In this document: piece after piece, positions 1 to 64,000 of the stretch | Position numbering within the stretch: position 1 is the stretch's first letter | Layout of the letters: each line of letters begins with the position of its first letter | NCBI GenBank assembly: GCA_949317995.1 | Contig: OX439047.1 | Location: 35,936,950 to 36,000,949 of the forward strand | Direction of reading: 5' to 3' | DNA: 64,000 nucleotides | Origin: Acholoe squamosa | Lineage: Eukaryota > Annelida > Polychaeta > Phyllodocida > Polynoidae | Made by a program: the position numbers and the translations under genes | The notes under the pieces: generated by a model | What the model was told of the DNA's origin: nothing | Seen by the model: the letters and a program-made list of their open reading frames with translations, nothing else | The model's database searches: none

Positions 1-96
1 AGCCGTCATTGCAGATACACTTGTATGAGCCGGGAGTGTTGAAGCATTGGGCGTGGGGATCACAGATATTCTCTGTCTTGGTGCACTCATCCACAT
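1..96 (-). CDS. Gene B exon 3 (partial): calcium-binding EGF module
   Basis: This minus-strand exon runs off the left edge of the window. A TATTAG acceptor at 98-97 opens it, and it enters in phase 1, the usual phase of EGF exons. The translation starts DVDEC and shows four further cysteines in EGF spacing. The segment [10 protein letters not shown] matches the beta-hydroxylation consensus of calcium-binding EGF modules, and DVDEC supplies the calcium ligands. Such modules make rigid, calcium-stabilised rods in extracellular proteins. It joins in frame to the exon at 572-709. Later cysteines and the rest of the protein lie outside the window, so whether the product is secreted or membrane-bound cannot be told. 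Confidence 0.92.
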
Positions 97-571
97 CTAA
101 TATAAGCAAGATATATCAATACTTAGTTCATTTCTATCAGCTGACCAATGACTATTGATACTGCAACCTAATTAAATAGATATACAAAAAAAGCAGTTTA
201 TGTTTTTGTCAGTTTTGACGAGGGAGCTCCTATTACCATCGCGATCAGAGGAACTGCTACTCTTAACCTTTTAAAAATCTCAGAATACAAAATGTTTAAA
301 TAGCTTAACATTTTGTGCATACCAATAGGCTATTGATTGTGCACTGTGTTTACCCGGCACTGCCGCTGCCAGCCAAATGATATTAACCCATTTTTCAAGC
401 AACCTTAAGATCCTCAAATTAGTGAAAGTGTGGATGGGATTATGTCTGATCTATACATGTAATGATTGATCAATTTTACCATAGGTTCAATCCTTAAGGG
501 AACCCCCCATACGGGGAAAATAATATCATTATTCGAGTTTTAGATGAGTACATAATCTTATTTTGACCTAC
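97..571 (-). other. Gene B intron 2
   Basis: This short phase-1 intron has donor GTAGGT at 571-566 and acceptor AG at 98-97. It is AT-rich, and I see no further exon or recognisable repeat in it. Confidence 0.7.
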
Positions 572-709
572 CCTCGCAGTGGAAACCGTCTGAAATGCTG
601 TATCCCCTGTGACAGATGCACTTGCCCGTGTTGGGGTCGCAGCCCTGTGCGCAGCTCGTCATGCTGCATTTGTTAAACTCGGGGTCCAGTATTTGAGCGT
701 TCTCAACAC
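572..709 (-). CDS. Gene B exon 2: EGF-like module
   Basis: The exon is 138 bp on the minus strand, phase 1 in and phase 1 out, with acceptor ATTTCAG at 716-710 and donor G|GTAGGT. The translation begins GVENAQILDPEFNKCSMTSC and continues with CAQGCDPNTGKCICHRGYS and ends near DGFHCE. Six cysteines with a C-x-C pair followed by a Gly-Tyr turn are characteristic of an EGF-like module. It lacks the acidic calcium-binding start seen in the next exon, so it is probably a non-calcium type. The symmetrical phase is typical of exon-shuffled EGF units. It links the N-terminal segment encoded at 2352-2550 to the calcium-binding EGF at 1-96; phases agree at both joins. Confidence 0.9.
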
Positions 710-742
710 CTGAAATATTCAACAGTCAACAATGATTATTTA

Positions 743-924
743 GAGTGAGTGAGTAAAAGATGTTTAATGCCATTTCGCCAGCTAAGGTCATATCAATGGC
801 GAGAACCACATTACACAATTTCACAGAAGAATGTGTCGGTGCCCGCACATATGTGCACCACACACATCCTTAGGGGATAGGAAAGGGGACAAATAGGCCC
901 TTTTAAGTAGGCTATGGAAGTTGG
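743..924 (-). mobile_element. SINE-like retroposon, family S, copy 1
   Basis: This is a minus-oriented copy of a family also found at 2737, 3098, 38289 and 42919. Read on the minus strand it begins with a CCATAGCC...TTAAAAGGG block, passes through a conserved core (GGCGAGAA... CTTAGCTG.CGAAATGGCATTAAAC) and ends in a CTCACTCAC tail. An 11-bp direct repeat, ATGATTATTTA, flanks it at 732-742 and 925-935. That is a target-site duplication, so this copy arrived by retroposition. No Pol III A or B box is obvious; a LINE-derived 3' tail could explain the conserved core. Confidence 0.8.
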
Positions 925-1674
925 ATGATTATTTATCAGTCATATACAAAGTGATTTAATTATAAGTAATTGATAAATTGCGGGTAATGAGTCTGACAGG
1001 CAAATTCATACTCCAGGCGTTCATAACAATACGCCTTATACACTTGCCCACCTCTCCCACCCTCTTTTAATGGTGTGGTTTTCATAAAACTCAGGACTTC
1101 ATAGTACCTTGATATGTTGACTTACCATATATTATACTCAAACTTTATAATATGGACTCTGAACATTTATCCATTGGTGGTACCATACAGTACAAGTTAG
1201 TGCCTTACCTCATTTACATATTCAACTCTTAGATACAAACTGGTATCTCATTAGTTTAGTTACATGTTTATCATACTTTATTTCCTCGTGTTAGTGTAAT
1301 AAAACTCCACTTTATGAATTTCCTGTTCAGTGTTCTCATTATTTTGTACAGATGTCGCCGCTGCTAACATTTGGAAAGGTGTCTATGATGATTCAGTTTC
1401 TTTTTCTTACTTCGCCCTGCTCAACATTATTACTTCCCCTGGGAATTATTTCACAATTACTAGAATGCAAACCTATGTTTTGATAAGTAAAATATGAAGT
1501 TTAGCTCCAAGTAGCTCTGATATGTTCTTGCTTGACCTATACTTCCAATTCCATCCTCCAGGTGACAGCAGGTGTGTGGAATGTTTCAACAGTGAGGTGC
1601 TGCCACCTGTGGCAAACACCTCAACTGATATTTCAGTATGCACTGATTCCCCATATAGATATAAACTTCAATCT

Positions 1675-2045
1675 ATGAATGCTACTATACTGGAGCAGCT
1701 CCCTGTGCAAATCCCTTTCTCCATATACTACAGAGCTGGAGCAGCTCCCTGGCCCAAACCCAATTCTCCATAAAAATGATAATACGACTACCTTGTTATG
1801 TGGGAACAGTTCCCTGGGCCAAACCCAATTTTCACTATGCTACTATGTGGGAGCAGTTCCCTGAGCCAAACTCCATCTTCCATATACTACTATGCAGGAG
1901 CAGCTCCCTGGGTCAACTTCCATTTTCCATATACTACTACCCCAGAGCAGTTCAATGGGCCTAATCCCTTTCTCCAATTACTACTACCCCGGAGCAGTTC
2001 TCTTGACCTAATCCCTTTCTCCATATACTACTATGCCGCATCAGT
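1675..2045. repeat. Degenerate 47-bp tandem repeat
   Basis: About seven units share the phrase GGAGCAGCTCCCTGG followed by CCAAACCCAATTT and CCATATACTACTATG. Unit starts at about 1692, 1738, 1802, 1849, 1897, 1944 and 1991 give a spacing near 47 bp, with one longer unit. The GGAGCAGCTCC part is a self-complementary dyad. Short open frames across it result from the repeat and are not genes. Confidence 0.75.
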
Positions 2046-2351
2046 AGGGTTGAAGGGGTAGACCTAACAATATACAACGTACCACTGGAGTATAAAGCGC
2101 CCCTGTATAAGACACACCCTGAGTTTAAGGGAAAACCTAAAATATAGGCTCGGCTTATACGTGAGGATTACACCACCTGCATCCTGCAAGACATAGCCCA
2201 ACTCAGGGTGGATGTTATACACGAGTAATGTCTTCTAAATACCAATGCAATATCAGAACTGCTTAGATTTATTATTTATTATTTAAGAACAGTATGCCCT
2301 TTCTAATTAACATACTAACCCCTAAAACACAGAGTACACAGTAAAACTTAC

Positions 2352-2550
2352 CAAATTCGACGACGTTCAGGCTGTACTTCATTGCCGTGCTGACGGTGAG
2401 CTCCTTGCCGCGGCTGAAGTAGATCTCCGAGCCGTTCCTGATGAAGCCAGACGGGGCGTAGATCTTAATGTGTACCACCGTGTCATTCATCAGTGCACCA
2501 TAGACACCGGTCAGCAGGCACGCCACACTCAGTACGCTAAGCACCGTCAT
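2352..2550 (-). CDS. Gene B first coding exon: signal peptide and N-terminal segment
   Basis: The exon spans 2352-2557 on the minus strand: a pyrimidine-rich CTTCCTCCCCAG acceptor, seven untranslated bases, then ATG at 2550. The acceptor implies a non-coding upstream exon. The first 18 residues, MTVLSVLSVACLLTGVYG, form a classic signal peptide with a likely cut before ALMNDT. The mature part contains two N-glycosylation sequons (NDT, NGS) and an all-beta-looking stretch ending KYSLNVVEF. The donor G|GTAAGT is strong and leaves phase 1, matching the EGF exon at 572-709. I do not recognise the N-terminal segment. The start is chosen because it follows the acceptor directly and gives an ideal secretion signal; an upstream in-frame ATG at 2592 would add an implausible leader. 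Confidence 0.75.
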
Positions 2551-2736
2551 GTGGAGGCTGGGGAGGAAGCAGTGCATTAAGATGCAGATCAATTTGCATA
2601 GGGCCCCATAAACTTTATTTTGAACTTATTTCCATGTGTTATTGTTCTATAGGGCTTAAGCAGGATATCAGACATTCATCTGAGTCACTGCAGAATATTT
2701 TGGGTAAACATTAACAGTGTGATTACATAAAAACTT

Positions 2737-3016
2737 GGGCTTCCCTAGCCCATTTAAAAGGGTCTATATCTCCTCTTTCCAATCCCCTGTGTGTGGTGCA
2801 CATATGCGTGGGCACTGCCACATTCCTCTGTGAAATTGTGGAATGTAGTTCTTGCCTTGTATATGACCTTAGCTGTCGAAATGGTGCTAAACATCAGATC
2901 CTACTACTTACTCACTCACTCACTCACTCACTCACTCACTCACTGACGCACGCACGCACACACGCACTCACTCACTCACTCACTCACTCACGCACTCACG
3001 CACTCACTCACGCATT
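2737..3016 (+). mobile_element. SINE-like retroposon, family S, copy 2, with expanded tail
   Basis: This plus-oriented copy starts GGGCTTCCCTAGCCC and carries the family core (ATATGACCTTAGCTGTCGAA). Its tail has expanded into a (TCAC)n microsatellite with (GCAC) interruptions at about 2911-3016. No target duplication could be fixed because of the tail. The short reading frame through the tail is the microsatellite. Confidence 0.75.
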
Positions 3017-3097
3017 CACCTCATCCAACCTATAACATTAAGACAATCCTTTGAAAATATCTTATTGTTCATAGATCCACAAATCTGTATAGTATAG

Positions 3098-3160
3098 GTT
3101 TCTCGCCATGAATATGACCTTAGCTGTCGAAATAGCGTTAAACATTTATTACTCACTCAC
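3098..3160 (+). mobile_element. SINE-like retroposon, family S, copy 3 (5'-truncated)
   Basis: Only the 3' part of the family is present: TCTCGCCATGAATATGACCT, TAGCTGTCGAAATAGCGTTA and a CTCACTCAC end. 5' truncation is usual for copies made by target-primed reverse transcription. Confidence 0.7.
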
Positions 3161-3362
3161 ATAAAGACTGACCCTCAATTTGCTGGTTGTTTTCAGTGAT
3201 TATCTCGCCAAGTACCAGATCAAGCAATGGCGGCTTGAAGTGAGGGGTATTTCTGAGTTCGGGGACGGAGGTTATTGAATTATTTTCATCTTGAAAATAA
3301 TTCATTCACATGTAACACCACGCGCTAGAATTTTGTCCAAATCGTACTCAGTGACCCATAGA

Positions 3363-3550
3363 CCCTGTCCAGGCAGTACACACGGCCTCCATGCACCTGA
3401 CACGTACTACAAGTATATACTTCAACTTGATAGCTTATTGGGAGTGCTCAGCCCTGACCAGGCATTACACACGGCCTCCATGCACCTCAGACGTACTACA
3501 AGTATATACTTCAACTTGAAAGCTTATTGGGAGTGCTCAGCCGTGACCAG
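3363..3550. repeat. 89-bp direct tandem duplication (third copy interrupted)
   Basis: Two near-identical units share CACACGGCCTCCATGCACCT (at 3380 and 3469) and TATACTTCAACTTG followed by TTGGGAGTGCTCAGCC. A third unit begins GTGACCAG at 3543 and resumes as TACACACGGCCTTC at 3795, split by the MITE at 3551-3791. Confidence 0.85.
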
Positions 3551-3791
3551 TGGGGTGTTTCAGAAGCCGGACATGATAATGAACATTAAATATCTGTTTC
3601 TAAAACTGTTAGATTCTAAACTTACAACTGCAACCATTATCATCTCTTGCCAGTCATATAGTTATAGACACAGTAAGATAATGGTAATGCTTTAGAAACA
3701 CATGCAGTTATAAGCCTACAATCACTATTAAAACTGCTATCATATCTCCTTATGACCGGTTGTAAACATTACCTGCTTCTGAAACACCCCA
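3551..3791. mobile_element. MITE with 17-bp TIRs and 3-bp CAG target duplication
   Basis: Perfect 17-bp terminal inverted repeats TGGGGTGTTTCAGAAGC lie at 3551-3567 and 3775-3791. The trinucleotide CAG flanks both ends (3548-3550 and 3792-3794). A 3-bp duplication and G-rich termini fit the PIF/Harbinger superfamily, though the assignment is tentative. The 241-bp body is AT-rich and non-coding. Paralogous 89-bp units to the left give the empty site, so the insertion is demonstrable without another genome. Confidence 0.82.
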
Positions 3792-4406
3792 CAGTACACA
3801 CGGCCTTCATAACCCCTTACAGGCAACATGATTTTTTATTAGTCATGCCATACAATAACCCCGTACAGACAGCATGCATACATAGTTCTATGGTAACTAT
3901 GTTCCTTAACCATAATAAAATAATTCATCACAGCTATGCTGAGAAAATTTCCCTACAAAAGATCCTAAACTCCTCAGATTTGCGCCTCCTCGTTTGAACC
4001 ATGAATTACTCTCTAGACCCATCCCAAGCATGAAGTCATATCAGTTCAATGTGACGATCCCCCGACCTTTAACAACGATGGCCTCAGATTGTAAATTTCA
4101 GTATTGTCAGTGGTGATGCCTTTTGCTATCATTACTGTAGCGATTACCAGCGGATGACAACCGGTCAAGTGAGATTTTTATTATTCAGGGGTTTATTAGC
4201 GTGGTTCAAATTCAAGTTGACATCAATGGGAGCACCATGTTTATTGTGAAATAAATTGCAATAATGATACATGTATCGCCTTCCAGACTCCAGTCAGATT
4301 GCATTGATATACAGCGTCTCATACACGTAATATATAACAACCACACTTTACATGCAGCACAAGGGGGTGCAGTAGAAGAGACCCTGTATCCACCAAGCAC
4401 GCTATA

Positions 4407-4486
4407 CCTCCCTATTACCCCCTCCCCCTCAATCCCTACTCCCATACTTCTCCCACCTCTCCCACCTTCCTATTCCAGCTCCCCTG
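4407..4486. repeat. Polypyrimidine tract
   Basis: About 80 bp are almost wholly C and T on the plus strand, rich in CCCTCC and CCCACCT blocks. Such tracts can form triplex DNA. On the plus strand it could act as part of a 3' splice site, but no exon follows. Confidence 0.6.
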
Positions 4487-6022
4487 TCGGCGTTTCGCTA
4501 GATTACCTCTCACCAGGTGGTGGCATGTCGCCTATATACATTATCGTTTAGTCCAATCACGTCCTTAATGAAGGCCCCTGTCCCAGGTCCAGGAGGACAC
4601 TAAAACAGCCGCCTGGAGGAGGACCCCAGCCCGGCCAGGGGCAGGTGTCAGGCCGTTAGCGGGGCACCCCTAGAGGGCGAGTGGAATATCCTACACCCTG
4701 GAGGAGCCTGATCATCGGAATGGATACCTTGAAGGCTGTATAACACTTTACTCCATCATGCCCCGTTTATAAATGTTGGTAATCTTTCGGTATTATGTAC
4801 CAATGCAAGTGGCAAGTGGTGTATCATGACGACAGCGGATAGTAAGCCTGGTGATAGCATGCGGCATTTAAAGGGTTAAGGACACCTATATTCATTGCTG
4901 GGGAGCTGCCTGGAGGACTGGTCTGGTGCAAGGTGGTGAATGCTGTCTGAAGCAGTGGGGAAGAGGGGTTTTTAGGGGAAGGGGGACATTACAGGTGTCT
5001 GGAATTGGCAAAGGATCCCAAGGGGTTGGTTTTTGCAGTATTATATGTGATTCAGGGCTAGGTTATTAACAGGCAGGAGGAGAAGGCAAGCCAGAAGTTT
5101 TGACATAATATCCAAGGATATGGCTGACAAGGGCATTGGAATCAGCAGCAAGCTGGCAAGAGGTGCAAGAGTTTGAGAGAAGTTTCAGAGAGAACTCGGG
5201 AAGGGATAATAGAAAATATAGGGAAAATCATGCTTGATGCATAAATCCCATTTCTCCTTACTCTCCCTCATCGTCTCGCCCCATGTACACGTATTTAGTC
5301 ATATATTCTGCTGAGTCGTCCCAAGACATTGACTCTCGTATGGAGACCGGCACCCAGGGCGCATAGATCTGTGTAAGCTTATAAAGACGGCAAATTGGAA
5401 AGCGCCTGGATGGCCGCTACCCCATGTCAGACTGGGACCTGTGCCACAGTATATGACTCCTGCTATGGGTGGGGGATATAATTGGAAGGTACAGAAGTGT
5501 ATAGTAAGGTTGAAACCCAAAACCAAGAATGGATATATCCCACAGTATAGTGCTGATACACTAAGCTCGAATTTAAACACCTAGGTTCAAATCTCTAGTC
5601 TGGCAAGAATCTGTGCGTCACAAAACAATATTCATACGACTTCATGTCATTGTACAGAGCCATTCATTTGAAATCATATTGCAAAGTCATCTCCAGACTG
5701 ACTCAATGAAGTTTTTATGTGGTGAATAGTTGGGGTGTTAGAAGGAACTACAAGAATCGTGGATAATATATGGTATTGGGTGCCAAATTACCAATTTCAA
5801 TTGGAGAATATATCAAACCGACATGTATAACAAGGGGTATATAACTATTGTGGACGCTTTGTGGAGTATTATTGTCTTATTCTGCCGATAATTATCCTCC
5901 CAAAAGTGGGTGAAATAACCCTGCTCCTCCCATTACAGAATCACAAAACAAGCAATGCGTGACACATTGTAACCAGAAATGCCAGGTAAATTAATCTCAA
6001 TACATTTCATTAATAATACTCA

Positions 6023-6245
6023 CTATTTAGGACCTCCAGGGTATCCTCCCCCTCCTCCTCCTCCCCCTGGTCCACCTGACCCTCCTCCAGGGGCTGGGTG
6101 CGGCCTGAATGTACTTCCTGGAGCCTCGTCGGGCGCTCCATCGGGGTGACGAGCAACTCGCCGACGACCAAAGGTGTTGTTAGGGTCGTCAGCAGCAATG
6201 ACAGTGACCACACTGCTGCTACTACCACTCCCGGTGGAGGCAGTA
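6023..6245 (-). CDS. Gene A last recognised exon: Gly-rich C terminus
   Basis: The acceptor TTTCCATAG is preceded by a pyrimidine tract, and the exon enters in phase 2, completing a serine codon begun at 7446. The translation continues STASTGSGSSSSVVTVIAAD, then NNTFGRRRVARHPDGAPDE, and ends in a run of eight glycines followed by YPGGPK and TAG. The Ser/Gly/Pro composition matches the preceding exon, which supports the join. The stop codon overlaps a consensus donor: TAG at 6025-6023 reads on as A|GTGAGT. Some transcripts could therefore splice out the stop and use another C terminus. The overlapping +1 frame is also open but has no compositional continuity with the upstream exon. Confidence 0.8.
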
Positions 6246-7445
6246 CTATGGAAAGGAAAGTATTCACTGTGAAGAAAATCGGAATAGAAAGGTATGAAGG
6301 TTAATGACACACAACACAGGGTAACACAGCAATCAATGATATCAAAAACAAATCCAGTGGACACAGAACATTGAATCAATATTGATAATTGGATGCTCAA
6401 TATTGAAAATTGGATGATCAATGTTTTATCACTTATCAATGTTTTCTTTTCAATGCTTAATTGTTTTGCTTAATGTCCACTGGGTTTAGGAGGGGGTTGG
6501 GAAATAAATATAATGATACATTGGAGTCAGAGTGAACATATGAGAACACATATATAAGAGAACACATATAAGAGATTGATAGATATTTGTATTTACACAG
6601 GTAGAGGTTTACAAGGTAGGGAGCATTTTCCAGGGGTTCAACTGTACGCAATGATAAAGTGGGTATAAGGCGTGACAGGACAAAGGGGACTATTACTGGG
6701 AGATTATTTGTAAAGTCTCATAAAAGAAGTCCACACGCAATCTATATAATTGTGACATGTATTGGGAATAGAGACCTTAGTGCACCTTGCACTAAGTGCC
6801 CTTTTCGTAGATCGTGTCACAATTATTTTTAAATATAATATGAACTTGATAAGAAGGTACCTGAGAAATTATAAGTGATTCAGGGTTTGTGAGATATACA
6901 ATCAATAGCTACATTGATAGGAAGTTTCTATTGAAAAATGATTTAAGTTACAGGTGATTAGTTTAAAATCAGAATTGGCTGTATATTACCCTTCCATTTG
7001 TAGCAAGCAGAATTTATTGATGGTTTTTTTAAAAATAAGTGAGTCATAGTACGTTTGGCCAACTTCATGTCTGACTTTATTCTGTGAAAATATTTCTACC
7101 TTTGATTTGATTTTTAAATCATAATTTTGATTCGAGTTTTGTTTTGTTTTTCTTTTCTCTCTCATGCCAATTGATCATTCCAATAACAATATAGGAAACA
7201 AATGTTCAATTGGCAAACATGTTACCGTACTTGTCAGATTATTCGAAAGCCAAACGTTCCTATGACAAAAGTTTAGAAACACCATACATGAATATATAAA
7301 GGAGAGAAACACACATGATTTCGAAATCGTATGACCCCAGTCGTGAGACTGATTTTGATATAGGAAAGAAGAGATTCCCCTTCCAGTGTTGATTCATGGT
7401 GCAGACTTTAGTGCAGCATTTGTATGAAACAAATTGCATGCCTAC
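6246..7445 (-). other. Gene A intron before the last exon
   Basis: This phase-2 intron has donor AAG|GTAGGC at 7445 and acceptor TAG at 6248-6246. It is AT-rich and carries one hairpin element at 6746-6826. Nothing else is recognised. Confidence 0.7.
6746..6826. repeat. Hairpin element, family H, copy 1
   Basis: This is an 81-bp imperfect inverted repeat with 39-nt arms and a 3-nt loop. The outer 12 bp (ATAATTGTGACA) and the inner 9 bp (CTTAGTGCA) pair perfectly. A second copy in the opposite orientation lies at 37468-37544, and both share TGTGACACGATCT and CGAAAAGGG in one arm. It is non-coding, either a very short foldback transposon or a mobile hairpin RNA source. Confidence 0.75.
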
Positions 7446-8602
7446 CTTCCACGCAGTGTACTCGATCCGTTAGAGCCCATGGTACCATAGGCTTCATCCA
7501 CGAGTCGCGGGCTACTACCCTCTGAGTCAGTAGCCGGGGAGGTGTGGCCATTCTGGCGGCCACCGCCCCCTCCCCCCAGGGTCATGAAGTACTTGGAGCT
7601 TCCATAGGCTGAGTCCTTATTCTGCGACCTGGGGAAGGTGCTCGCTGAGCTGCTCGACTTGGCTGAGTCCGAGTCCGATATGTTGCGCCGCTCATTGTCG
7701 CTCCTGATGCTATCGGTATAGGAGGATCCGGTCTGGGTCTTGAAGCCACTGGACTTGGAGGACCCCCCTGAGCGGGAGCTGCCAACGCTGTCCAGCTCCA
7801 GCTGATCCAGCTCGCTCTGACGCTGCGGCGGCTGCGGCTGTGGCGGAGGCGGCCCGAAGGTACTGGTGGGCGGTCGGTCGGTGTTACTGTGGCTGAACTT
7901 GGGGGAACCACGACCCGAACTATCACCGAGAATCTGGGCGATATGATGAGCGGAGAGCTTACCCATGTTGTTGTACTCCCCATCGCTGGAATCCACTTCA
8001 GAGTTGGTGAGAGGGATGTAGCGGCCACCATTTTTGTGCATGTATGGCGGTGGGGGATATTCAGGATTCCGATTCCGGCTTTTGACGACGTCCGGCATGT
8101 GAGGTGCGCCTTCGGACGAGTCATCTCTGCGGATCTTGAGGGTGGCCTGGTTGTGCTGTTGCTTCTCTATATCACTTCCCGAGCCCTCTGATTGGCTCAA
8201 GGGGATGTACTGGCCCCCCGCGCTCTTCCTTTTGTATTTTGCATCCGTCTGACTGGCGTCACCGGTCATTTTGATGTAAGACACAACTGGCTTTTCTCCT
8301 GTGAGCTCCGGCGGTGGAGGGGGAAGAGTCGACGGGTCCGGGAGTTCGGTCATCCCTTCCGGTCTGACTCCAGTCAAGGTCATTCCACTCGGATGTGCAT
8401 GGCGGGAACTGGCGACGAGGTCGGACTCTGCCGGGGGCAGGTCCTTTTGGGGGCTCCTTCCGGGGGCAAACTGCACCCGGTTAGGAGACGGTCCATCAGG
8501 GCGGCGGTCCAGGGTGTCTTCCTCACTGGAGACATACTCCTCCTGGTTAGATGACCGCGCAGTGGCCTTCTTCTTCTTTCTTTTCTTCATCTTTTGGCCA
8601 CC
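7446..8602 (-). CDS. Gene A large exon: cytoplasmic tail
   Basis: A single open exon of 1157 bp follows the acceptor TTGTTATGCAAG and ends at donor GGAAG|GTAGGC in phase 2. It begins GGQKMKKRKKKK, a polybasic juxtamembrane stretch suited to binding acidic lipids. It then runs about 385 residues through Ser/Pro/Gly-rich, probably disordered sequence. Visible motifs are EEYVSSEED (acidic, casein-kinase-2 type), a PPPPPEL run, EYPPPPYMHKN with a PPPY WW-domain ligand, and a duplicated motif: GGQYIPLSQSEGSGSD and GGRYIPLTNSEVDSSD about 65 residues apart. The end is Ser-rich with DSAYGSSKYF and VDEAYGTMG as possible tyrosine-phosphorylation sites. No enzymatic domain is seen. Its phase (0) does not fit the strong donor of the transmembrane exon (phase 1). 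Either an unseen short exon lies between, or a weaker in-frame donor at 11879 is used. Confidence 0.85.
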
Positions 8603-11600
8603 CTTGCATAACAAAGATTTGGGCATTATGCTTTTGAACATTTACAAGGGGATATACTTGAAGCAAAGATGACTAGTGAGCAAATACACATTTTTATATT
8701 GAGCATAGATCAAATCATGAAATACTATCGAGGATATGATTACTAGTATGTTAAAAACAAGTATTATATGATTCACCTTTTTATTTTTACAACTCTTAAG
8801 TATACATTTATATACAGACGTGGAACATAAAATCAATTATCATCTCTAGATCAATGGATGGGAAAATGCGATTTCCAGTAAACAAATCATGTATTATAAT
8901 GGAGACTAGACCAGAAGCATATACTAGATGGCAGTGAACTTCACCCTTCATCCAATTCACTCGCCAAAGAGACTCAAGTAGGAAAACATAACTTAAGCTT
9001 TGATAGTGTAACTGAACTAACACAAAATCTGCCCATACGGGATATTAACGGAGTTCGTGCCACACATTAAGTGGTCCAAACACAATCAAACACGTTCTTA
9101 TTTTGCTTTTCAGGATTTCCACCCAAACAAAACTCACATTTTGTCCCTTGTCGCCTTCTCCAATCTTCTCATCCAAAAGTGGTGCTTGAGAGGAATCTGC
9201 GGGAGAGAATTAAAAGTGAAAAACTAATTAAATCTATCAAGATCAATATTTTCTCCTTTTATCCTGCAAAGTGTTTCCCATATAAAATCTTCGTTGGCAT
9301 CAATTATTAGTTTGGGGCTTGATGGATATTGTGAGGTTTTGTCCCATGTTCTGTTATTTGTATTGAATTGTCCTATGATTATTTTCATAGGCGAAAGAAA
9401 TACATTGATGGGCGATTTGGTTTAGGCTGCATATTTGTGGGTTAGAAGGAGGCTATTCCTATTATCTGAAGCTATGTTGAACACAGATAATGATGCATAA
9501 TTTTAGGTCGATATCTGACATCAAACCTTTAGATCTTTAGATTCATTCATATGGTATCGATATAACGATGTTCATTGTGAGATTGTGGACTCTATTATGA
9601 AGCATTTACGGGACCCTTTTAATATCAAACTCTGGAGATAATGAACCAAAAGTGAATGCTTAATAAATCTAACGTCATATTCAAAAAGGCTTCAGTCCCT
9701 GAGGCTTAACTAGATTTTATTTTAAGAACTCAATTTCATGAAACCATGTATTCGCACTGTTAGTAGATATCAACATTTAGCCCTATGGTTAGTAGGAGGC
9801 AACCGTAGTTTTATAAAGTGTAACACAAATCTGACAATGAAAATCTTATAATTTATGAAGAGAAAAAGTCATTAAACAGAAGTATAACCACCAAAAGAAA
9901 ATCTCAACTCAAAAGAGAGACTTAAGTTATGAAAGGGTAGACAGAAACTTAAACAAAAGACATCTATTAAAATAAATTAATCTTACATCTAAAACTGTGA
10001 AATATCAAACATGAAATTGTATCCTTGTGTCGAGGAAATATCATGGTGTATATATTCCCACCAAAATCAGTCGTTTAGATACTATTGAAGTATGCGTTCA
10101 AGGTTTATGTTACAATCATTTTAAACAATTGTTGAAAACATGTGATGCTATAGTGGAACATTGACATATAACCTCCCTTTTCATAATCATAATTCTATCA
10201 AAGACTTTGAGAATAAACTGAACCACATTGGAAGCTTTCAGAGAAGTGTATTTGCGTACAGGGTGCTCTGTGTATGAACTCATAACGAACAAGTGTCCGT
10301 ACGGTGCTGCCACCTAGGTCTGTTTCTCCATACTACAAACCAGGGCGGCCACAGTAATAACTTACATAACTCATTATCCATACAGTTGACCACCGGAGCT
10401 CCAAGAATGCCTGAAATCATCATTTCACCAATATTTTAACAGGAATGTTTAGGTTTACTCTCATTTCTTTTCATCATCTAAGGCTGATGTATGAGTGAGA
10501 CGCATCAAAGGTCCTCTGGTGTAAAGTGGAAATTTATTCTGAACAAGGAACTGAAAATTGGATATGGTTAAAACCTGGAATGAAAATGAATCAGCTAGGT
10601 TTGATTTATATGGTCCTGTCTGACAATACCTGCTATTTTTCATACTATAATGCAAGTGCAGGTTATCAACTTGTAAGCACAGTATGGGAGAAACTGTAGA
10701 CTATTTTTAGGACAATAATAAAGCTAGATTACCACGACCATTATACATCAAGGAAAACATGTCAGATATTCAGGGTCAATACCATATGATTATCTGGGTA
10801 TCAGCATAACTATCGCAATAAACACTGCTCTAGTGTGGAAAAAAACAATCAGCAATGAAAAGAGCATTTCTTCTGGCTCATTCCTGCGCATTTGCACCAG
10901 CTTCGTTTGAATGACAAAGTTGATTTCCCAGGGCTAAAACAGAATAGGACACACGGCATAAAACCCGTAAGGATTCCCCCCTTTATGATTACAGAAATAA
11001 GTTATGTGATTATTCTCTAGTACGGCAGAAACCTAATTTCTGCAACCAACCCATCATGTCCGAGAAGACCAAGGTCAAAGTAATTGAATAGGGAGAGATA
11101 TAATCACCACGAAGGAGATATTGCAAGTAATATGGCTATAGCATAAACATTAAGCGTCATTTGTAATCCTTTATGGATGATGTAATTCTTTATTACGAGT
11201 TCATGTTCCATGTAAACAAAATGACAGACGACATTTATCGTGAATTCGGTTGTTCCCAATGGTGACAAGCGCCGATTTATGGCAGGAAATCCGCCCGGTG
11301 GGCCTTCGATCTTACGACTATAGGGTGGAACAAATGTGGGGGTGAAACAAAATCATGAGAAGGCCTAGCATGGACTAAATGATTTCCTTCCACTTTATGA
11401 AAAATAACAATGCGCCCCTCTCATTGAGGGAAAACATGAATTAGAATTTTATGAATTTAAGTCTACATTTTTCCTCCTTTCTTCTTGAAAAGAAAATATC
11501 AAAATAATGTAATGTTGTTCACTCGATTACACTGTTGGACAGACATACTTCATCTAATAAAGTCCTTGATGACCGTCCGAGGTATGGAAACCTTTCCAAC

Positions 11601-11898
11601 AAAGGCTGGTTATTGTTTGATAATCATAAACTAGGGAAAGGGGATGTATATTAATGCTATCACAGAATAGCTACGACTAAACAAAATATTCTGTAAAGGA
11701 CAGCAAAAATGAACTAAACCGAGCTCATGCACAGGTCATAAATGATGCAAAGTTTAGCTTAAAACCGTTCTCTGTAACTAACAGTAGTACAATGTATAAA
11801 AGATATGAAATACATATGGAACGTTTAGCTAAATTGACCCATCGGTGTTTCGATTAACGTCAGAATAAAGTTATCAACCTTTATGACAATGTACTCAC
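8603..11898 (-). other. Gene A intron between transmembrane and tail exons
   Basis: About 3.3 kb is AT-rich with no clear repeat family. A short exon of length 3n+2 may hide here to reconcile phases. The only suggestive stretch is a minus open frame at about 11331-11243 reading VPPYSRKIEGPPGGFPAINR. Its only acceptor (CTATAG) gives the wrong phase and no good donor follows, so it is not called. Confidence 0.55.
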
Positions 11899-12058
11899 CA
11901 GGGTTGAAGATCTTGGTGTCTTTAATCAGAGGTCGTTTGTAGGCGTTCCACCACGCCACAACGATGAGAGTGAATAGGAAGATAAGAACGGTGCCACCAC
12001 CTACAGCCAAAAGTATGAACTTGAGAGGCGACGCAGGTGGGACAGGAACGCTCTTGTA
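11899..12058 (-). CDS. Gene A transmembrane exon
   Basis: The acceptor TATCTGTTCCAG opens a 160-bp exon in phase 0, and donor CCTG|GTGAGT closes it in phase 1. The translation is YKSVPVPPASPLKF, then a hydrophobic helix of about 24 residues (FILLAVGGGTVLIFLFTLIV and VAWW), then NAYKRPLIKDTKIFNP. Positive residues after the helix put the C-terminal side in the cytoplasm, a type I topology. A GGG triplet in the helix could support helix packing. The phase fits the exon at 20510-20638 exactly. An alternative, weaker donor AAG|GTTGAT would end the exon at 11879 in phase 0, add GEYIVIK and join the tail exon directly. Confidence 0.85.
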
Positions 12059-12142
12059 CTGGAACAGATAAGACCGTCAAGGATGTTAGTTAGTGAACTG
12101 TTGATCAGAACGCAGATAATAATAATTTTACCTTTTACAATA

Positions 12143-12224
12143 TTCCATCTAGTGATAGCCCAGCAAATTGTCGTGAGTCCTCGTCAACCTGTGTGAAATG
12201 GCTCACACATGTCACTAGATGGAA
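12143..12224. repeat. Short inverted repeat, probable MITE relic
   Basis: Perfect 13-bp arms TTCCATCTAGTGA and TCACTAGATGGAA are separated by 56 bp. A nested smaller hairpin (GTGTGA...TCACAC) lies near the right arm. No target duplication is evident. Confidence 0.55.
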
Positions 12225-14443
12225 CACGACGTCGTTATAGCACACGATCACCAGGAATAGCAATTGCTATGCCAGGTGAGTCTAACACACAGTGGCAAAA
12301 GATGACGGAATGAGTTATCACTCAAAAAGGACTCATCAGTGATGACCAATCATGGCGACAGATGACGACAATTAGCTGGGAGATATGTGATATCATTTTC
12401 TTTTGTAGTCTAAAGCATAACAGGGGAACTACAAATGCAATACTCGATCACTACCGACTGCAAGCAACAGCACAGAGCTAACAATAAAAGAACAATCAAA
12501 ATGAGATGGCCAGAATTCCAATATTTCTCATTTACTATCCAATGCACATATTGATTTTGTAATAAAGAAATCGGATGTGGCATGAAGAATGAGTTGGTTC
12601 TACTTTTATAACTGTGCACTGCACATCGGATTAAAATTGACCTATGATTATTATGAAATTTGTGTCCCTTGATTCATCAAGAACATATAAATTTCTAAAA
12701 GTACACCAGCATTGCAATGTAGTGTAAACTGTTGACATATGTCTCCCCACACCTGGCTACAGGTGAACGGACTATGATATGTCATACCTGCAGCCAGAAT
12801 GGGACCGGTTCTCCCATCTCAGGTCACTAAGGTTAGCCCTAGAGGTCAAATACAAGAGACCTTGGGATTCAGATATACAGCTATGAGGTTACGGTTTGGG
12901 TTAAAGAGGCGTTAGTTGTAATAGGCAGTTTCTGTTTTTATATTTAGAACTGAAAGCTGAATTATCAGCAGGCTGTTGCGAAAGGATTGGGAATGTTCCG
13001 TCAGAAGTGCTATTCCCAATACGGAATTGACTCACCTCAGGGAACCAATTGCCTGTTGGGTTACCAAAAAGTAATCGGTCATAGAATTGGTTTAGGAGTG
13101 GCCAGGAATTAATGAATGGTTCCCAATTGAGAACCAATTTCTGGCTAGCTCCCTCCTCTGATTCTCTGGCCTACCTACTATGGTAATCATTCAGGTGGAG
13201 CCAATCATGGAGCCAGTTCCCCTTACCTTTTGCAACACAGTCTAATTCAGAGTAAGTCAATTCCATTAGTGTGTAAGGTAAGAATCAGTGTCTCAGGGTG
13301 GAGAATCAGGGGGAACTGGAAGGTGCATTAGCAACAGTGAGAATCAAAATCCAAATCATTTCGCAACGGCCTCCAGGGTGCCAGAAAAGGGAGGGGGTGC
13401 AGGGGAGCATGGTCCCCAGCCCAGACAAGGGGTGAGAGTAGGCCTATGTCATGCCCCCACCCCTGCCCCAACTTTGGAAACTAATATACATTTTATGTGT
13501 GACCTTGGTCATTTACTCACAAGCTGGCCTGTAATAGCAGGGGAAATGTCTACAAAATCGTCCCTCGGGGAATACTTCAAACTTTCTAAAAGGTCAAAGT
13601 GGTCAAAGTGTTTCACTTGCAATCCTCAGAATTGTAGACTCGCCCAAACTGATGCAGTTTGTCCCTCGCCATCAAAGTCACGTTCCCACTGCCTTGTTAT
13701 CTTTTGCTGCTGCCTTTAATTCTGTACAGGTGTGGTAGTCGTTCTCAGTGGCTCTGTTTCAATTTCACATTGCTCTTTGTATACCTTTTTGTCTACCGGA
13801 ATGCCATGCTATTCTTAAATTATAACAATGCCATGATTAACAGTAAATTAGACACATACTAAAAGCAGTATGAAAGGGCTAAATGAGAAATATACAGGAA
13901 GATCTGCATTTCCTACAGCTGGTAAGACTTTTCATGATACCAATGAGAAGAACAACAATACACATGTAAATTTAATACGAGCAGGGAACAATTGAATGCA
14001 AAGTCAGAAAGCATGTAAAGCCTGTAGGCCATGTTTAGGGTTTGGCATGCCCCGTCTCTCCTGCTGGCCATTTCTCATACCACCCACCGTCCAACAAGCA
14101 TGCACCCTATTTCCTCCAGCAATCTGTCTTCTATTAATATTCCCCGCACCCAAGAACAAGGCGGCCCATACACTGCCTGTACCACAACTCCCGCCCCTAT
14201 AAACCCCAGCATTATTAACTGGAAGGAGAAGCCCATCAGACAATAATTAAGGGTACCTTTTCCGGGTCTCTCCAGGGCCGCCATTAGCCTTGCTGCTACG
14301 GCACCAGCGTCGCCCCTCACTACCGATAAAGCACTGCGAGGCCAAGTTTGTCCATTTTCGCAGCTCACCCCTGGCGCCATCATGCGCCTGTCGGTGGTTA
14401 TAAATAAGCCTTCCTATTACCCACAAGACCCAGCGTATCACTC

Positions 14444-14632
14444 ACTTCCGGCCAGGCCATTGGCAGAATTCTTAACCGAGCCCCGACCGTCGTAGTTTCC
14501 CATCAGGGCTGGTCTCTTATATCCTCAGTGTCTAGAATCAATTTATATGTTTTCTCGTGAGTGCGCGAGATCAGGCGTGAAAAAGCGCGTTCTCCTGCGT
14601 GGTCTCGCGAGAGTGATATGACCCTTTGGCCA
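14444..14632. promoter_or_regulatory. Promoter-like cluster with TCTCGCGAGA
   Basis: An ETS-type ACTTCCGG at 14444-14451, inverted CCAAT boxes (CCATTGG at 14457-14463 and a plus-strand CCAAT near 14629) and the palindrome TCTCGCGAGA at 14603-14612 occur in a locally CpG-rich stretch. TCTCGCGAGA is an element of animal housekeeping promoters. The cluster lies inside a gene A intron; no associated exon was found. Confidence 0.4.
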
Positions 14633-15466
14633 ATAGATGTCGGTGAAGGAAGGAGCGGTGAGTCAAGGAACAAACAGGCCATGAGCTTTTAGCGCCATGT
14701 GATAAATTGATTTATTATTCTGAGGGCCAGGAAGCATATGTGGTCAACTCTCAAGCGTTTGGCCAAAATATAACAGAAGAAAGTAGTTCAGGATGTCTTG
14801 GTGGTTGGAAGTGGAGAGTGTACATCATAAACACCCTCTTTATGAGTTACTTCTGGGAGACCCATTGCTTGAACTATTTTCCTTATAGTTTGGAAATGTC
14901 GTTCACTTATGATATAATGAATTGCAAACCAGCCAGAAATTTTGACCGAATTTCTGAGGATTTACCACAGATGCCTTTGTTCAGAGGAAGGACCTACATG
15001 CATTAATTTCTAGTTGGACGTCCATGGGTGTATCCATGGACAGCTTCAGGAAAAATGAGACACGTGGGGAATTCCCTCTCATTATAAAAATGAAAAGCAT
15101 CTCGGTGCAGAAGAACCTATTTTAACCGATCTTAAAACTTAGAAATCCCCCCCCCCAAACATTCTCAACCGTCTAGAGATTTGCAAGTATGATAGATCAC
15201 TTTTTTTATATGAATGATATCATTCATGATGCAATACTCCATGGACCATGCTGATCAAACTGTAAGACCGTAATAAAGGTCCCAATATAAAACCCCGCCC
15301 TGTCACTATTTTCATTTTACTACTAGTGCTTCCCCATTCAAGAAACAGCTTTTCACTGGAAAGGAGGGGATGGTAAGCCACGGATGCTACAGACATCACC
15401 ACAAAACACATTCTATATAACCCTACAGCCCCCAACCTTCACATGCCTCTCCCATCACCAAAAGAA

Positions 15467-15566
15467 GCCGCCATCTTGTTCCCCGCCTTCTACATTAACC
15501 AATCAGCGTCCATCACGTGGCTACTTTCACACCTCCCTCAGCGGAGAGTTGTCCGGGTGCGCCAAT
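15467..15566 (-). promoter_or_regulatory. Candidate internal promoter of gene A (YY1, E-box, two CCAAT)
   Basis: GCCGCCATCTTG at 15467-15478 is the complement of the YY1 element CAAGATGGCGGC. CCAAT boxes sit at 15499-15503 (in ACCAATCAGCG) and 15562-15566, with CACGTG between them at 15514-15519. YY1 elements of this type usually lie just downstream of the start site in the sense direction. The CCAAT boxes then fall about 25-90 bp upstream for minus-strand transcription. On the minus strand the YY1 element contains an ATG opening a short frame MAASFGDGRGM. The cluster is about 3.4 kb upstream of the transmembrane exon, so it may start a short gene A transcript. Confidence 0.5.
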
Positions 15567-16231
15567 CACTGAGTGAGGCTTCTTGTCTCCGTTTGGGGCG
15601 AGTTCTACTGGAGAGTGTTGGCAGTCGATAAGTCAGGGGGACTGACAGTGGCGGATTTTTAACCCGCCACTGTTAACCCTTTAAAGGCCGCATCATGCAT
15701 TGATGCAACATACCTATTTGTTGTTTGGTCGATTCATATATGCACAACCAGATCCTACTGGTTAACCCTGGAAGGTTTGGAATAATGCACCAATGTAATG
15801 TTAGCCAGTACTTTATGATGGTGGAGATATATTTCTGATACATTTAGACGGTCAGTGTAACCACCTTGAACCCGTGATACAGTCATGTGCATAACAAATT
15901 TCAATAATCATTGATTATTATAGCAAGAAACTTACAACACACGAGGCAGTGTCTTCTTCGATAGGCTCTACTAGAGGAGACGATTAGGTTTATCGCTAAA
16001 TGGACGGCTCTGGTTTCCTCCCCCCCCAAAAAAAAAAACAACAACAAAACGCCAATGAGTATCTTAGGGTTGCCTTGAATTTCCTAAACTTTCATTTATA
16101 GTACCAGTAGTCACTTGCGAATTAAATATAGTATTTTGCACGATTATTTCAGACTTCTAGGTTTAAAAGCCTTTCAGTCCATATTGTTACCCAGGTTTGA
16201 AGGGTTTATCATCTGGTGGACTATTCCTCAA

Positions 16232-16243
16232 GGTCACGTGACC
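16232..16243. promoter_or_regulatory. 12-bp E-box palindrome
   Basis: GGTCACGTGACC is a perfect palindrome centred on CACGTG, matching the extended site of MITF/TFE and USF-type bHLH-ZIP factors. It stands alone in the gene A intron. Confidence 0.35.
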
Positions 16244-19200
16244 AATGACATCCCTACCTGGTGTATTAATGGACAGGGTTCCTAAGAGAGCCTCCACACT
16301 CAGGATCGGCATTTTGGGATAGGGGCAGTCTCGTCCGGTCGGGATTCAGGGAACTCCCTCTCTCATGTTTGGGGATTGTGGGTCCCCATATTCTGGGGAA
16401 TATTACTACGCACTGTACCTGCCTACATTTAACCACTACAGAAACCAGCGGCCAGAACTACTTTTACCAAACGCTGGTCTCCAGAGATGACTAATGCTAG
16501 TGGTCGAGCTAGGGCCAGATTGGGATAGGGGTGGGAAGGAGGTCAGGAGGGCCTAAGAGGTCTTCTGAAGGGTCTGTGGGTGGTATGGGAGTGGTACATG
16601 GACGGTAGTGGTTGGATGCATTTCTGGTGGTAGGAGGCGCTAGGGAAGCCAATGAGGGAAGGAAAGGGTGTGTGTGTGGGGGGGGGGGCATAGTTTGGGG
16701 ATATGCCTATTTATGGGTGGGGGTTGTATCAAGGTCAAACCTTGAAGCCAGAATGCAAAATCAAACACACACAGCCAACGTACGTTGCTTACAACCCTAA
16801 ACCCAATGCAATAACACCTCGATGGAATATGGCTGAAATCTTGATTTCAGACAGATCACTTCTAAAGGTCATATTGCATTATTTCCAGTCTGGCCATTGT
16901 ATGCACATGTTATTGTTTTTCATTGCTAAAATCCTTCAAGTACAGGCCTAAAGGATGTGTCTCTGTAAACCACCTAAACTTGGTATCTCAAAACAACATC
17001 GACCATCTCCATGCCAGATAACTAAAGAATAATCTCACAAGTGAACAGGATAATCCGGCCAAGCTAAAAGACACATTCTGCATTAAGCTGATATATGGAG
17101 AAGTAGAAACACATTACAATTACAACCCCCTCCCATGGGACTCCGGGTGTCTGTGACATTCACACATAATACTTTTACTGATTGCTTTGCTTTAAATGTC
17201 AGAAAGTGCTGTCGAATTCCTACACTGCCTGTATGCCTTGCCCTTTGAGGGATATGTGCTATGCCTATTGATCGTTATGGTGCGTAATTGTGACCCTAGC
17301 GAGTTATGCGCCAATGCTACATTCGTACATAATCAACCCTATGGGAATGATATATCAATTTACTATAATGGTATATCTCTGGAACTGTATTGATGCATTG
17401 TGGAGGCAATAACTCAGGACACGTAATGCCTCGCGCGACCCCTATAGGATCAAATCTCCCTTACTCTCTCCTTATCATATTTCGGACAATTTCCAACTTT
17501 GAGAAAATGATAACAAGGCAGTATCAATATTATCAGTCAAAGGTCTGTTTCATTCCCAGAGTTTTTATGTAATTGAAATATCAGGCAACAGTCATACGTT
17601 CAAATCAAAGTTAGCTATAATTGTTACGGTGTACGTGAGGGATTTTCAGTCAGCTATATGTGAAAGAGAGAACAGTTTGTCTGATTTTGTGGGAGGGTTT
17701 CATGATGGATGTACACGGGAGAACGAATTAAATCTAAATGAACGGGACTACATTTATCTTAAATCACAAATATCACTAGCAGAACTGAATGAAAATAAAG
17801 TTACCTGCTTACGAGAAGTTCTGATTATTTGAGGGAACAGTGATACTCACTTGAAGAGCCATGCAAAGTTATTCATCAGAATAACCCCGGAATAGTAAAT
17901 CCATATAATACGCATGATGCACAAAGTCGTTTGGCTGACAAAGTACCAATGTCATCTAGATAAGGCCTCCTTCCCACTCAATTTATGCCTGTACTCTAAT
18001 AGGGTTATATCTTTGAGGCTTTATCCCTGCACTTTCATACCGCGCCAAGCTATTTACAGCACATCGCTTTTATTTTTTTTAGAAAACAGTAAGAAGTGCT
18101 GTTCATACAAACCTTATGCCTCTACAGTGGATTGCCCCGTACCCAGTACATGGCAATGCACTGCATATTTACAATTGGGGTTCAGAGTGTAGAAATCATC
18201 CAGTATGGTGCCAGGATAAGTGAGTACAAAGGTTGTACATCACACGGAGTATTCCTCCATTCAATGTTTAAGGGAGGGTTGGGGCTCCTGAGGGTCTGGT
18301 GCTGGAGGAAGACTCTTTGTGTTTTACTACTGTGTTTACCGATTGTGGTATGGAGAGAGCAGAAAATAAAAGGACCAATGGGAGATGGTGATTCATTTTG
18401 AATGTTGGAAGATGCTTTTCTGAGAATTTTGAACAAGCAATTTTTTGTTGTCAGGATGCACCTGGGATTTGACAAAGGCAAGATTATGTGTCCCATTTCA
18501 CACTTTGTTATTCCGATAACAAAGAAAACACATCACTTTAATGTACATCTTTGGTATGCGTTCCCCCTCTTTATAATACATTTATAGGCAAGATTCTATA
18601 TTCGGTATTTATGAAAAGATATTCTTCACAAACCAGTGTTCCATATGGCATTATGTTTTGACTACCTTAGCCCAAAAACAACCCAACCATTAATCAATTT
18701 GATCCTCCTCTTAGATGACATAACTGGACAAAGAAGCAACAATTTACAACAAGAGATAGTCCCCAGGGCCGTAGAATTAGTCCAGCAACAAAGTGAAACT
18801 GATAATTAAATCTATAGAGCCGACAGGGGAGGAAGTAATGATCGTGCATCTAACACTCCCACGTGTCAGCCCGCCACTTCTAGGAACGTGATGCATTGTG
18901 CACTACCACACTTCCGCCAGGCTAAACCAATCGATCAGTACATAGAGCAGTGGTGATCGGGTGAGAGGGCCTGGGGTTTCTCCCAATGCTGGGCGTGCAG
19001 TGTTCCGCGCAGGGAGTGTGAGGCAAAGAAAGGGTAGTGTTCATGTCCGCTTAGACGTCTTCAACCGTCACTGACACGGGTCACTGGTTTCCTTTGCCGC
19101 GAGGGAACTGATATGATAAAATCTATTGAAGGCGAATGAGAGAGACAATGGAGGTTTTGTGTACTTTATTTTCTCCACACTCCAAATAGACGTTTTAGTC

Positions 19201-19559
19201 AATGCCCTGCGCCCTACTTACTGTACATTGCAACCTCCAGTGTAGACAACATTGCAACGCATTAATTTTCATATTAATTCATATCTGCCTTTCGAGGGAA
19301 TGATAACAGATTGGGGCAATCTGCACACACATTACACATATTATAAACGAATCATCAATGCAGCTCGATTATAGCGTGAATATACAGCAATATTGCTTCT
19401 TGATATAATTCGGCAGGTAAGCCAGGGATTCCTGTAATGATATAAAGAGATGGGCTTTGGCCTTGATTTGGCAATATGGTAAGTAGTCTAGGTGAGTGCC
19501 GGTACGTGGAGTAGCTACTGTATGGATAGTGGTTCTTTACCAATGCTATGTGATAAGAA

Positions 19560-20080
19560 GTGAATTAAAAGTGACCCTTTCTCATGGTTGCAATAGAAGC
19601 AGTACATGGAAACATGTTCTTAACCCTGGCTATAAGATGAGAAGTATATAGAAATTGACCCTTTATCCTGGTTCTAAGATAAGTAGTATATCAAAATTGA
19701 CCATTTACCCTGGCTCTAAGATAAGTAGTATATCAAAATTTACCCGTTACCATGGCTCTAAGATAAGTAGTATATCAAAATTGACCCTTTACCCTGGTTC
19801 TAAGATAAGTAGTATCAAAATTGACCTGTTACACTGTCTATAAGATAAGTAGGATATTACCTTTAAGTAAGTAGTATATGGAATTTGACCCTTTACCCTG
19901 TCTATAAGATAAGCAGTATATTACCTTTAGGTAAGTAGTATATGGACTTTGACCCTTTATCCTTGCCATAAGATAAGTAGTATAATGGCATTTGAGCCTT
20001 TACCCTGGCTATAAAATAAGTAGTATATGGAATTTGAGCCTTTACCCTGGCCATAAGGTGAGCAAGTAGTATATGGTGTG
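19560..20080. repeat. 42-bp tandem repeat
   Basis: About twelve degenerate units share AAGATAAGTAGTATAT and TTGACCCTTTACCCTGGC. The clearest units start at 19681 and 19723, 42 bp apart. Because 42 is a multiple of three, a 14-residue repeat frame (YPGSKISSISKLT) is open, but it is not a gene. Confidence 0.85.
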
Positions 20081-20509
20081 TGAGACCTATTGCAGTACTG
20101 TACTAGTGTAATGGGAATCGTGTCTTCAGGCTGGCTTGAACATTTACGGAATGATTATAGAAAATGACAATATATCCTGGCAGTGACAAGCGTGATATAT
20201 GGAAAATATATGCTTACTTATGTATACTTTCCTAATTGAAAATAGCATATCTTTATCCCTATCAATTTCTTATTTGGTCTGACTAATGAAAAAAAAAAAT
20301 TTGATAATACACCGGTGCATTCTAGCTTGTATCACTGAAAACCTGGAAGTTCCAAAACTAGTCAGTGATGATGACTTTAGGTCCTTGGGTTGACAATACC
20401 TAAAACAACTACCTTAGGTGGTCAAAATGACGACTTTAGGTCGTCAACCTGCATATTACAGTTAGAATTGAATATAGAATCAATACATAATGTTGGCGCT
20501 TTTACTTAC

Positions 20510-20638
20510 CATTTGCAGCAGAACAGAACTTTTGTAGTCTGTGTAGTTATGTTGGACGAGTGCGAGCTCATCAACATTGGGGGCTGTGATGTCCACATCA
20601 ATGTGAAAGGTGTCCGACTCGATAAACTCCACTGATCC
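20510..20638 (-). CDS. Gene A juxtamembrane ectodomain exon
   Basis: The exon is exactly 43 codons, phase 0 at both ends, with acceptor TTTGTGTGTTCTAG and a strong donor ATG|GTAAGT. The translation starts GSVEFIESDTFHIDVDITAP, continues NVDELALVQHNYTDYKSS and ends VLLQM. It contains one N-glycosylation sequon (NYT) and looks like alternating beta-strand sequence. It joins in phase to the transmembrane exon at 12058, so it encodes the last part of the ectodomain before the membrane. I do not recognise the fold; a SEA-type or other membrane-proximal beta domain is possible but unproven. Upstream exons were not found between here and 64 kb and may lie beyond the window. Confidence 0.8.
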
Positions 20639-20954
20639 CTAGAACACACAAAAGAGAGGATATTAGGACAAAATCTATAAGAAAATGAAAAAGAAATATC
20701 AGAGTATATCATCATAAGCAGGGTGATTATGTTCACTTATAGTTATGCATACGTAAAAGTAGTGACACACATACGAATGCTTTTTGATGGGTTTAATCAT
20801 GATAAAGTCAGAGAATGGGAATGGGGGACAGTTAGCTATCCACATAACCAGGCAAAAATAACCTGAACTCTATAGGCCCAACTGCATTGAACACAGGTGT
20901 GGACTGGTTGCCAGATTGAGTTTGCATAGGTGTTATCTATATATACTATAATAT

Positions 20955-21145
20955 AAGGGTGAGACAGTAAAGCACTTTTGCTGCCCTCTGTTGGTTCTAT
21001 TTGCTATGCATAGACCTTGATTACGGAGGTGAAGTGGGACTTTGCCAAAGTCCCTACTCACCTCTGTAATCGAGGTCTATGTATAGGAAATAGTTCACAG
21101 GGCATCTGACAGAGGGCAGCAAATGTTCTTTACTGTCTCACCCTT
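20955..21145. mobile_element. Foldback MITE of 191 bp
   Basis: Two arms of about 90 bp form an imperfect hairpin. The left arm starts AAGGGTGAGACAGTAAAG and the right arm ends with its complement CTTTACTGTCTCACCCTT. Inner matching blocks include TTGCTGCCCTCTG, CATAGACCT and GATTAC. No clear target duplication is seen. It lies just upstream of the gene A exon at 20638. Confidence 0.85.
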
Positions 21146-24100
21146 CTTATTACATATGGAAAACACCTTCACAGACTCAAACAGGTAACCAGTCGACCCC
21201 CATGGCATTGAAAGTTATGATTCCCCTGGCGCCTATGCTTCTACCGTGATAAATCCCATAGAGCCATACTTTTGTGTTCCTGTACAGGATACTCAACACA
21301 GTATAAGGACACAACAACGCTAGTGCTGCCATCCATTGGCAGATGAATGCAGTAGTTAAGCAGACGACAAATGATAACGATGCACATGTCCCTGCACTTT
21401 TTGCTTTCAATGCTTCATTATGGTACTGGGGCGCCCTAATACAGACAAACTCAACACAAACTCAATGTCGTCTGCTCTCCAACAAGTACCCCTCATCCAT
21501 TCCGCCACCTGGCGGATGATTCTTGTATAATGACAGCAGTGGAGCGGGAGCCTTCTCACTAAACGATCTAACTTCTGAATGGGACTACTTTCAGCAGACA
21601 GCCCACACTGTGCAAAGAATAGGGCTGCTGTAAAATGTTTCTGAACGGTTTCTTGGCGCCTCCCCCATGTATAGGGATATAAGGCCTCATTGTGTAGGAG
21701 GCAGGAGGAGAAAAATCAATGAAGGGCCTATCTAGGGAAAAAAAGTGTTCTCTTTAGGCGTCTTCTCTGGTAAGGTGATGATGAAGGAGCAAATCAGACA
21801 TTCATAAACAACTATTTCCAGTCTCATGGATAATCCATATGAAAATAACATCCAATGTGGTAGGTCTGCTGAATTACCATCATCATTTGTAAGAAATTGC
21901 TGATGATGGCACGATATTATATAACTATGTGATGAAGATTACTAATTATGTTCCATAGATTAAAAAAATACATAGAGAGATCTAGATAATCCTTCTCCCA
22001 CACTGATAATGATGTGTATAGTATCTATAGACAGGCAGTCTTGAGGAGGGCATCACGGGCCTTCCCACTTTATTGATTCCCCGTCGATATAGTGAAATAG
22101 AATTAAATTGCCATTAGGAAAGAAGAGCAGAAGAACGTCTAGAACCCCTTGTCCATATTGACGCATTCAGATATCTTTACAGTACTCCTTGTCAATATGG
22201 CAATAATTCCCTCGATTTCCTCCAGGGGGCATGGTAGTAGGCTGACCTACTTCCTTTGCTGCAGCAGCATCATCGGCAGCAGCATCAGCGGCATCTATAG
22301 CAGCCCATGAGGAGCTCCTCTCCTTTCCCTACTTGATCTGCTACCACTATAGACAGCAATGAACCAGCACAAGGCTGAAAACACTGTATGACAAAATTTC
22401 ACTTTTCGAAAAAAAAAGGAGCTGAAACCCACTAATCCCTATGTATTTTGACCTGGGGAATTAAAAAAATAACATCCATTTGTTGCTGGCGGCTCTCAAT
22501 TTTGAGGTACCCATAATACCTAGAATTGCCCATTTTCATCCTCGGTAGCTTAATTGATATTAGTGCAAACTGTACAAACACCAGATTTCACATCAATTCT
22601 GGTTTATTTATTTTCGATTACCATTTATAAACCCATATCTAATGAATTATTTATTCATCCTTTGACTCAGTAATATGCAGTAAAAGTAGTAAATATGCTT
22701 GAAATGTAAGCTAGACGACACTTGTTTGGGACTGCCTTGCCTGTTTCTTGTACACAATGTTCGGGCTCATCCCACATCAGACTCCATTACTAGCCTGCTA
22801 GAAGAAAAGGTAACCACTATCTTTGGTAGTATTTTTCCGTCTCTAAGAGGTCCTGTTAGAATCTCTCCCCATGTATGTCACTTACCGAGCCACAGGTTTT
22901 TTTTAAAGGATGGGGGGTCATATGCAGAAAGTGGATCTTCAAGGACATCTTGCATTTGAGTTTCTGATATGTGGCAGCAGTGTATCCACACACTCTACAA
23001 AGTCCTCAGCGCTCTTGTTTCCCAGAAATCTTGTTATGACTGCACTGAGTGCAAGCCATGACTTCCATTTACTATGTAGCCTATTTTTGGTTATAATATC
23101 AAATTACCCTCACTTTAATCTCAGGATTATGGATAATCCCAATGTTTAGATGCAGCCTTACTCAGCATAAATTATGGTTGGATGCTCTAAATGATCCAGA
23201 AGTCAATGTTTCAAGGAAGTAAACATGGAAATATGGCTGTCTTTTTAAGATGACTACCCTTGTACCAAAATGAAGTAATATATCCCCGATACAACATGGA
23301 ATGTACATGAAATCGAACCTATTTGGTGTGGATATACATCTTGACCTCTTTTGGTATTATCCAAGATGGACTCTTGCTTCTGAACTACCAAAACTCCTAC
23401 AACCATGCATATGGAATGTGCTAACACCAAACACATAATATTTCATAAAACTAGTTCTGACGCTCAGAATGATAGAGGCCTAGGAGCCACTTTCGGGTGA
23501 AAGATGATTTGCACAATTGTCAAAGCTATTGATATTACCCAGACGAATGCCAGGAATGACATAAGAAAGTTCTTGTACATGTTTGGACTTAACTATATAG
23601 GTGAACATAGTGGAATCATTGCCCTTGGAGGTGATTTTCAGCATATATGGATATCTCAAAATTTATAGCCAATAGGCATTTAATAACCTCATTTTCAGAT
23701 TCAGCAGTCTTAAATTAGGTATAATTGGTATGTTTGGTCTCCGTTTTTTCTCAGCCGCTGTACAGTGTAACAAATGATATAGCCCTTAGCAAGAGAGCAG
23801 CTCATAGCTTATTGTGTAATAGGTGTAGGCAAGGAGCCTCAGGGCTGTATTCTCAACGTGTCTCTCCTTATGCTCTGAGCGGCTCCCACTCAAAACACAT
23901 ACTTCACTGCCCATGTCCTCCTGTATAGGGCTTCCCTTTGTAGTGGTGTATCAGCACTGCATATTGAATGGAAGCCTGGGGAAGGACACATTGAGGACAA
24001 TGGCAGATATTGAGTGCTATATCCAGTATGAGCTGCTCTATGTACATCATGAGTAGCTCATGGAAAAGGCAGAGAGGTACATTCCCTTCATTTTATCATG

Positions 24101-26829
24101 GCTGCTGTGAGTAATGGAATTTGAAGGACAATGTCTCCTTCATCACTTAGGAAGATGTATTATATAGAAGGGGAGTGGATGTGGAGGCGCTGGATGTTGA
24201 GACAGGGAGACATAAGGGGTTCCCAGTGGGATATTGGACATGGAGTTATATTGGGATGGGGGGAGGGCAAACATGTGGGTAGGATTGGGTTTTTGATTAT
24301 GGATAGAGATAAGGCATTGTGTCTTATCTGTGTGTCCATTAACCCAGATCACGCAAGTAGATCGCCGGGAGATGGTCATCTAATTCAGGCTGTAGAATCT
24401 CTGCATAATCTATCAATGCAGAGGCACATATGAAAGTACACGATTAATCCTCTCAATTATGAATTGAGACGTAATCCCCTCTGATCGCTATATGAATGCA
24501 TGGCTTAAGGAATCTGATATTCTAATGGAAATCTAACTTGCTCTGTCTCTCTCTGTTAGGGAGTCCGTCGGTATAGAGCACCCTCTCTGTATGTCTGTCT
24601 CGCTCCCTCCCTATCCCCGTCCCACTCACTCCCTCACTCCTCACTCGCCCACATAACTGCTCATCAACTAATTTCAATAATTGATACGAATTAGCACCAT
24701 GCTCCATCTCAATCTATCTCCTATTGTATTCTAATTGGCTTTCCTCCTGTGTTCTCACATATATATTATATCTTATGTGTTACAAAATAGCAGGTATCAG
24801 ATAGGAGTTGATGCTCATGCCACACCCTTAGCCTTAGCTTCTCGGAAGGGATCACCAGATAAAAATGATCATCCGGCTACAATAATAGTATTATGCCCTC
24901 CTCGAAGCTTAGGTTTCATTTCAAATTTCAGACACCTGTATCCAATGTAATAAAACCGCAATTCTGACATGGAAATACACACGCAATAACTATAATACAT
25001 CATCTAGTGTCCTTTCCTGAATGTGCCTTAGAAATTTTTCTCTTCTCAGATTGTCACTTCTCTCCAAACAACCACGATCATAATATATAGTATACAGCCT
25101 AACCCCCCTCCCACACCTATGCCCCTACTCCCTTCTCTTGCTACATCCCCAACGGTTATGAAGGCAGCCTACATGGGTGTTCCTGTTGGTATGGTACACT
25201 TTATGGTCAGAGTGGCCCCTCTCTGACAGTAGATGTAGGGGTAGCCCGTGTTATAAATTCATGATTATGGCATTCCCGGCGATCATATCCGCAAATGGGC
25301 GTGTAATGGGAAAAGTCTGGGGCCCAACCCCGTCCCCACTCGTTACCCTTGGCCGGGTATATAGCACTAAAGTGAGGCTATACTCTGATAACTGCCATTT
25401 TGTCCCCCGCCCACTATTGCACATGTGACAGTCGTTGCTAGTTCCCGCATGTATCTTTTATAAGATTTCAAATACTCATAGACCATAACATGCATAACCC
25501 ATTGAATCCCCGTGATTAGCACACTAAAGCATGTAACCCAAAACCGAACCAGTTAGTATGAACAGAGTCTCCAAGACAAAGGGATTGATGTGCACAAGGG
25601 CCCCTGTCCCCAATGGCCTCCTTAAGCCTGAATAAGACTTAATCTGGTTCCTAAATGACCGCCGTAAATAAGACAAAGTGACCATGGTTCACGCAGAATG
25701 TTCCATTTCCTCTTTTTCCTTCTGAAGCTTCTCTCCAACCAGACCCGATAGGACATTGAAGTAATATATCTCAATCTCTTAGGATCTCGAAATAGGTTGA
25801 AGTGATCTGTGTCGTTTCTGTTTATTATAGACTAATTATTGCAGATAAGTAACCTATCATTATTTAGCATTGTCAGTAAATATCTATATTCATGAATAGA
25901 TAACCCATTTTTATCAATGAGAAATAATTTGGCATCTTAGTAGCAATAGAACATTCAGGGAGATAGGTAGGATGTACAATCTTTGTGGAGCTCGTCTGCA
26001 GCCATTTATATATCAGATGATTAATAGAGATACATAATGACCAGGCCATTTTATGATTGATAGATATTGGAAGTGACACATACATAATTGAAGGACCGTG
26101 GAACTAAAGTACATTTTTCATCCCCTGGAACACTAACTCATTTTATCCCCCATCAATCTATGCCTAACCTACTATAATAAACTAATGTCAACCCAATACC
26201 ACCAGTATGGAAAATATATATGGGTATGTGCTCTATCCAGCAATCATCTATCAATATATGGGGGGGGGGCATACCACCCTGCGCACATCGCATAGATCTA
26301 ATGGCTGAATCAGGCAGTGTTTTCACCCATTACGCTTGAACCGCTGCTGGATCAGGGCCTGTGATGAAAACACCGGGGTAACAATGAGGCTGGGAGAGGG
26401 GAGGTCAGTGGTCAGGAGGGCACTAGGACTATTTACTGTGATCCAGCATTATATACCCCACCGATGGAACCTGCACCTATATAGGCCTAAATACAATGAG
26501 ACATAAGGTGTGGCATCATTACACTTTGGAATGAACCACTCTAAATTTTTAGTCTGCTTTCACATTTTAACCCTGAGCTAAAGAACCTACCCAACTCTGC
26601 ACTGTACATTGTAGTTCTGTAACATTGTAGTGTATGTTCACCACATAGTCTAACTATAACTATATATGTTACATGTACTATGCACAGTATAGTTCTGCAC
26701 TAGACAGTGTAACTCAATGCATTATATAGTGCAATTCTGGACTTCACATTGTAAAATCTGCACTAGCAATTTTAACTTTACCATATCCACAACACTGCAG
26801 TTGTCATTATACAGAAAAAAAACCGAGCC
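21146..26829. other. Non-coding stretch
   Basis: The stretch is AT-rich with no convincing exon. It holds a small inverted repeat (CCATATTGAC at 22153-22162 and its complement at 22191-22200), a short CAG/CAT trinucleotide patch at about 22258-22305, a pyrimidine tract at 24538-24660, and degenerate repeats of TTCTGCACT...AGTGTAA type at about 26590-26770. It may be the 5' intron of gene A. Confidence 0.5.
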
Positions 26830-27330
26830 GCTACGCTGGAGCTATATGGTAAGAGGAGGCTGACGTTATCCCTTGAGACGGGCCATGGGCTATACAGTGA
26901 ATCTCCACTAAACAGTCGAACTCCCCATCGTGGAGGTAGTAAAGGAACAGTGGCTGCGCATCCGCCCAAAGTGGCGGAAACAGTGCTTGGTAGACTAGGT
27001 CATTGAATGATAGAATTTCTGTGGGCGCCATTTTAAATGCCCCCATGTCCCCCAGACCATCCTTTTGAAATCTCTCACCAGAAACCACGTCCAATTGGGC
27101 GCAAAAAGCAGTTATAAGATGGGTGCAGGGGGTGTTTACGATGGCACTCGACGGGTAGAAATGGGGCCATGCCACAAGGAGAAAGGTAATTGCCAGAGAT
27201 GTTGTGCTCGGCCTTTTTGGGTTGGTTTTTAATTTCGCGGGACGCATGGGAAGCGATATCGATCGGTAGTGCGGGACTGACACGAGAGAAGGCCCGCACC
27301 GAATGCTGCCTTCGCGCCAGGGGCGTCAAA
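26830..27330. other. GC-richer unique patch with E2F/YY1-like motifs
   Basis: The patch stands out from AT-rich surroundings. It contains GGGCGCCATTTTAAA at about 27025 and TTCGCGCC at about 27313, both resembling E2F-type sites. Minus-strand frames of 122 and 150 codons overlap here without splice sites or a recognisable domain. It could be a promoter, an enhancer or an unrecognised exon; the sequence does not decide. Confidence 0.3.
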
Positions 27331-29000
27331 ATACAATCCCCAATACTGTGGCACCCAATCTGCCTGTAACACTCCAGTGAGGGCCCCCAAAGTATGGTGC
27401 ATCCACTAATACTAACATTGTTATCCAACCCACATCTTTTCATACCATAGCCAGAAACACCTTAAAGACAACGTAAAACATCTAGCAATAACATGAAAGA
27501 AGGATACAAATAGTTCCAGGAAATGGAGAAACAAAAGAGAGTATTGACTTTCACAGTTAAAGATATGAAGCCCTTTGAGATTAAGGCCTCAGCTGGTCAA
27601 TACCCCTTGTTTCATGCCAGCTTAGGTACCACGGGCCGGTTGGTTGAGGCTTATTTCAACACCCATTCTGTATCTCATTGGAAGGGACCTGAATCAAATA
27701 GGAAATGCATATGGCCCTGTTAACAACATCCCCAGTGCCCTTTCAAGTGAGCACTTACATTGCCTTAGTGCATATACATTCATGTGTTCTACAAGCATTC
27801 ATGTTATTTTCTTTCCTTATGAAATATCATTGCAGCACATGAAACCGCATTAACGTATGCAAGATCCAACATTTCAGGTCCCTGAATTGATGTTATATAA
27901 TGATTCTGAAAATCGAATTTGTAATCATGATGAGACAATTGGATATGCGATGCTTTCCAGATCTGAAAGCAATGTTAGTGGACCCCAGAGGTAAAAACGC
28001 CAAGTGAGATATCCATAAAATAACAAAGTCTAGCAGCCACCTCTACCAATACCATCAAGATGCTCTGGGGCAGAAAATTCAAAGCATTAAAGTGTAGGAA
28101 GGAAAGTCCCTCCGTGTCTCTGGTTTACACCATTGAGAAATACTCTAGGTGGCAGACTAAATCTGAATACGTCAGGTTTGGTCCTTTCTGCATTACAAAA
28201 CTTAGAAGCATTGAGAAAAAAATCGGGCAGAAGTGAATCAGAAACCAAAAGCAATGAATAAGCAAACAGTGATAAATCCATTTTAAATTGGTATATGTCA
28301 AAGGAACATACTGCTTGTCAAAGTGAGTTCAAATTAAACCAAAGTTACCAGACACAATGTCTAACCGAGTCCCATGCATTAAAGCTGCAGGAAAGGCTGA
28401 GTATGGTTCAACTCAATTTCAAAGGCGTATGTATTAAATCATATTCAATACATTATTAAAACTGATCTAGCTATTTATACTTTCATATTACTTTTAGGAA
28501 ATACGCGAATTGCATTTGCTAGATATTAAAATTGTTTTGGTCTGTAACACATTTCTGTCATTAACTTGCATTCCTGCGTCTATTTATAAATGTTAGACAT
28601 TTGAATAACGACTTGCAACCCCTTCCCTCACACATCCAACATTTTTAGCTGTTTATCTCTCGTTCCCTTCAAAGATAACACAATAGAAGATTATTTTATC
28701 CATGGCAATCAATGCGTATACCTCAGGCCAAGTTCCCCATCGTTAGTAAGTTGGTTTATCGCTCCCTTGACAAAAACATCTGCTGATCAATTAAACATTC
28801 AGTATGCTTCCTTATGTCATGGCTGATACGAACGTCACTATAGATTAGTACTAGAACCATCATATTCAATGGGGGCATTTAATACAATGTGTTCTTATTC
28901 AATGGGTGTCTGCCATCTTGGATTTTGAACAGATCTGAGCTGTTTTTCTTTATTTAAAAGCAAAATAACCCCCTACTAGGGCCCTAGGCCATGACATAAA
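27331..29000. other. Non-coding stretch
   Basis: AT-rich sequence without repeats or exons that I can recognise. Confidence 0.5.
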
Positions 29001-29153
29001 TGCAAATGTCCACTTCCATAAGATTTTTTACATCGTATTCCCCTCTGTGGGACTGGTCGCATCCCACTCAGCCATATAATGGCTTCGTGGGATACGCCAG
29101 TCCCACCTCAGGCAATACGAATTAAAACTATCTCATGGTCGTGGACATTTGCT
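29001..29153. mobile_element. Foldback hairpin, about 75-nt arms, 3-nt loop
   Basis: The left arm starts TGCAAATGTCCAC and the right arm ends GTGGACATTTGC. Inner blocks TGGGACTGG / CCAGTCCCA, GTGGGATACG / CGCATCCCAC and GCCAT / ATGGC pair around the loop ATA at 29076-29078. It is a short foldback transposon or hairpin. The second duplication copy at 30471 begins exactly at the first base of the right arm. Confidence 0.8.
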
Positions 29154-29740
29154 TATTTATTCATAAGATGATGACACGGTACTACCCCTGGCTGCAAACC
29201 TCCAGGAGGCTCAAGATTAATGTCTTAATCCCTTAAGGATACTATGCTGCTTCAATACACCATGTCCATTGGTCATCTGAATCCATGAATGCATTGGTCT
29301 TACCAGTACCGGTAGTGTTGAATTCATGCATCATGCCGTTCCAGCAGGAATGATACATCCCTGAAGGGTCGGTATGATACCTCAATGAAGTATTGATGAG
29401 GATATTTGCCTGCATTGCCTTGGTGCATCATGATGCCTTAGGAACATTTACCTGAAGCCACCATGCAACCCTTAAATGATTAAATCCCAGTGAACACCAT
29501 ACCAAAATGCTACGTAGATATCTGGTATAACTAGGTATGGTTCTTACCAAATTGGTTTGAATTACGTCTTTCTGGTTGGTATGTGGACACTCAAACATTA
29601 AGGTTTAGCTACTTCCTAGATACGTAATATCTTAAATATGTTTTCCTATGTATTTTTATGTTTTTCTCCTACAAAAAAAAAAAATCCTAAAAATACCAAA
29701 AAAAATGGAAAAAAAATTGTAATGCTCCCAACATCAAAAT

Positions 29741-29823
29741 CTTTTCCAGCTATGGGCTGAGATTGAACCCAGGACCCCTGAATTTGAAAAGCTTTGCTCT
29801 ACAGACTGAGCTAACCAGGAAAC
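29741..29823 (-). repeat. tRNA-like module (duplication copy 1)
   Basis: On the minus strand it reads TTAGCTCAGTCTGTAGAGC (A box with a pairing D arm) followed by GGGTTCAATCTC (B box). The spacing is that of a tRNA, but the acceptor and anticodon stems are poorly paired. It is a tRNA-derived Pol III promoter, as in a SINE head, rather than a working tRNA gene. Confidence 0.65.
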
Positions 29824-29926
29824 CAATATATCTGGCACCCAAAAGTATAACAAATTCTCTTAGCTGTAAGTATAAGGTAATGCAAATGACTTGATGGACA
29901 TTTGACACACACATCATCATCAGAAT

Positions 29927-29990
29927 CTGTAGTACAGTGGTAGGAATCCGACGTGAGAGGTCTGGGGTTCAAGGCTTCTCCTTGGTGGAA
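29927..29990 (+). repeat. tRNA-like module (duplication copy 1)
   Basis: CTGTAGTACAGTGGTAGGAA (A-box region) followed by GGGGTTCAAGGC (B box) on the plus strand. It lies about 100 bp from the opposed module at 29741-29823, so the two are back to back. Confidence 0.55.
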
Positions 29991-31133
29991 ATTTTACCAA
30001 CATTTATTTTCAGTTTTTTACCCCTTTTATAGGGAGGGTTTTGGTGGAAAAAAACCCGTAGAAATGCATATTTGTGAATACTATGTAGCTAGAACATTTA
30101 AATGTCCACATACGAAGAAAAAATATGTAGTTACAACCAAAATGTAAGACCTAGGATAAAGCCTATGTAGCCTGTATATATTCCTAGAGGGTTACTGTTT
30201 TCTTTCTAATATATTTTTTTTCTAGCATTAAAAAAGGTATTTTCTTATGTGTCTACATCTATTTCAGCACTTGAATTTTCATATTGTTCCTCGTTCCCTC
30301 TGTACAATACAAAATAATTAGGACAACATTACCTTTTACATCTTTACCTGCTGACTAGGCCCTATCCCTTGAGAGAACCAGGATTCCCATACATATATGG
30401 GGTATTATCGGGCATTTGCTGTTCTCCTACAAAAAAAAAAATCCTAAAAATACAAAAAAAAATGGAAAAAATGGCTTCGTGGGATACGCCAGTCCCACCT
30501 CAGGCAATACGAATTAAAACTATCTCATGGTCGTGGACATTTGCTTATTTATTCATAAGATGATGACACGGTACTACCCCTGGCTGCAAACCTCCAGGAG
30601 GCTCAAGATTAATGTCTTAATCCCTTAAGGATACTATGCTGCTTCAATACACCATGTCCATTGGTCATCTGAATCCATGAATGCATTGGTCTTACCAGTA
30701 CCGGTAGTGTTGAATTCATGCATCATGCCGTTCCAGCAGGAATGATACATCCCTGAAGGGTCGGTATGATACCTCAATGAAGTATTGATGAGGATATTTG
30801 CCTGCATTGCCTTGGTGCATCATGAAGCCTTAGGAACATTTACCTGAAGCCACCATGCGACCCTTAAATGATTAAATCCCAGTGAACACCATACCAAAAT
30901 GCTACGTAGATATCTGGTATAACTAGGTATGGTTCTTACCAAATTGGTTTGAATTACGTCTTTCTGGTTGGTATGTGGACACTCAAACATTAAGGTTTAG
31001 CTACTTCCTAGATACGTAATATCTTAAATATGTTTTCCTATGTATTTTTATGTTTTTCTCCTACAAAAAAAAAAAAATCCTAAAAATACAAAAAAAAATG
31101 GAAAAAAAATTGTAATGCTCCCAACATCAAAAT

Positions 31134-31216
31134 CTTTTCCAGCTATGGGCTGAGATTGAACCCAGGACCCCTGAATTTGAAAAGCTTTGCTCTACAGACT
31201 GAGCTAACCAGGAAAC
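31134..31216 (-). repeat. tRNA-like module (duplication copy 2)
   Basis: This is the duplicate of 29741-29823 at the 1392-1393-bp offset, with the same A and B boxes intact. Confidence 0.65.
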
Positions 31217-31319
31217 CAATATATCTGGCACCCAAAAGTATAACAAATTCTCTTAGCTGTAAGTATAAGGTAATGTAAATGACTTGATGGACATTTGACA
31301 CACACATCATCATCAGAAT

Positions 31320-31383
31320 CTGTAGTACAGTGGTAGGAATCCGACGTGAGAGGTCTGGGGTTCAAGGCTTCTCCTTGGTGGAA
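31320..31383 (+). repeat. tRNA-like module (duplication copy 2)
   Basis: This is the duplicate of 29927-29990 with the same A and B boxes. Confidence 0.55.
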
Positions 31384-31817
31384 ATTTTACCAACGTTTAT
31401 TTTTAGTTTTTTTCCCCTTTTATAGGGAGGGTTTTGGTGGAAAAAAACCCGTAGAAATGCGTATTTGTGAATACTATGTAGCTAGAACATTTAAATGTCC
31501 ACATACGAAGAAAAAATATGTAGTTACAACCAAAATGTAAGACCTAGGATAAAGCCTATGTAGCCTGTATGTATTTCTAGAGGGTTACTGTTTTCTTTCT
31601 AATATATTTTTTTTCTAGCATTAAAAAAGGTATTTTCTTATGTGTCTACATCTATTTCAGCACTTGAATTTTCATATTGTTCCTCGTTCCCTCTGTACAA
31701 TACAAAATAATTAGGACAACATTACCTTTTACATCTTTACCTGCTGACTAGGCCCTATCCCTTGAGTGAACCAGGATTCCCATACATATATGGGGTATTA
31801 TCGGACATTTGCTGTTC

Positions 31818-34800
31818 TTTTTACATCACATTGTTTAGCTCCATACGGAAGTGTTCCTAAATAGCGGGAGGATACTATAGGCCGCTCCACTCTGAATGAT
31901 CTCACAACAAGACAATTAGTACGCTCCTTTAGCAACCTCTTCTAATTGGTGGATGAAGACATGCTCTCCTGCAATCCATCACAGTACGTTCTATAAATAG
32001 CCACCTGAGCTGTTCCCAGATTCTGGGGAGCTGCTCCGCGCCACTGCAGCTATGCTCTGTGCCCATGTCTATATGCCCATAGATCATCTTCCTGGGCTGC
32101 TCCTGGATCCTGTATGTTGTTGCATCCTACTGGAGCTATACTTTATGCCCGTGTCCTTACCCATCCAAGGATAAGGCTGTCTCAAATCATACTCCGACAT
32201 TGCATGAGACTGGATCTAGAATCAAGTGAGTAAGAATCTCTTCTCAGTAAAGCTATACCCTGTGACCATGACAACCCCATCTGGGGTGATAGTGGATCCT
32301 CACAAGTGACTTATGTTTTAAGGTGGTCTGTGGATGGCTCATCGAATATCGGGAGATGAAGTCTAATCATTAAGATCGTTAACTGTGTCATCGGGGTGCC
32401 TAATTAAATATACTAAGACATGAGTAGACACTGGAGGAACATAGTAGCTGTAGGGCCTACGGGTCTGCAAGTTTACAGTGGATTGTATGCTCAAAATGTA
32501 GTCTCCAGCTACGTCCTAAATTAATCACGTCACAATAACATCAGGTGACGGATGCATGCGGCGTCGGCAGGTCGCCATGGTGATAACGGAGTGTCCCCTA
32601 GCGGTGACCTCTAATTTCATGTCCGGTTCAGTTTGGGCCAGGGCGGAAATTGGGATGCGGCGCTGGGAGAAGGGTTCATAATTCATCTGGCAGGGGGCGG
32701 CACTGATGGATGGCGGGAAAACTGCAGGACAAATGGAAGGAGCAGAATGTCGTCTGCTCGTGAATAAAGGTGGTAAAACACCTGTGCACCTTGGAGCAGC
32801 TCTGAAGGTCCACTTTCACACGGGTGGAGGTATTCCTGAATGGATACCGAGATGAACTCATTACTCTAACATGGACGACTTTCATTTGTAATTCATTTCC
32901 ATTTGAAAGATATTTCTCCGTTTTGCACAATAAAAGTCATGCTCATAGAAAAGCAAAGGTGTTTATATGGTTTGACGGATAGGATAAGCCAGATGATTGG
33001 AAGAGAGGACATTAGTAAAGCCATTTATGGCAAACCATATACACTTCCATGCCATTATTTTATAATTGTATCTTAATACTTTAACAGTTCCATTTGATTG
33101 ACACATACCTGATTGATTCTAAAATGAATATTCCATATATTTTGCTTACGCATAAAGAAAATGCTAAACGAATATCTGCTAAGGTATTCTCTTCCTGTAA
33201 CACATAATCGTCACTTGTCAGATTAAATACTTTATTCATGCATGGAAGCGTGTTTTTGGGCCAAAATTCAACAATACATAATACCCAGTTTTAAAAAGAA
33301 AACTATTGCTTTATGTGTTATTCAGATTTTGACATGGGGAAATCTAATCACTAACAACAAAAATGAGGACAAAACATCTTTATCTCCCTTGCTGAGAGGG
33401 ACTTTGATTGTTGATTTGTCTTTCAACTGTGTAATAGCCTCATCAGCTCGTCCTTGTTAACTACCATGACCTGCGTGGCGGTCTTTGCCCTATGACCTCC
33501 AGGGTGCCCCTTAAAAACCCCTTCAATGTTTCACAGAACTTTAGAGCAGTATGCCTATTAGCCATCAGTTCGCATGAATGCAGGTCTAGGGAGCACCTCC
33601 CAAAGCCTCTATTCAAGCATCATACCAACCCTATGCGATCAGTATTGCTCCCGAAGGTCGGCATGATGCACCAGTGCAGTGCTGTCCGGGAATGCTTATA
33701 AGTGCATCATGGACACAAGTTACTTGTATCTGGAGGTACCATGCTACCCTTAAATGGTTCAGAGAGAGTGGCTGTGATCAGAGTGTGGCGCTGGCTATCT
33801 GTGGTTACATCCTTAACCTGACTCATGGCTGCCTCAGGGTAGAGCAGCACATGCAGTGACTCAGCACACCATAACCCAATAGTGAAGGAAACTGACCCAG
33901 TGACATCAGGGTAAAAGGTTCAATTCCAGCATCTGGGCTATTTCTACGCCAGGAATTCTAGTTTTACAAGGATGGGGACTGAGCCAGGGACTGAATGTGG
34001 TAAAGCCATCTGGCAAGGCAATGGGGCTCTAAGTCTTTAAGACTTCCTTGCAACAGCTGTGCAACAACTCTTATTCCCAAAACATTGCTTTTATCCAGAA
34101 CTGAGCCTGCATTCAGAACTCTTTTTTACATTGGCTCAGACGTGGATATTTAAACATGGTAAATACACACTACCTTCGCTCGTCCATATAGGAACGTTTA
34201 GCAGTTTCTGCCTATCTAATATCACATTTCATTGATTTGTATAACTCCCTACTTTGAGGCACGGTGTAATGCTGACACTTCTCTTGCCCTCGAAATCTAC
34301 TTCCAGGGCAAGAGGGCAAATTTCAAATAGTATCCTTGCCAGTGTCTAAAGCAAAGCAGACTGATTAGCATTCCCGCTGAAGGAACCATATTCCTTATCC
34401 TATTGTGGCTCAGCCAATCTAAGGAAACGCCTCGATCACTCACTAGGTGTATGAATATAGTGATGATCGACCCTAGGAGAAATTGGAATATTGGCTGAGA
34501 ATAAGCAGGGAAATAAGCCAACAAAGGAGCCACAAAGGAGGAGACTTGCCGCAGGCCTCCCGTGAGAAAGCTGTGTATTAAGTGTCGCATGACTCATATC
34601 TGCTGTATCGTAGGGCCTGCATCCAGACATTAAGATTATGAAGCTATTGGGGAAGCTTCTTATGTCTATTCATATGAAAATAATGAACGCTGCAAGAATA
34701 GGGAAATCTGCTGGTTGGATGAAGAACTTATTATGGTTTACAGAGTGATATTCCCTTGCATTATAGCATTGTATTATTATGCAAAACTAGTGCTCTGGAA

Positions 34801-34981
34801 TTCAATATCTGGTTTTACACTTCTACACTGTTTACTTCAAATTATCAAGGGTGTCCCTCTTGGATTCCTCCTCAATTCAATTTAATGCCGACAATTGTCA
34901 CTATTGCCCTACTACACTGTTGACGTTGGAGTGACAAGCTAAGGGATTATTTCATATTGTCAGTTTTAATAGTGGGAGACA
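31818..34981. other. Non-coding stretch with one GC-rich patch
   Basis: A GC-richer patch at about 32530-32710 includes an RFX-like GTCGCCATGGTGATAAC and a CTCF-like site. A minus frame at 32676-32930 contains a small cysteine-rich stretch without firm splice sites. The remainder is degenerate repeat, including solitary relics of the 38-bp satellite phrase TGCATCATG near 33700. Confidence 0.45.
32688..32703. promoter_or_regulatory. CTCF-like motif
   Basis: CTGGCAGGGGGCGGCA matches the core of the bilaterian CTCF consensus. It is a motif-level call only. Confidence 0.35.
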
Positions 34982-35256
34982 TACCGTATTGGGCTGTATA
35001 AGCGCCCGGGCGCTCATTGATTTCAACTAGCCCATACCCCCGGCACTCATTCAAGACTGGCACTTATTCAAGACTTTAACCCTTTCACCCCTGAATTTCT
35101 GTTACTCTATGGGATTTGCTTGCAAATCCTGCTTTATGGGGTGGAAGGGGTTTTAAAATATAGTGTATTTCAAAATTTCATTACCCCTGTACCCCCGACG
35201 CTTATTCAAGACCGGTGCTCATTCAAGACCCGGCGCTCATACAGGCCAATGCGATA
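34982..35256. mobile_element. TA-flanked MITE, family T, copy 1
   Basis: The left end is TACCGTATTGGGCTGTATAA and the right end is its near complement (CTCATACAGGCCAATGCGATA). TA at both borders suggests Tc1/mariner-type insertion. The body has repeated phrases TTATTCAAGAC and GGCGCTCAT. A separate segment at about 35079-35155 (AACCCTTTCACCCCTGAATT to TGGAAGGGGTTTT) also occurs alone at 48155-48230, so it is probably a nested insertion. Confidence 0.8.
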
Positions 35257-36839
35257 GGCTGTAATTCTGTTAGCCTTATCACTTTCTATGCTTAATTAAG
35301 TTTGATTGCATTATCTGAAATATGAATTGAACGATTCTTGAAAATTCTTTTTTTTTTCTTATGAATTTTGTCGACATGACTGAAATCAATCCTAAAAAGC
35401 ATTGGTGACTGGCGAAATATCAGGATATTACTACTAGCTATTAAGTGACTTAGGTGATTATAATCTTCAGTTCATTTCTCCAAATTGACATCTATATGTA
35501 CCTATTATGTCCCCATCTCAATCTCAGATGTTCTATTTCATTTAAACCAAGAAAGTAAGAATATTAACAGAATGTGATGTGTTTTGCCACAACTGTGATA
35601 GGTCGTAGCTGTGATACCGATACCAGGTTATAGCATATATATATATGCCTATTCCAACCCTTTCCCACGGCTGTCCCCTAGCTGAGACGCTGCTCTATTA
35701 TGTACCTCACCAATTTGCATAAACAGACACTGCCCAATGTGCTGACTACACTAGTCCAGGGGACCGGACAGGGCCATGGCAAATAGAGTTATGTGCTTAT
35801 ATGGGAGAGCACTGGTATCTTTAGTATTCCTACCCAGCCTTCCCGGCCCCCATTGCGCTGACCACAGACGCTACTTCCCCATTACCCAGGGTTCCTACTT
35901 CCGGTTGATGAATCACATGGTCAGGCAGCGTCCTCTGGTTTCCATGGTAACAGCCAATACTTGGCTGTTTGCCTCCTGTAGGTCCTGAAGCCTTAGTCTG
36001 TTGTACTTGGCGGGCTTTCTATTGTTTTTGGTGCTTGGAAGATAACACAGACAACTGTGTTTATCCTGTCAATAAACTCATGCTTTTTTCATCTCCAGTG
36101 ATCATTGCAAAGAATCTTAATTGCTGTCTTCTCAAATAAGGAAGAATGTGATGTTGAATAAAGGTGCTTTGCCCGGCTGTCCACTGCATTTACCTCTCAC
36201 TTTATAAAGTTTCGATGGAATAATATTTTAAAAAGAATTAAGTAAATTGTATTATACTGGCCCTAGATGGCTTCACCGAATTTTGCTTGAGACATCTTTC
36301 TCCACTATACAGCATCCAATGGTTTTTACCTTTACACTTATTATAATGGGTGTGCAGGATAGAATTGCAGACTGCAGACTAGGTGTACCAATGTAGGATT
36401 GTAGAAGTGTGTCCCTTTTTGTACAAGAAGGCCTCTATTTGTCACAGAGGTAATGCTCATGTACCTCTCAGGTAGAACATTTTATTCAGGCAAGACGCCA
36501 GAATTTTCCGCACACAATTTCTATAAAAGGAAACTAAAAAGTACCGTAACAGATGATGTAGGACAGTATAAGCGTAACTACAACGGGGGCCAAAAAACGA
36601 GTTCTACAGATATCATTATCCAAATACATCAGTATCTGTAAGGTATATACACGCATTATGGAGTGGCCAGTTTAGCATGGAGCAGTTCGCCCTTTGATGA
36701 AGGTGTAAATAAGTAATGGCAGAGCTGCTCCCATTCAGCTCACATCAGCTCCCATCAGCTCACCGCTATCCACGTCCATAGCGAGCCAGGGGACCCAGCA
36801 GAAAATGGCAAAATAACACACCCGACGCCTGCTTTATCC
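35257..36839. other. Non-coding stretch
   Basis: It contains a short (AT)n, a GC-richer patch around 35770-36000 with an ETS-like CTTCCGG and the X-box listed separately, and AT-rich filler. A 70-codon plus frame over the patch is not supported as a gene. Confidence 0.45.
35938..35951. promoter_or_regulatory. RFX X-box-like motif
   Basis: GTTTCCATGGTAAC fits the inverted-repeat X-box bound by RFX factors, with a CTTCCGG about 40 bp away. RFX sites mark cilia-gene promoters in animals, but no gene start is recognisable here. Confidence 0.35.
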
Positions 36840-37060
36840 CCCCTTTATCCAGGGCGTGCTTACGCTGTCGGCGTGCTGGCCCACTCTCGTAATGACCCTC
36901 GTGATCTCGCGAGAATCCTGAACGAGGCTGCGAGGCGTCCCTCACGTGGACCTATCATGCTTTGCGCAGCGATCAATTACACAACGAGAATCAAGCGAGA
37001 ATCAGCGTTGACAGGAGGCAGGGGGGCCGTGTAGGGTCGGGACGTGTTCGCGCATGCGTA
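36840..37060. promoter_or_regulatory. CpG-rich promoter-like region
   Basis: TCTCGCGAGA lies at 36905-36914, TCACGTGG near 36940 and the NRF1-like CGCGCATGCG at 37049-37058. CpG is clearly denser than in the flanks, with many CGAG/CTCG words. The combination is usual for broad housekeeping promoters. No exon is recognised on either side, so the gene it may serve is unknown. Confidence 0.45.
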
Positions 37061-37467
37061 TAGAAAGTTAGTTTTTTTTAGGGTTGACTGTAAGCCGTAG
37101 AGTTGGAAAGGTTTGAGATTCAGTTCCGCCTATACTATGCATAAGCCGGGTGGCGTCACTTGTCAGAATCTAAAATGGAGTGGTCTATCTTAGGAAGAGG
37201 CAGGGGTAGATAGTGATCAGAATACAGCTCGAGTTGACGTTATGTATGGGAAAACCATACACACCAAAAAAAACACGTTCTCACTTTATGAAAACAGAAC
37301 AGACATCGGTTGGGGCACTTGCTTTTACATTTATTAAGTGACGCACGTGAGGGGGAGGAGGGTGTGCCATGTACATGAGCTATAAATGAAAATCAAGTAT
37401 CAACCTATTAGCTTGTGCTAACCGTGGGGACTTTAGCTTTCCAGCATTTCAGTGGACATCCTGAGAA

Positions 37468-37544
37468 ATATGTGACACGATCTGCGAAAAGGGGGCTTAG
37501 TGCAGAGGGTTCTAAGACCCCTTTTCCCAGTCCATGTCACATAT
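37468..37544. repeat. Hairpin element, family H, copy 2
   Basis: A 77-bp hairpin with 33-nt arms (28 paired) and an 11-nt loop. The left arm contains TGTGACACGATCTGCGAAAA. It is oriented opposite to the copy at 6746. The two arms differ from each other in the same way in both copies (ACACGATCT versus ACATG), so the family spread as an already imperfect hairpin. Confidence 0.78.
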
Positions 37545-38288
37545 GTCTGTCAGTGACAATAGCGTCGCCCACTTCATTTACTACTAACCATTTTTTGCTA
37601 AGTATAACCCCGGGGAAAATGTCCCATTTTCCATTTGCTTTGTGCTTAAACTTTTAACAAAGGGGGGCTTTAGTATCTAAGTATAGTTTATTACTATTTG
37701 CTTGTAAGCTGTCAAAGGCCATTACCAAGTACAAGCCGCCTTAGGTAGCGCTCTAGGGCTGGACATCCAATGGTTTGTCCTACATAAAGTGCCCCACAGT
37801 TGGGGCACTAAAGACTTATCATAGAAATAAGTTACAAAACTAACGTTAAGTGCTATGAGGGACATATAGAATAGACTTCCAAAGCTGGCCAGTAAATGGA
37901 GCATATATACATGAGCAGGCCAGGCAATCACCTTTATATTGCTTTTTACTTTTTAAATTTCGCAGCAATCAGGTAAATTGAAATGACTATATATGTGATT
38001 AGAATTATATTGTACTAGAGATTTCTTGAAATCATACACAAACACAAGCTTTGTAAACCCATAGAAACACCATTGGATATACCATATAGTAATTTACTGA
38101 AATTACTGACATACCAACATGATGCCAATATGCTTTTTGTGTAGCTGTTTTTATATCTATTCCAGGAAACAAATGTATCCAATCTTGTATATCCTGTTTT
38201 CAAATTGTAACAGAAAATCGCCCTGTGCAGTTACAATAAATGTCTATTTTATAAGACATATAAAAAAGAAAAATCCCAAAACCGCAAG

Positions 38289-38473
38289 CTGGGCTTCCCT
38301 AGCCCACTTAAAAGGGTTTCTGTCTCCTCTTTCCTATCGCCTCAGATGCGGGTGGTGCACTTATGTGCAGGCACCGACACATTCCTCTGTGAAATTGTGT
38401 AATGTAGTTCTCGCCATGAATATGACCTTAGCTGTCGAAATGGCGTTAAACGTCTATTACTCACTTACTCACT
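38289..38473 (+). mobile_element. SINE-like retroposon, family S, copy 4, with 13-bp TSD
   Basis: It starts CTGGGCTTCCCTAGCCC, carries the core ATGAATATGACCTTAGCTGT and ends in (CTCAC)n. The perfect direct repeat CCAAAACCGCAAG flanks it at 38276-38288 and 38474-38486. This is the best-preserved copy and shows true element ends. Confidence 0.9.
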
Positions 38474-38630
38474 CCAAAACCGCAAGTTAATCTGCACGGA
38501 ACGGAAGCATTGGAATAATTAACAGAGCAAGTTGGGGACAGATTCAGCTTGACTCACTGTTTGGGGGCCATTGGGGGCTGTATTTCGTAAGAATCTTGGA
38601 TAGAGTGTAGCAGATACATGTACCGTATTG

Positions 38631-38809
38631 GCGCCGGGGCCTTGAATGAGCGCCGGTCTTGAATAGGTGCCGGGGGTACAGGGGTATTGAAATTTCAAAA
38701 ATGTACTATAATTTAAGTCTTGAATAAGCGCTGGTTTTGTATAAGCACCGGGGGTATGGCCTGGTTGAAATTACTGAGCGCACGGGCGCTTATACAGCCC
38801 AATACGGTA
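38631..38809. mobile_element. TA-flanked MITE, family T, copy 2
   Basis: A 179-bp element with ends TACCGTATTGG and CCAATACGGTA, a perfect 11-bp inverted pair including the TA. Inner phrases (CTTGAATAAGCGC, GGGGGTA) match copy 1 at 34982 in inverted order. The flanks ACATG and CATGT read through a TA target. Confidence 0.85.
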
Positions 38810-41800
38810 CATGTCAAGTCACTTCCAGGAAGGGGTCTCACTACTCTCAATATGACCTCTCACACGTTATTGCCTGTTCTATAGACCATTCCATAGTTAC
38901 CATTTACTTTTGTACTTCTTCATTCCATGTAGTTATTTTGTCCTGGGTGTGCTATAATTATGTACATTATAGGCAAATAGCGTGGGAACAAGCTATTCAA
39001 TGCCTGACTCATAGTATATGATGGTATGATACCATTATATATCTAACCACGGGTCAAATGATCCACTATTTACAACAAACTGCGCTCGTTACTGGTTATG
39101 TACTCCCTAATAGTTGGTAATAGCCGAGCAATAGTAGTACTAATGAGCCAAGGAGAATGCATAGAAAACAAATAAAATTATCATTTCTGACGGCCATGGT
39201 TCTAATCATGTCTTGGTGTGCTCTTAGTTAACATTTGTGTTAACATTACAAACATAGATTGAATAACATAATCTTAAGAACGCTTCCATAGAGATGTATA
39301 ATCTAAAATGACCCCTTTGTAAATAATCGCTTCACTTGTATAACAAATGCTGCTGGTTTGGCTTTGATTACCTATCTGTACGTATACATATCTTCTACAT
39401 GAGGACCATGGAGCTGGATCCCAAACCATGGAGGTGGATCCTCCTTGGTTTTCATACATTAACGTCACTCCCACACTGTCTAGGTCAACACCACTGTCAC
39501 AAGCAATGGTGACATACCACCCACACTACCCAGGTCCCCTGACACCTTGGTCACCACATATGTCATGATAGATGACCTTGGAAAGGATACAAACAAGGAC
39601 CAAAGGTCAATTACAGGTCAATGAGACTCCACTGCCAAATACTCCTAGCTTAAACGTATAGGACTATATTGTCTGGGGTCATATGAATCATAACTTCTGA
39701 TGCGTTTAAGGAAGTTGAGATGGGTCTTGTGAAGGAGCATGGTAGTTGTGTTTTGCCAATATGGACTTTGTATATGAGGTCAAGTGAAAGCTGGCCAAAT
39801 GAAATCCTGGTCTGGACACAGAGGTTCTCAGAGGGACTATTACATGTAATAAATTGTAGCAGATAATAACACCAGATACTTTTAATAATTCTCTCCGAAA
39901 ATCCCAATCTAAATGAAATATTTTCAAAGAAATTTTACCGATACTATCAAGTCCCCCTCCATATTATGGAACCTTAATTTACCTACCCATACTCTAATAG
40001 TTACAATCCTATTAGGGAGGAGAATCTATCAAGATAAAATACATTGATATAAACATTACTTAAACAAGACCAGTGGACTGCACTGAGAGGCTAAGCTACT
40101 TTTCTCAGTGCATTCCTCCCACTTCCCAATCCCTCTACAAACATGATTATAATCAATAATTATAGAACACAGCATAATCATTCCCAAGTAGATCCTGCTA
40201 TTACTCCATTTGTTAGAAATAAACCAAGCCTACACCACACTACCCCTTTCTCACGAGGAAAAATAATAATCTTATCATATGAAAGGGATGGGGGGATGGA
40301 AGAATGACACTGCAGTCAGAAGGAGTGTTGAAGCGGAATGTGAGACAGCATCATATTTGCCTCAAGCATTTAGTTTTTTCCCTCTCGTCTAGCTGTTGTT
40401 CTTGATTAAAAGGCCTGGCAAGGAAAGTGAATTGCATTTAGCATTTGTGTTTGTTTTAGGTCGATTGAAATATTGGTTGTGGGTGTTATCCCATTTAAGC
40501 AAATCTAGTGGAAATGAAATATGTTCTTATGCTACTACGCTGATAGGACTGAATTGGGAGTTGATACGTCTCTTTATCAGTTTACAATACGAGAGTATTA
40601 TAGATAATACCATTGTTTAAATAGTTCGCATGCCACTTAAATATCCCTTGAGTTGTTCTGGGTTGTGTGATAAGAACATAAGTTCTCTCTAGCACTCGGC
40701 CTCATGATGTGCTTTAAATGTCATTATTGCTACGCACTACAATGCATGTGTGGACTCTCAAATCTACCAGATGCCACGCCTTGATTTCTTTAACGTTGAA
40801 ATTGATAAGATATCTCAGGCCTATACTGATTGGGTCATGAAACATCTAACACAATTGCATGTCCATAATTTCTGGGTCTCTGAATATAACACCAACGTAT
40901 TTATGGCATGATATCAATGCATTATTCAAGTCAGTCCTGAGCAAATAGCGAGACTCCTTCAAGAAAATATGGACAGTGTATACATAAATGTACATGTATG
41001 TTGTGTTTGAAGCCCTGGGTGTTTTTGACAGAACCTATAGAGTGGCTGCTTGCTTGCGGGTTCCCTATAGTACTAATAGATCTCTTAGGTGACACTAACA
41101 CTGATCTATTATTTTTAATGACATGTTTACCTAGAGCCATATGTAAATGTAATTAACAAACACAGTCATGGCATACGCCAAAGGCATCTTTAGGAAAGGA
41201 CAGACGTGTATACACTCTAAAATCTCAAGTTGTCCTTATCCATCTTACCCTTCTCGTATGGCTGCATATTGAGATAAAGAAAGAAGTCCCCTAAAGGAAA
41301 TCCATAATGATTATACCATGCAATCAATACTTGTTGCCATGGTTCAATTTGTTCATAGCTTGGGGAAAAATGCCTAATATTCTCCTGCTATAGAGTCCTT
41401 TCATGTAATCATGCTTCAGTGTGGTATATAGGTTGTGACAAAGTACCTAGCCATTTTAGGTATGCCAGAATCTCCACAGGATATTACCACTTACATGACA
41501 CTATAGCTACAATAGAATTAATTACACTTTAGATATTTAATTACCGATAAAGAGCACTGCTGTTACCCCACACAGTACATCTATACACAAAGTCTTCAGT
41601 TCATCCCGCCCCCTATTTACAAGCACACATAGATTTATACCACAGCTATTACTCTTTGATAGTAAGGACTGACTGTTAATGTTCTTCCTACAGGTGGCGA
41701 CACCTGGAGGCCCCTTCTCAAGGCCATCCATCCATCACAAGGTCAAGTAGGCCTGACCTTGGGAATGTGAAGGACACTGCTTTGGGATAGGTGATAAAGC

Positions 41801-42904
41801 TCTTAAGGCCAACTCGTTGTTTTTATGTTGACACAGCTTCCTCCTGATAGTAGACATATATGAAGTGTGAAGGAGAGAAGTTGCAGTCAAAAAATAAAAA
41901 AAGAGGCTGTGATTTAGGTTTTTAACTGAAGCACTTTAGCTCTCTTCATCAGGTCATGGATGTCAGGACACACTACTGGTGTTAACTCAGAGTTTATTAT
42001 GGGACAGGATGTTTGTCTTGCCAAGATGCTTACATCTGTCTAAACCTTAGTGGATTTCAATCATTTGTGGTCGCATTTAGTTCCCTTTCTGTAGCCTACG
42101 TGACCTATAATTCTAAAATGTGAGCGAGAGTGGACTTTTTTTCATTCAATGCTTTTAAAAATTGTGTTGGTAACTTAATGTCTATAAATATCATTATTGG
42201 ACAAAATCTACTAGCACAAAACTTGAACCTTTGAATTAGCATTGATAATACACTTAATTCTCTTTACGTTGAACAAATTGAAATGGGATGGGAAGCAATC
42301 AGCCAGCTCTTATTTTGAATAGATTTGATGTCCTAGAGTCATATCAATAACCTCCATTAACATAAAATTTGGGAGGCAGATGGGACATTAGACCCATTCA
42401 GGATAATAATGTATTAATCTGACACCGTTTGTTATCAGTGTTTGGATTTGTTCAAGTACTAGTGGATCTCCATGGTAACATATTTCACGAAGGGTTCATA
42501 AATTCAGCACTAATCTCAAACTAAATCTCCATACTAATCAGCAACCAGGATATAAAGCCATGTCCACGCAGAAGGATGCCCCTCACAGGTCCCCTAATAG
42601 GTCACGCCCCTGACCTTTGTTTTCCTCAAGGCCATGTCAAGGTCAATGACTAGGGAGGGGTCACTTAAGTGCATCTCTGCTGCTGATGGGCTACCATATG
42701 GGCTGGTTGCATGCCATCAAAGGGTTCATTGATTAATTGGACTATATTAATTGACATTTCCCAATTAGGCCGGATGACCTTCAATATGATATCTCGGTTA
42801 TCTTGTTAGTAAACCGGCCATCATTAGAGTTTCACATTTGCCTTATCCAGCCATGTAGACCAGAGGTATAGACTTTAGGTGTAATAGCATGCAATGATGT
42901 ACCA
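38810..42904. other. Non-coding stretch
   Basis: AT-rich, with no exon supported. Nuclear-receptor-type half-sites recur at about 39560-39620, 41738-41761 and 42599-42616. No transposon is recognised. Confidence 0.5.
39604..39620 (+). promoter_or_regulatory. Perfect DR5 nuclear-receptor element
   Basis: AGGTCAATTACAGGTCA contains two exact AGGTCA half-sites separated by five bases, the arrangement preferred by RAR/RXR. A further complementary half-site (TGACCT) lies about 30 bp upstream. It is a motif-level call. Confidence 0.4.
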
Positions 42905-42918
42905 TTGTACATATTATC

Positions 42919-42986
42919 GGGCTTTCCTAGCCTACATAAAAGGGTGTATATCTCCTCTTTCCTATCCCTTCAGGATGTATGCAGTG

Positions 42987-43034
<48 letters not shown>

Positions 43035-43134
43035 GTGCGGGCACTGACACATTCCTTTGTGAAAGTGTGCAGTTTAGTAGTTCTCGCCATGAATATGACC
43101 GTAGCTGTCGAAATGGCATTAATTATTCACTCAC
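42919..43134 (+). mobile_element. SINE-like retroposon, family S, copy 5, with internal (TA)n
   Basis: It starts GGGCTTTCCTAGCC, has the family core and ends in TTCACTCAC. A (TA)n microsatellite at about 42991-43031 has expanded inside it at the point where other copies read CACATATGTG. An imperfect duplication TTGTACAT lies on both sides (42905-42912 and 43135-43142). Confidence 0.8.
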
Positions 43135-43200
43135 TTGTACATGATATGTGAGCCAGCAAGCAGAAATGGGGGTTCTTGCAGGATTTAGTACCTGTTTTAG

Positions 43201-43214
43201 CCACCAGGGGGCAC
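43201..43214 (+). promoter_or_regulatory. CTCF-like motif, copy 1
   Basis: CCACCAGGGGGCAC is a near-consensus CTCF core. Upstream bases (TTTAGTACCTGTTTTAG) also resemble those of the site at 44295, so the motif is carried by a small repeated block. Confidence 0.45.
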
Positions 43215-43998
43215 AACTTTGAGCTAGAATAGGAACAATATGCCTATAATTGCTATAGGATACTTTTTTTGTGAAGAATTCAAAGATTTTTGATAAAATG
43301 TTCTATTGGTCGAAAATCATAGAAGGTTTGCATATGACGAATTTGGAGGTATTCCAGCCCCATCTCTTCGAATTGTAGTTTCCCCCTCTATTTCTTTGGC
43401 TCAAATTGTCAGGCTGGATGAGATCTTCATGTTACATATGGGTTTTGATGGTCCTATATGCATATTTTGGGCTCCAGGGGGGTAAAATGTGCCCAAAATG
43501 CCCAAAATTGTCTGGGCGAAAATTGTGTCTGGGAGAATGACATTTGAGTTACAAGCCATGTTGAGGGCTTAATTTCCTACAGAAACAATCTTCATACCTC
43601 CATGCAAATCTCAGGTCCAGACTATTTTGACCTGTAGATTAAGAAAATCACATAATCATTTATGTCAGATGTGTCCTTGCTATTGTAAAAGAAGCATACT
43701 TATCAGAATTCTTTTTCTGGGCACATGTCTGGGCGAATGACATGTAAGGCCCCATATGCACACTTTCTATGATTTATGACCTATTTTTGGGGGAAGGTTC
43801 CATATTTGGCATTAAAAAGAATGTTTTTGGGCCAAAATAGGCATTTTTGTTGATTTCTGTTGCGATGGAAGAATGATATTCATTCTAAATAAGAAAATCG
43901 ATGATCCTATTTGAAGGAATGTTTCACAAGGTCCACTATGGTGAAAACAGAATGAAAATATCATTTCTAGATCAAAAGTAATGGGCAAAAGAATGAAG

Positions 43999-44029
43999 AT
44001 TTATGCTAATTTAGCTAATTAGCATAAAT
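43999..44029. repeat. 13-bp inverted repeat with POU-like words
   Basis: ATTTATGCTAATT and AATTAGCATAAAT are perfect complements around a 5-nt spacer. ATGCTAAT, an octamer-like POU site, appears again immediately after at 44031. Confidence 0.5.
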
Positions 44030-44294
44030 TATGCTAATTATAGTTGTATCTCATGACCATGGAGACATAGGGCTTATTGACATTCACAAAATGGTCATAC
44101 CTACCCATATTTAGCAAGCTATTCCTCCAAAACTAACAGGAGTATCTTCTCATGCAATTTATCATTGTAAAGCTAGTAATCTGAATTTTAAAGTTGACTT
44201 TTAGCACGGAGCACCCTTTCTCCTTGCCTCTACACATATGTGGCCCAACGGGAGAGAACACGCCTCCAGGGGGAATTTTTAGTACTGGTTTTGG

Positions 44295-44308
44295 CCACCA
44301 GGGGGCAG
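44295..44308 (+). promoter_or_regulatory. CTCF-like motif, copy 2
   Basis: CCACCAGGGGGCAG lies 1094 bp from copy 1 in the same orientation, preceded by TTTAGTACTGGTTTTGG. Confidence 0.45.
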
Positions 44309-45274
44309 TATATGGGTAAAACATTGACAAATATGCTAAAAAAGCTTTGGACCAATTTTTCATAAGGTATCCAGTGGTATGCTTAAAATTATTCCATCTC
44401 CACTGAAAATGTTCCATTTTTGGAATGTTACTTGCCATGGAAACATAGAAAATTGGTAGATAAGGCAATTTCTGGTTGCCATGGAAACCACTCCCCTATT
44501 CCAATTGGGAATTTTTGCCACAAACTTTTTTTAAAATTCCTTCAGGAACCAAGAACTGAAAACAGAACATAAAAATTCCCGCTAGAACCAATTTTATGAC
44601 ATAAACATCACATTTCTTCATTTATTTTTCCACAGAACTGTATTTTTTTGCATTATTATAGTGTTTATGATAGGATATAATGCATTTAGAGCTTATTTCC
44701 CATTTTCAGTTGTACACACCAACCTAGGTTTGACAAGCAATTACAGCAAAACTACTGAGGATATTTTAGCTCAAGATATCTCATTTTAAAGCCCATGACT
44801 TAAAACTGCAATTTTCCCCCAGGAGGCATGTTTTCCCTCACCCTCGCCAATATTATTAGGCCTAAGTAGTCTCCAACTATAACCCCCAAAAAAGGTACAA
44901 GTAGGTAAAAAAAACCCAACTTTTCCTATACAAGCTATATATGCGCATGAATGTTTAAAATTGTATCCACTCTCCTTGTACATGTGTACTATTCCACACA
45001 TGGTTCTCTCTAGAACCCGCTCTATAAATAGATGTTCAATCACAAATTCTATGTTTCCCTGCAAAGGCCTTTGCATATTTCCACCATGCCCAGACATCAG
45101 TCACCGCTACTATATATAGAATCCGCATAGAACTCATATCTATGCACATACCCCCTGCTACAGCCATATCCCCATACCCACTCCCGCCATCCAATTTATC
45201 TACCACTTCATGAATTGACTACATGTTGCACTTTTTTTTTCAAACGAATCCTCATCACTACAGATCGTGAAAAA

Positions 45275-45275
<1 letters not shown>

Positions 45276-45325
<50 letters not shown>
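45276..45325. repeat. (CA)n microsatellite, left flank of the foldback
   Basis: About 25 CA dinucleotides on the plus strand, ending five bases before the foldback terminus at 45331. Confidence 0.95.
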
Positions 45326-45328
<3 letters not shown>

Positions 45329-46029
45329 TTGGTGTAACCAGCAAATTGGGGACATTCATGGGAACACACACCTACAAACTGGGGACGTCTTGCGAACCGG
45401 GGACGGCTCACTTCGCATGACCTTGAGAAAAGGGGTGCAATGGGTTTGGGTATCACAAATGACCTTGAAAAATGGTTATGAACATGATTTCTAGTGTGTC
45501 AACAAAATGTCCCCAATTTGGCCTGGAGCAACTTGTGCTGTGTGTAAAAAGTTAGAGCTATTTTTTTTGTGATTTTTGCCTGTGTGTAAAAGTCCCCAGT
45601 TTGTTTTGCACACTGAGAGATCTGTGTGTCCCCAGTTCGCCCAGTAATCTGGGTGTATTGCCTAATTGGCTTTATTGCCATTTCTGACCTATTAGGGATT
45701 AATCCAGTGTATTTGCATAAAAATTGTCACAAATTTGAGCCAGACGTTGAATCTGTGTGCCTGCAAACTGAGGAATTTCCTTAATAGACCCTGTGTGTCT
45801 ACAAAGTGAGGACATGACTTCACAGTGTGTGCTTGCAAACTGAGGCCTAAGAGACTTTCTCTTGGGTATGGTCAAATGCAAAGAGTGTAAACAAACTGAG
45901 GTCTTGATATTAGGCATCATATCTTTTTCTACCCCTATACAAGAGCATTCAGTCTATTTACGAAGAATAGACACATTTAAACAAGGACAAGACATCATTT
46001 TCTAGCTGTGTGCTCAAACGAATTGAGGA

Positions 46030-47945
46030 CTCAAACTCTACACAGTGTTTAGGCAAACTGAGGACATGACCATACATTGTATGTATGCAAATAGAGGACT
46101 TGGCTTAGATACACTCCACACAGTGTGTGTAGGCAAACTGAGGACATGGCCACACTGTGTTTGTATGCAAATAGAGAACTTGGTCTATAATACACTTCAC
46201 ACAGTGTGTATATGCAAATAGAGGACTTGGCCTTAGATACACTCCACACGGTGTGTATATGCAAATAGAGGATATAGTCTTAGATACACTCCACACAGTG
46301 TGTGTAGGAAAACTGAGGACATGGTCACACAGTGTGTGTATGCAAATAGAGGACTTAGTCTTAGATACACTGCACACAGTGTGTGTAGGCAGACTGAGAA
46401 CATGATCACACTGTGTGTGTTGGCAAATAGAGGACTTGGTATTAGATTCACTCCACACAGTGTGTGTAGGCAACCTGAGGACATGGCCACACTGTGTTTG
46501 TATGCAAATAGAGGACATGGTCTAAGATACACTCCACACAGTGTGTGTAGGTAAATAGAGGACATGGCCACACTGTGTTTGTAGGCAATTATAAAACGGC
46601 AGCCCATGCAATGCTGCACAGTAGAAGTGACCTTGAGTGCATTATAGGAGTACAGTGCAAGCCTGAGCAAGTTCACAGCTTGTATATCATTATTCCTGTG
46701 GGATATCAGTCTCAACATGAAGAATATCGTTGTCTTTTCTCTAAATAGAGGACATGGTCTTAGATACACTCCACACAGTGTGTGTAGGCAAACTGAGGAC
46801 ATTAGTTCACAGAATGTGTATGCAAATAGAGAACTTGGTCTTAGATACACTCCACACAGTGTGTGTAGGCAAACTGAGGACATTAGTATACAGAATGTGT
46901 ATGCAAATAGAGGACTTGGCCTTAGATACACTCCCCCACACAGTGTGTGTAGGCAAACTGAGGACATGGCCACACAGTGTGTGTATGCAAATAGAGGACT
47001 TAGTCTTAGATACACTCCACACAGTGTGTGTAGGCAGACTGAGGACATGATCACACTGTGTGTGTTGGCAAATAGAGGACTTGGTATTAGATTCACTCCA
47101 CACAGTGTGTGTAGGCAAACTGAGGACATGGCCACACTGTGTTTGTATGCAAATAGAGGATATGGTCTAAGATACACTCCACACAGTGTGTGTAGGCAAA
47201 TAGAGGACATGGCCACGCTGTGTTTGTAGGCAATTATAAAACGGCAGCCAATGCACTGCTGCACAGTAGAAGTGACCTTGAGTGCATTAAAGGAGTACAG
47301 TGCATGCCTTAGCAAGGTCACAGCTTGTCTATCATTCCTGTGGGATATCAGAGCCTCAACATGAAGAATATCGTTGTCTATTCTCTAAATAGAGGACATG
47401 GTCTTAGATACACTCCACACAGTGTGTGTAGGCAAACTGAGGACATTAGTTCACAGAATGTGTATGCAAATAGAGGACTTGGCCTTAGATACACTCCCCC
47501 ACAGTGTGTGTAGGCAAACTGAGGACATGGCCACACAGTGTGTGTATGCAAATAGAGGACTTAGTCTTAGATACACTCCACACAGTGTGTGTAGGCAGAC
47601 TGAGGACATGTTCACACTGTGTGTGTTGGCAAATAGAGGACTTGGTATTAGATTCACTCCACACAGTGTGTGTAGGCAAACTGAGGACATGGCCACACTG
47701 TGTTTGTATGCAAATAGAGGACATGGTCTAAGATACACTCCACACAGTGTGTGTAGGCAAAGTGAGGACATTAGTTCACAGAATGTGTATGCAAATAGAG
47801 GACTTGGTCTTAGATACACTCCCCCACACAGTGTGTGTAGGCAAACTGAGGACATTAGTATACAGAATGTGTATGCAAATAGAGGACTTAGTCTTTGATA
47901 CACTCCACACAGTGTGTGTGGGCAGACTGAGGACATGATCACACT
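46030..47945 (+). repeat. Left minisatellite array (81-bp dimer)
   Basis: The 81-bp unit is a dimer of two roughly 40-bp halves: one with GGCAAACTGAGGACATGGCC, the other with GCAAATAGAGGACTTGG. Each half carries the dyad CACACAGTGTGTG. About twenty units are present, interrupted twice by a roughly 130-bp unique spacer. The unit length is a multiple of three with few stops, which leaves long frames open on both strands. Confidence 0.92.
46554..47408 (+). repeat. 648-bp higher-order duplication within the left array
   Basis: The spacer starting AATTATAAAACGGCAGCC occurs at 46587 and 47231. Its surrounding array is repeated with it, at an offset near 648 bp. A few substitutions and a small deletion separate the copies. 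Confidence 0.85.
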
Positions 47946-48230
47946 GTCTAATTGGGCCATAAAGGCTTACCATTCCTCCCATGCTGCTGTACTGTTAGAG
48001 ATTGGTCTAAGTCACCATTTTTGTGCAATGAGGGCCACCCTTTTTTTTTTTAATTTTTACCCCAAATAAAGTCTTAATTCTCTATATATCAATATAAAGA
48101 GTTTTTCATATAATTTTCTTGGACCCTTTCATGGGATGGGCCCCCCCCCCTCTTTTAACCCATTCACTCCTGGATTTCCGTGTAGGGGATTTGTATGCAA
48201 ATCCTGCTTCATGGGTGGAAGGGGGGGGCC
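47946..48230. other. Loop of the foldback structure
   Basis: About 285 bp separate the opposed arrays. The segment contains a T-run, a C-run, and at 48155-48230 a dispersed repeat also found at 35079-35155 (GGATTTG..TGCAAATCCTGCTT). Confidence 0.7.
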
Positions 48231-49460
48231 ATGTCCTCAGTTTGCATGCACACTTTGTGTGCTAATGTACTCTATTTGCATGCACATACGGTGTACTAAC
48301 ATCCTCACTTTGCCTAAGCACATTGTGTGCAGTAGATCTAAGACCAAGTCCACTATTTGCATACACACACAGTGTGCTAAAGTCCTCAGTTTGCCTACAC
48401 ACACTAAGTGGAGTAGATGTAAGACCAAGTCCTCTTTTTGCAAACACACACTGTGTGGCCATGTCCTCAGTTTGCCTACACACACGTTATGGAGTGGATC
48501 TAAACCCAAGTCCACTATTTGCCAACACACACTGTGTGCTAATGTCCTCAGTTTGCCTACACACACTACCGTAAAATCTCACTCAGAAGCTGACCTCCAT
48601 CAGAAGCTGACCCCATAACTTCAATAGAATTTAGAAGCTGAATTCTGCACTATTTAAATATGGTTAAACAGTAATTCACTTGATTTAAAAACCTCCCCCA
48701 TAAGCCGACCCCCCAACTTATGTAAATGCTATAAGCTGAATTTAGGTTCAAATCCCAAATTTTGGTCAGCCTCCGGGGGAAGGTTATGTGGTAAGTGAGG
48801 TAGATCTAAGACCAAGTCCTCTATTTGCCAACACACACTGTTTGGCCATGTCCTCAGTTTGCTACACACACTGTGTTGAGTAGATCTTAGACCAAGTCCT
48901 CAATTTGCCAACACACACTATGTGGCAATGTCCTCAGTTTGCCTACACACACTGTGTGGAGGAGATCTTAGACCAAGTCCTCTATTTGCCAACACACACT
49001 ATGTGGCAATGTCCTCAGTTTGCCTACACACATTGTGTGGAGTAGATCTTAGACCAAGTCCTCTATTTGCCAACACACACTATGTGGCAATGTCCTCAGT
49101 TTGCCTACACACACTGTGTGGAGTAGATCTATGACTAAGTCCTCTATTTGCCAACACTCACTGTTTGGCAATGTCCTCAGTTTGCCTACACACACTGTGT
49201 GGAGTGTATCTACGACTATATCCTCTATTTTCATATACACACTGTGTGGAGTGTATCTTAGACCAAGTTCTCTATTTGCGTACAAACACAGTGTGGCCAT
49301 GTCCTCAGTTTGCCTACACACACTGTGTGGAGTGAATCTAAGACCAAGTCCTCTATTTGCCAACACACATTGTGTGGCCATGTCCTCAGTTTGCATAAAC
49401 ACAGAGTGTGTTCACATGATGTCCTCAGTTTGTATACACACTTTGAGTCTCCACTTTGTT
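48231..49460 (-). repeat. Right minisatellite array (inverted copy of the left)
   Basis: About twelve units of the complementary sequence (GTCCTCAGTTTGCCTACACA and AAGTCCTCTATTTGCC) appear on the plus strand. The array is broken once by the insertion at 48567-48795. Units here more often have CCAACACACAC in place of the CATACACACAC of the left arm, so the arms have diverged. Confidence 0.9.
48567..48795. mobile_element. MITE-like insertion in the right array
   Basis: A non-array segment begins TACCGTAAAATCTCACTCAG and contains AGAAGCTGACC several times in varied form. It ends GGTTATGTGGTAAGTGAGGT, partly complementary to its start. The array resumes in the same register of units after it. 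Confidence 0.6.
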
Positions 49461-49812
49461 TCAGCACATAGCTAGGCAATAATATCTTACCCTTTTTTAA
49501 ACTGATTGTTCTTCTTAAATGGACTGAATATGCTTGTAATTAAGGATGGAAAAGTAGATGTAAGATGAATATTTGAATTGTACAAACATGTCCTCACTTG
49601 GGTAATGATGCACTGGTCATGTCCTCAGTTTAGAGGCATCGTACTATTCTACTTTGGAGCACCACAGGTCAGCTCAGTATTTTTCAAAATAACTTCCAAC
49701 AGCTTAATTTGAGTTAAAATTGATCTATGCCCCTAATTGAACCCCAAGTAAGTGAAAGCTGGGTGAATTTTGGAATGTCCCCGCTTTGTAGGAGTGTGCA
49801 ACAGTGTCCCCG
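49461..49812. other. Right inner flank of the foldback
   Basis: AT-rich sequence with scattered GTCCTCA and GTCCCC words, paralleling the left inner flank at 45390-46030. No gene is seen. Confidence 0.5.
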
Positions 49813-49853
49813 ATTTGCTGGTTACACCTGTACACACGCACGCACGCATGCAT

Positions 49854-49856
<3 letters not shown>

Positions 49857-49930
<74 letters not shown>
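49857..49930. repeat. (CA)n microsatellite, right flank of the foldback
   Basis: About 37 CA dinucleotides, preceded by CGCACGCACGCATGCATG, on the same strand as the left flank tract. Confidence 0.95.
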
Positions 49931-49933
<3 letters not shown>

Positions 49934-50026
49934 ATGGACTATGTCAGCACCCATAGATCAGACCTGACGCCGTGGATCACATGTGATAAATAGAATGCCA
50001 GCCCCCTGAATATTGAATCACACCAC

Positions 50027-50100
50027 CGCCGCTAGGGGGCGTGGGGGTCACGTGGTCCTTCAGGAGGTCACGTGACGAGTGTAATGGCGGCCGGCCGGAC
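50027..50100 (+). promoter_or_regulatory. Candidate plus-strand promoter (CTCF-like, two E-boxes, YY1-like)
   Basis: A CTCF-like CCGCTAGGGGGCGTGG at about 50028 is followed by CACGTG at 50049-50054, the palindrome TCACGTGA at 50068-50075 and AATGGCGGC at 50083. The ATG at 50084 opens a 36-codon frame (MAAGRTLASDAYRIGV...) that ends at a stop without a strong donor. Motif order suits plus-strand transcription; the transcript is not identified. Confidence 0.4.
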
Positions 50101-51801
50101 GCTGGCATCTGATGCATACAGGATTGGTGTTATCGCAGTGTGCAGCACTGGCAGGGATTTCATTTTCTACACCACCTTTTTTCTTATTACCTAGCATTTC
50201 ACCCCCCCCCTCCAATTTTTCTTTCCCCTAGTTGTAGAACCCCCCGAGCTCATTGCAAGCCTTGAATCACTAGTTTCTATACTCATTGCGTATAAGTATT
50301 TTGTGGTGAAATTCTGTTTTCCTTTTTGGATGAATTATGAATCATGGATGAAAAAAAGTAGCAACAATTTCTACTCTATAAAGGTGCCAGAGATATTACA
50401 TTTTACTTTGGTCAGACCTTACCAGTTGTCATGACGACCTCAAAACAACATAGACAAACTTAGATCGGGCGTCATCTACCAGGTGACGTCATGACGTAGA
50501 TCAGTGCCAATATGACCTTGGCAGGTCCAGGTCAAACAGGTTTTGACGTATATGACAGCCTGTCTGACACCTTGAATCAACATTAATACAGAGGCATGTT
50601 TGAAGCTACTGTTTCATGTTATGGTAACACAATATAATGTTCAGTTGTACTGGATGACGTCTACTATTGTGAGATACGTATGGCCCGTTACAGACAGAGG
50701 GACAATCAATTTTTAGGAATTCACGAAGGCTATAATTATAATTTTATTCAAAATGTAAACGAGCCAACTCATATTGACTCATGATTATTATGGTTTGCAA
50801 TCCTTCTAATTCTTAATAATTATCCCCTTAAAGTATCAAAGATTTTAACATCGATAGATTCAATAATTCTGCTCGCATTGGATTTAGCTGTATGATATAT
50901 AATAAACTGTAAGCCCACGTATCCATTTTTGCCCCAAGCTAAGTTACCCGTTATGTAGTAGGTTGTTCACCTATGCTTTAGTTATTATTCAATATGTCTA
51001 TTTCAACAGCACCTGTACTGTTCTCCAGGCGCGTAGCAATGTACATCAAAGGTTTTAGAATACAAACTCTATTACATTAAACGATATCCATTATTCTACC
51101 CTTATTCTATTGCACTTTATTCAAACTATGTAACGGTAATTCTCTACACCTCTCTAACAAGTAATATTTCTTTTTCAGCCTAATGTAATTTGATGTCTTT
51201 GCTATTCTGTACCAAGAATATCCTACAGACCATGTTTTATATTGCTGTAAAACTCTGGGTTGCTGGGTTTAGGTCTCAGGCGTGGCGTGCAGCTGTAGAC
51301 AGAAATAGAAACCACGTCAGCAGTTTCTTCTTTGCAGGAGATCGAACGTCAAGGAAAGACGTTTCTTTGGTCATGGATCTCGCGGCCCACAGCGTGAATA
51401 CGCGAGACCCAGCTGCTTCCGGATTTACTTTCCCGCCACCTACGCCTGTAGAGCCTTGTTCATTTCCGGAGTCAAACATTGGCGTAGGGGCAGAAAGTGT
51501 AGGTGCTCAGCCGCCAAAATCCTTCACTATCGCTCAGAGTCAGCCTCGAGGACACGGGGATCTACCCTTTACACTCATTCTTCATTATGTTATATATAGC
51601 TCCACATACCACTAGTTCTACAATTTCAACAACCTCGATCTTCTCTCAAACAATTCTCGTCTGACGTTGTAGTAATTAAACCTTTATATTATAGCAGTTA
51701 CAAAATGATGAATATGATCGGATTGGTTCATTAATTAATTATTGGTTCATTTCATGAATCAATGCCAATTCAGAGGCTCCTGCCCAAACATTGCTCATTA
51801 G
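50101..51801. other. Non-coding stretch with CRE and GC patch
   Basis: A perfect CRE palindrome TGACGTCA lies at 50484-50491, followed by a second ATGACGTA. A GC-richer patch at about 51280-51560 carries ETS-like words (GCTTCCGG, ATTTCCGG) and CTCGCG/CGCGAG words. A 141-codon plus frame crosses that patch, but without recognisable domains or splice sites. Confidence 0.4.
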
Positions 51802-52125
51802 AACAGGGGTGTCAGAAGAAACATGGCTTTTAGGGGGGGGGGGCTGACGCGGGTCAGGTGGGGCGTGTTGACAATTTTAAGCACAGCAAGTGAGGCACTT
51901 TAATATGTTTAGAGGGTTTAGGGACATGCCCCCAAAGAAAATTTTGAAAATTTATATATTGATCCTGCTATTTTGGTCAACTTGTGAGCAAATGACCAAA
52001 TTCACCATGAAAGTGTATATTGGTTTCATTTTTTTTTTTTGGGGGGGGCAAAGTATAGTCTGGCACCCCTGGTCAGAGATTTGGGGTCCATGGCCCCCCT
52101 ACCCCCCTATTCCGACATCCCTGTT
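51802..52125. mobile_element. MITE of 324 bp
   Basis: The ends AACAGGGGTGTCAGAA and its near complement (TTCCGACATCCCTGTT) form 16-bp terminal inverted repeats with two mismatches. The body is rich in G-runs and T-runs, and no coding capacity is seen. Confidence 0.65.
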
Positions 52126-55100
52126 AAGAGGATTAGGTCAGCAAAAGTACATGCAGACATTTAAAACAACATGGCTGAATATGCAAACAGCATTATATGA
52201 TGCTGTAAAACGAATAACGAGCGAAGGCTTGAAAGCCTGCTCTTGAATTAACCCTTTCTTGCCCAGAATAGCAAAAGTGCGCTCTTAACCATGTATGTAT
52301 GTTCCACAGACCACCATGGGTTTAATAATTATCCTATTAACTTGGAATGTCAAGGGGTTTCCAATGATACCAAATTTGTTATGGTGAAAATATTATGTTA
52401 TTATAAGTAAACACTATTGAAATTCTTTTTTGAAATAAATAGAGCTTAACATGCCTGAAAAGTTGGCACGAGAGGGTAGGCATATATTGTAAGTGACGTG
52501 TAACAATGACACATGGTATAATAGCTGGTGTTCTAATGGGAGTACATAAGTATACAATATGCACAGTATGTGTTTTATCCCCTTTAGTTAATTAAAGGCA
52601 GAACCCAAACTACTCAAAGTCTTCTAATAGGGGCATAATCCAGTTGTTATGTGCTATACTTTGTGCCTCTTTTCTGATGTGAGTATTTGGTCTTCACAAT
52701 GATAGATAATTCTCTTCACTCTCATTAGTATTAAGGTGTGATCTCATTATTATGTAGTTTCATTTTTCAGTCGGAATGTACAGATTGATTCTCTGCTGTA
52801 GGATTATCACCATCAACAGACTAACCCTATCACCTCCAGTCATTGCACAAAGTCAGTATTCTTCAAATAATGACTAATGCCAAGAGAGATGCGATGGCCA
52901 TTCTCAATACAGGAATGAGGTACAGGAACAGGCATCTGAGGGTTAATACTTTATCATAAAATGTGAATATATTAGCCTTACTATGCAGTATAGTACAATT
53001 TAGCAACAGGAGCAGTTCTTTTGGGAAATTTAAAGGCCTCAAAACACATTCAGCAATAGTTAATGCCCTTCTAGGGCCTGACGCCTGTAAGCAGTAAACT
53101 AGCGATGGGGTAGATCCTATCATATTATAATACATTTTTTTTTTCATTTTGAGCGATATGTTCTATGTTATCAAGGACACACGTACACGAATAGCCAAAG
53201 ATGAATCATAGCCCTTTTATCTGAAACTAACTGTGCATTGTGAGTGATCATACAACCACAAAGGGATAGCAGGTTTATCTCTTACACTCGGTGGTTTTGC
53301 CACTCTCCTTGGCTACATCGTAGTAGATATGATGCTTTTTCAGTTCTTGATTTCAAATGAAATACGGTGTTGCATGGACCATCTGTCTAAACAGGTTTTG
53401 ATTTTAGGTAAATATCCCCGTCTTTTTTCCTCGGCCAAGCTTTCAAAACAACTGTAACATTTGCTTTATTTAATACTTTCACTGGATTTAATTCCTCACT
53501 GATTCCTGTCGCCTGTTAACTGCCTACAATTAACGATTGATACATTTTGCCCCTTTGTTCCTCTGATGACTAAATACCTTCTTCCAGAGGATATCAACTG
53601 TGCTTCCTTCATATATTATATCGCCCCAGTGGATGCATTGCTGCGTAATGGTCACAAATGGCCATGAAACCTCCCTACCTATCTAGTATATCTCGGTAAA
53701 TGTAAAATTGTTATGAGTCGATGATGACCCCCCCCCTTACCACATTAGAAGGCATCACTAAATATACCCTCTTTTCCCTCCATTTTGGATATGACAAACT
53801 AGGTCGGTGCATACTATTAGTGTTACCATCTGATTCTCAGAGAGAAATGCACGGTTCAAAGTCCTTTATGGTCTTCAATCCTCTCAGCATTGATTACAAA
53901 ATGGATATTGGCTCTTCCCATTGCCCTGGCTAACTAATGTAATCTAATGTAATGGCTCATACAAAGCCTTAAACATCTCACTGAACAATAGTTATTTCAT
54001 GTTGAAATCTATATCAGATCGGCTTGTAGAAAGAGAATAAGTTAGTCATGGAATAAGAGTATAATTAATAACAGGTAATCCTATTGATACAATAGCATGC
54101 ATTATGGCCACACAAGAGTCAGCGATGTTAACTCTTTGAAGTAAAACTTAGCAAGCGCCTCCCGATTTCCAATCAGACTTTCCTTGGGTGTACCAGAAAT
54201 GTCGATTATTTAGCTGATGCATCAATCAAACTCAGAACAACGCATTAAAAGAAATGACACAGCAACAACCAGAAAATCATGTCACCGCCCATGTGTCATC
54301 TCTCAGTGTCGTTATGATATTTGGGGAAGAAGGAGGGAGGCCAGGGCAAGGGGTGCAAATCTATAAGAAGCTGTGCAATACTCAGATTTATGCGTCTTAG
54401 GGCTGAGAGATTGCCATCTATATTGGTACAAAATATTGTGGAGGTCCCTGATCGGCCCTAGGCACCATGTCACAAATAATGGCGTCATAGGAGACAGTCC
54501 CATACGATGCATCCATGAATTTTTCACTGAATGTAATTTTAGTGATGGGTCCAAACAGCATGTTTCCAAAAGTGTCTGCAATGCAGGGTAGAACCATTAG
54601 TGTAGTAATAGTATTACCCCACTATAATCAAACCATCTGGGTAACGCAGTTTCCTTCAACAACAGTCTTCTTTTCTCCGGCTGGGAATAAAAATAACTTT
54701 ACAAATAGTCAGAGGCAATGACAAGAGAATCCCTACATCTTTTCTATGGTATTATATTATGGGGTGAAAATAGCAATATCTAGGTCAGGATCTGGGTTGG
54801 TAGTTAGGTGGCACACTTTGCTGGGGGAGCAGCTCCCCATCAAGAAGATGTATAGCGTCATTAGTGACGGCAAAATTGAGTTGCTCATGCACAAATAGTA
54901 GAGTCAATATTTTAGGGGTAGAACTGCTCAATTGAAACGACAAGGTATAAATAACAGTGAAGTTAATTGAAAGTAAATTGCAGGTATATGTGGTGGTTTG
55001 GACAGACATAGGAATTTTCTGAATACTTGGAATTGGGAAAGTAGTTTGTGTGGATATATAATGAAATAGCATTGCTAGGGGACAACATGGCGCACTTCTT

Positions 55101-55705
55101 GGGGCAACCTGCTGCAATAGTGTATGCAGTCTTCTGTCAAGCAGGAGGTAGAACCGAGGTAGAACAGCCCTTCACACCCTGGAGAAGTATATGTCAGTCC
55201 CTTAAGTGTGGCACAATTAACAAATGTGAAAAACAAGGCGTACCACCCTTTTATTTGTTTCTGATCAGGGATGGGCCCCAGAAACTATAAGCACTATGAA
55301 AAGCAATTGCGGCGAAGAACATGGATTAGAAGAACCCAGAAATCCACACTTAAATTTACACCATAGACTATCTACTATTACATTCCTGAAAAGCGGGGGT
55401 TGGGTTGTGAATATATTATAGTTTGTTGCATTTGGTAGCTAATGCATACATAATGCACCATGTACCATATCTATACTAACGCTAAGGTATAAACAGAGCG
55501 TAGGGAAAAAAAAGATATAGCCCTAGCTTTAAAGCCTTGAAGGATTTTGGCATTAGTGAATCTAAAAAGACAGTGACCCCTTTCTCTTGAATTGTATGAT
55601 TTGATAACCCTTGGCCATTTGATCAATTGGTTGAAAACAGAGAGCTAGAATAGACACATAAGTGTGACATGCCAACATTGATTTTCCCACACTGAGCCTT
55701 CTGAA
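52126..55705. other. Non-coding stretch
   Basis: AT-rich sequence with short chance frames on both strands. I see no exon, repeat family or RNA gene. Confidence 0.5.
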
Positions 55706-55992
55706 ATGTACACTGACAGAAAAAAGAGGATCAGCCTGAGTTTCACCTAGTCTCTTGTGCTGTCTGAGTATCAAGAGAGCCTCTGCTAGAGGCTCTCCCC
55801 TGACATGCCATACTCATGCTGAGCCTGCTTCAATGCCACACATTGGGAAAAAGGATCAGCATGAGTATGGCACACGGCTCAGGCATGGTGCCATACTCAG
55901 TCTGAATCTAACTGAATACTCCAGCAAAGCAGGGGTCTAGCCCTTACACTGATGTCTGAGATTATATCATATCCTAGCACCCACCACACCAT

Positions 55993-56064
55993 GTGCCTCA
56001 TTAGCTCAGTTGATATGGCACTGAACTCTGCGTCTGAAGGTGGTGAGTTCAAGCCCCATTGAGA
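55993..56064 (+). repeat. tRNA-like module 1
   Basis: TTAGCTCAGTTGATATGGCA (A box, D arm) and GAGTTCAAGCCCC (B box) at tRNA spacing. The anticodon stem does not pair well, so a functional tRNA is unlikely. Confidence 0.65.
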
Positions 56065-56454
56065 ATTTTTGTAAAGTCATTCTCGGTAGGTCAATCTTAT
56101 TGCTACAATGTGAGCATGAATATGCATTCATAATGGGGTTGTGAGAAGATTTTTCCCTATTAAGCCCCCCTCCCTCACCCATTCTTGCACATACTCAATA
56201 TCCTTTCTATTATCCTCTAGTCCTTAGAACCATGATATCTAAGAATATAATCTTATCTATTTAGGAATATAATAGGAATTAATCACTAAAACATTTAGAG
56301 TATGATCATATCTTTGCAGTAAATGTAAAAGTAACATATGGTCACAGGCATATTTCTAATGTTTTGGGGCTTGGAAAAAAGTAGAATACCAGATTTCAAC
56401 ACACAGAGGGAGCAGATCATATGAGATTTCAAGTGGAGATCTTTCAGCACAGTC

Positions 56455-56522
56455 AAGATGGTGTAGTGGTAACATGTTTACCTTCATATGAGAAGGTCCT
56501 GAGTTCGGTTCCAGCCCAGGGA
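56455..56522 (+). repeat. tRNA-like module 2
   Basis: GATGGTGTAGTGGTAACATG (A-box region), a pairing CCTTC...GAAGG anticodon-like stem with an irregular loop, then GAGTTCGGTTCCAGCCC (B box). Confidence 0.6.
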
Positions 56523-56717
56523 TGCTCTTCAAAAGTTGCAAGTTATGCAAACGATTTATTTTCTTGCTATTTTCTGACTTGGCAGACATTGAAGATTCTG
56601 TCAGTTTTCAAGCAAGCATCTATTTCAATTAGTTACAAAGTTAGGTCTTAGAAAAATACACTGTAATAGATGAGATGTTTCCTATTAAACTGAAAAAAAA
56701 GAAAAATGTTTCTCAGC

Positions 56718-56790
56718 ACCACCTACACTTGAACCTGAGACCCCTCACATGCAAAGCAAGAATCCTAACACTGTGCCACCTCTACAACTG
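56718..56790 (-). repeat. tRNA-like module 3
   Basis: On the minus strand: GGTGGCACAGTGTTAGGATT, then CAGGTTCAAGTGTAGG. A and B boxes are recognisable; stems are degraded. Confidence 0.5.
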
Positions 56791-57003
56791 GTGAGCCAGG
56801 TTGCAATAGGCATATAAGTAGGACTGTGCAATACCTACTGAGGACATTGTGGACATTTGTCCTTACTATGGGCATTTTTCCTTACTATGGTCACTCCAGT
56901 CTGTGTTCCCTATTAGTCTACTGGGCCTCATATGACCAATGACATCTCATTGTAGTAGGTCTATGGTTGAAATATCATATTGATAGTGCCACTTTCAACA
57001 CCT

Positions 57004-57072
57004 GACCCGCTAGCACATATAGGAGCACAAAGGAGTCACAATAAGGAGGTACCCAGTTCAAAATCCCACCAA
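57004..57072 (+). repeat. tRNA-like module 4
   Basis: GCTAGCACATATAGGAGCAC (A-box region) and CCCAGTTCAAAATCCC (B box) at tRNA spacing. Confidence 0.5.
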
Positions 57073-57812
57073 GGAGCAAAAAGGACACTGAAACCAGGAA
57101 TGCCCAAACTATTCATCGATTAATTAGACTGCCTTAGGAAGTTGAATGTTCGACCATCTGAAATCCTTGTGTGTATGAAATTATGGGCTTTTGTCAAACG
57201 GTGACCTTAATTTCTATATTTCTTTATAATGTTTAACAAACCAATTATGTGTTGGGCTTAATACACCCTACAGCTTAGTAGTTCAATAAGGGCTACAAAT
57301 GCAGGGCTACATAACCATTACAATTTAGACTGTCTGTAAGCCCTACAATGCAGTGCTGATTAGTAACTCTTTAAGTGGGATTGTGCCCACTGGGTAGTGT
57401 TGCTGGACTCACTCTGAAGATAGAATCCAGTAAAGTGTGATCCTATGTATTGGGATACTCTGGCAGTGCATTACACCATAGGTAAGAAAGACTCCTGCAA
57501 TGGTGGAGCCTGTTCAGGTAGGATCCAGCATTGCCTGACCCTCTTCATAGAGATACTCAGGCAATGTCCTATTCTCTTCTATTATGTTACTCCAGTTGAC
57601 CCTGAGCCTGTCTCTAAAGAGACTCCTGCACTGTGAAAGTAGGGCAGTAGAGAGGGTACAGCTAGGCCATAAACAATCTAGAGTAGAGTGTCAGGTATTG
57701 CTGGAGTATGCCTACACCCTAGGCTCACCCTGAGTATCAAAATATACTCATTTTGGCGACATTTGCCTGAGGCTAACATTAGGCTTCCGGTGAGTATCAT
57801 TATTTTTTCTGT

Positions 57813-58803
57813 GTAGAAGGTAAACACAGTCAGACTAAGCTAAGGACACTAGTGATTCGAACACAGTTGTAGGACATTTTACACCAAGGAGATTCCCTGG
57901 GAACTATTCACCTGGAAATCAAGTAAGAACTTGGTCAGGCATTCTAATTCTAATCAATATTGGGGTCAGAAATGTCCATCGGCATCCTCCTATCTCAGAC
58001 AACTGCACTAAAGTCAGTAACTTCACAATTAGCTTCTCCTTTTTCTTGAGATATCCTCTAGGTGATGACCAAGATTGATCACACATAATGACAGTTTTCA
58101 GCCAGGGGCCATGCCTCGTCCATACCCCTTCCCATCCCTAGGCCACCCCCTTCACACACTTCACCTCAATGGCGTCTTGATTGGGAGTGCGTAGGAATAG
58201 GCCCTACTTTTTTGTTGTGGAGGGAGACCTGGCGTGTGGACATTTGAATTCAATGTTAGACCAACTCGTTTGTCAGCGATTCATCTGGGGCATGCTCAGT
58301 AGCTGCTGCCCAGGGTCACCCGAGGTGACCTTGAAGGGAAGGTGCCTACACACTTATTATCTTTTTAGCCGTCACCCTGATTGGGTTTCAGAGATGAGCA
58401 GACGATAATCCGTTTTAGGCGGGAAAGGGGTTCGGCACCAGCGTCCGGGGATTGCCAGCATTTGCACAGTGCAAATTTATTTCTCATTTATCTCCTCTGT
58501 TAGTTAAACCTTGTCGATACTATCAGAGCACATGGGCAGTGTTTGGTATTAGGATATTTGAAAGTGAAATGGGAAAGTCAACTTTCAAATCTGTTTCCAT
58601 GCTCTCCTGTCAATGCAATGCTTGATGTTTATAGATAGAAATGTGATTCTCTCCATACGCCATAAATTATTATATCTTGAGTTCTTCGATCTCACCAGCA
58701 CCTCTTTCTTTACTAAAAGAAAAAGAGAGATAGTATCATGCATACATACTAGCTTAAGGATACAGTCGTTCTATTGCTAGGGCCCTAGACAGGGGTCCTA
58801 TGT
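57813..58803. other. Non-coding stretch
   Basis: A moderately GC-rich patch at 58100-58460 includes GGTCACCCGAGGTGACC followed by TTGAAGG, an inverted nuclear-receptor-type pair. No exon is supported. Confidence 0.4.
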
Positions 58804-58955
58804 CCCTTGTCGATTTTAAGAAGTGACCTTGTCCCTGTCTTTAAGCAAATCTCCCTTGTCGATTTTAAGAAATGGACTCCTCAATTGTCCCTAGCCCCCT
58901 TATCCCTTGTTGAATTCTAGAAAATGGCATTGTCACCCTTCTCGATTTTACCCGT
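58804..58955. repeat. 50-bp tandem repeat
   Basis: Units beginning CCCTTGTCGATTTTAAGAA start at 58804 and 58853, with a degenerate third at 58904 and a partial fourth. Confidence 0.75.
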
Positions 58956-59105
58956 TTGGGACCCTATTGCTGATTTGCAGTCTTGCATTGCTCTAGTGGG
59001 AGGAGCCGCCTCACTAAATCAATCAGGGACGTCAGGAGGAATTTTCCTCCAGTCTTCGTAACGAAACTCCCCTAACATCTTTTCCTCTCCCTGGGTTGGG
59101 CTAAT

Positions 59106-59303
59106 TGACGTCACGCCGACGTTATTACAGGGGTTCCCCAGGATAATTATAGCCGCCCGGGGCAGATAAAGCTACTTTCACCACTGCCCGCTATGGGGAG
59201 CCACCCCTGCGGTCACATCACTAGGACGGGCTTGAAATATGAAACAGATTCATGGGCGTACCAAAAACCACGTGGTCCAACCGGAAGAATAGAAGGCCAC
59301 GTG
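59106..59303. promoter_or_regulatory. Promoter-like cluster (CRE, ETS, E-boxes)
   Basis: TGACGTCA lies at 59106-59113, ACCACGTGGT at 59267-59276, CCGGAAG at 59281-59287 and CCACGTGA at about 59297-59304, in a GC-richer stretch. A 73-codon plus frame starts at 59193 but has no recognised product. Confidence 0.35.
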
Positions 59304-59705
59304 ATTATTATGAGAACAAAGGGGGAGGGAAGCATGACCATGGCGGTGTGTTATTATGGGGTGATTATTATGGGCATAGGAAGTGACGTTATGGGGAGGG
59401 AGTTATGCCCATAACATTGTGTTTTGAGTAATGGGAGTGTTTTCTTAGCGTGTATTATGGGTGTGTTTTATCCACGAATAAGAAAAAAAACCATCTAACA
59501 GAGCACTACTCGACAAATAGCACTGCTGTTCAATTGATAAGAATCAGACTGAGAAATTTATACTTCCCATACTATAACCAGTGCTGCCTCTCCCGAGACG
59601 TCAATCTCATAACAGTTCTGCAGCATTCCCAAGCTAAAACAATGCTGAATATGTCCACCGTGCGATAACTCTGTCTATCTCTTAACGAAGCTGCCTGTAT
59701 TATAC

Positions 59706-59737
59706 ATCACAATGCTGTATGTATACAGCATTGTGAT
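59706..59737. repeat. 15-bp perfect hairpin
   Basis: ATCACAATGCTGTAT and its exact complement ATACAGCATTGTGAT are separated by two bases. The words ACAATGCTG and ACAATG recur nearby. Confidence 0.7.
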
Positions 59738-59872
59738 TGATGTATACAACATAACAATGGTGTCTATTCTATAGCAATGCTCGAGTCATCCAAATACACA
59801 ACACAATGTTGTACTGCTTCTCTTGTCTCTAAGAATGACTGTCCAACAATAATGTATGGATACACCATCTAA

Positions 59873-59933
59873 GTTAACCTCCCCCCTCCCACCAGGAGTC
59901 TGCATGGTGGGAGGGGGAGGGGAGAGGGTTAAA
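59873..59933. repeat. C-rich/G-rich hairpin
   Basis: CCCCCTCCCACCA (59882-59894) and TGGTGGGAGGGGG (59905-59917) pair around a 10-nt loop, with outer GTTAACC/GGTTAAAC matches. The right arm could also form a quadruplex. Confidence 0.7.
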
Positions 59934-60311
59934 CTACGTCATAGGGATAGGGTGTGTAATGCAAAACAGATTCTAGCATAACATTCCCTGTTTTAGGACA
60001 TCGAGCATGTTTATATCGTTTCTGGTCTTACATTCAGAATAGCAATATCATCATTGTGGTAAATATGAAAATAATAACGTCAAAATATGGCAGATCTCAC
60101 ACATTTTCTGTCATTAACCACATGAATTTATACTTGATGGAGGCAAATGATGTGTGGGACCACATCATAGTGCTGTTGACCGAGCACTTTGTGTGTCATG
60201 AGAGAATTATTTTTTTTAACTCATTATGCACAGTTTGTATTCTGAACCATATGGGATTACACTTCGGGGAAACACAGAACAGGAACAAAAACATGCATCT
60301 ACATGCTTATT

Positions 60312-60337
60312 GCCGTTCATTCTTAAGAATGAACGGC
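60312..60337. repeat. 26-bp perfect palindrome
   Basis: GCCGTTCATTCTT is followed at once by its complement AAGAATGAACGGC, with no spacer. A further CATTCTTAA follows within 20 bp. Confidence 0.8.
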
Positions 60338-60469
60338 TATAGGAGGGGACCCATTCTTAAATACAAGCTCTCATAGTGGTGCTTCCTCGCTCTCCATGTA
60401 TAATCCTGTCATAGGTACAGTATTGAGTATGCCTATACCTGGATTAAAATCTGCAAATCAGTCAAGCAT

Positions 60470-60715
60470 AGAAGTGGTGGCAGTGGTGGTGTTGGTGGAC
60501 CTGTTATTGTAGACCCTGGGGACAGTGGTGGTAGCCCTGGACACCAGGCAGAGCCATGGTATATAGTATATAGAGCCCCCCCCCACCCACCCACCTCTGA
60601 ATGGTGGTGGTGGCTGTGCTCCTGGGGTGGCCCCATACCTGCCTGCCACCACCTCCCCCAGCACCATGTGGTTCTCTTCTGCTGGTGGTGCGTTTCTCAG
60701 CACCACTGACTATTA
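60470..60715. repeat. GGT/CCA-rich low-complexity stretch
   Basis: The stretch is rich in GGTGGTGG and CCACCACC on opposite sides of a C-run at about 60577. Three frames are open for 67-82 codons on the minus strand, and one Gly-rich frame on the plus strand. Splice sites are not convincing, so I describe it as low complexity. An unrecognised exon cannot be excluded. Confidence 0.5.
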
Positions 60716-60779
60716 ACCCACTAAAGGCCACCTACATGTATATTTATGTATACATGTACACATAAGTATGATGCACTTT

Positions 60780-62262
60780 TTTAGGAGTTTTAAGTGGCAT
60801 GATGAATTGATGCACATTTAAACCTTTATGGATGGCATGATGCATTGATGCACACTTAGACCTTTATGGATAGCATGATGTATTGATGCACACTTAACCC
60901 CTTAGGGATGTATTGATGCACACTTAACCCTTTATAGATGGCATGATGCATTGATGCACACTTAACCCTTTAGGGATAGCATGATACATTGATGCACACT
61001 TAACCCCTTAGGGATGTATTGATGCACACTTAACCCTTTATAGATGGCATGATGCATTGATGCACAATTAAACCTTTATGGATGGCATGATGCATTGGTG
61101 CACACTTAGACCTTTATGGATAGCATGTTGCATTGATTCACACTTAACCCTTTATAGATGGCATGATGCATTGATGTACACTTAACCCTTTATGAATGGC
61201 ATGATGCATTGATGCACACTTAACCCTTTATAGATGTATTGATGCACACTTAACCCTTTGTAGATTGCATGATGCATCGATGCACTCTTAACCCTTTATG
61301 GATGTATTGATGCACACTTAACCCTTTGTAGATTGCATGATGCATTGATGCACACTTAACCTTTAGGGATAGCATGATGCATTGATGCACAATTAAACCT
61401 TTATGGATGGCATGATGCATTGGTGCACACTTAGACCTTTATGGATAGCATGATGCATTGATTCACACTTAACCCTTTATAGATGGCATGATGCATTGAT
61501 GCACACTTAACCCCGTTAGGGATAGCATGATGCATTGATGCACACTTAACCCTTTATAGATGGCATGATGCATTGATGCACACTTAACCCTTCATGGATA
61601 GCATGATGCATTGATGCACACTTAACCCTTTATAGATGTATTGATGCACACTTAACCCTTTATAGATGGCATGATGCATTGATGCACACTTAACCCTTTA
61701 TGGATATCATGATGCATTGGTGCACACTTAGACCTTTATGGATAGCATGATGTATTGATGCACACTTAACCCCGTTAGGGATAGCATGATGCATTGATGC
61801 ACACTTAACCCTTTATAGATGGCATGATGCATTGATGCACACTTAACCCTTCATGGATAGCATGATGCATTGATGCACACTTAACCCTTTATAGATGTAT
61901 TGATGCACACTTAACCCTTTATAGATGGCATGATGCATTGATGCACACTTAACCCTTGAGGGATGGCATGATGCATTGATGCACACTTAACCCTTGAGGG
62001 ATGGCATGATGCATTAATGCACATTTAACCCTTCATGGGTGGCATGATGCATTGATGTACACTTAACGCTTTCGGGATGGCATGATGCATTGATGCACAC
62101 CTAACCCTTTATAGATGGCATGATACATTGATTTACACTTAACCCTTTAGGGATGGCATGATGCATTGGTGCACACTTAACCCTTTATGGATGGCATGAT
62201 GCATTGATGCACAATTAACCCTTTATGGGTGACCTGCTACATTGATGCACACTTTAAGCATT
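60780..62262. repeat. 38-bp satellite array
   Basis: About 39 units of GGCATGATGCATTGATGCAC followed by ACTTAACCCTTTAT. The spacing is 38 bp (for example 61924 to 61962), with shorter units missing the GGCATGATGCA part. Telomere-like TTAACCC is part of each unit, but the array is interstitial. Solitary relics occur near 15675 and 33700. Confidence 0.93.
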
Positions 62263-62329
62263 ATAATTAACCATGACAAAATAAATCACCACGGCTATGC
62301 CGTGCTTAACTGATTTCCTTAATCCATCA

Positions 62330-64000
62330 AATACACGCCTCCTAGTTGTTTTCCATGTGTGTCAGCCATCTTTGTTTTAGGAAACACAGGGATCCAGCTC
62401 ATATATTGTCAATTTTAATCTTCAAAAGTTATCAGATGGATGTTAGTGACCATTGGGACACCTCAACTAGCTAATTTTATTGTTCTCACTATATATCGGC
62501 CATCTTTGTTTTAGGAAACACAGGGATCCAGGCCATATATGGTCAACTTCGATCTTCAAAAGTTATCAGATGGATGTTAGTGACCATTGGGACACCTCAA
62601 GTACCTAATTTTATTGTTTTCCATGTGTATCGGCCATCTTGGTTTTCGGAAACACAGGGATCCAGGTCATATGTGGTCAATTTTGATCTTCAAAAGTTAT
62701 CAGATGGATGTTAGTGACCATTGGGAGACCTCAACTACCCAATTTTGTTGTTTTCCATGTGTGTCGGCTATCTTTGTTTTAGGAAACACAGGGATCCAGG
62801 TCATACATGGTCAATTTTGATCTTAAAAAAAAAGTTATAGATGGATGTTAGTGACCATTGGGACACCTCAACTACCCAATTTTATTGTTTTCCATGTGTG
62901 TCGGCCATCTTTGTTTTAGGAAACACAGGGATCCAGGTCATATGTGGTCAATTTTGATCTTCAAAAGTTATCAGATGGATGTTAGTGACCATTGGGAGAC
63001 CTCAACTACCCAATTTTGTTGTTTTCCATGTGTGTCGGCCATCTTTGTTTTAGGAAACACAGGGATCCAGGTCATACATGGTCAATTTTGATCTTAAAAA
63101 AAAAGTTATAGATGGATGTTAGTGACCATTTGGACACCTCCACTACCCAATTTTATTGTTTTCCATGTGTGTCGGCCATCTTTGTTTTAGGAAACACAGG
63201 GATCCAGGTCATATGTGGTCAATTTTGATCTTCAAAAGTTATCAGATGGATGTTAGTGACCATTGAAAGACCTCAACTACCTAATTCTATTTTTTTTCAA
63301 TATGTGTCAACCAACTTTGTTTTAGAAAACACAGGGATCCAGGCCATATATGGTCAACTTTGATCTTCAAAAATTATCAGATGGATGTTAGTGACCATTG
63401 GGAGACCTCAACTACCCAATTTTATTGTTTTCCATGTGTGTCGGCCATCTTGGTTTTAGGAAACACAGGGATCTAGGTCATATGTGGTCAATTTTGATCT
63501 TCAAAAGATATCAGATGGATGTTAGTGGCCATTAGGACACCTCAACTACCTAATTCTATTGTTTTCCTTGTGTGTCTGCCATCTTGGTTTTAGGAAACAC
63601 AGGGATCCAGGTCATATGTGGTCAATTTTAATCTTCAAAAGATATCAGATGGATGTTAGTGACCATTGGGACACCTCAACTACCTAATTCTATTGTTTTC
63701 CTTGTGTGTCGGCCATCTTGGTTTTAGGAAACACAGAGATCCAGGTCATATGTGGTCAATTTCGATCTTCAAATGTTATCAGATGGATGTTAGTGACCAT
63801 TGAAAGACCTCAACTGCCTAATTCTATTGTCTCCATATGTGTCGGCCATCTTTGTTTTAGGAAACACAGGGGTCCAGGTCATATATGGTCAACTTCGATC
63901 TTCAAAAGTTATCAGATGGATGTTAGTGACCATTGGAAGACCTCAACTACCTAATTCTTTTGTTTTCCTTGTGTGTCGGCCATCTTGGTTTCAGGATCAC
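62330..64000. repeat. 134-bp satellite array, running off the window
   Basis: More than twelve units contain GGCCATCTTTGTTTTAGGAA, ACACAGGGATCCAGGTCATA and TATCAGATGGATGTTAGTGA. Spacing is 134 bp at 62365, 62499 and 62633. A variant unit with an A-run before GTTATAGATGG recurs at an offset of 271 bp, showing recent duplication of a two-unit block. Frames of 77-82 codons are repeat-derived. Confidence 0.93.

Follow-up and report, generated by a model that had tools for sequence, protein, structure and literature searches.

A foldback element family with tandem-repeat arms in (TG)n microsatellites of Acholoe squamosa

The foldback element at positions 45327-49832 of a 64,000-nt stretch of the Acholoe squamosa genome (the window) belongs to a family, here called family A, whose exact common ends occur at well over a hundred places with differing flanks. 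Family A sits mostly in (TG)n microsatellites, phase-locked and in one preferred polarity, and the window copy is the only one found to face the other way relative to the microsatellite. On balance we favour, by a modest degree of belief, a reading of the window element as a member of a non-autonomous family of foldback DNA transposons that has (TG)n.(CA)n as its insertion target and is moved in trans.

The window element is bounded, and its length of 4.5 kb is one size within the 2-59 kb of the family. An earlier note had placed a foldback element at 45331-49828; this was right to within a few bases, and four constant bases are now added on each side. The left flank, (CA)n of the target microsatellite, is followed by the tip AGTT (45327-45330, + strand), which lies outside the inverted repeat; the G at 45326 just before it may also be part of the element. 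The left terminal inverted repeat, GGTGTAACCAGCAAATT... (45331-45386, + strand), matches the right end at 80% (56 columns, E 9e-11): GGTGTAACC begins at 45331, and the complement of GGTGTAACC finishes at 49828. In the five copies compared, the window copy included, this repeat measures 48-58 bp with 79-83% identity. On the other side the right terminal inverted repeat, ...ATTTGCTGGTTACACC (49777-49828, - strand), is followed by the tip TGTA (49829-49832, + strand) and by the alternating pyrimidine-purine flank CACACGCACGCACGCATGCATG(CA)n (49833-49930). Both outer flanks are (CA)n, at 45277-45324 and 49855-49930, as the note had described.

Repeat and inverted-match analysis also confirmed the interior that had been proposed, namely opposed arrays of one 81-bp unit around a loop of 285 bp within the terminal inverted repeat. 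The left subterminal region (45387-46034, + strand) matches the right arm in inverted orientation in its inner part; since this second inverted match (45925-46099, 71% over 182 columns, E 1e-21) lies inside the terminal inverted repeat, the arms share homology outside their tandem units as well. The left array (46035-47947, + strand) contains 23.6 copies with a period of 81 and sub-periods of 34 + 47 bp, and carries a non-satellite segment twice (46590-46745 and 47233-47390). The loop follows at 47948-48232; its part 48154-48224 is similar to a repeat at 35075-35150 of the window. The right array (about 48233-49430, - strand) has the unit in the opposite orientation, was detected piecewise with a period of 81, and is interrupted by a foreign insert at about 48569-48800 that is also found in the relative copy L028. 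The longest inverted pair in the element extends over 391 nt with 87% complementarity. The element thus displays the long inverted arms with tandem repeats and the variable middle that characterize the foldback class. A core motif, CAAA N1-3 G[AG]GGAC, sits in the terminal inverted repeat itself and all along the arms: the forward form occurs 29 times in the element, always in the left arm, and once in the rest of the window, and the reverse form 23 times (21 in the right arm, 2 in the left) and nowhere else in the window. Rfam and tRNA scans of the window gave no match, and a Pfam search with four window frames, one of them a satellite read-through, returned only matches below the curated cut-offs. 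A transcript of the opposed arms could be double-stranded and might feed small-RNA pathways, as the earlier note proposed.

A search of the 1.48-Gb host genome with exact 20-mer ends identified 143 left and 150 right ends (reversed-letter controls, 0); the tips are built into these end patterns, so that copies with altered tips such as L013 are missed. Pairing drew on all 100 right ends listed and on 96 of the 100 left ends, the final four on C12 lying past the point at which the right list stopped. It gave at least 64 same-strand left/right pairs delimiting elements of 2-59 kb, against a single opposite-strand coincidence within 70 kb; for one unpaired coordinate, C9:57365900, the position used was that of its other end. 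Dispersed copies with common termini are a further trait of the foldback class. With this many exact ends, and so many of them paired, the window structure is neither an assembly artefact nor a single locus, the two outcomes that the earlier note had named as refuting its reading. Direct reading found AGTT at 21 of 22 left ends, the remaining one being TGTT, and TGTA at the 10 right ends read in other copies. Over their outer 360 bp, the window copy and L028 (on C10) are alike at 99.4% and 98.6%, and they have the nested insert in common, yet they face opposite ways relative to the microsatellite, and we therefore conclude that the unit AGTT...TGTA was moved precisely.

The orientation of the insertions was classified with a 16-base end pattern, the counts of which are not an exact split of the 143 left ends. 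A left end came after GTGTGTN in 118 cases and after six A/C bases in one, the window copy, while about 24 showed neither; the reversed-letter control for the six-A/C-base search also gave one match. Five of the unclassified left ends were read (L007, L011, L063, L065, L067), and all of them lie in interrupted TG tracts. Right ends ran into six G/T bases in 139 of 150 cases, and the 11 others include the window's own, which lies in a CA tract. The earlier reading, in which the microsatellite was the target of one insertion, holds as regards the lodging in (CA)n, but the microsatellite is the family's usual target, and the window copy is the only reversed one found.

Target duplication was checked in 15 copies with both flanks read, four of which (pairs L063-L070) had been picked for an imperfect left flank. 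With GAGTT assumed as the terminus, a 9-bp duplication agreed at 9/9 positions in six copies, all of them in pure TG, at 8/9 in six and at 7/9 in two, and one copy was out of phase. No interruption was common to both flanks in any of the 15, and the phase is compatible with an odd-length target duplication solely if the left terminus is GAGTT. A 6-bp duplication (CACACG/CACACG), predicted from the window copy, was not borne out in ten further copies.

A second minisatellite family, B, is unrelated to A and shares its target and polarity, as judged from loci that are the 16 best of 40 scored. Families A and B stack within shared microsatellites, and A also stacks with itself: close joins between family A copies leave 24-60 bp between them, and three further close right-left joins were seen by eye, one on C12 and two on C13. 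One chimera, L049, has an A left end followed by B-like sequence. Joins of this kind, the 118:1 polarity among classified left ends, and the chimera would all be accounted for by a rolling-circle mechanism similar to that of Helitrons or Helentrons, in which one end initiates and the other terminates without target duplication. No copy with both flanks read gave a positive duplication, and the genome contains 87 RepHel matches, many of them within open reading frames 2-3 thousand codons long. A lepidopteran helitron-like family reportedly disrupts (GAAA)n microsatellites. However, neither end of the window copy forms a hairpin (DNA fold z-scores from -1.1 to +1.2 in four stretches), the inverted repeats lie 4 bp from both ends, whereas in Helitron2/HINE they are set 20-60 bp back from the 3' end, and none of the 59 RepHel matches entered for C1-C12 falls inside the 64 paired intervals; one of the 60 rows for C1-C12, a fragment beside another match, was left out of this comparison, as were C13 and above. 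We therefore regard rolling-circle movement as rather unlikely. As specific candidates, Helitron2/HINE was rejected on the 3' hairpin and the asymmetrically placed inverted repeats, neither of which the window copy has, and Replitrons on their short repeats, which are direct and not inverted in the portion of a review that describes them.

Passive homologous recombination would likewise explain TG on both sides, the fixed orientation and phase, the absence of a demonstrated duplication, and the stacks, if extrachromosomal circles with the element and some (TG)n joined other (TG)n tracts and if orientation and phase went back to one founder. The window copy, a single case, speaks against it: its AGTT/TGTA tips are the same, yet they adjoin (CA)n flanks that retain no TG at the junctions, which requires precise end recognition. 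Moreover, such a founder would have to be postulated twice, once for each of two unrelated families that behave alike, and we consider this explanation quite improbable. A bolder idea joins families A and B in a guild: at least two sequence-unrelated families would dock at TG microsatellites in a strand-polar and phase-locked manner and stack one way, one of them moving 20-40-kb blocks; the mechanism would be polar, either rolling-circle or recombinase, and would lie outside every described superfamily. We consider this doubtful.

For the transposon reading that we prefer, a transposase encoded elsewhere would bind the core motif within the terminal inverted repeat. Amplification of this motif would have produced the 81-bp arrays, which would offer the enzyme additional binding sites; in Galileo, too, internal tandem repeats are reported to contain transposase binding sites (PMC3688188). 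Such a transposase would favour alternating pyrimidine-purine DNA, and the unequal tips AGTT / TGTA would fix the orientation of insertion. By analogy, family A might belong to the Mutator-like elements of the Phantom/Tm1 type, a tentative assignment that is the likeliest superfamily in our judgement. It is favoured because Tm1 joins tandem-repeat foldback arms with asymmetric tips outside the inverted repeat, a combination also present here, and because the microsatellite-targeting foldbacks that we found described are Mutator-like elements. Several observations weigh against the preferred reading. Cut-and-paste elements rarely show strong polarity or head-to-tail joins; a 9-bp duplication is not demonstrated by the 15 copies with both flanks read; MULE matches are few, and none of the copy pieces read shows a transposase; those MULEs that are described as targeting microsatellites come from plants, and Tm1 is without target preference.

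The pieces of copies read contained no transposase gene, and those of giant and mid-size copies contained no autonomous copy, only known modules. The genome holds 36 MULE matches, which were compared by eye with the listed ends; one MULE exon on C12 is situated 16 kb inward of an unpaired left end, and the 1.6 kb read around it contains no A sequence. A P-superfamily (Galileo-like) element, another DDE transposon, or a Crypton-like recombinase with a TG crossover core is an improbable source. Galileo has long, internally repetitive inverted repeats, a recombinase with a TG core would yield both polarity and phase, and DUF3504 is abundant in the genome (scoring 150 of the 621 candidates gave 151 matches). 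Against this, none of the 105 DUF3504 matches entered for C1-C12 from those scored candidates lies inside the 64 paired intervals.

Sea urchin TU elements are comparable in structure, being modular foldbacks with tandem repeats in their arms, but are not known to target microsatellites. Sea urchin is named among foldback hosts in PMC4079207. The comparisons that follow refer to the excerpted parts of the papers cited. Tm1 (Mutator/Foldback, Phantom subclass) of root-knot nematodes resembles family A in its tandem-repeat foldback arms, its short asymmetric tips before the inverted repeats, generally of one kind per end, and its groups without transposase; it makes mostly 9-bp duplications with no clear target preference, whereas family A targets (TG)n with polarity, has a unit of 81 bp as against ~14, and reaches 42 kb or more (PMC3169594). 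The SaTar MULEs of guayule and rice are inverted-repeat elements that target microsatellites and build modular arrays there (PMC5907723), and MuTAnT of Medicago, described as foldback-forming, is of the same inverted-repeat, microsatellite-targeting kind (PMC4486113). In contrast to family A, these are plant elements, and MuTAnT, Micron and the citrus elements use (TA)n (PMC5907723, PMC4486113), which is self-complementary, so that insertions into it cannot reveal polarity. Non-autonomous SaTars measure 0.4-1.9 kb, compared with 2-59 kb for family A (PMC5907723). Galileo (P superfamily) and Tetris share the long inverted repeats with internal tandem repeats but come from Drosophila, with 8-10 bp duplications in Tetris and no microsatellite target described in these excerpts (PMC3688188, PMC4079207). 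HINE/Helentron elements (pearl, DINE-1, Cg_HINE) are similar in their central tandem repeats, their subterminal inverted repeats and perhaps their lack of a duplication, but have a 3' palindrome, a 3' inverted repeat set far inward of the end, and T-rich targets, none of which is seen here (PMC4067079, PMC7492417). Ising's composite TE of Drosophila moves big DNA blocks with foldbacks as well; there the block lies between separate foldbacks, whereas family A carries its load inside one element (PMC6431247). A literature search at title level found no report of a (TG)n-targeting foldback in an animal.

TG/CA repeats are common animal microsatellites. Landing in one orientation amounts to a natural experiment on how transposable elements recognise a target that is repetitive and possibly prone to form a left-handed helix, and family A could account for sets of microsatellites with common flanks, a nuisance in genotyping. 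The family also illustrates that a foldback can seed repeats at several scales (34/47 bp, 81 bp and ~3 kb) and carry a passenger retrotransposon to many sites.

This load is found in the giant copies: 30 of the 64 paired copies are at least 19 kb long, and those read at the relevant place contain a ~3-kb tandem unit together with a nested Ty3/gypsy element or what remains of one. Growth to 20-40 kb in this way is found in several copies at different sites. In several giant copies, frames with protease, RT, RNase H and integrase lie at element coordinates of about 4.8-12.6 kb, which could indicate a giant retroelement with inverted ends that is driven by its own gag-pol. However, the nested gag-pol is flanked by ~355-bp TG...CA LTRs of its own, alike at 335 of 351 positions in the C9 copy; it also has a polypurine tract and is bordered by CAAG at each side. 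These LTRs do not bound the ends of the foldback element itself: in the C9 copy they lie within it, at about 4.17 and 13.45 kb. The L021 copy carries a solo LTR at the same site. The gag-pol is a passenger because of these separate LTRs, the CAAG duplication and the solo LTR; as a driver it is refuted in those copies where both LTRs or the solo LTR were read, and we give it next to no credence overall. Another gypsy-like nested element is present in L023/L034, and copies of 8.2 and 8.7 kb contain frames that we take, by their motifs, to be non-LTR retrotransposons.

The element at window positions 45327-49832 is complete. It starts with the left tip AGTT, next to which lies a terminal inverted repeat (GGTGTAACCAGCAAATTGGGGACA...; 56 columns, 80% against its right-hand counterpart). 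A subterminal stretch separates this repeat from tandem copies of an 81-bp unit (34 + 47), which lead into a 285-bp loop; after the loop come the 81-bp unit in opposite orientation, the second inverted repeat and the right tip TGTA. The arms are homologous beyond the arrays, with 45925-46099 matching the right arm in inverted orientation (71%, E 1e-21). Within the element the core motif CAAA N1-3 G[AG]GGAC, part of the terminal repeat, is found in forward orientation only in the left arm (29 times); of its 23 reverse occurrences the right arm has 21 and the left arm 2. The remaining window contains one occurrence. Open frames of at least 120 codons within the element are satellite read-through, Pfam yielded only sub-threshold matches for four frames of the window, one of them such read-through, and an Rfam scan of the window gave no match. 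By structure the element is a foldback transposon, and it works like one.

We searched the host genome (1.48 Gb in 63 contigs, that of the window measuring 71 Mb) for further members of this family, termed A. The COX1 of this genome translates well under the invertebrate mitochondrial code, with AGA as serine and ATA as methionine, and the host is probably an annelid. With the left 354 bp as query there were 885 candidates, of which 40 were scored, at 97-100% identity. Exact 20-mers including the tips were found genome-wide at 143 left and 150 right ends, and reversed-letter control 20-mers gave 0 matches. Entering 96 of the left ends and 100 of the right ends into a pairing step gave 64 same-strand pairs: 19 below 8 kb, 15 of 8-19 kb and 30 of at least 19 kb (giant copies). 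Paired copies range from 2.1 to 58.6 kb, the largest possibly spanning an unlisted end; left and right neighbours on opposite strands within 70 kb were seen once.

The usual target is a TG microsatellite. Among left ends read directly, a TG tract, in some cases interrupted, precedes 21 of 22 and an AC tract the window copy; TG follows all ten right ends read from other copies. Genome-wide, GTGTGTN precedes 118 left ends and six A/C bases precede one, the window copy, a pattern whose reversed-letter control also gave one match. About 24 further left ends match neither pattern, and the five of these that were read are interrupted TG tracts. Six G/T bases follow 139 of 150 right ends. The phase is constant in pure tracts (TG|AGTT and TGTA|TG), and the window flanks, ACACACG|AGTT ... 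TGTA|CACACGCACG, preserve the alternation of pyrimidine and purine. A close relative of the window copy, L028, shares the foreign insert of the right arm and is located in (TG)n. The outer 360 bp of the two agree at 99.4% and 98.6%; the full alignment, loose in the repeat arrays, gives 93.4% and contains gaps that equal whole units (162 and 81 bp) and others of 43 and 38 bp. The opposite orientations of these two copies to the microsatellite indicate that a unit with both tips moved precisely, which speaks against passive recombination between microsatellites, an argument resting on one copy.

Close right-left joins of A elements were found three times, spaced 24, 40 and 60 bp; the 24-bp join (L015), read directly, is microsatellite. 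Another minisatellite-bearing family, B, forms the flank of locus L018. Its minisatellite core is CCTTATGAGG (638 candidates, of which 40 were scored, at 97-100%; the 16 best, L042-L057, cut out), and its right end, ...GACCAATTGTGGGGATG or a variant, joins a GT-rich tract with the polarity of family A in 16/16 loci cut out. Comparison of the window element with both sides of L045 revealed no similarity between A and B at E 1e-3, and inverted arms were not found in family B in one test. B precedes A at L004, L018 (= L042), L043 and L049, B precedes a B-like element at L044 and L045, and A precedes a B-like one at L075/L076. L049 (C17:1452817-1453089 with flanks) is a chimera of an A left end and a B-like interior, sharing its microsatellite with an adjacent B right end. 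These stacks look like the modular arrays of microsatellite-targeting MULEs of plants. Rolling-circle transposition of family A would explain the polarity and the right-left joins, but the window copy showed no terminal hairpin, and the 64 paired intervals contain none of the 59 RepHel matches entered from C1-C12. The same holds for DUF3504 (0/105 matches entered, C1-C12). The tested ends of the window copy rule out identity with HINE/Helitron2.

Membership of family A in the Mutator-like elements is plausible. The foldback element Tm1 (Phantom/MULE) has asymmetric tips outside the inverted repeat, as in family A. When 9-bp flanks were compared in 15 copies assuming the terminus GAGTT, 9/9 bases agreed in six, 8/9 in six (including the window copy, CACACACAC/CACACGCAC) and 7/9 in two, and one was out of phase; with AGTT as terminus, an odd-length duplication would break the phase. 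An interruption common to both flanks, as proof of duplication, occurred in none of the 15. The genome contains 36 MULE domain matches, one of them located 16 kb inward from an unpaired left end; the 1.6 kb read there shows no A sequence. Precise ends, target, polarity, phase, stacking and size growth are direct observations for family A; the mobilising enzyme would be supplied in trans, and the arms may offer many candidate binding sites by analogy with Galileo, for which binding sites were demonstrated by footprinting and band shifts.

Giant copies read at the relevant place share a single inserted element of Ty3/gypsy type. Pfam identifies its RNase H and integrase domains, while protease and reverse transcriptase were recognised by eye; its LTRs measure 358 and 351 bp (335/351 identical in the C9 copy) and its ends are TG...CA, and it has a polypurine tract and is bordered by CAAG on either side. 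The copies on C9 and C4 show its 5′ junction, those on C9, C7, C8 and C10 its 3′ junction; the 11-kb copy L021 holds a solo LTR flanked by the same sequences. The insertion, at one site and spread with the giant copies, was recorded at L029, L022, L024, L033, L035 and L021, and the 12.4-kb and 13.6-kb copies appear to hold a deleted remnant of it. Downstream of the insertion, three copies have a tandem unit of 3035-3058 bp, and in two others the unit measures 2642 and 3667 bp; all of these units include an 85-87% copy of element bases 102-232. The giant copies L025, L031, L032 and L037, of which L032 and L037 were read outside the gypsy site, differ from one another in the flanks of their TG tracts; segments tens of kilobases long have therefore spread, presumably through transposition. 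The unusual feature is that several traits coincide: an animal foldback, a usual (TG)n target, a 118:1 polarity among classified ends, an unrelated second family that behaves likewise, and composite copies of large size; the literature searched contained no such combination, which is not proof of absence.

Helitron_like_N matches number 87 genome-wide (98/98 candidates scored; e.g. C7:44649077), and many sit in open frames of 2000-3000 codons, which suggests recent Helitron activity in this genome. Within the window, a 399-aa proline- and serine-rich open frame at 7442-8641 (minus strand), perhaps a cytoplasmic tail exon, had no Pfam match and a PDB match at chance level only. An A-rich 1349-bp direct repeat (29078-30425 and 30470-31818; 99% identical, ~45 bases between) suggests a recent duplication or an LTR-like pair. 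A dispersed ~180-bp repeat has full or partial copies, 80-87% alike, at 743-920, 2736-2917, 38290-38474 and 43031-43136. Tandem arrays occupy 60795-62254 (38-bp unit, 40 copies) and 62346-63996 (134/271-bp unit, 12 or 6 copies), the latter extending to the window end.
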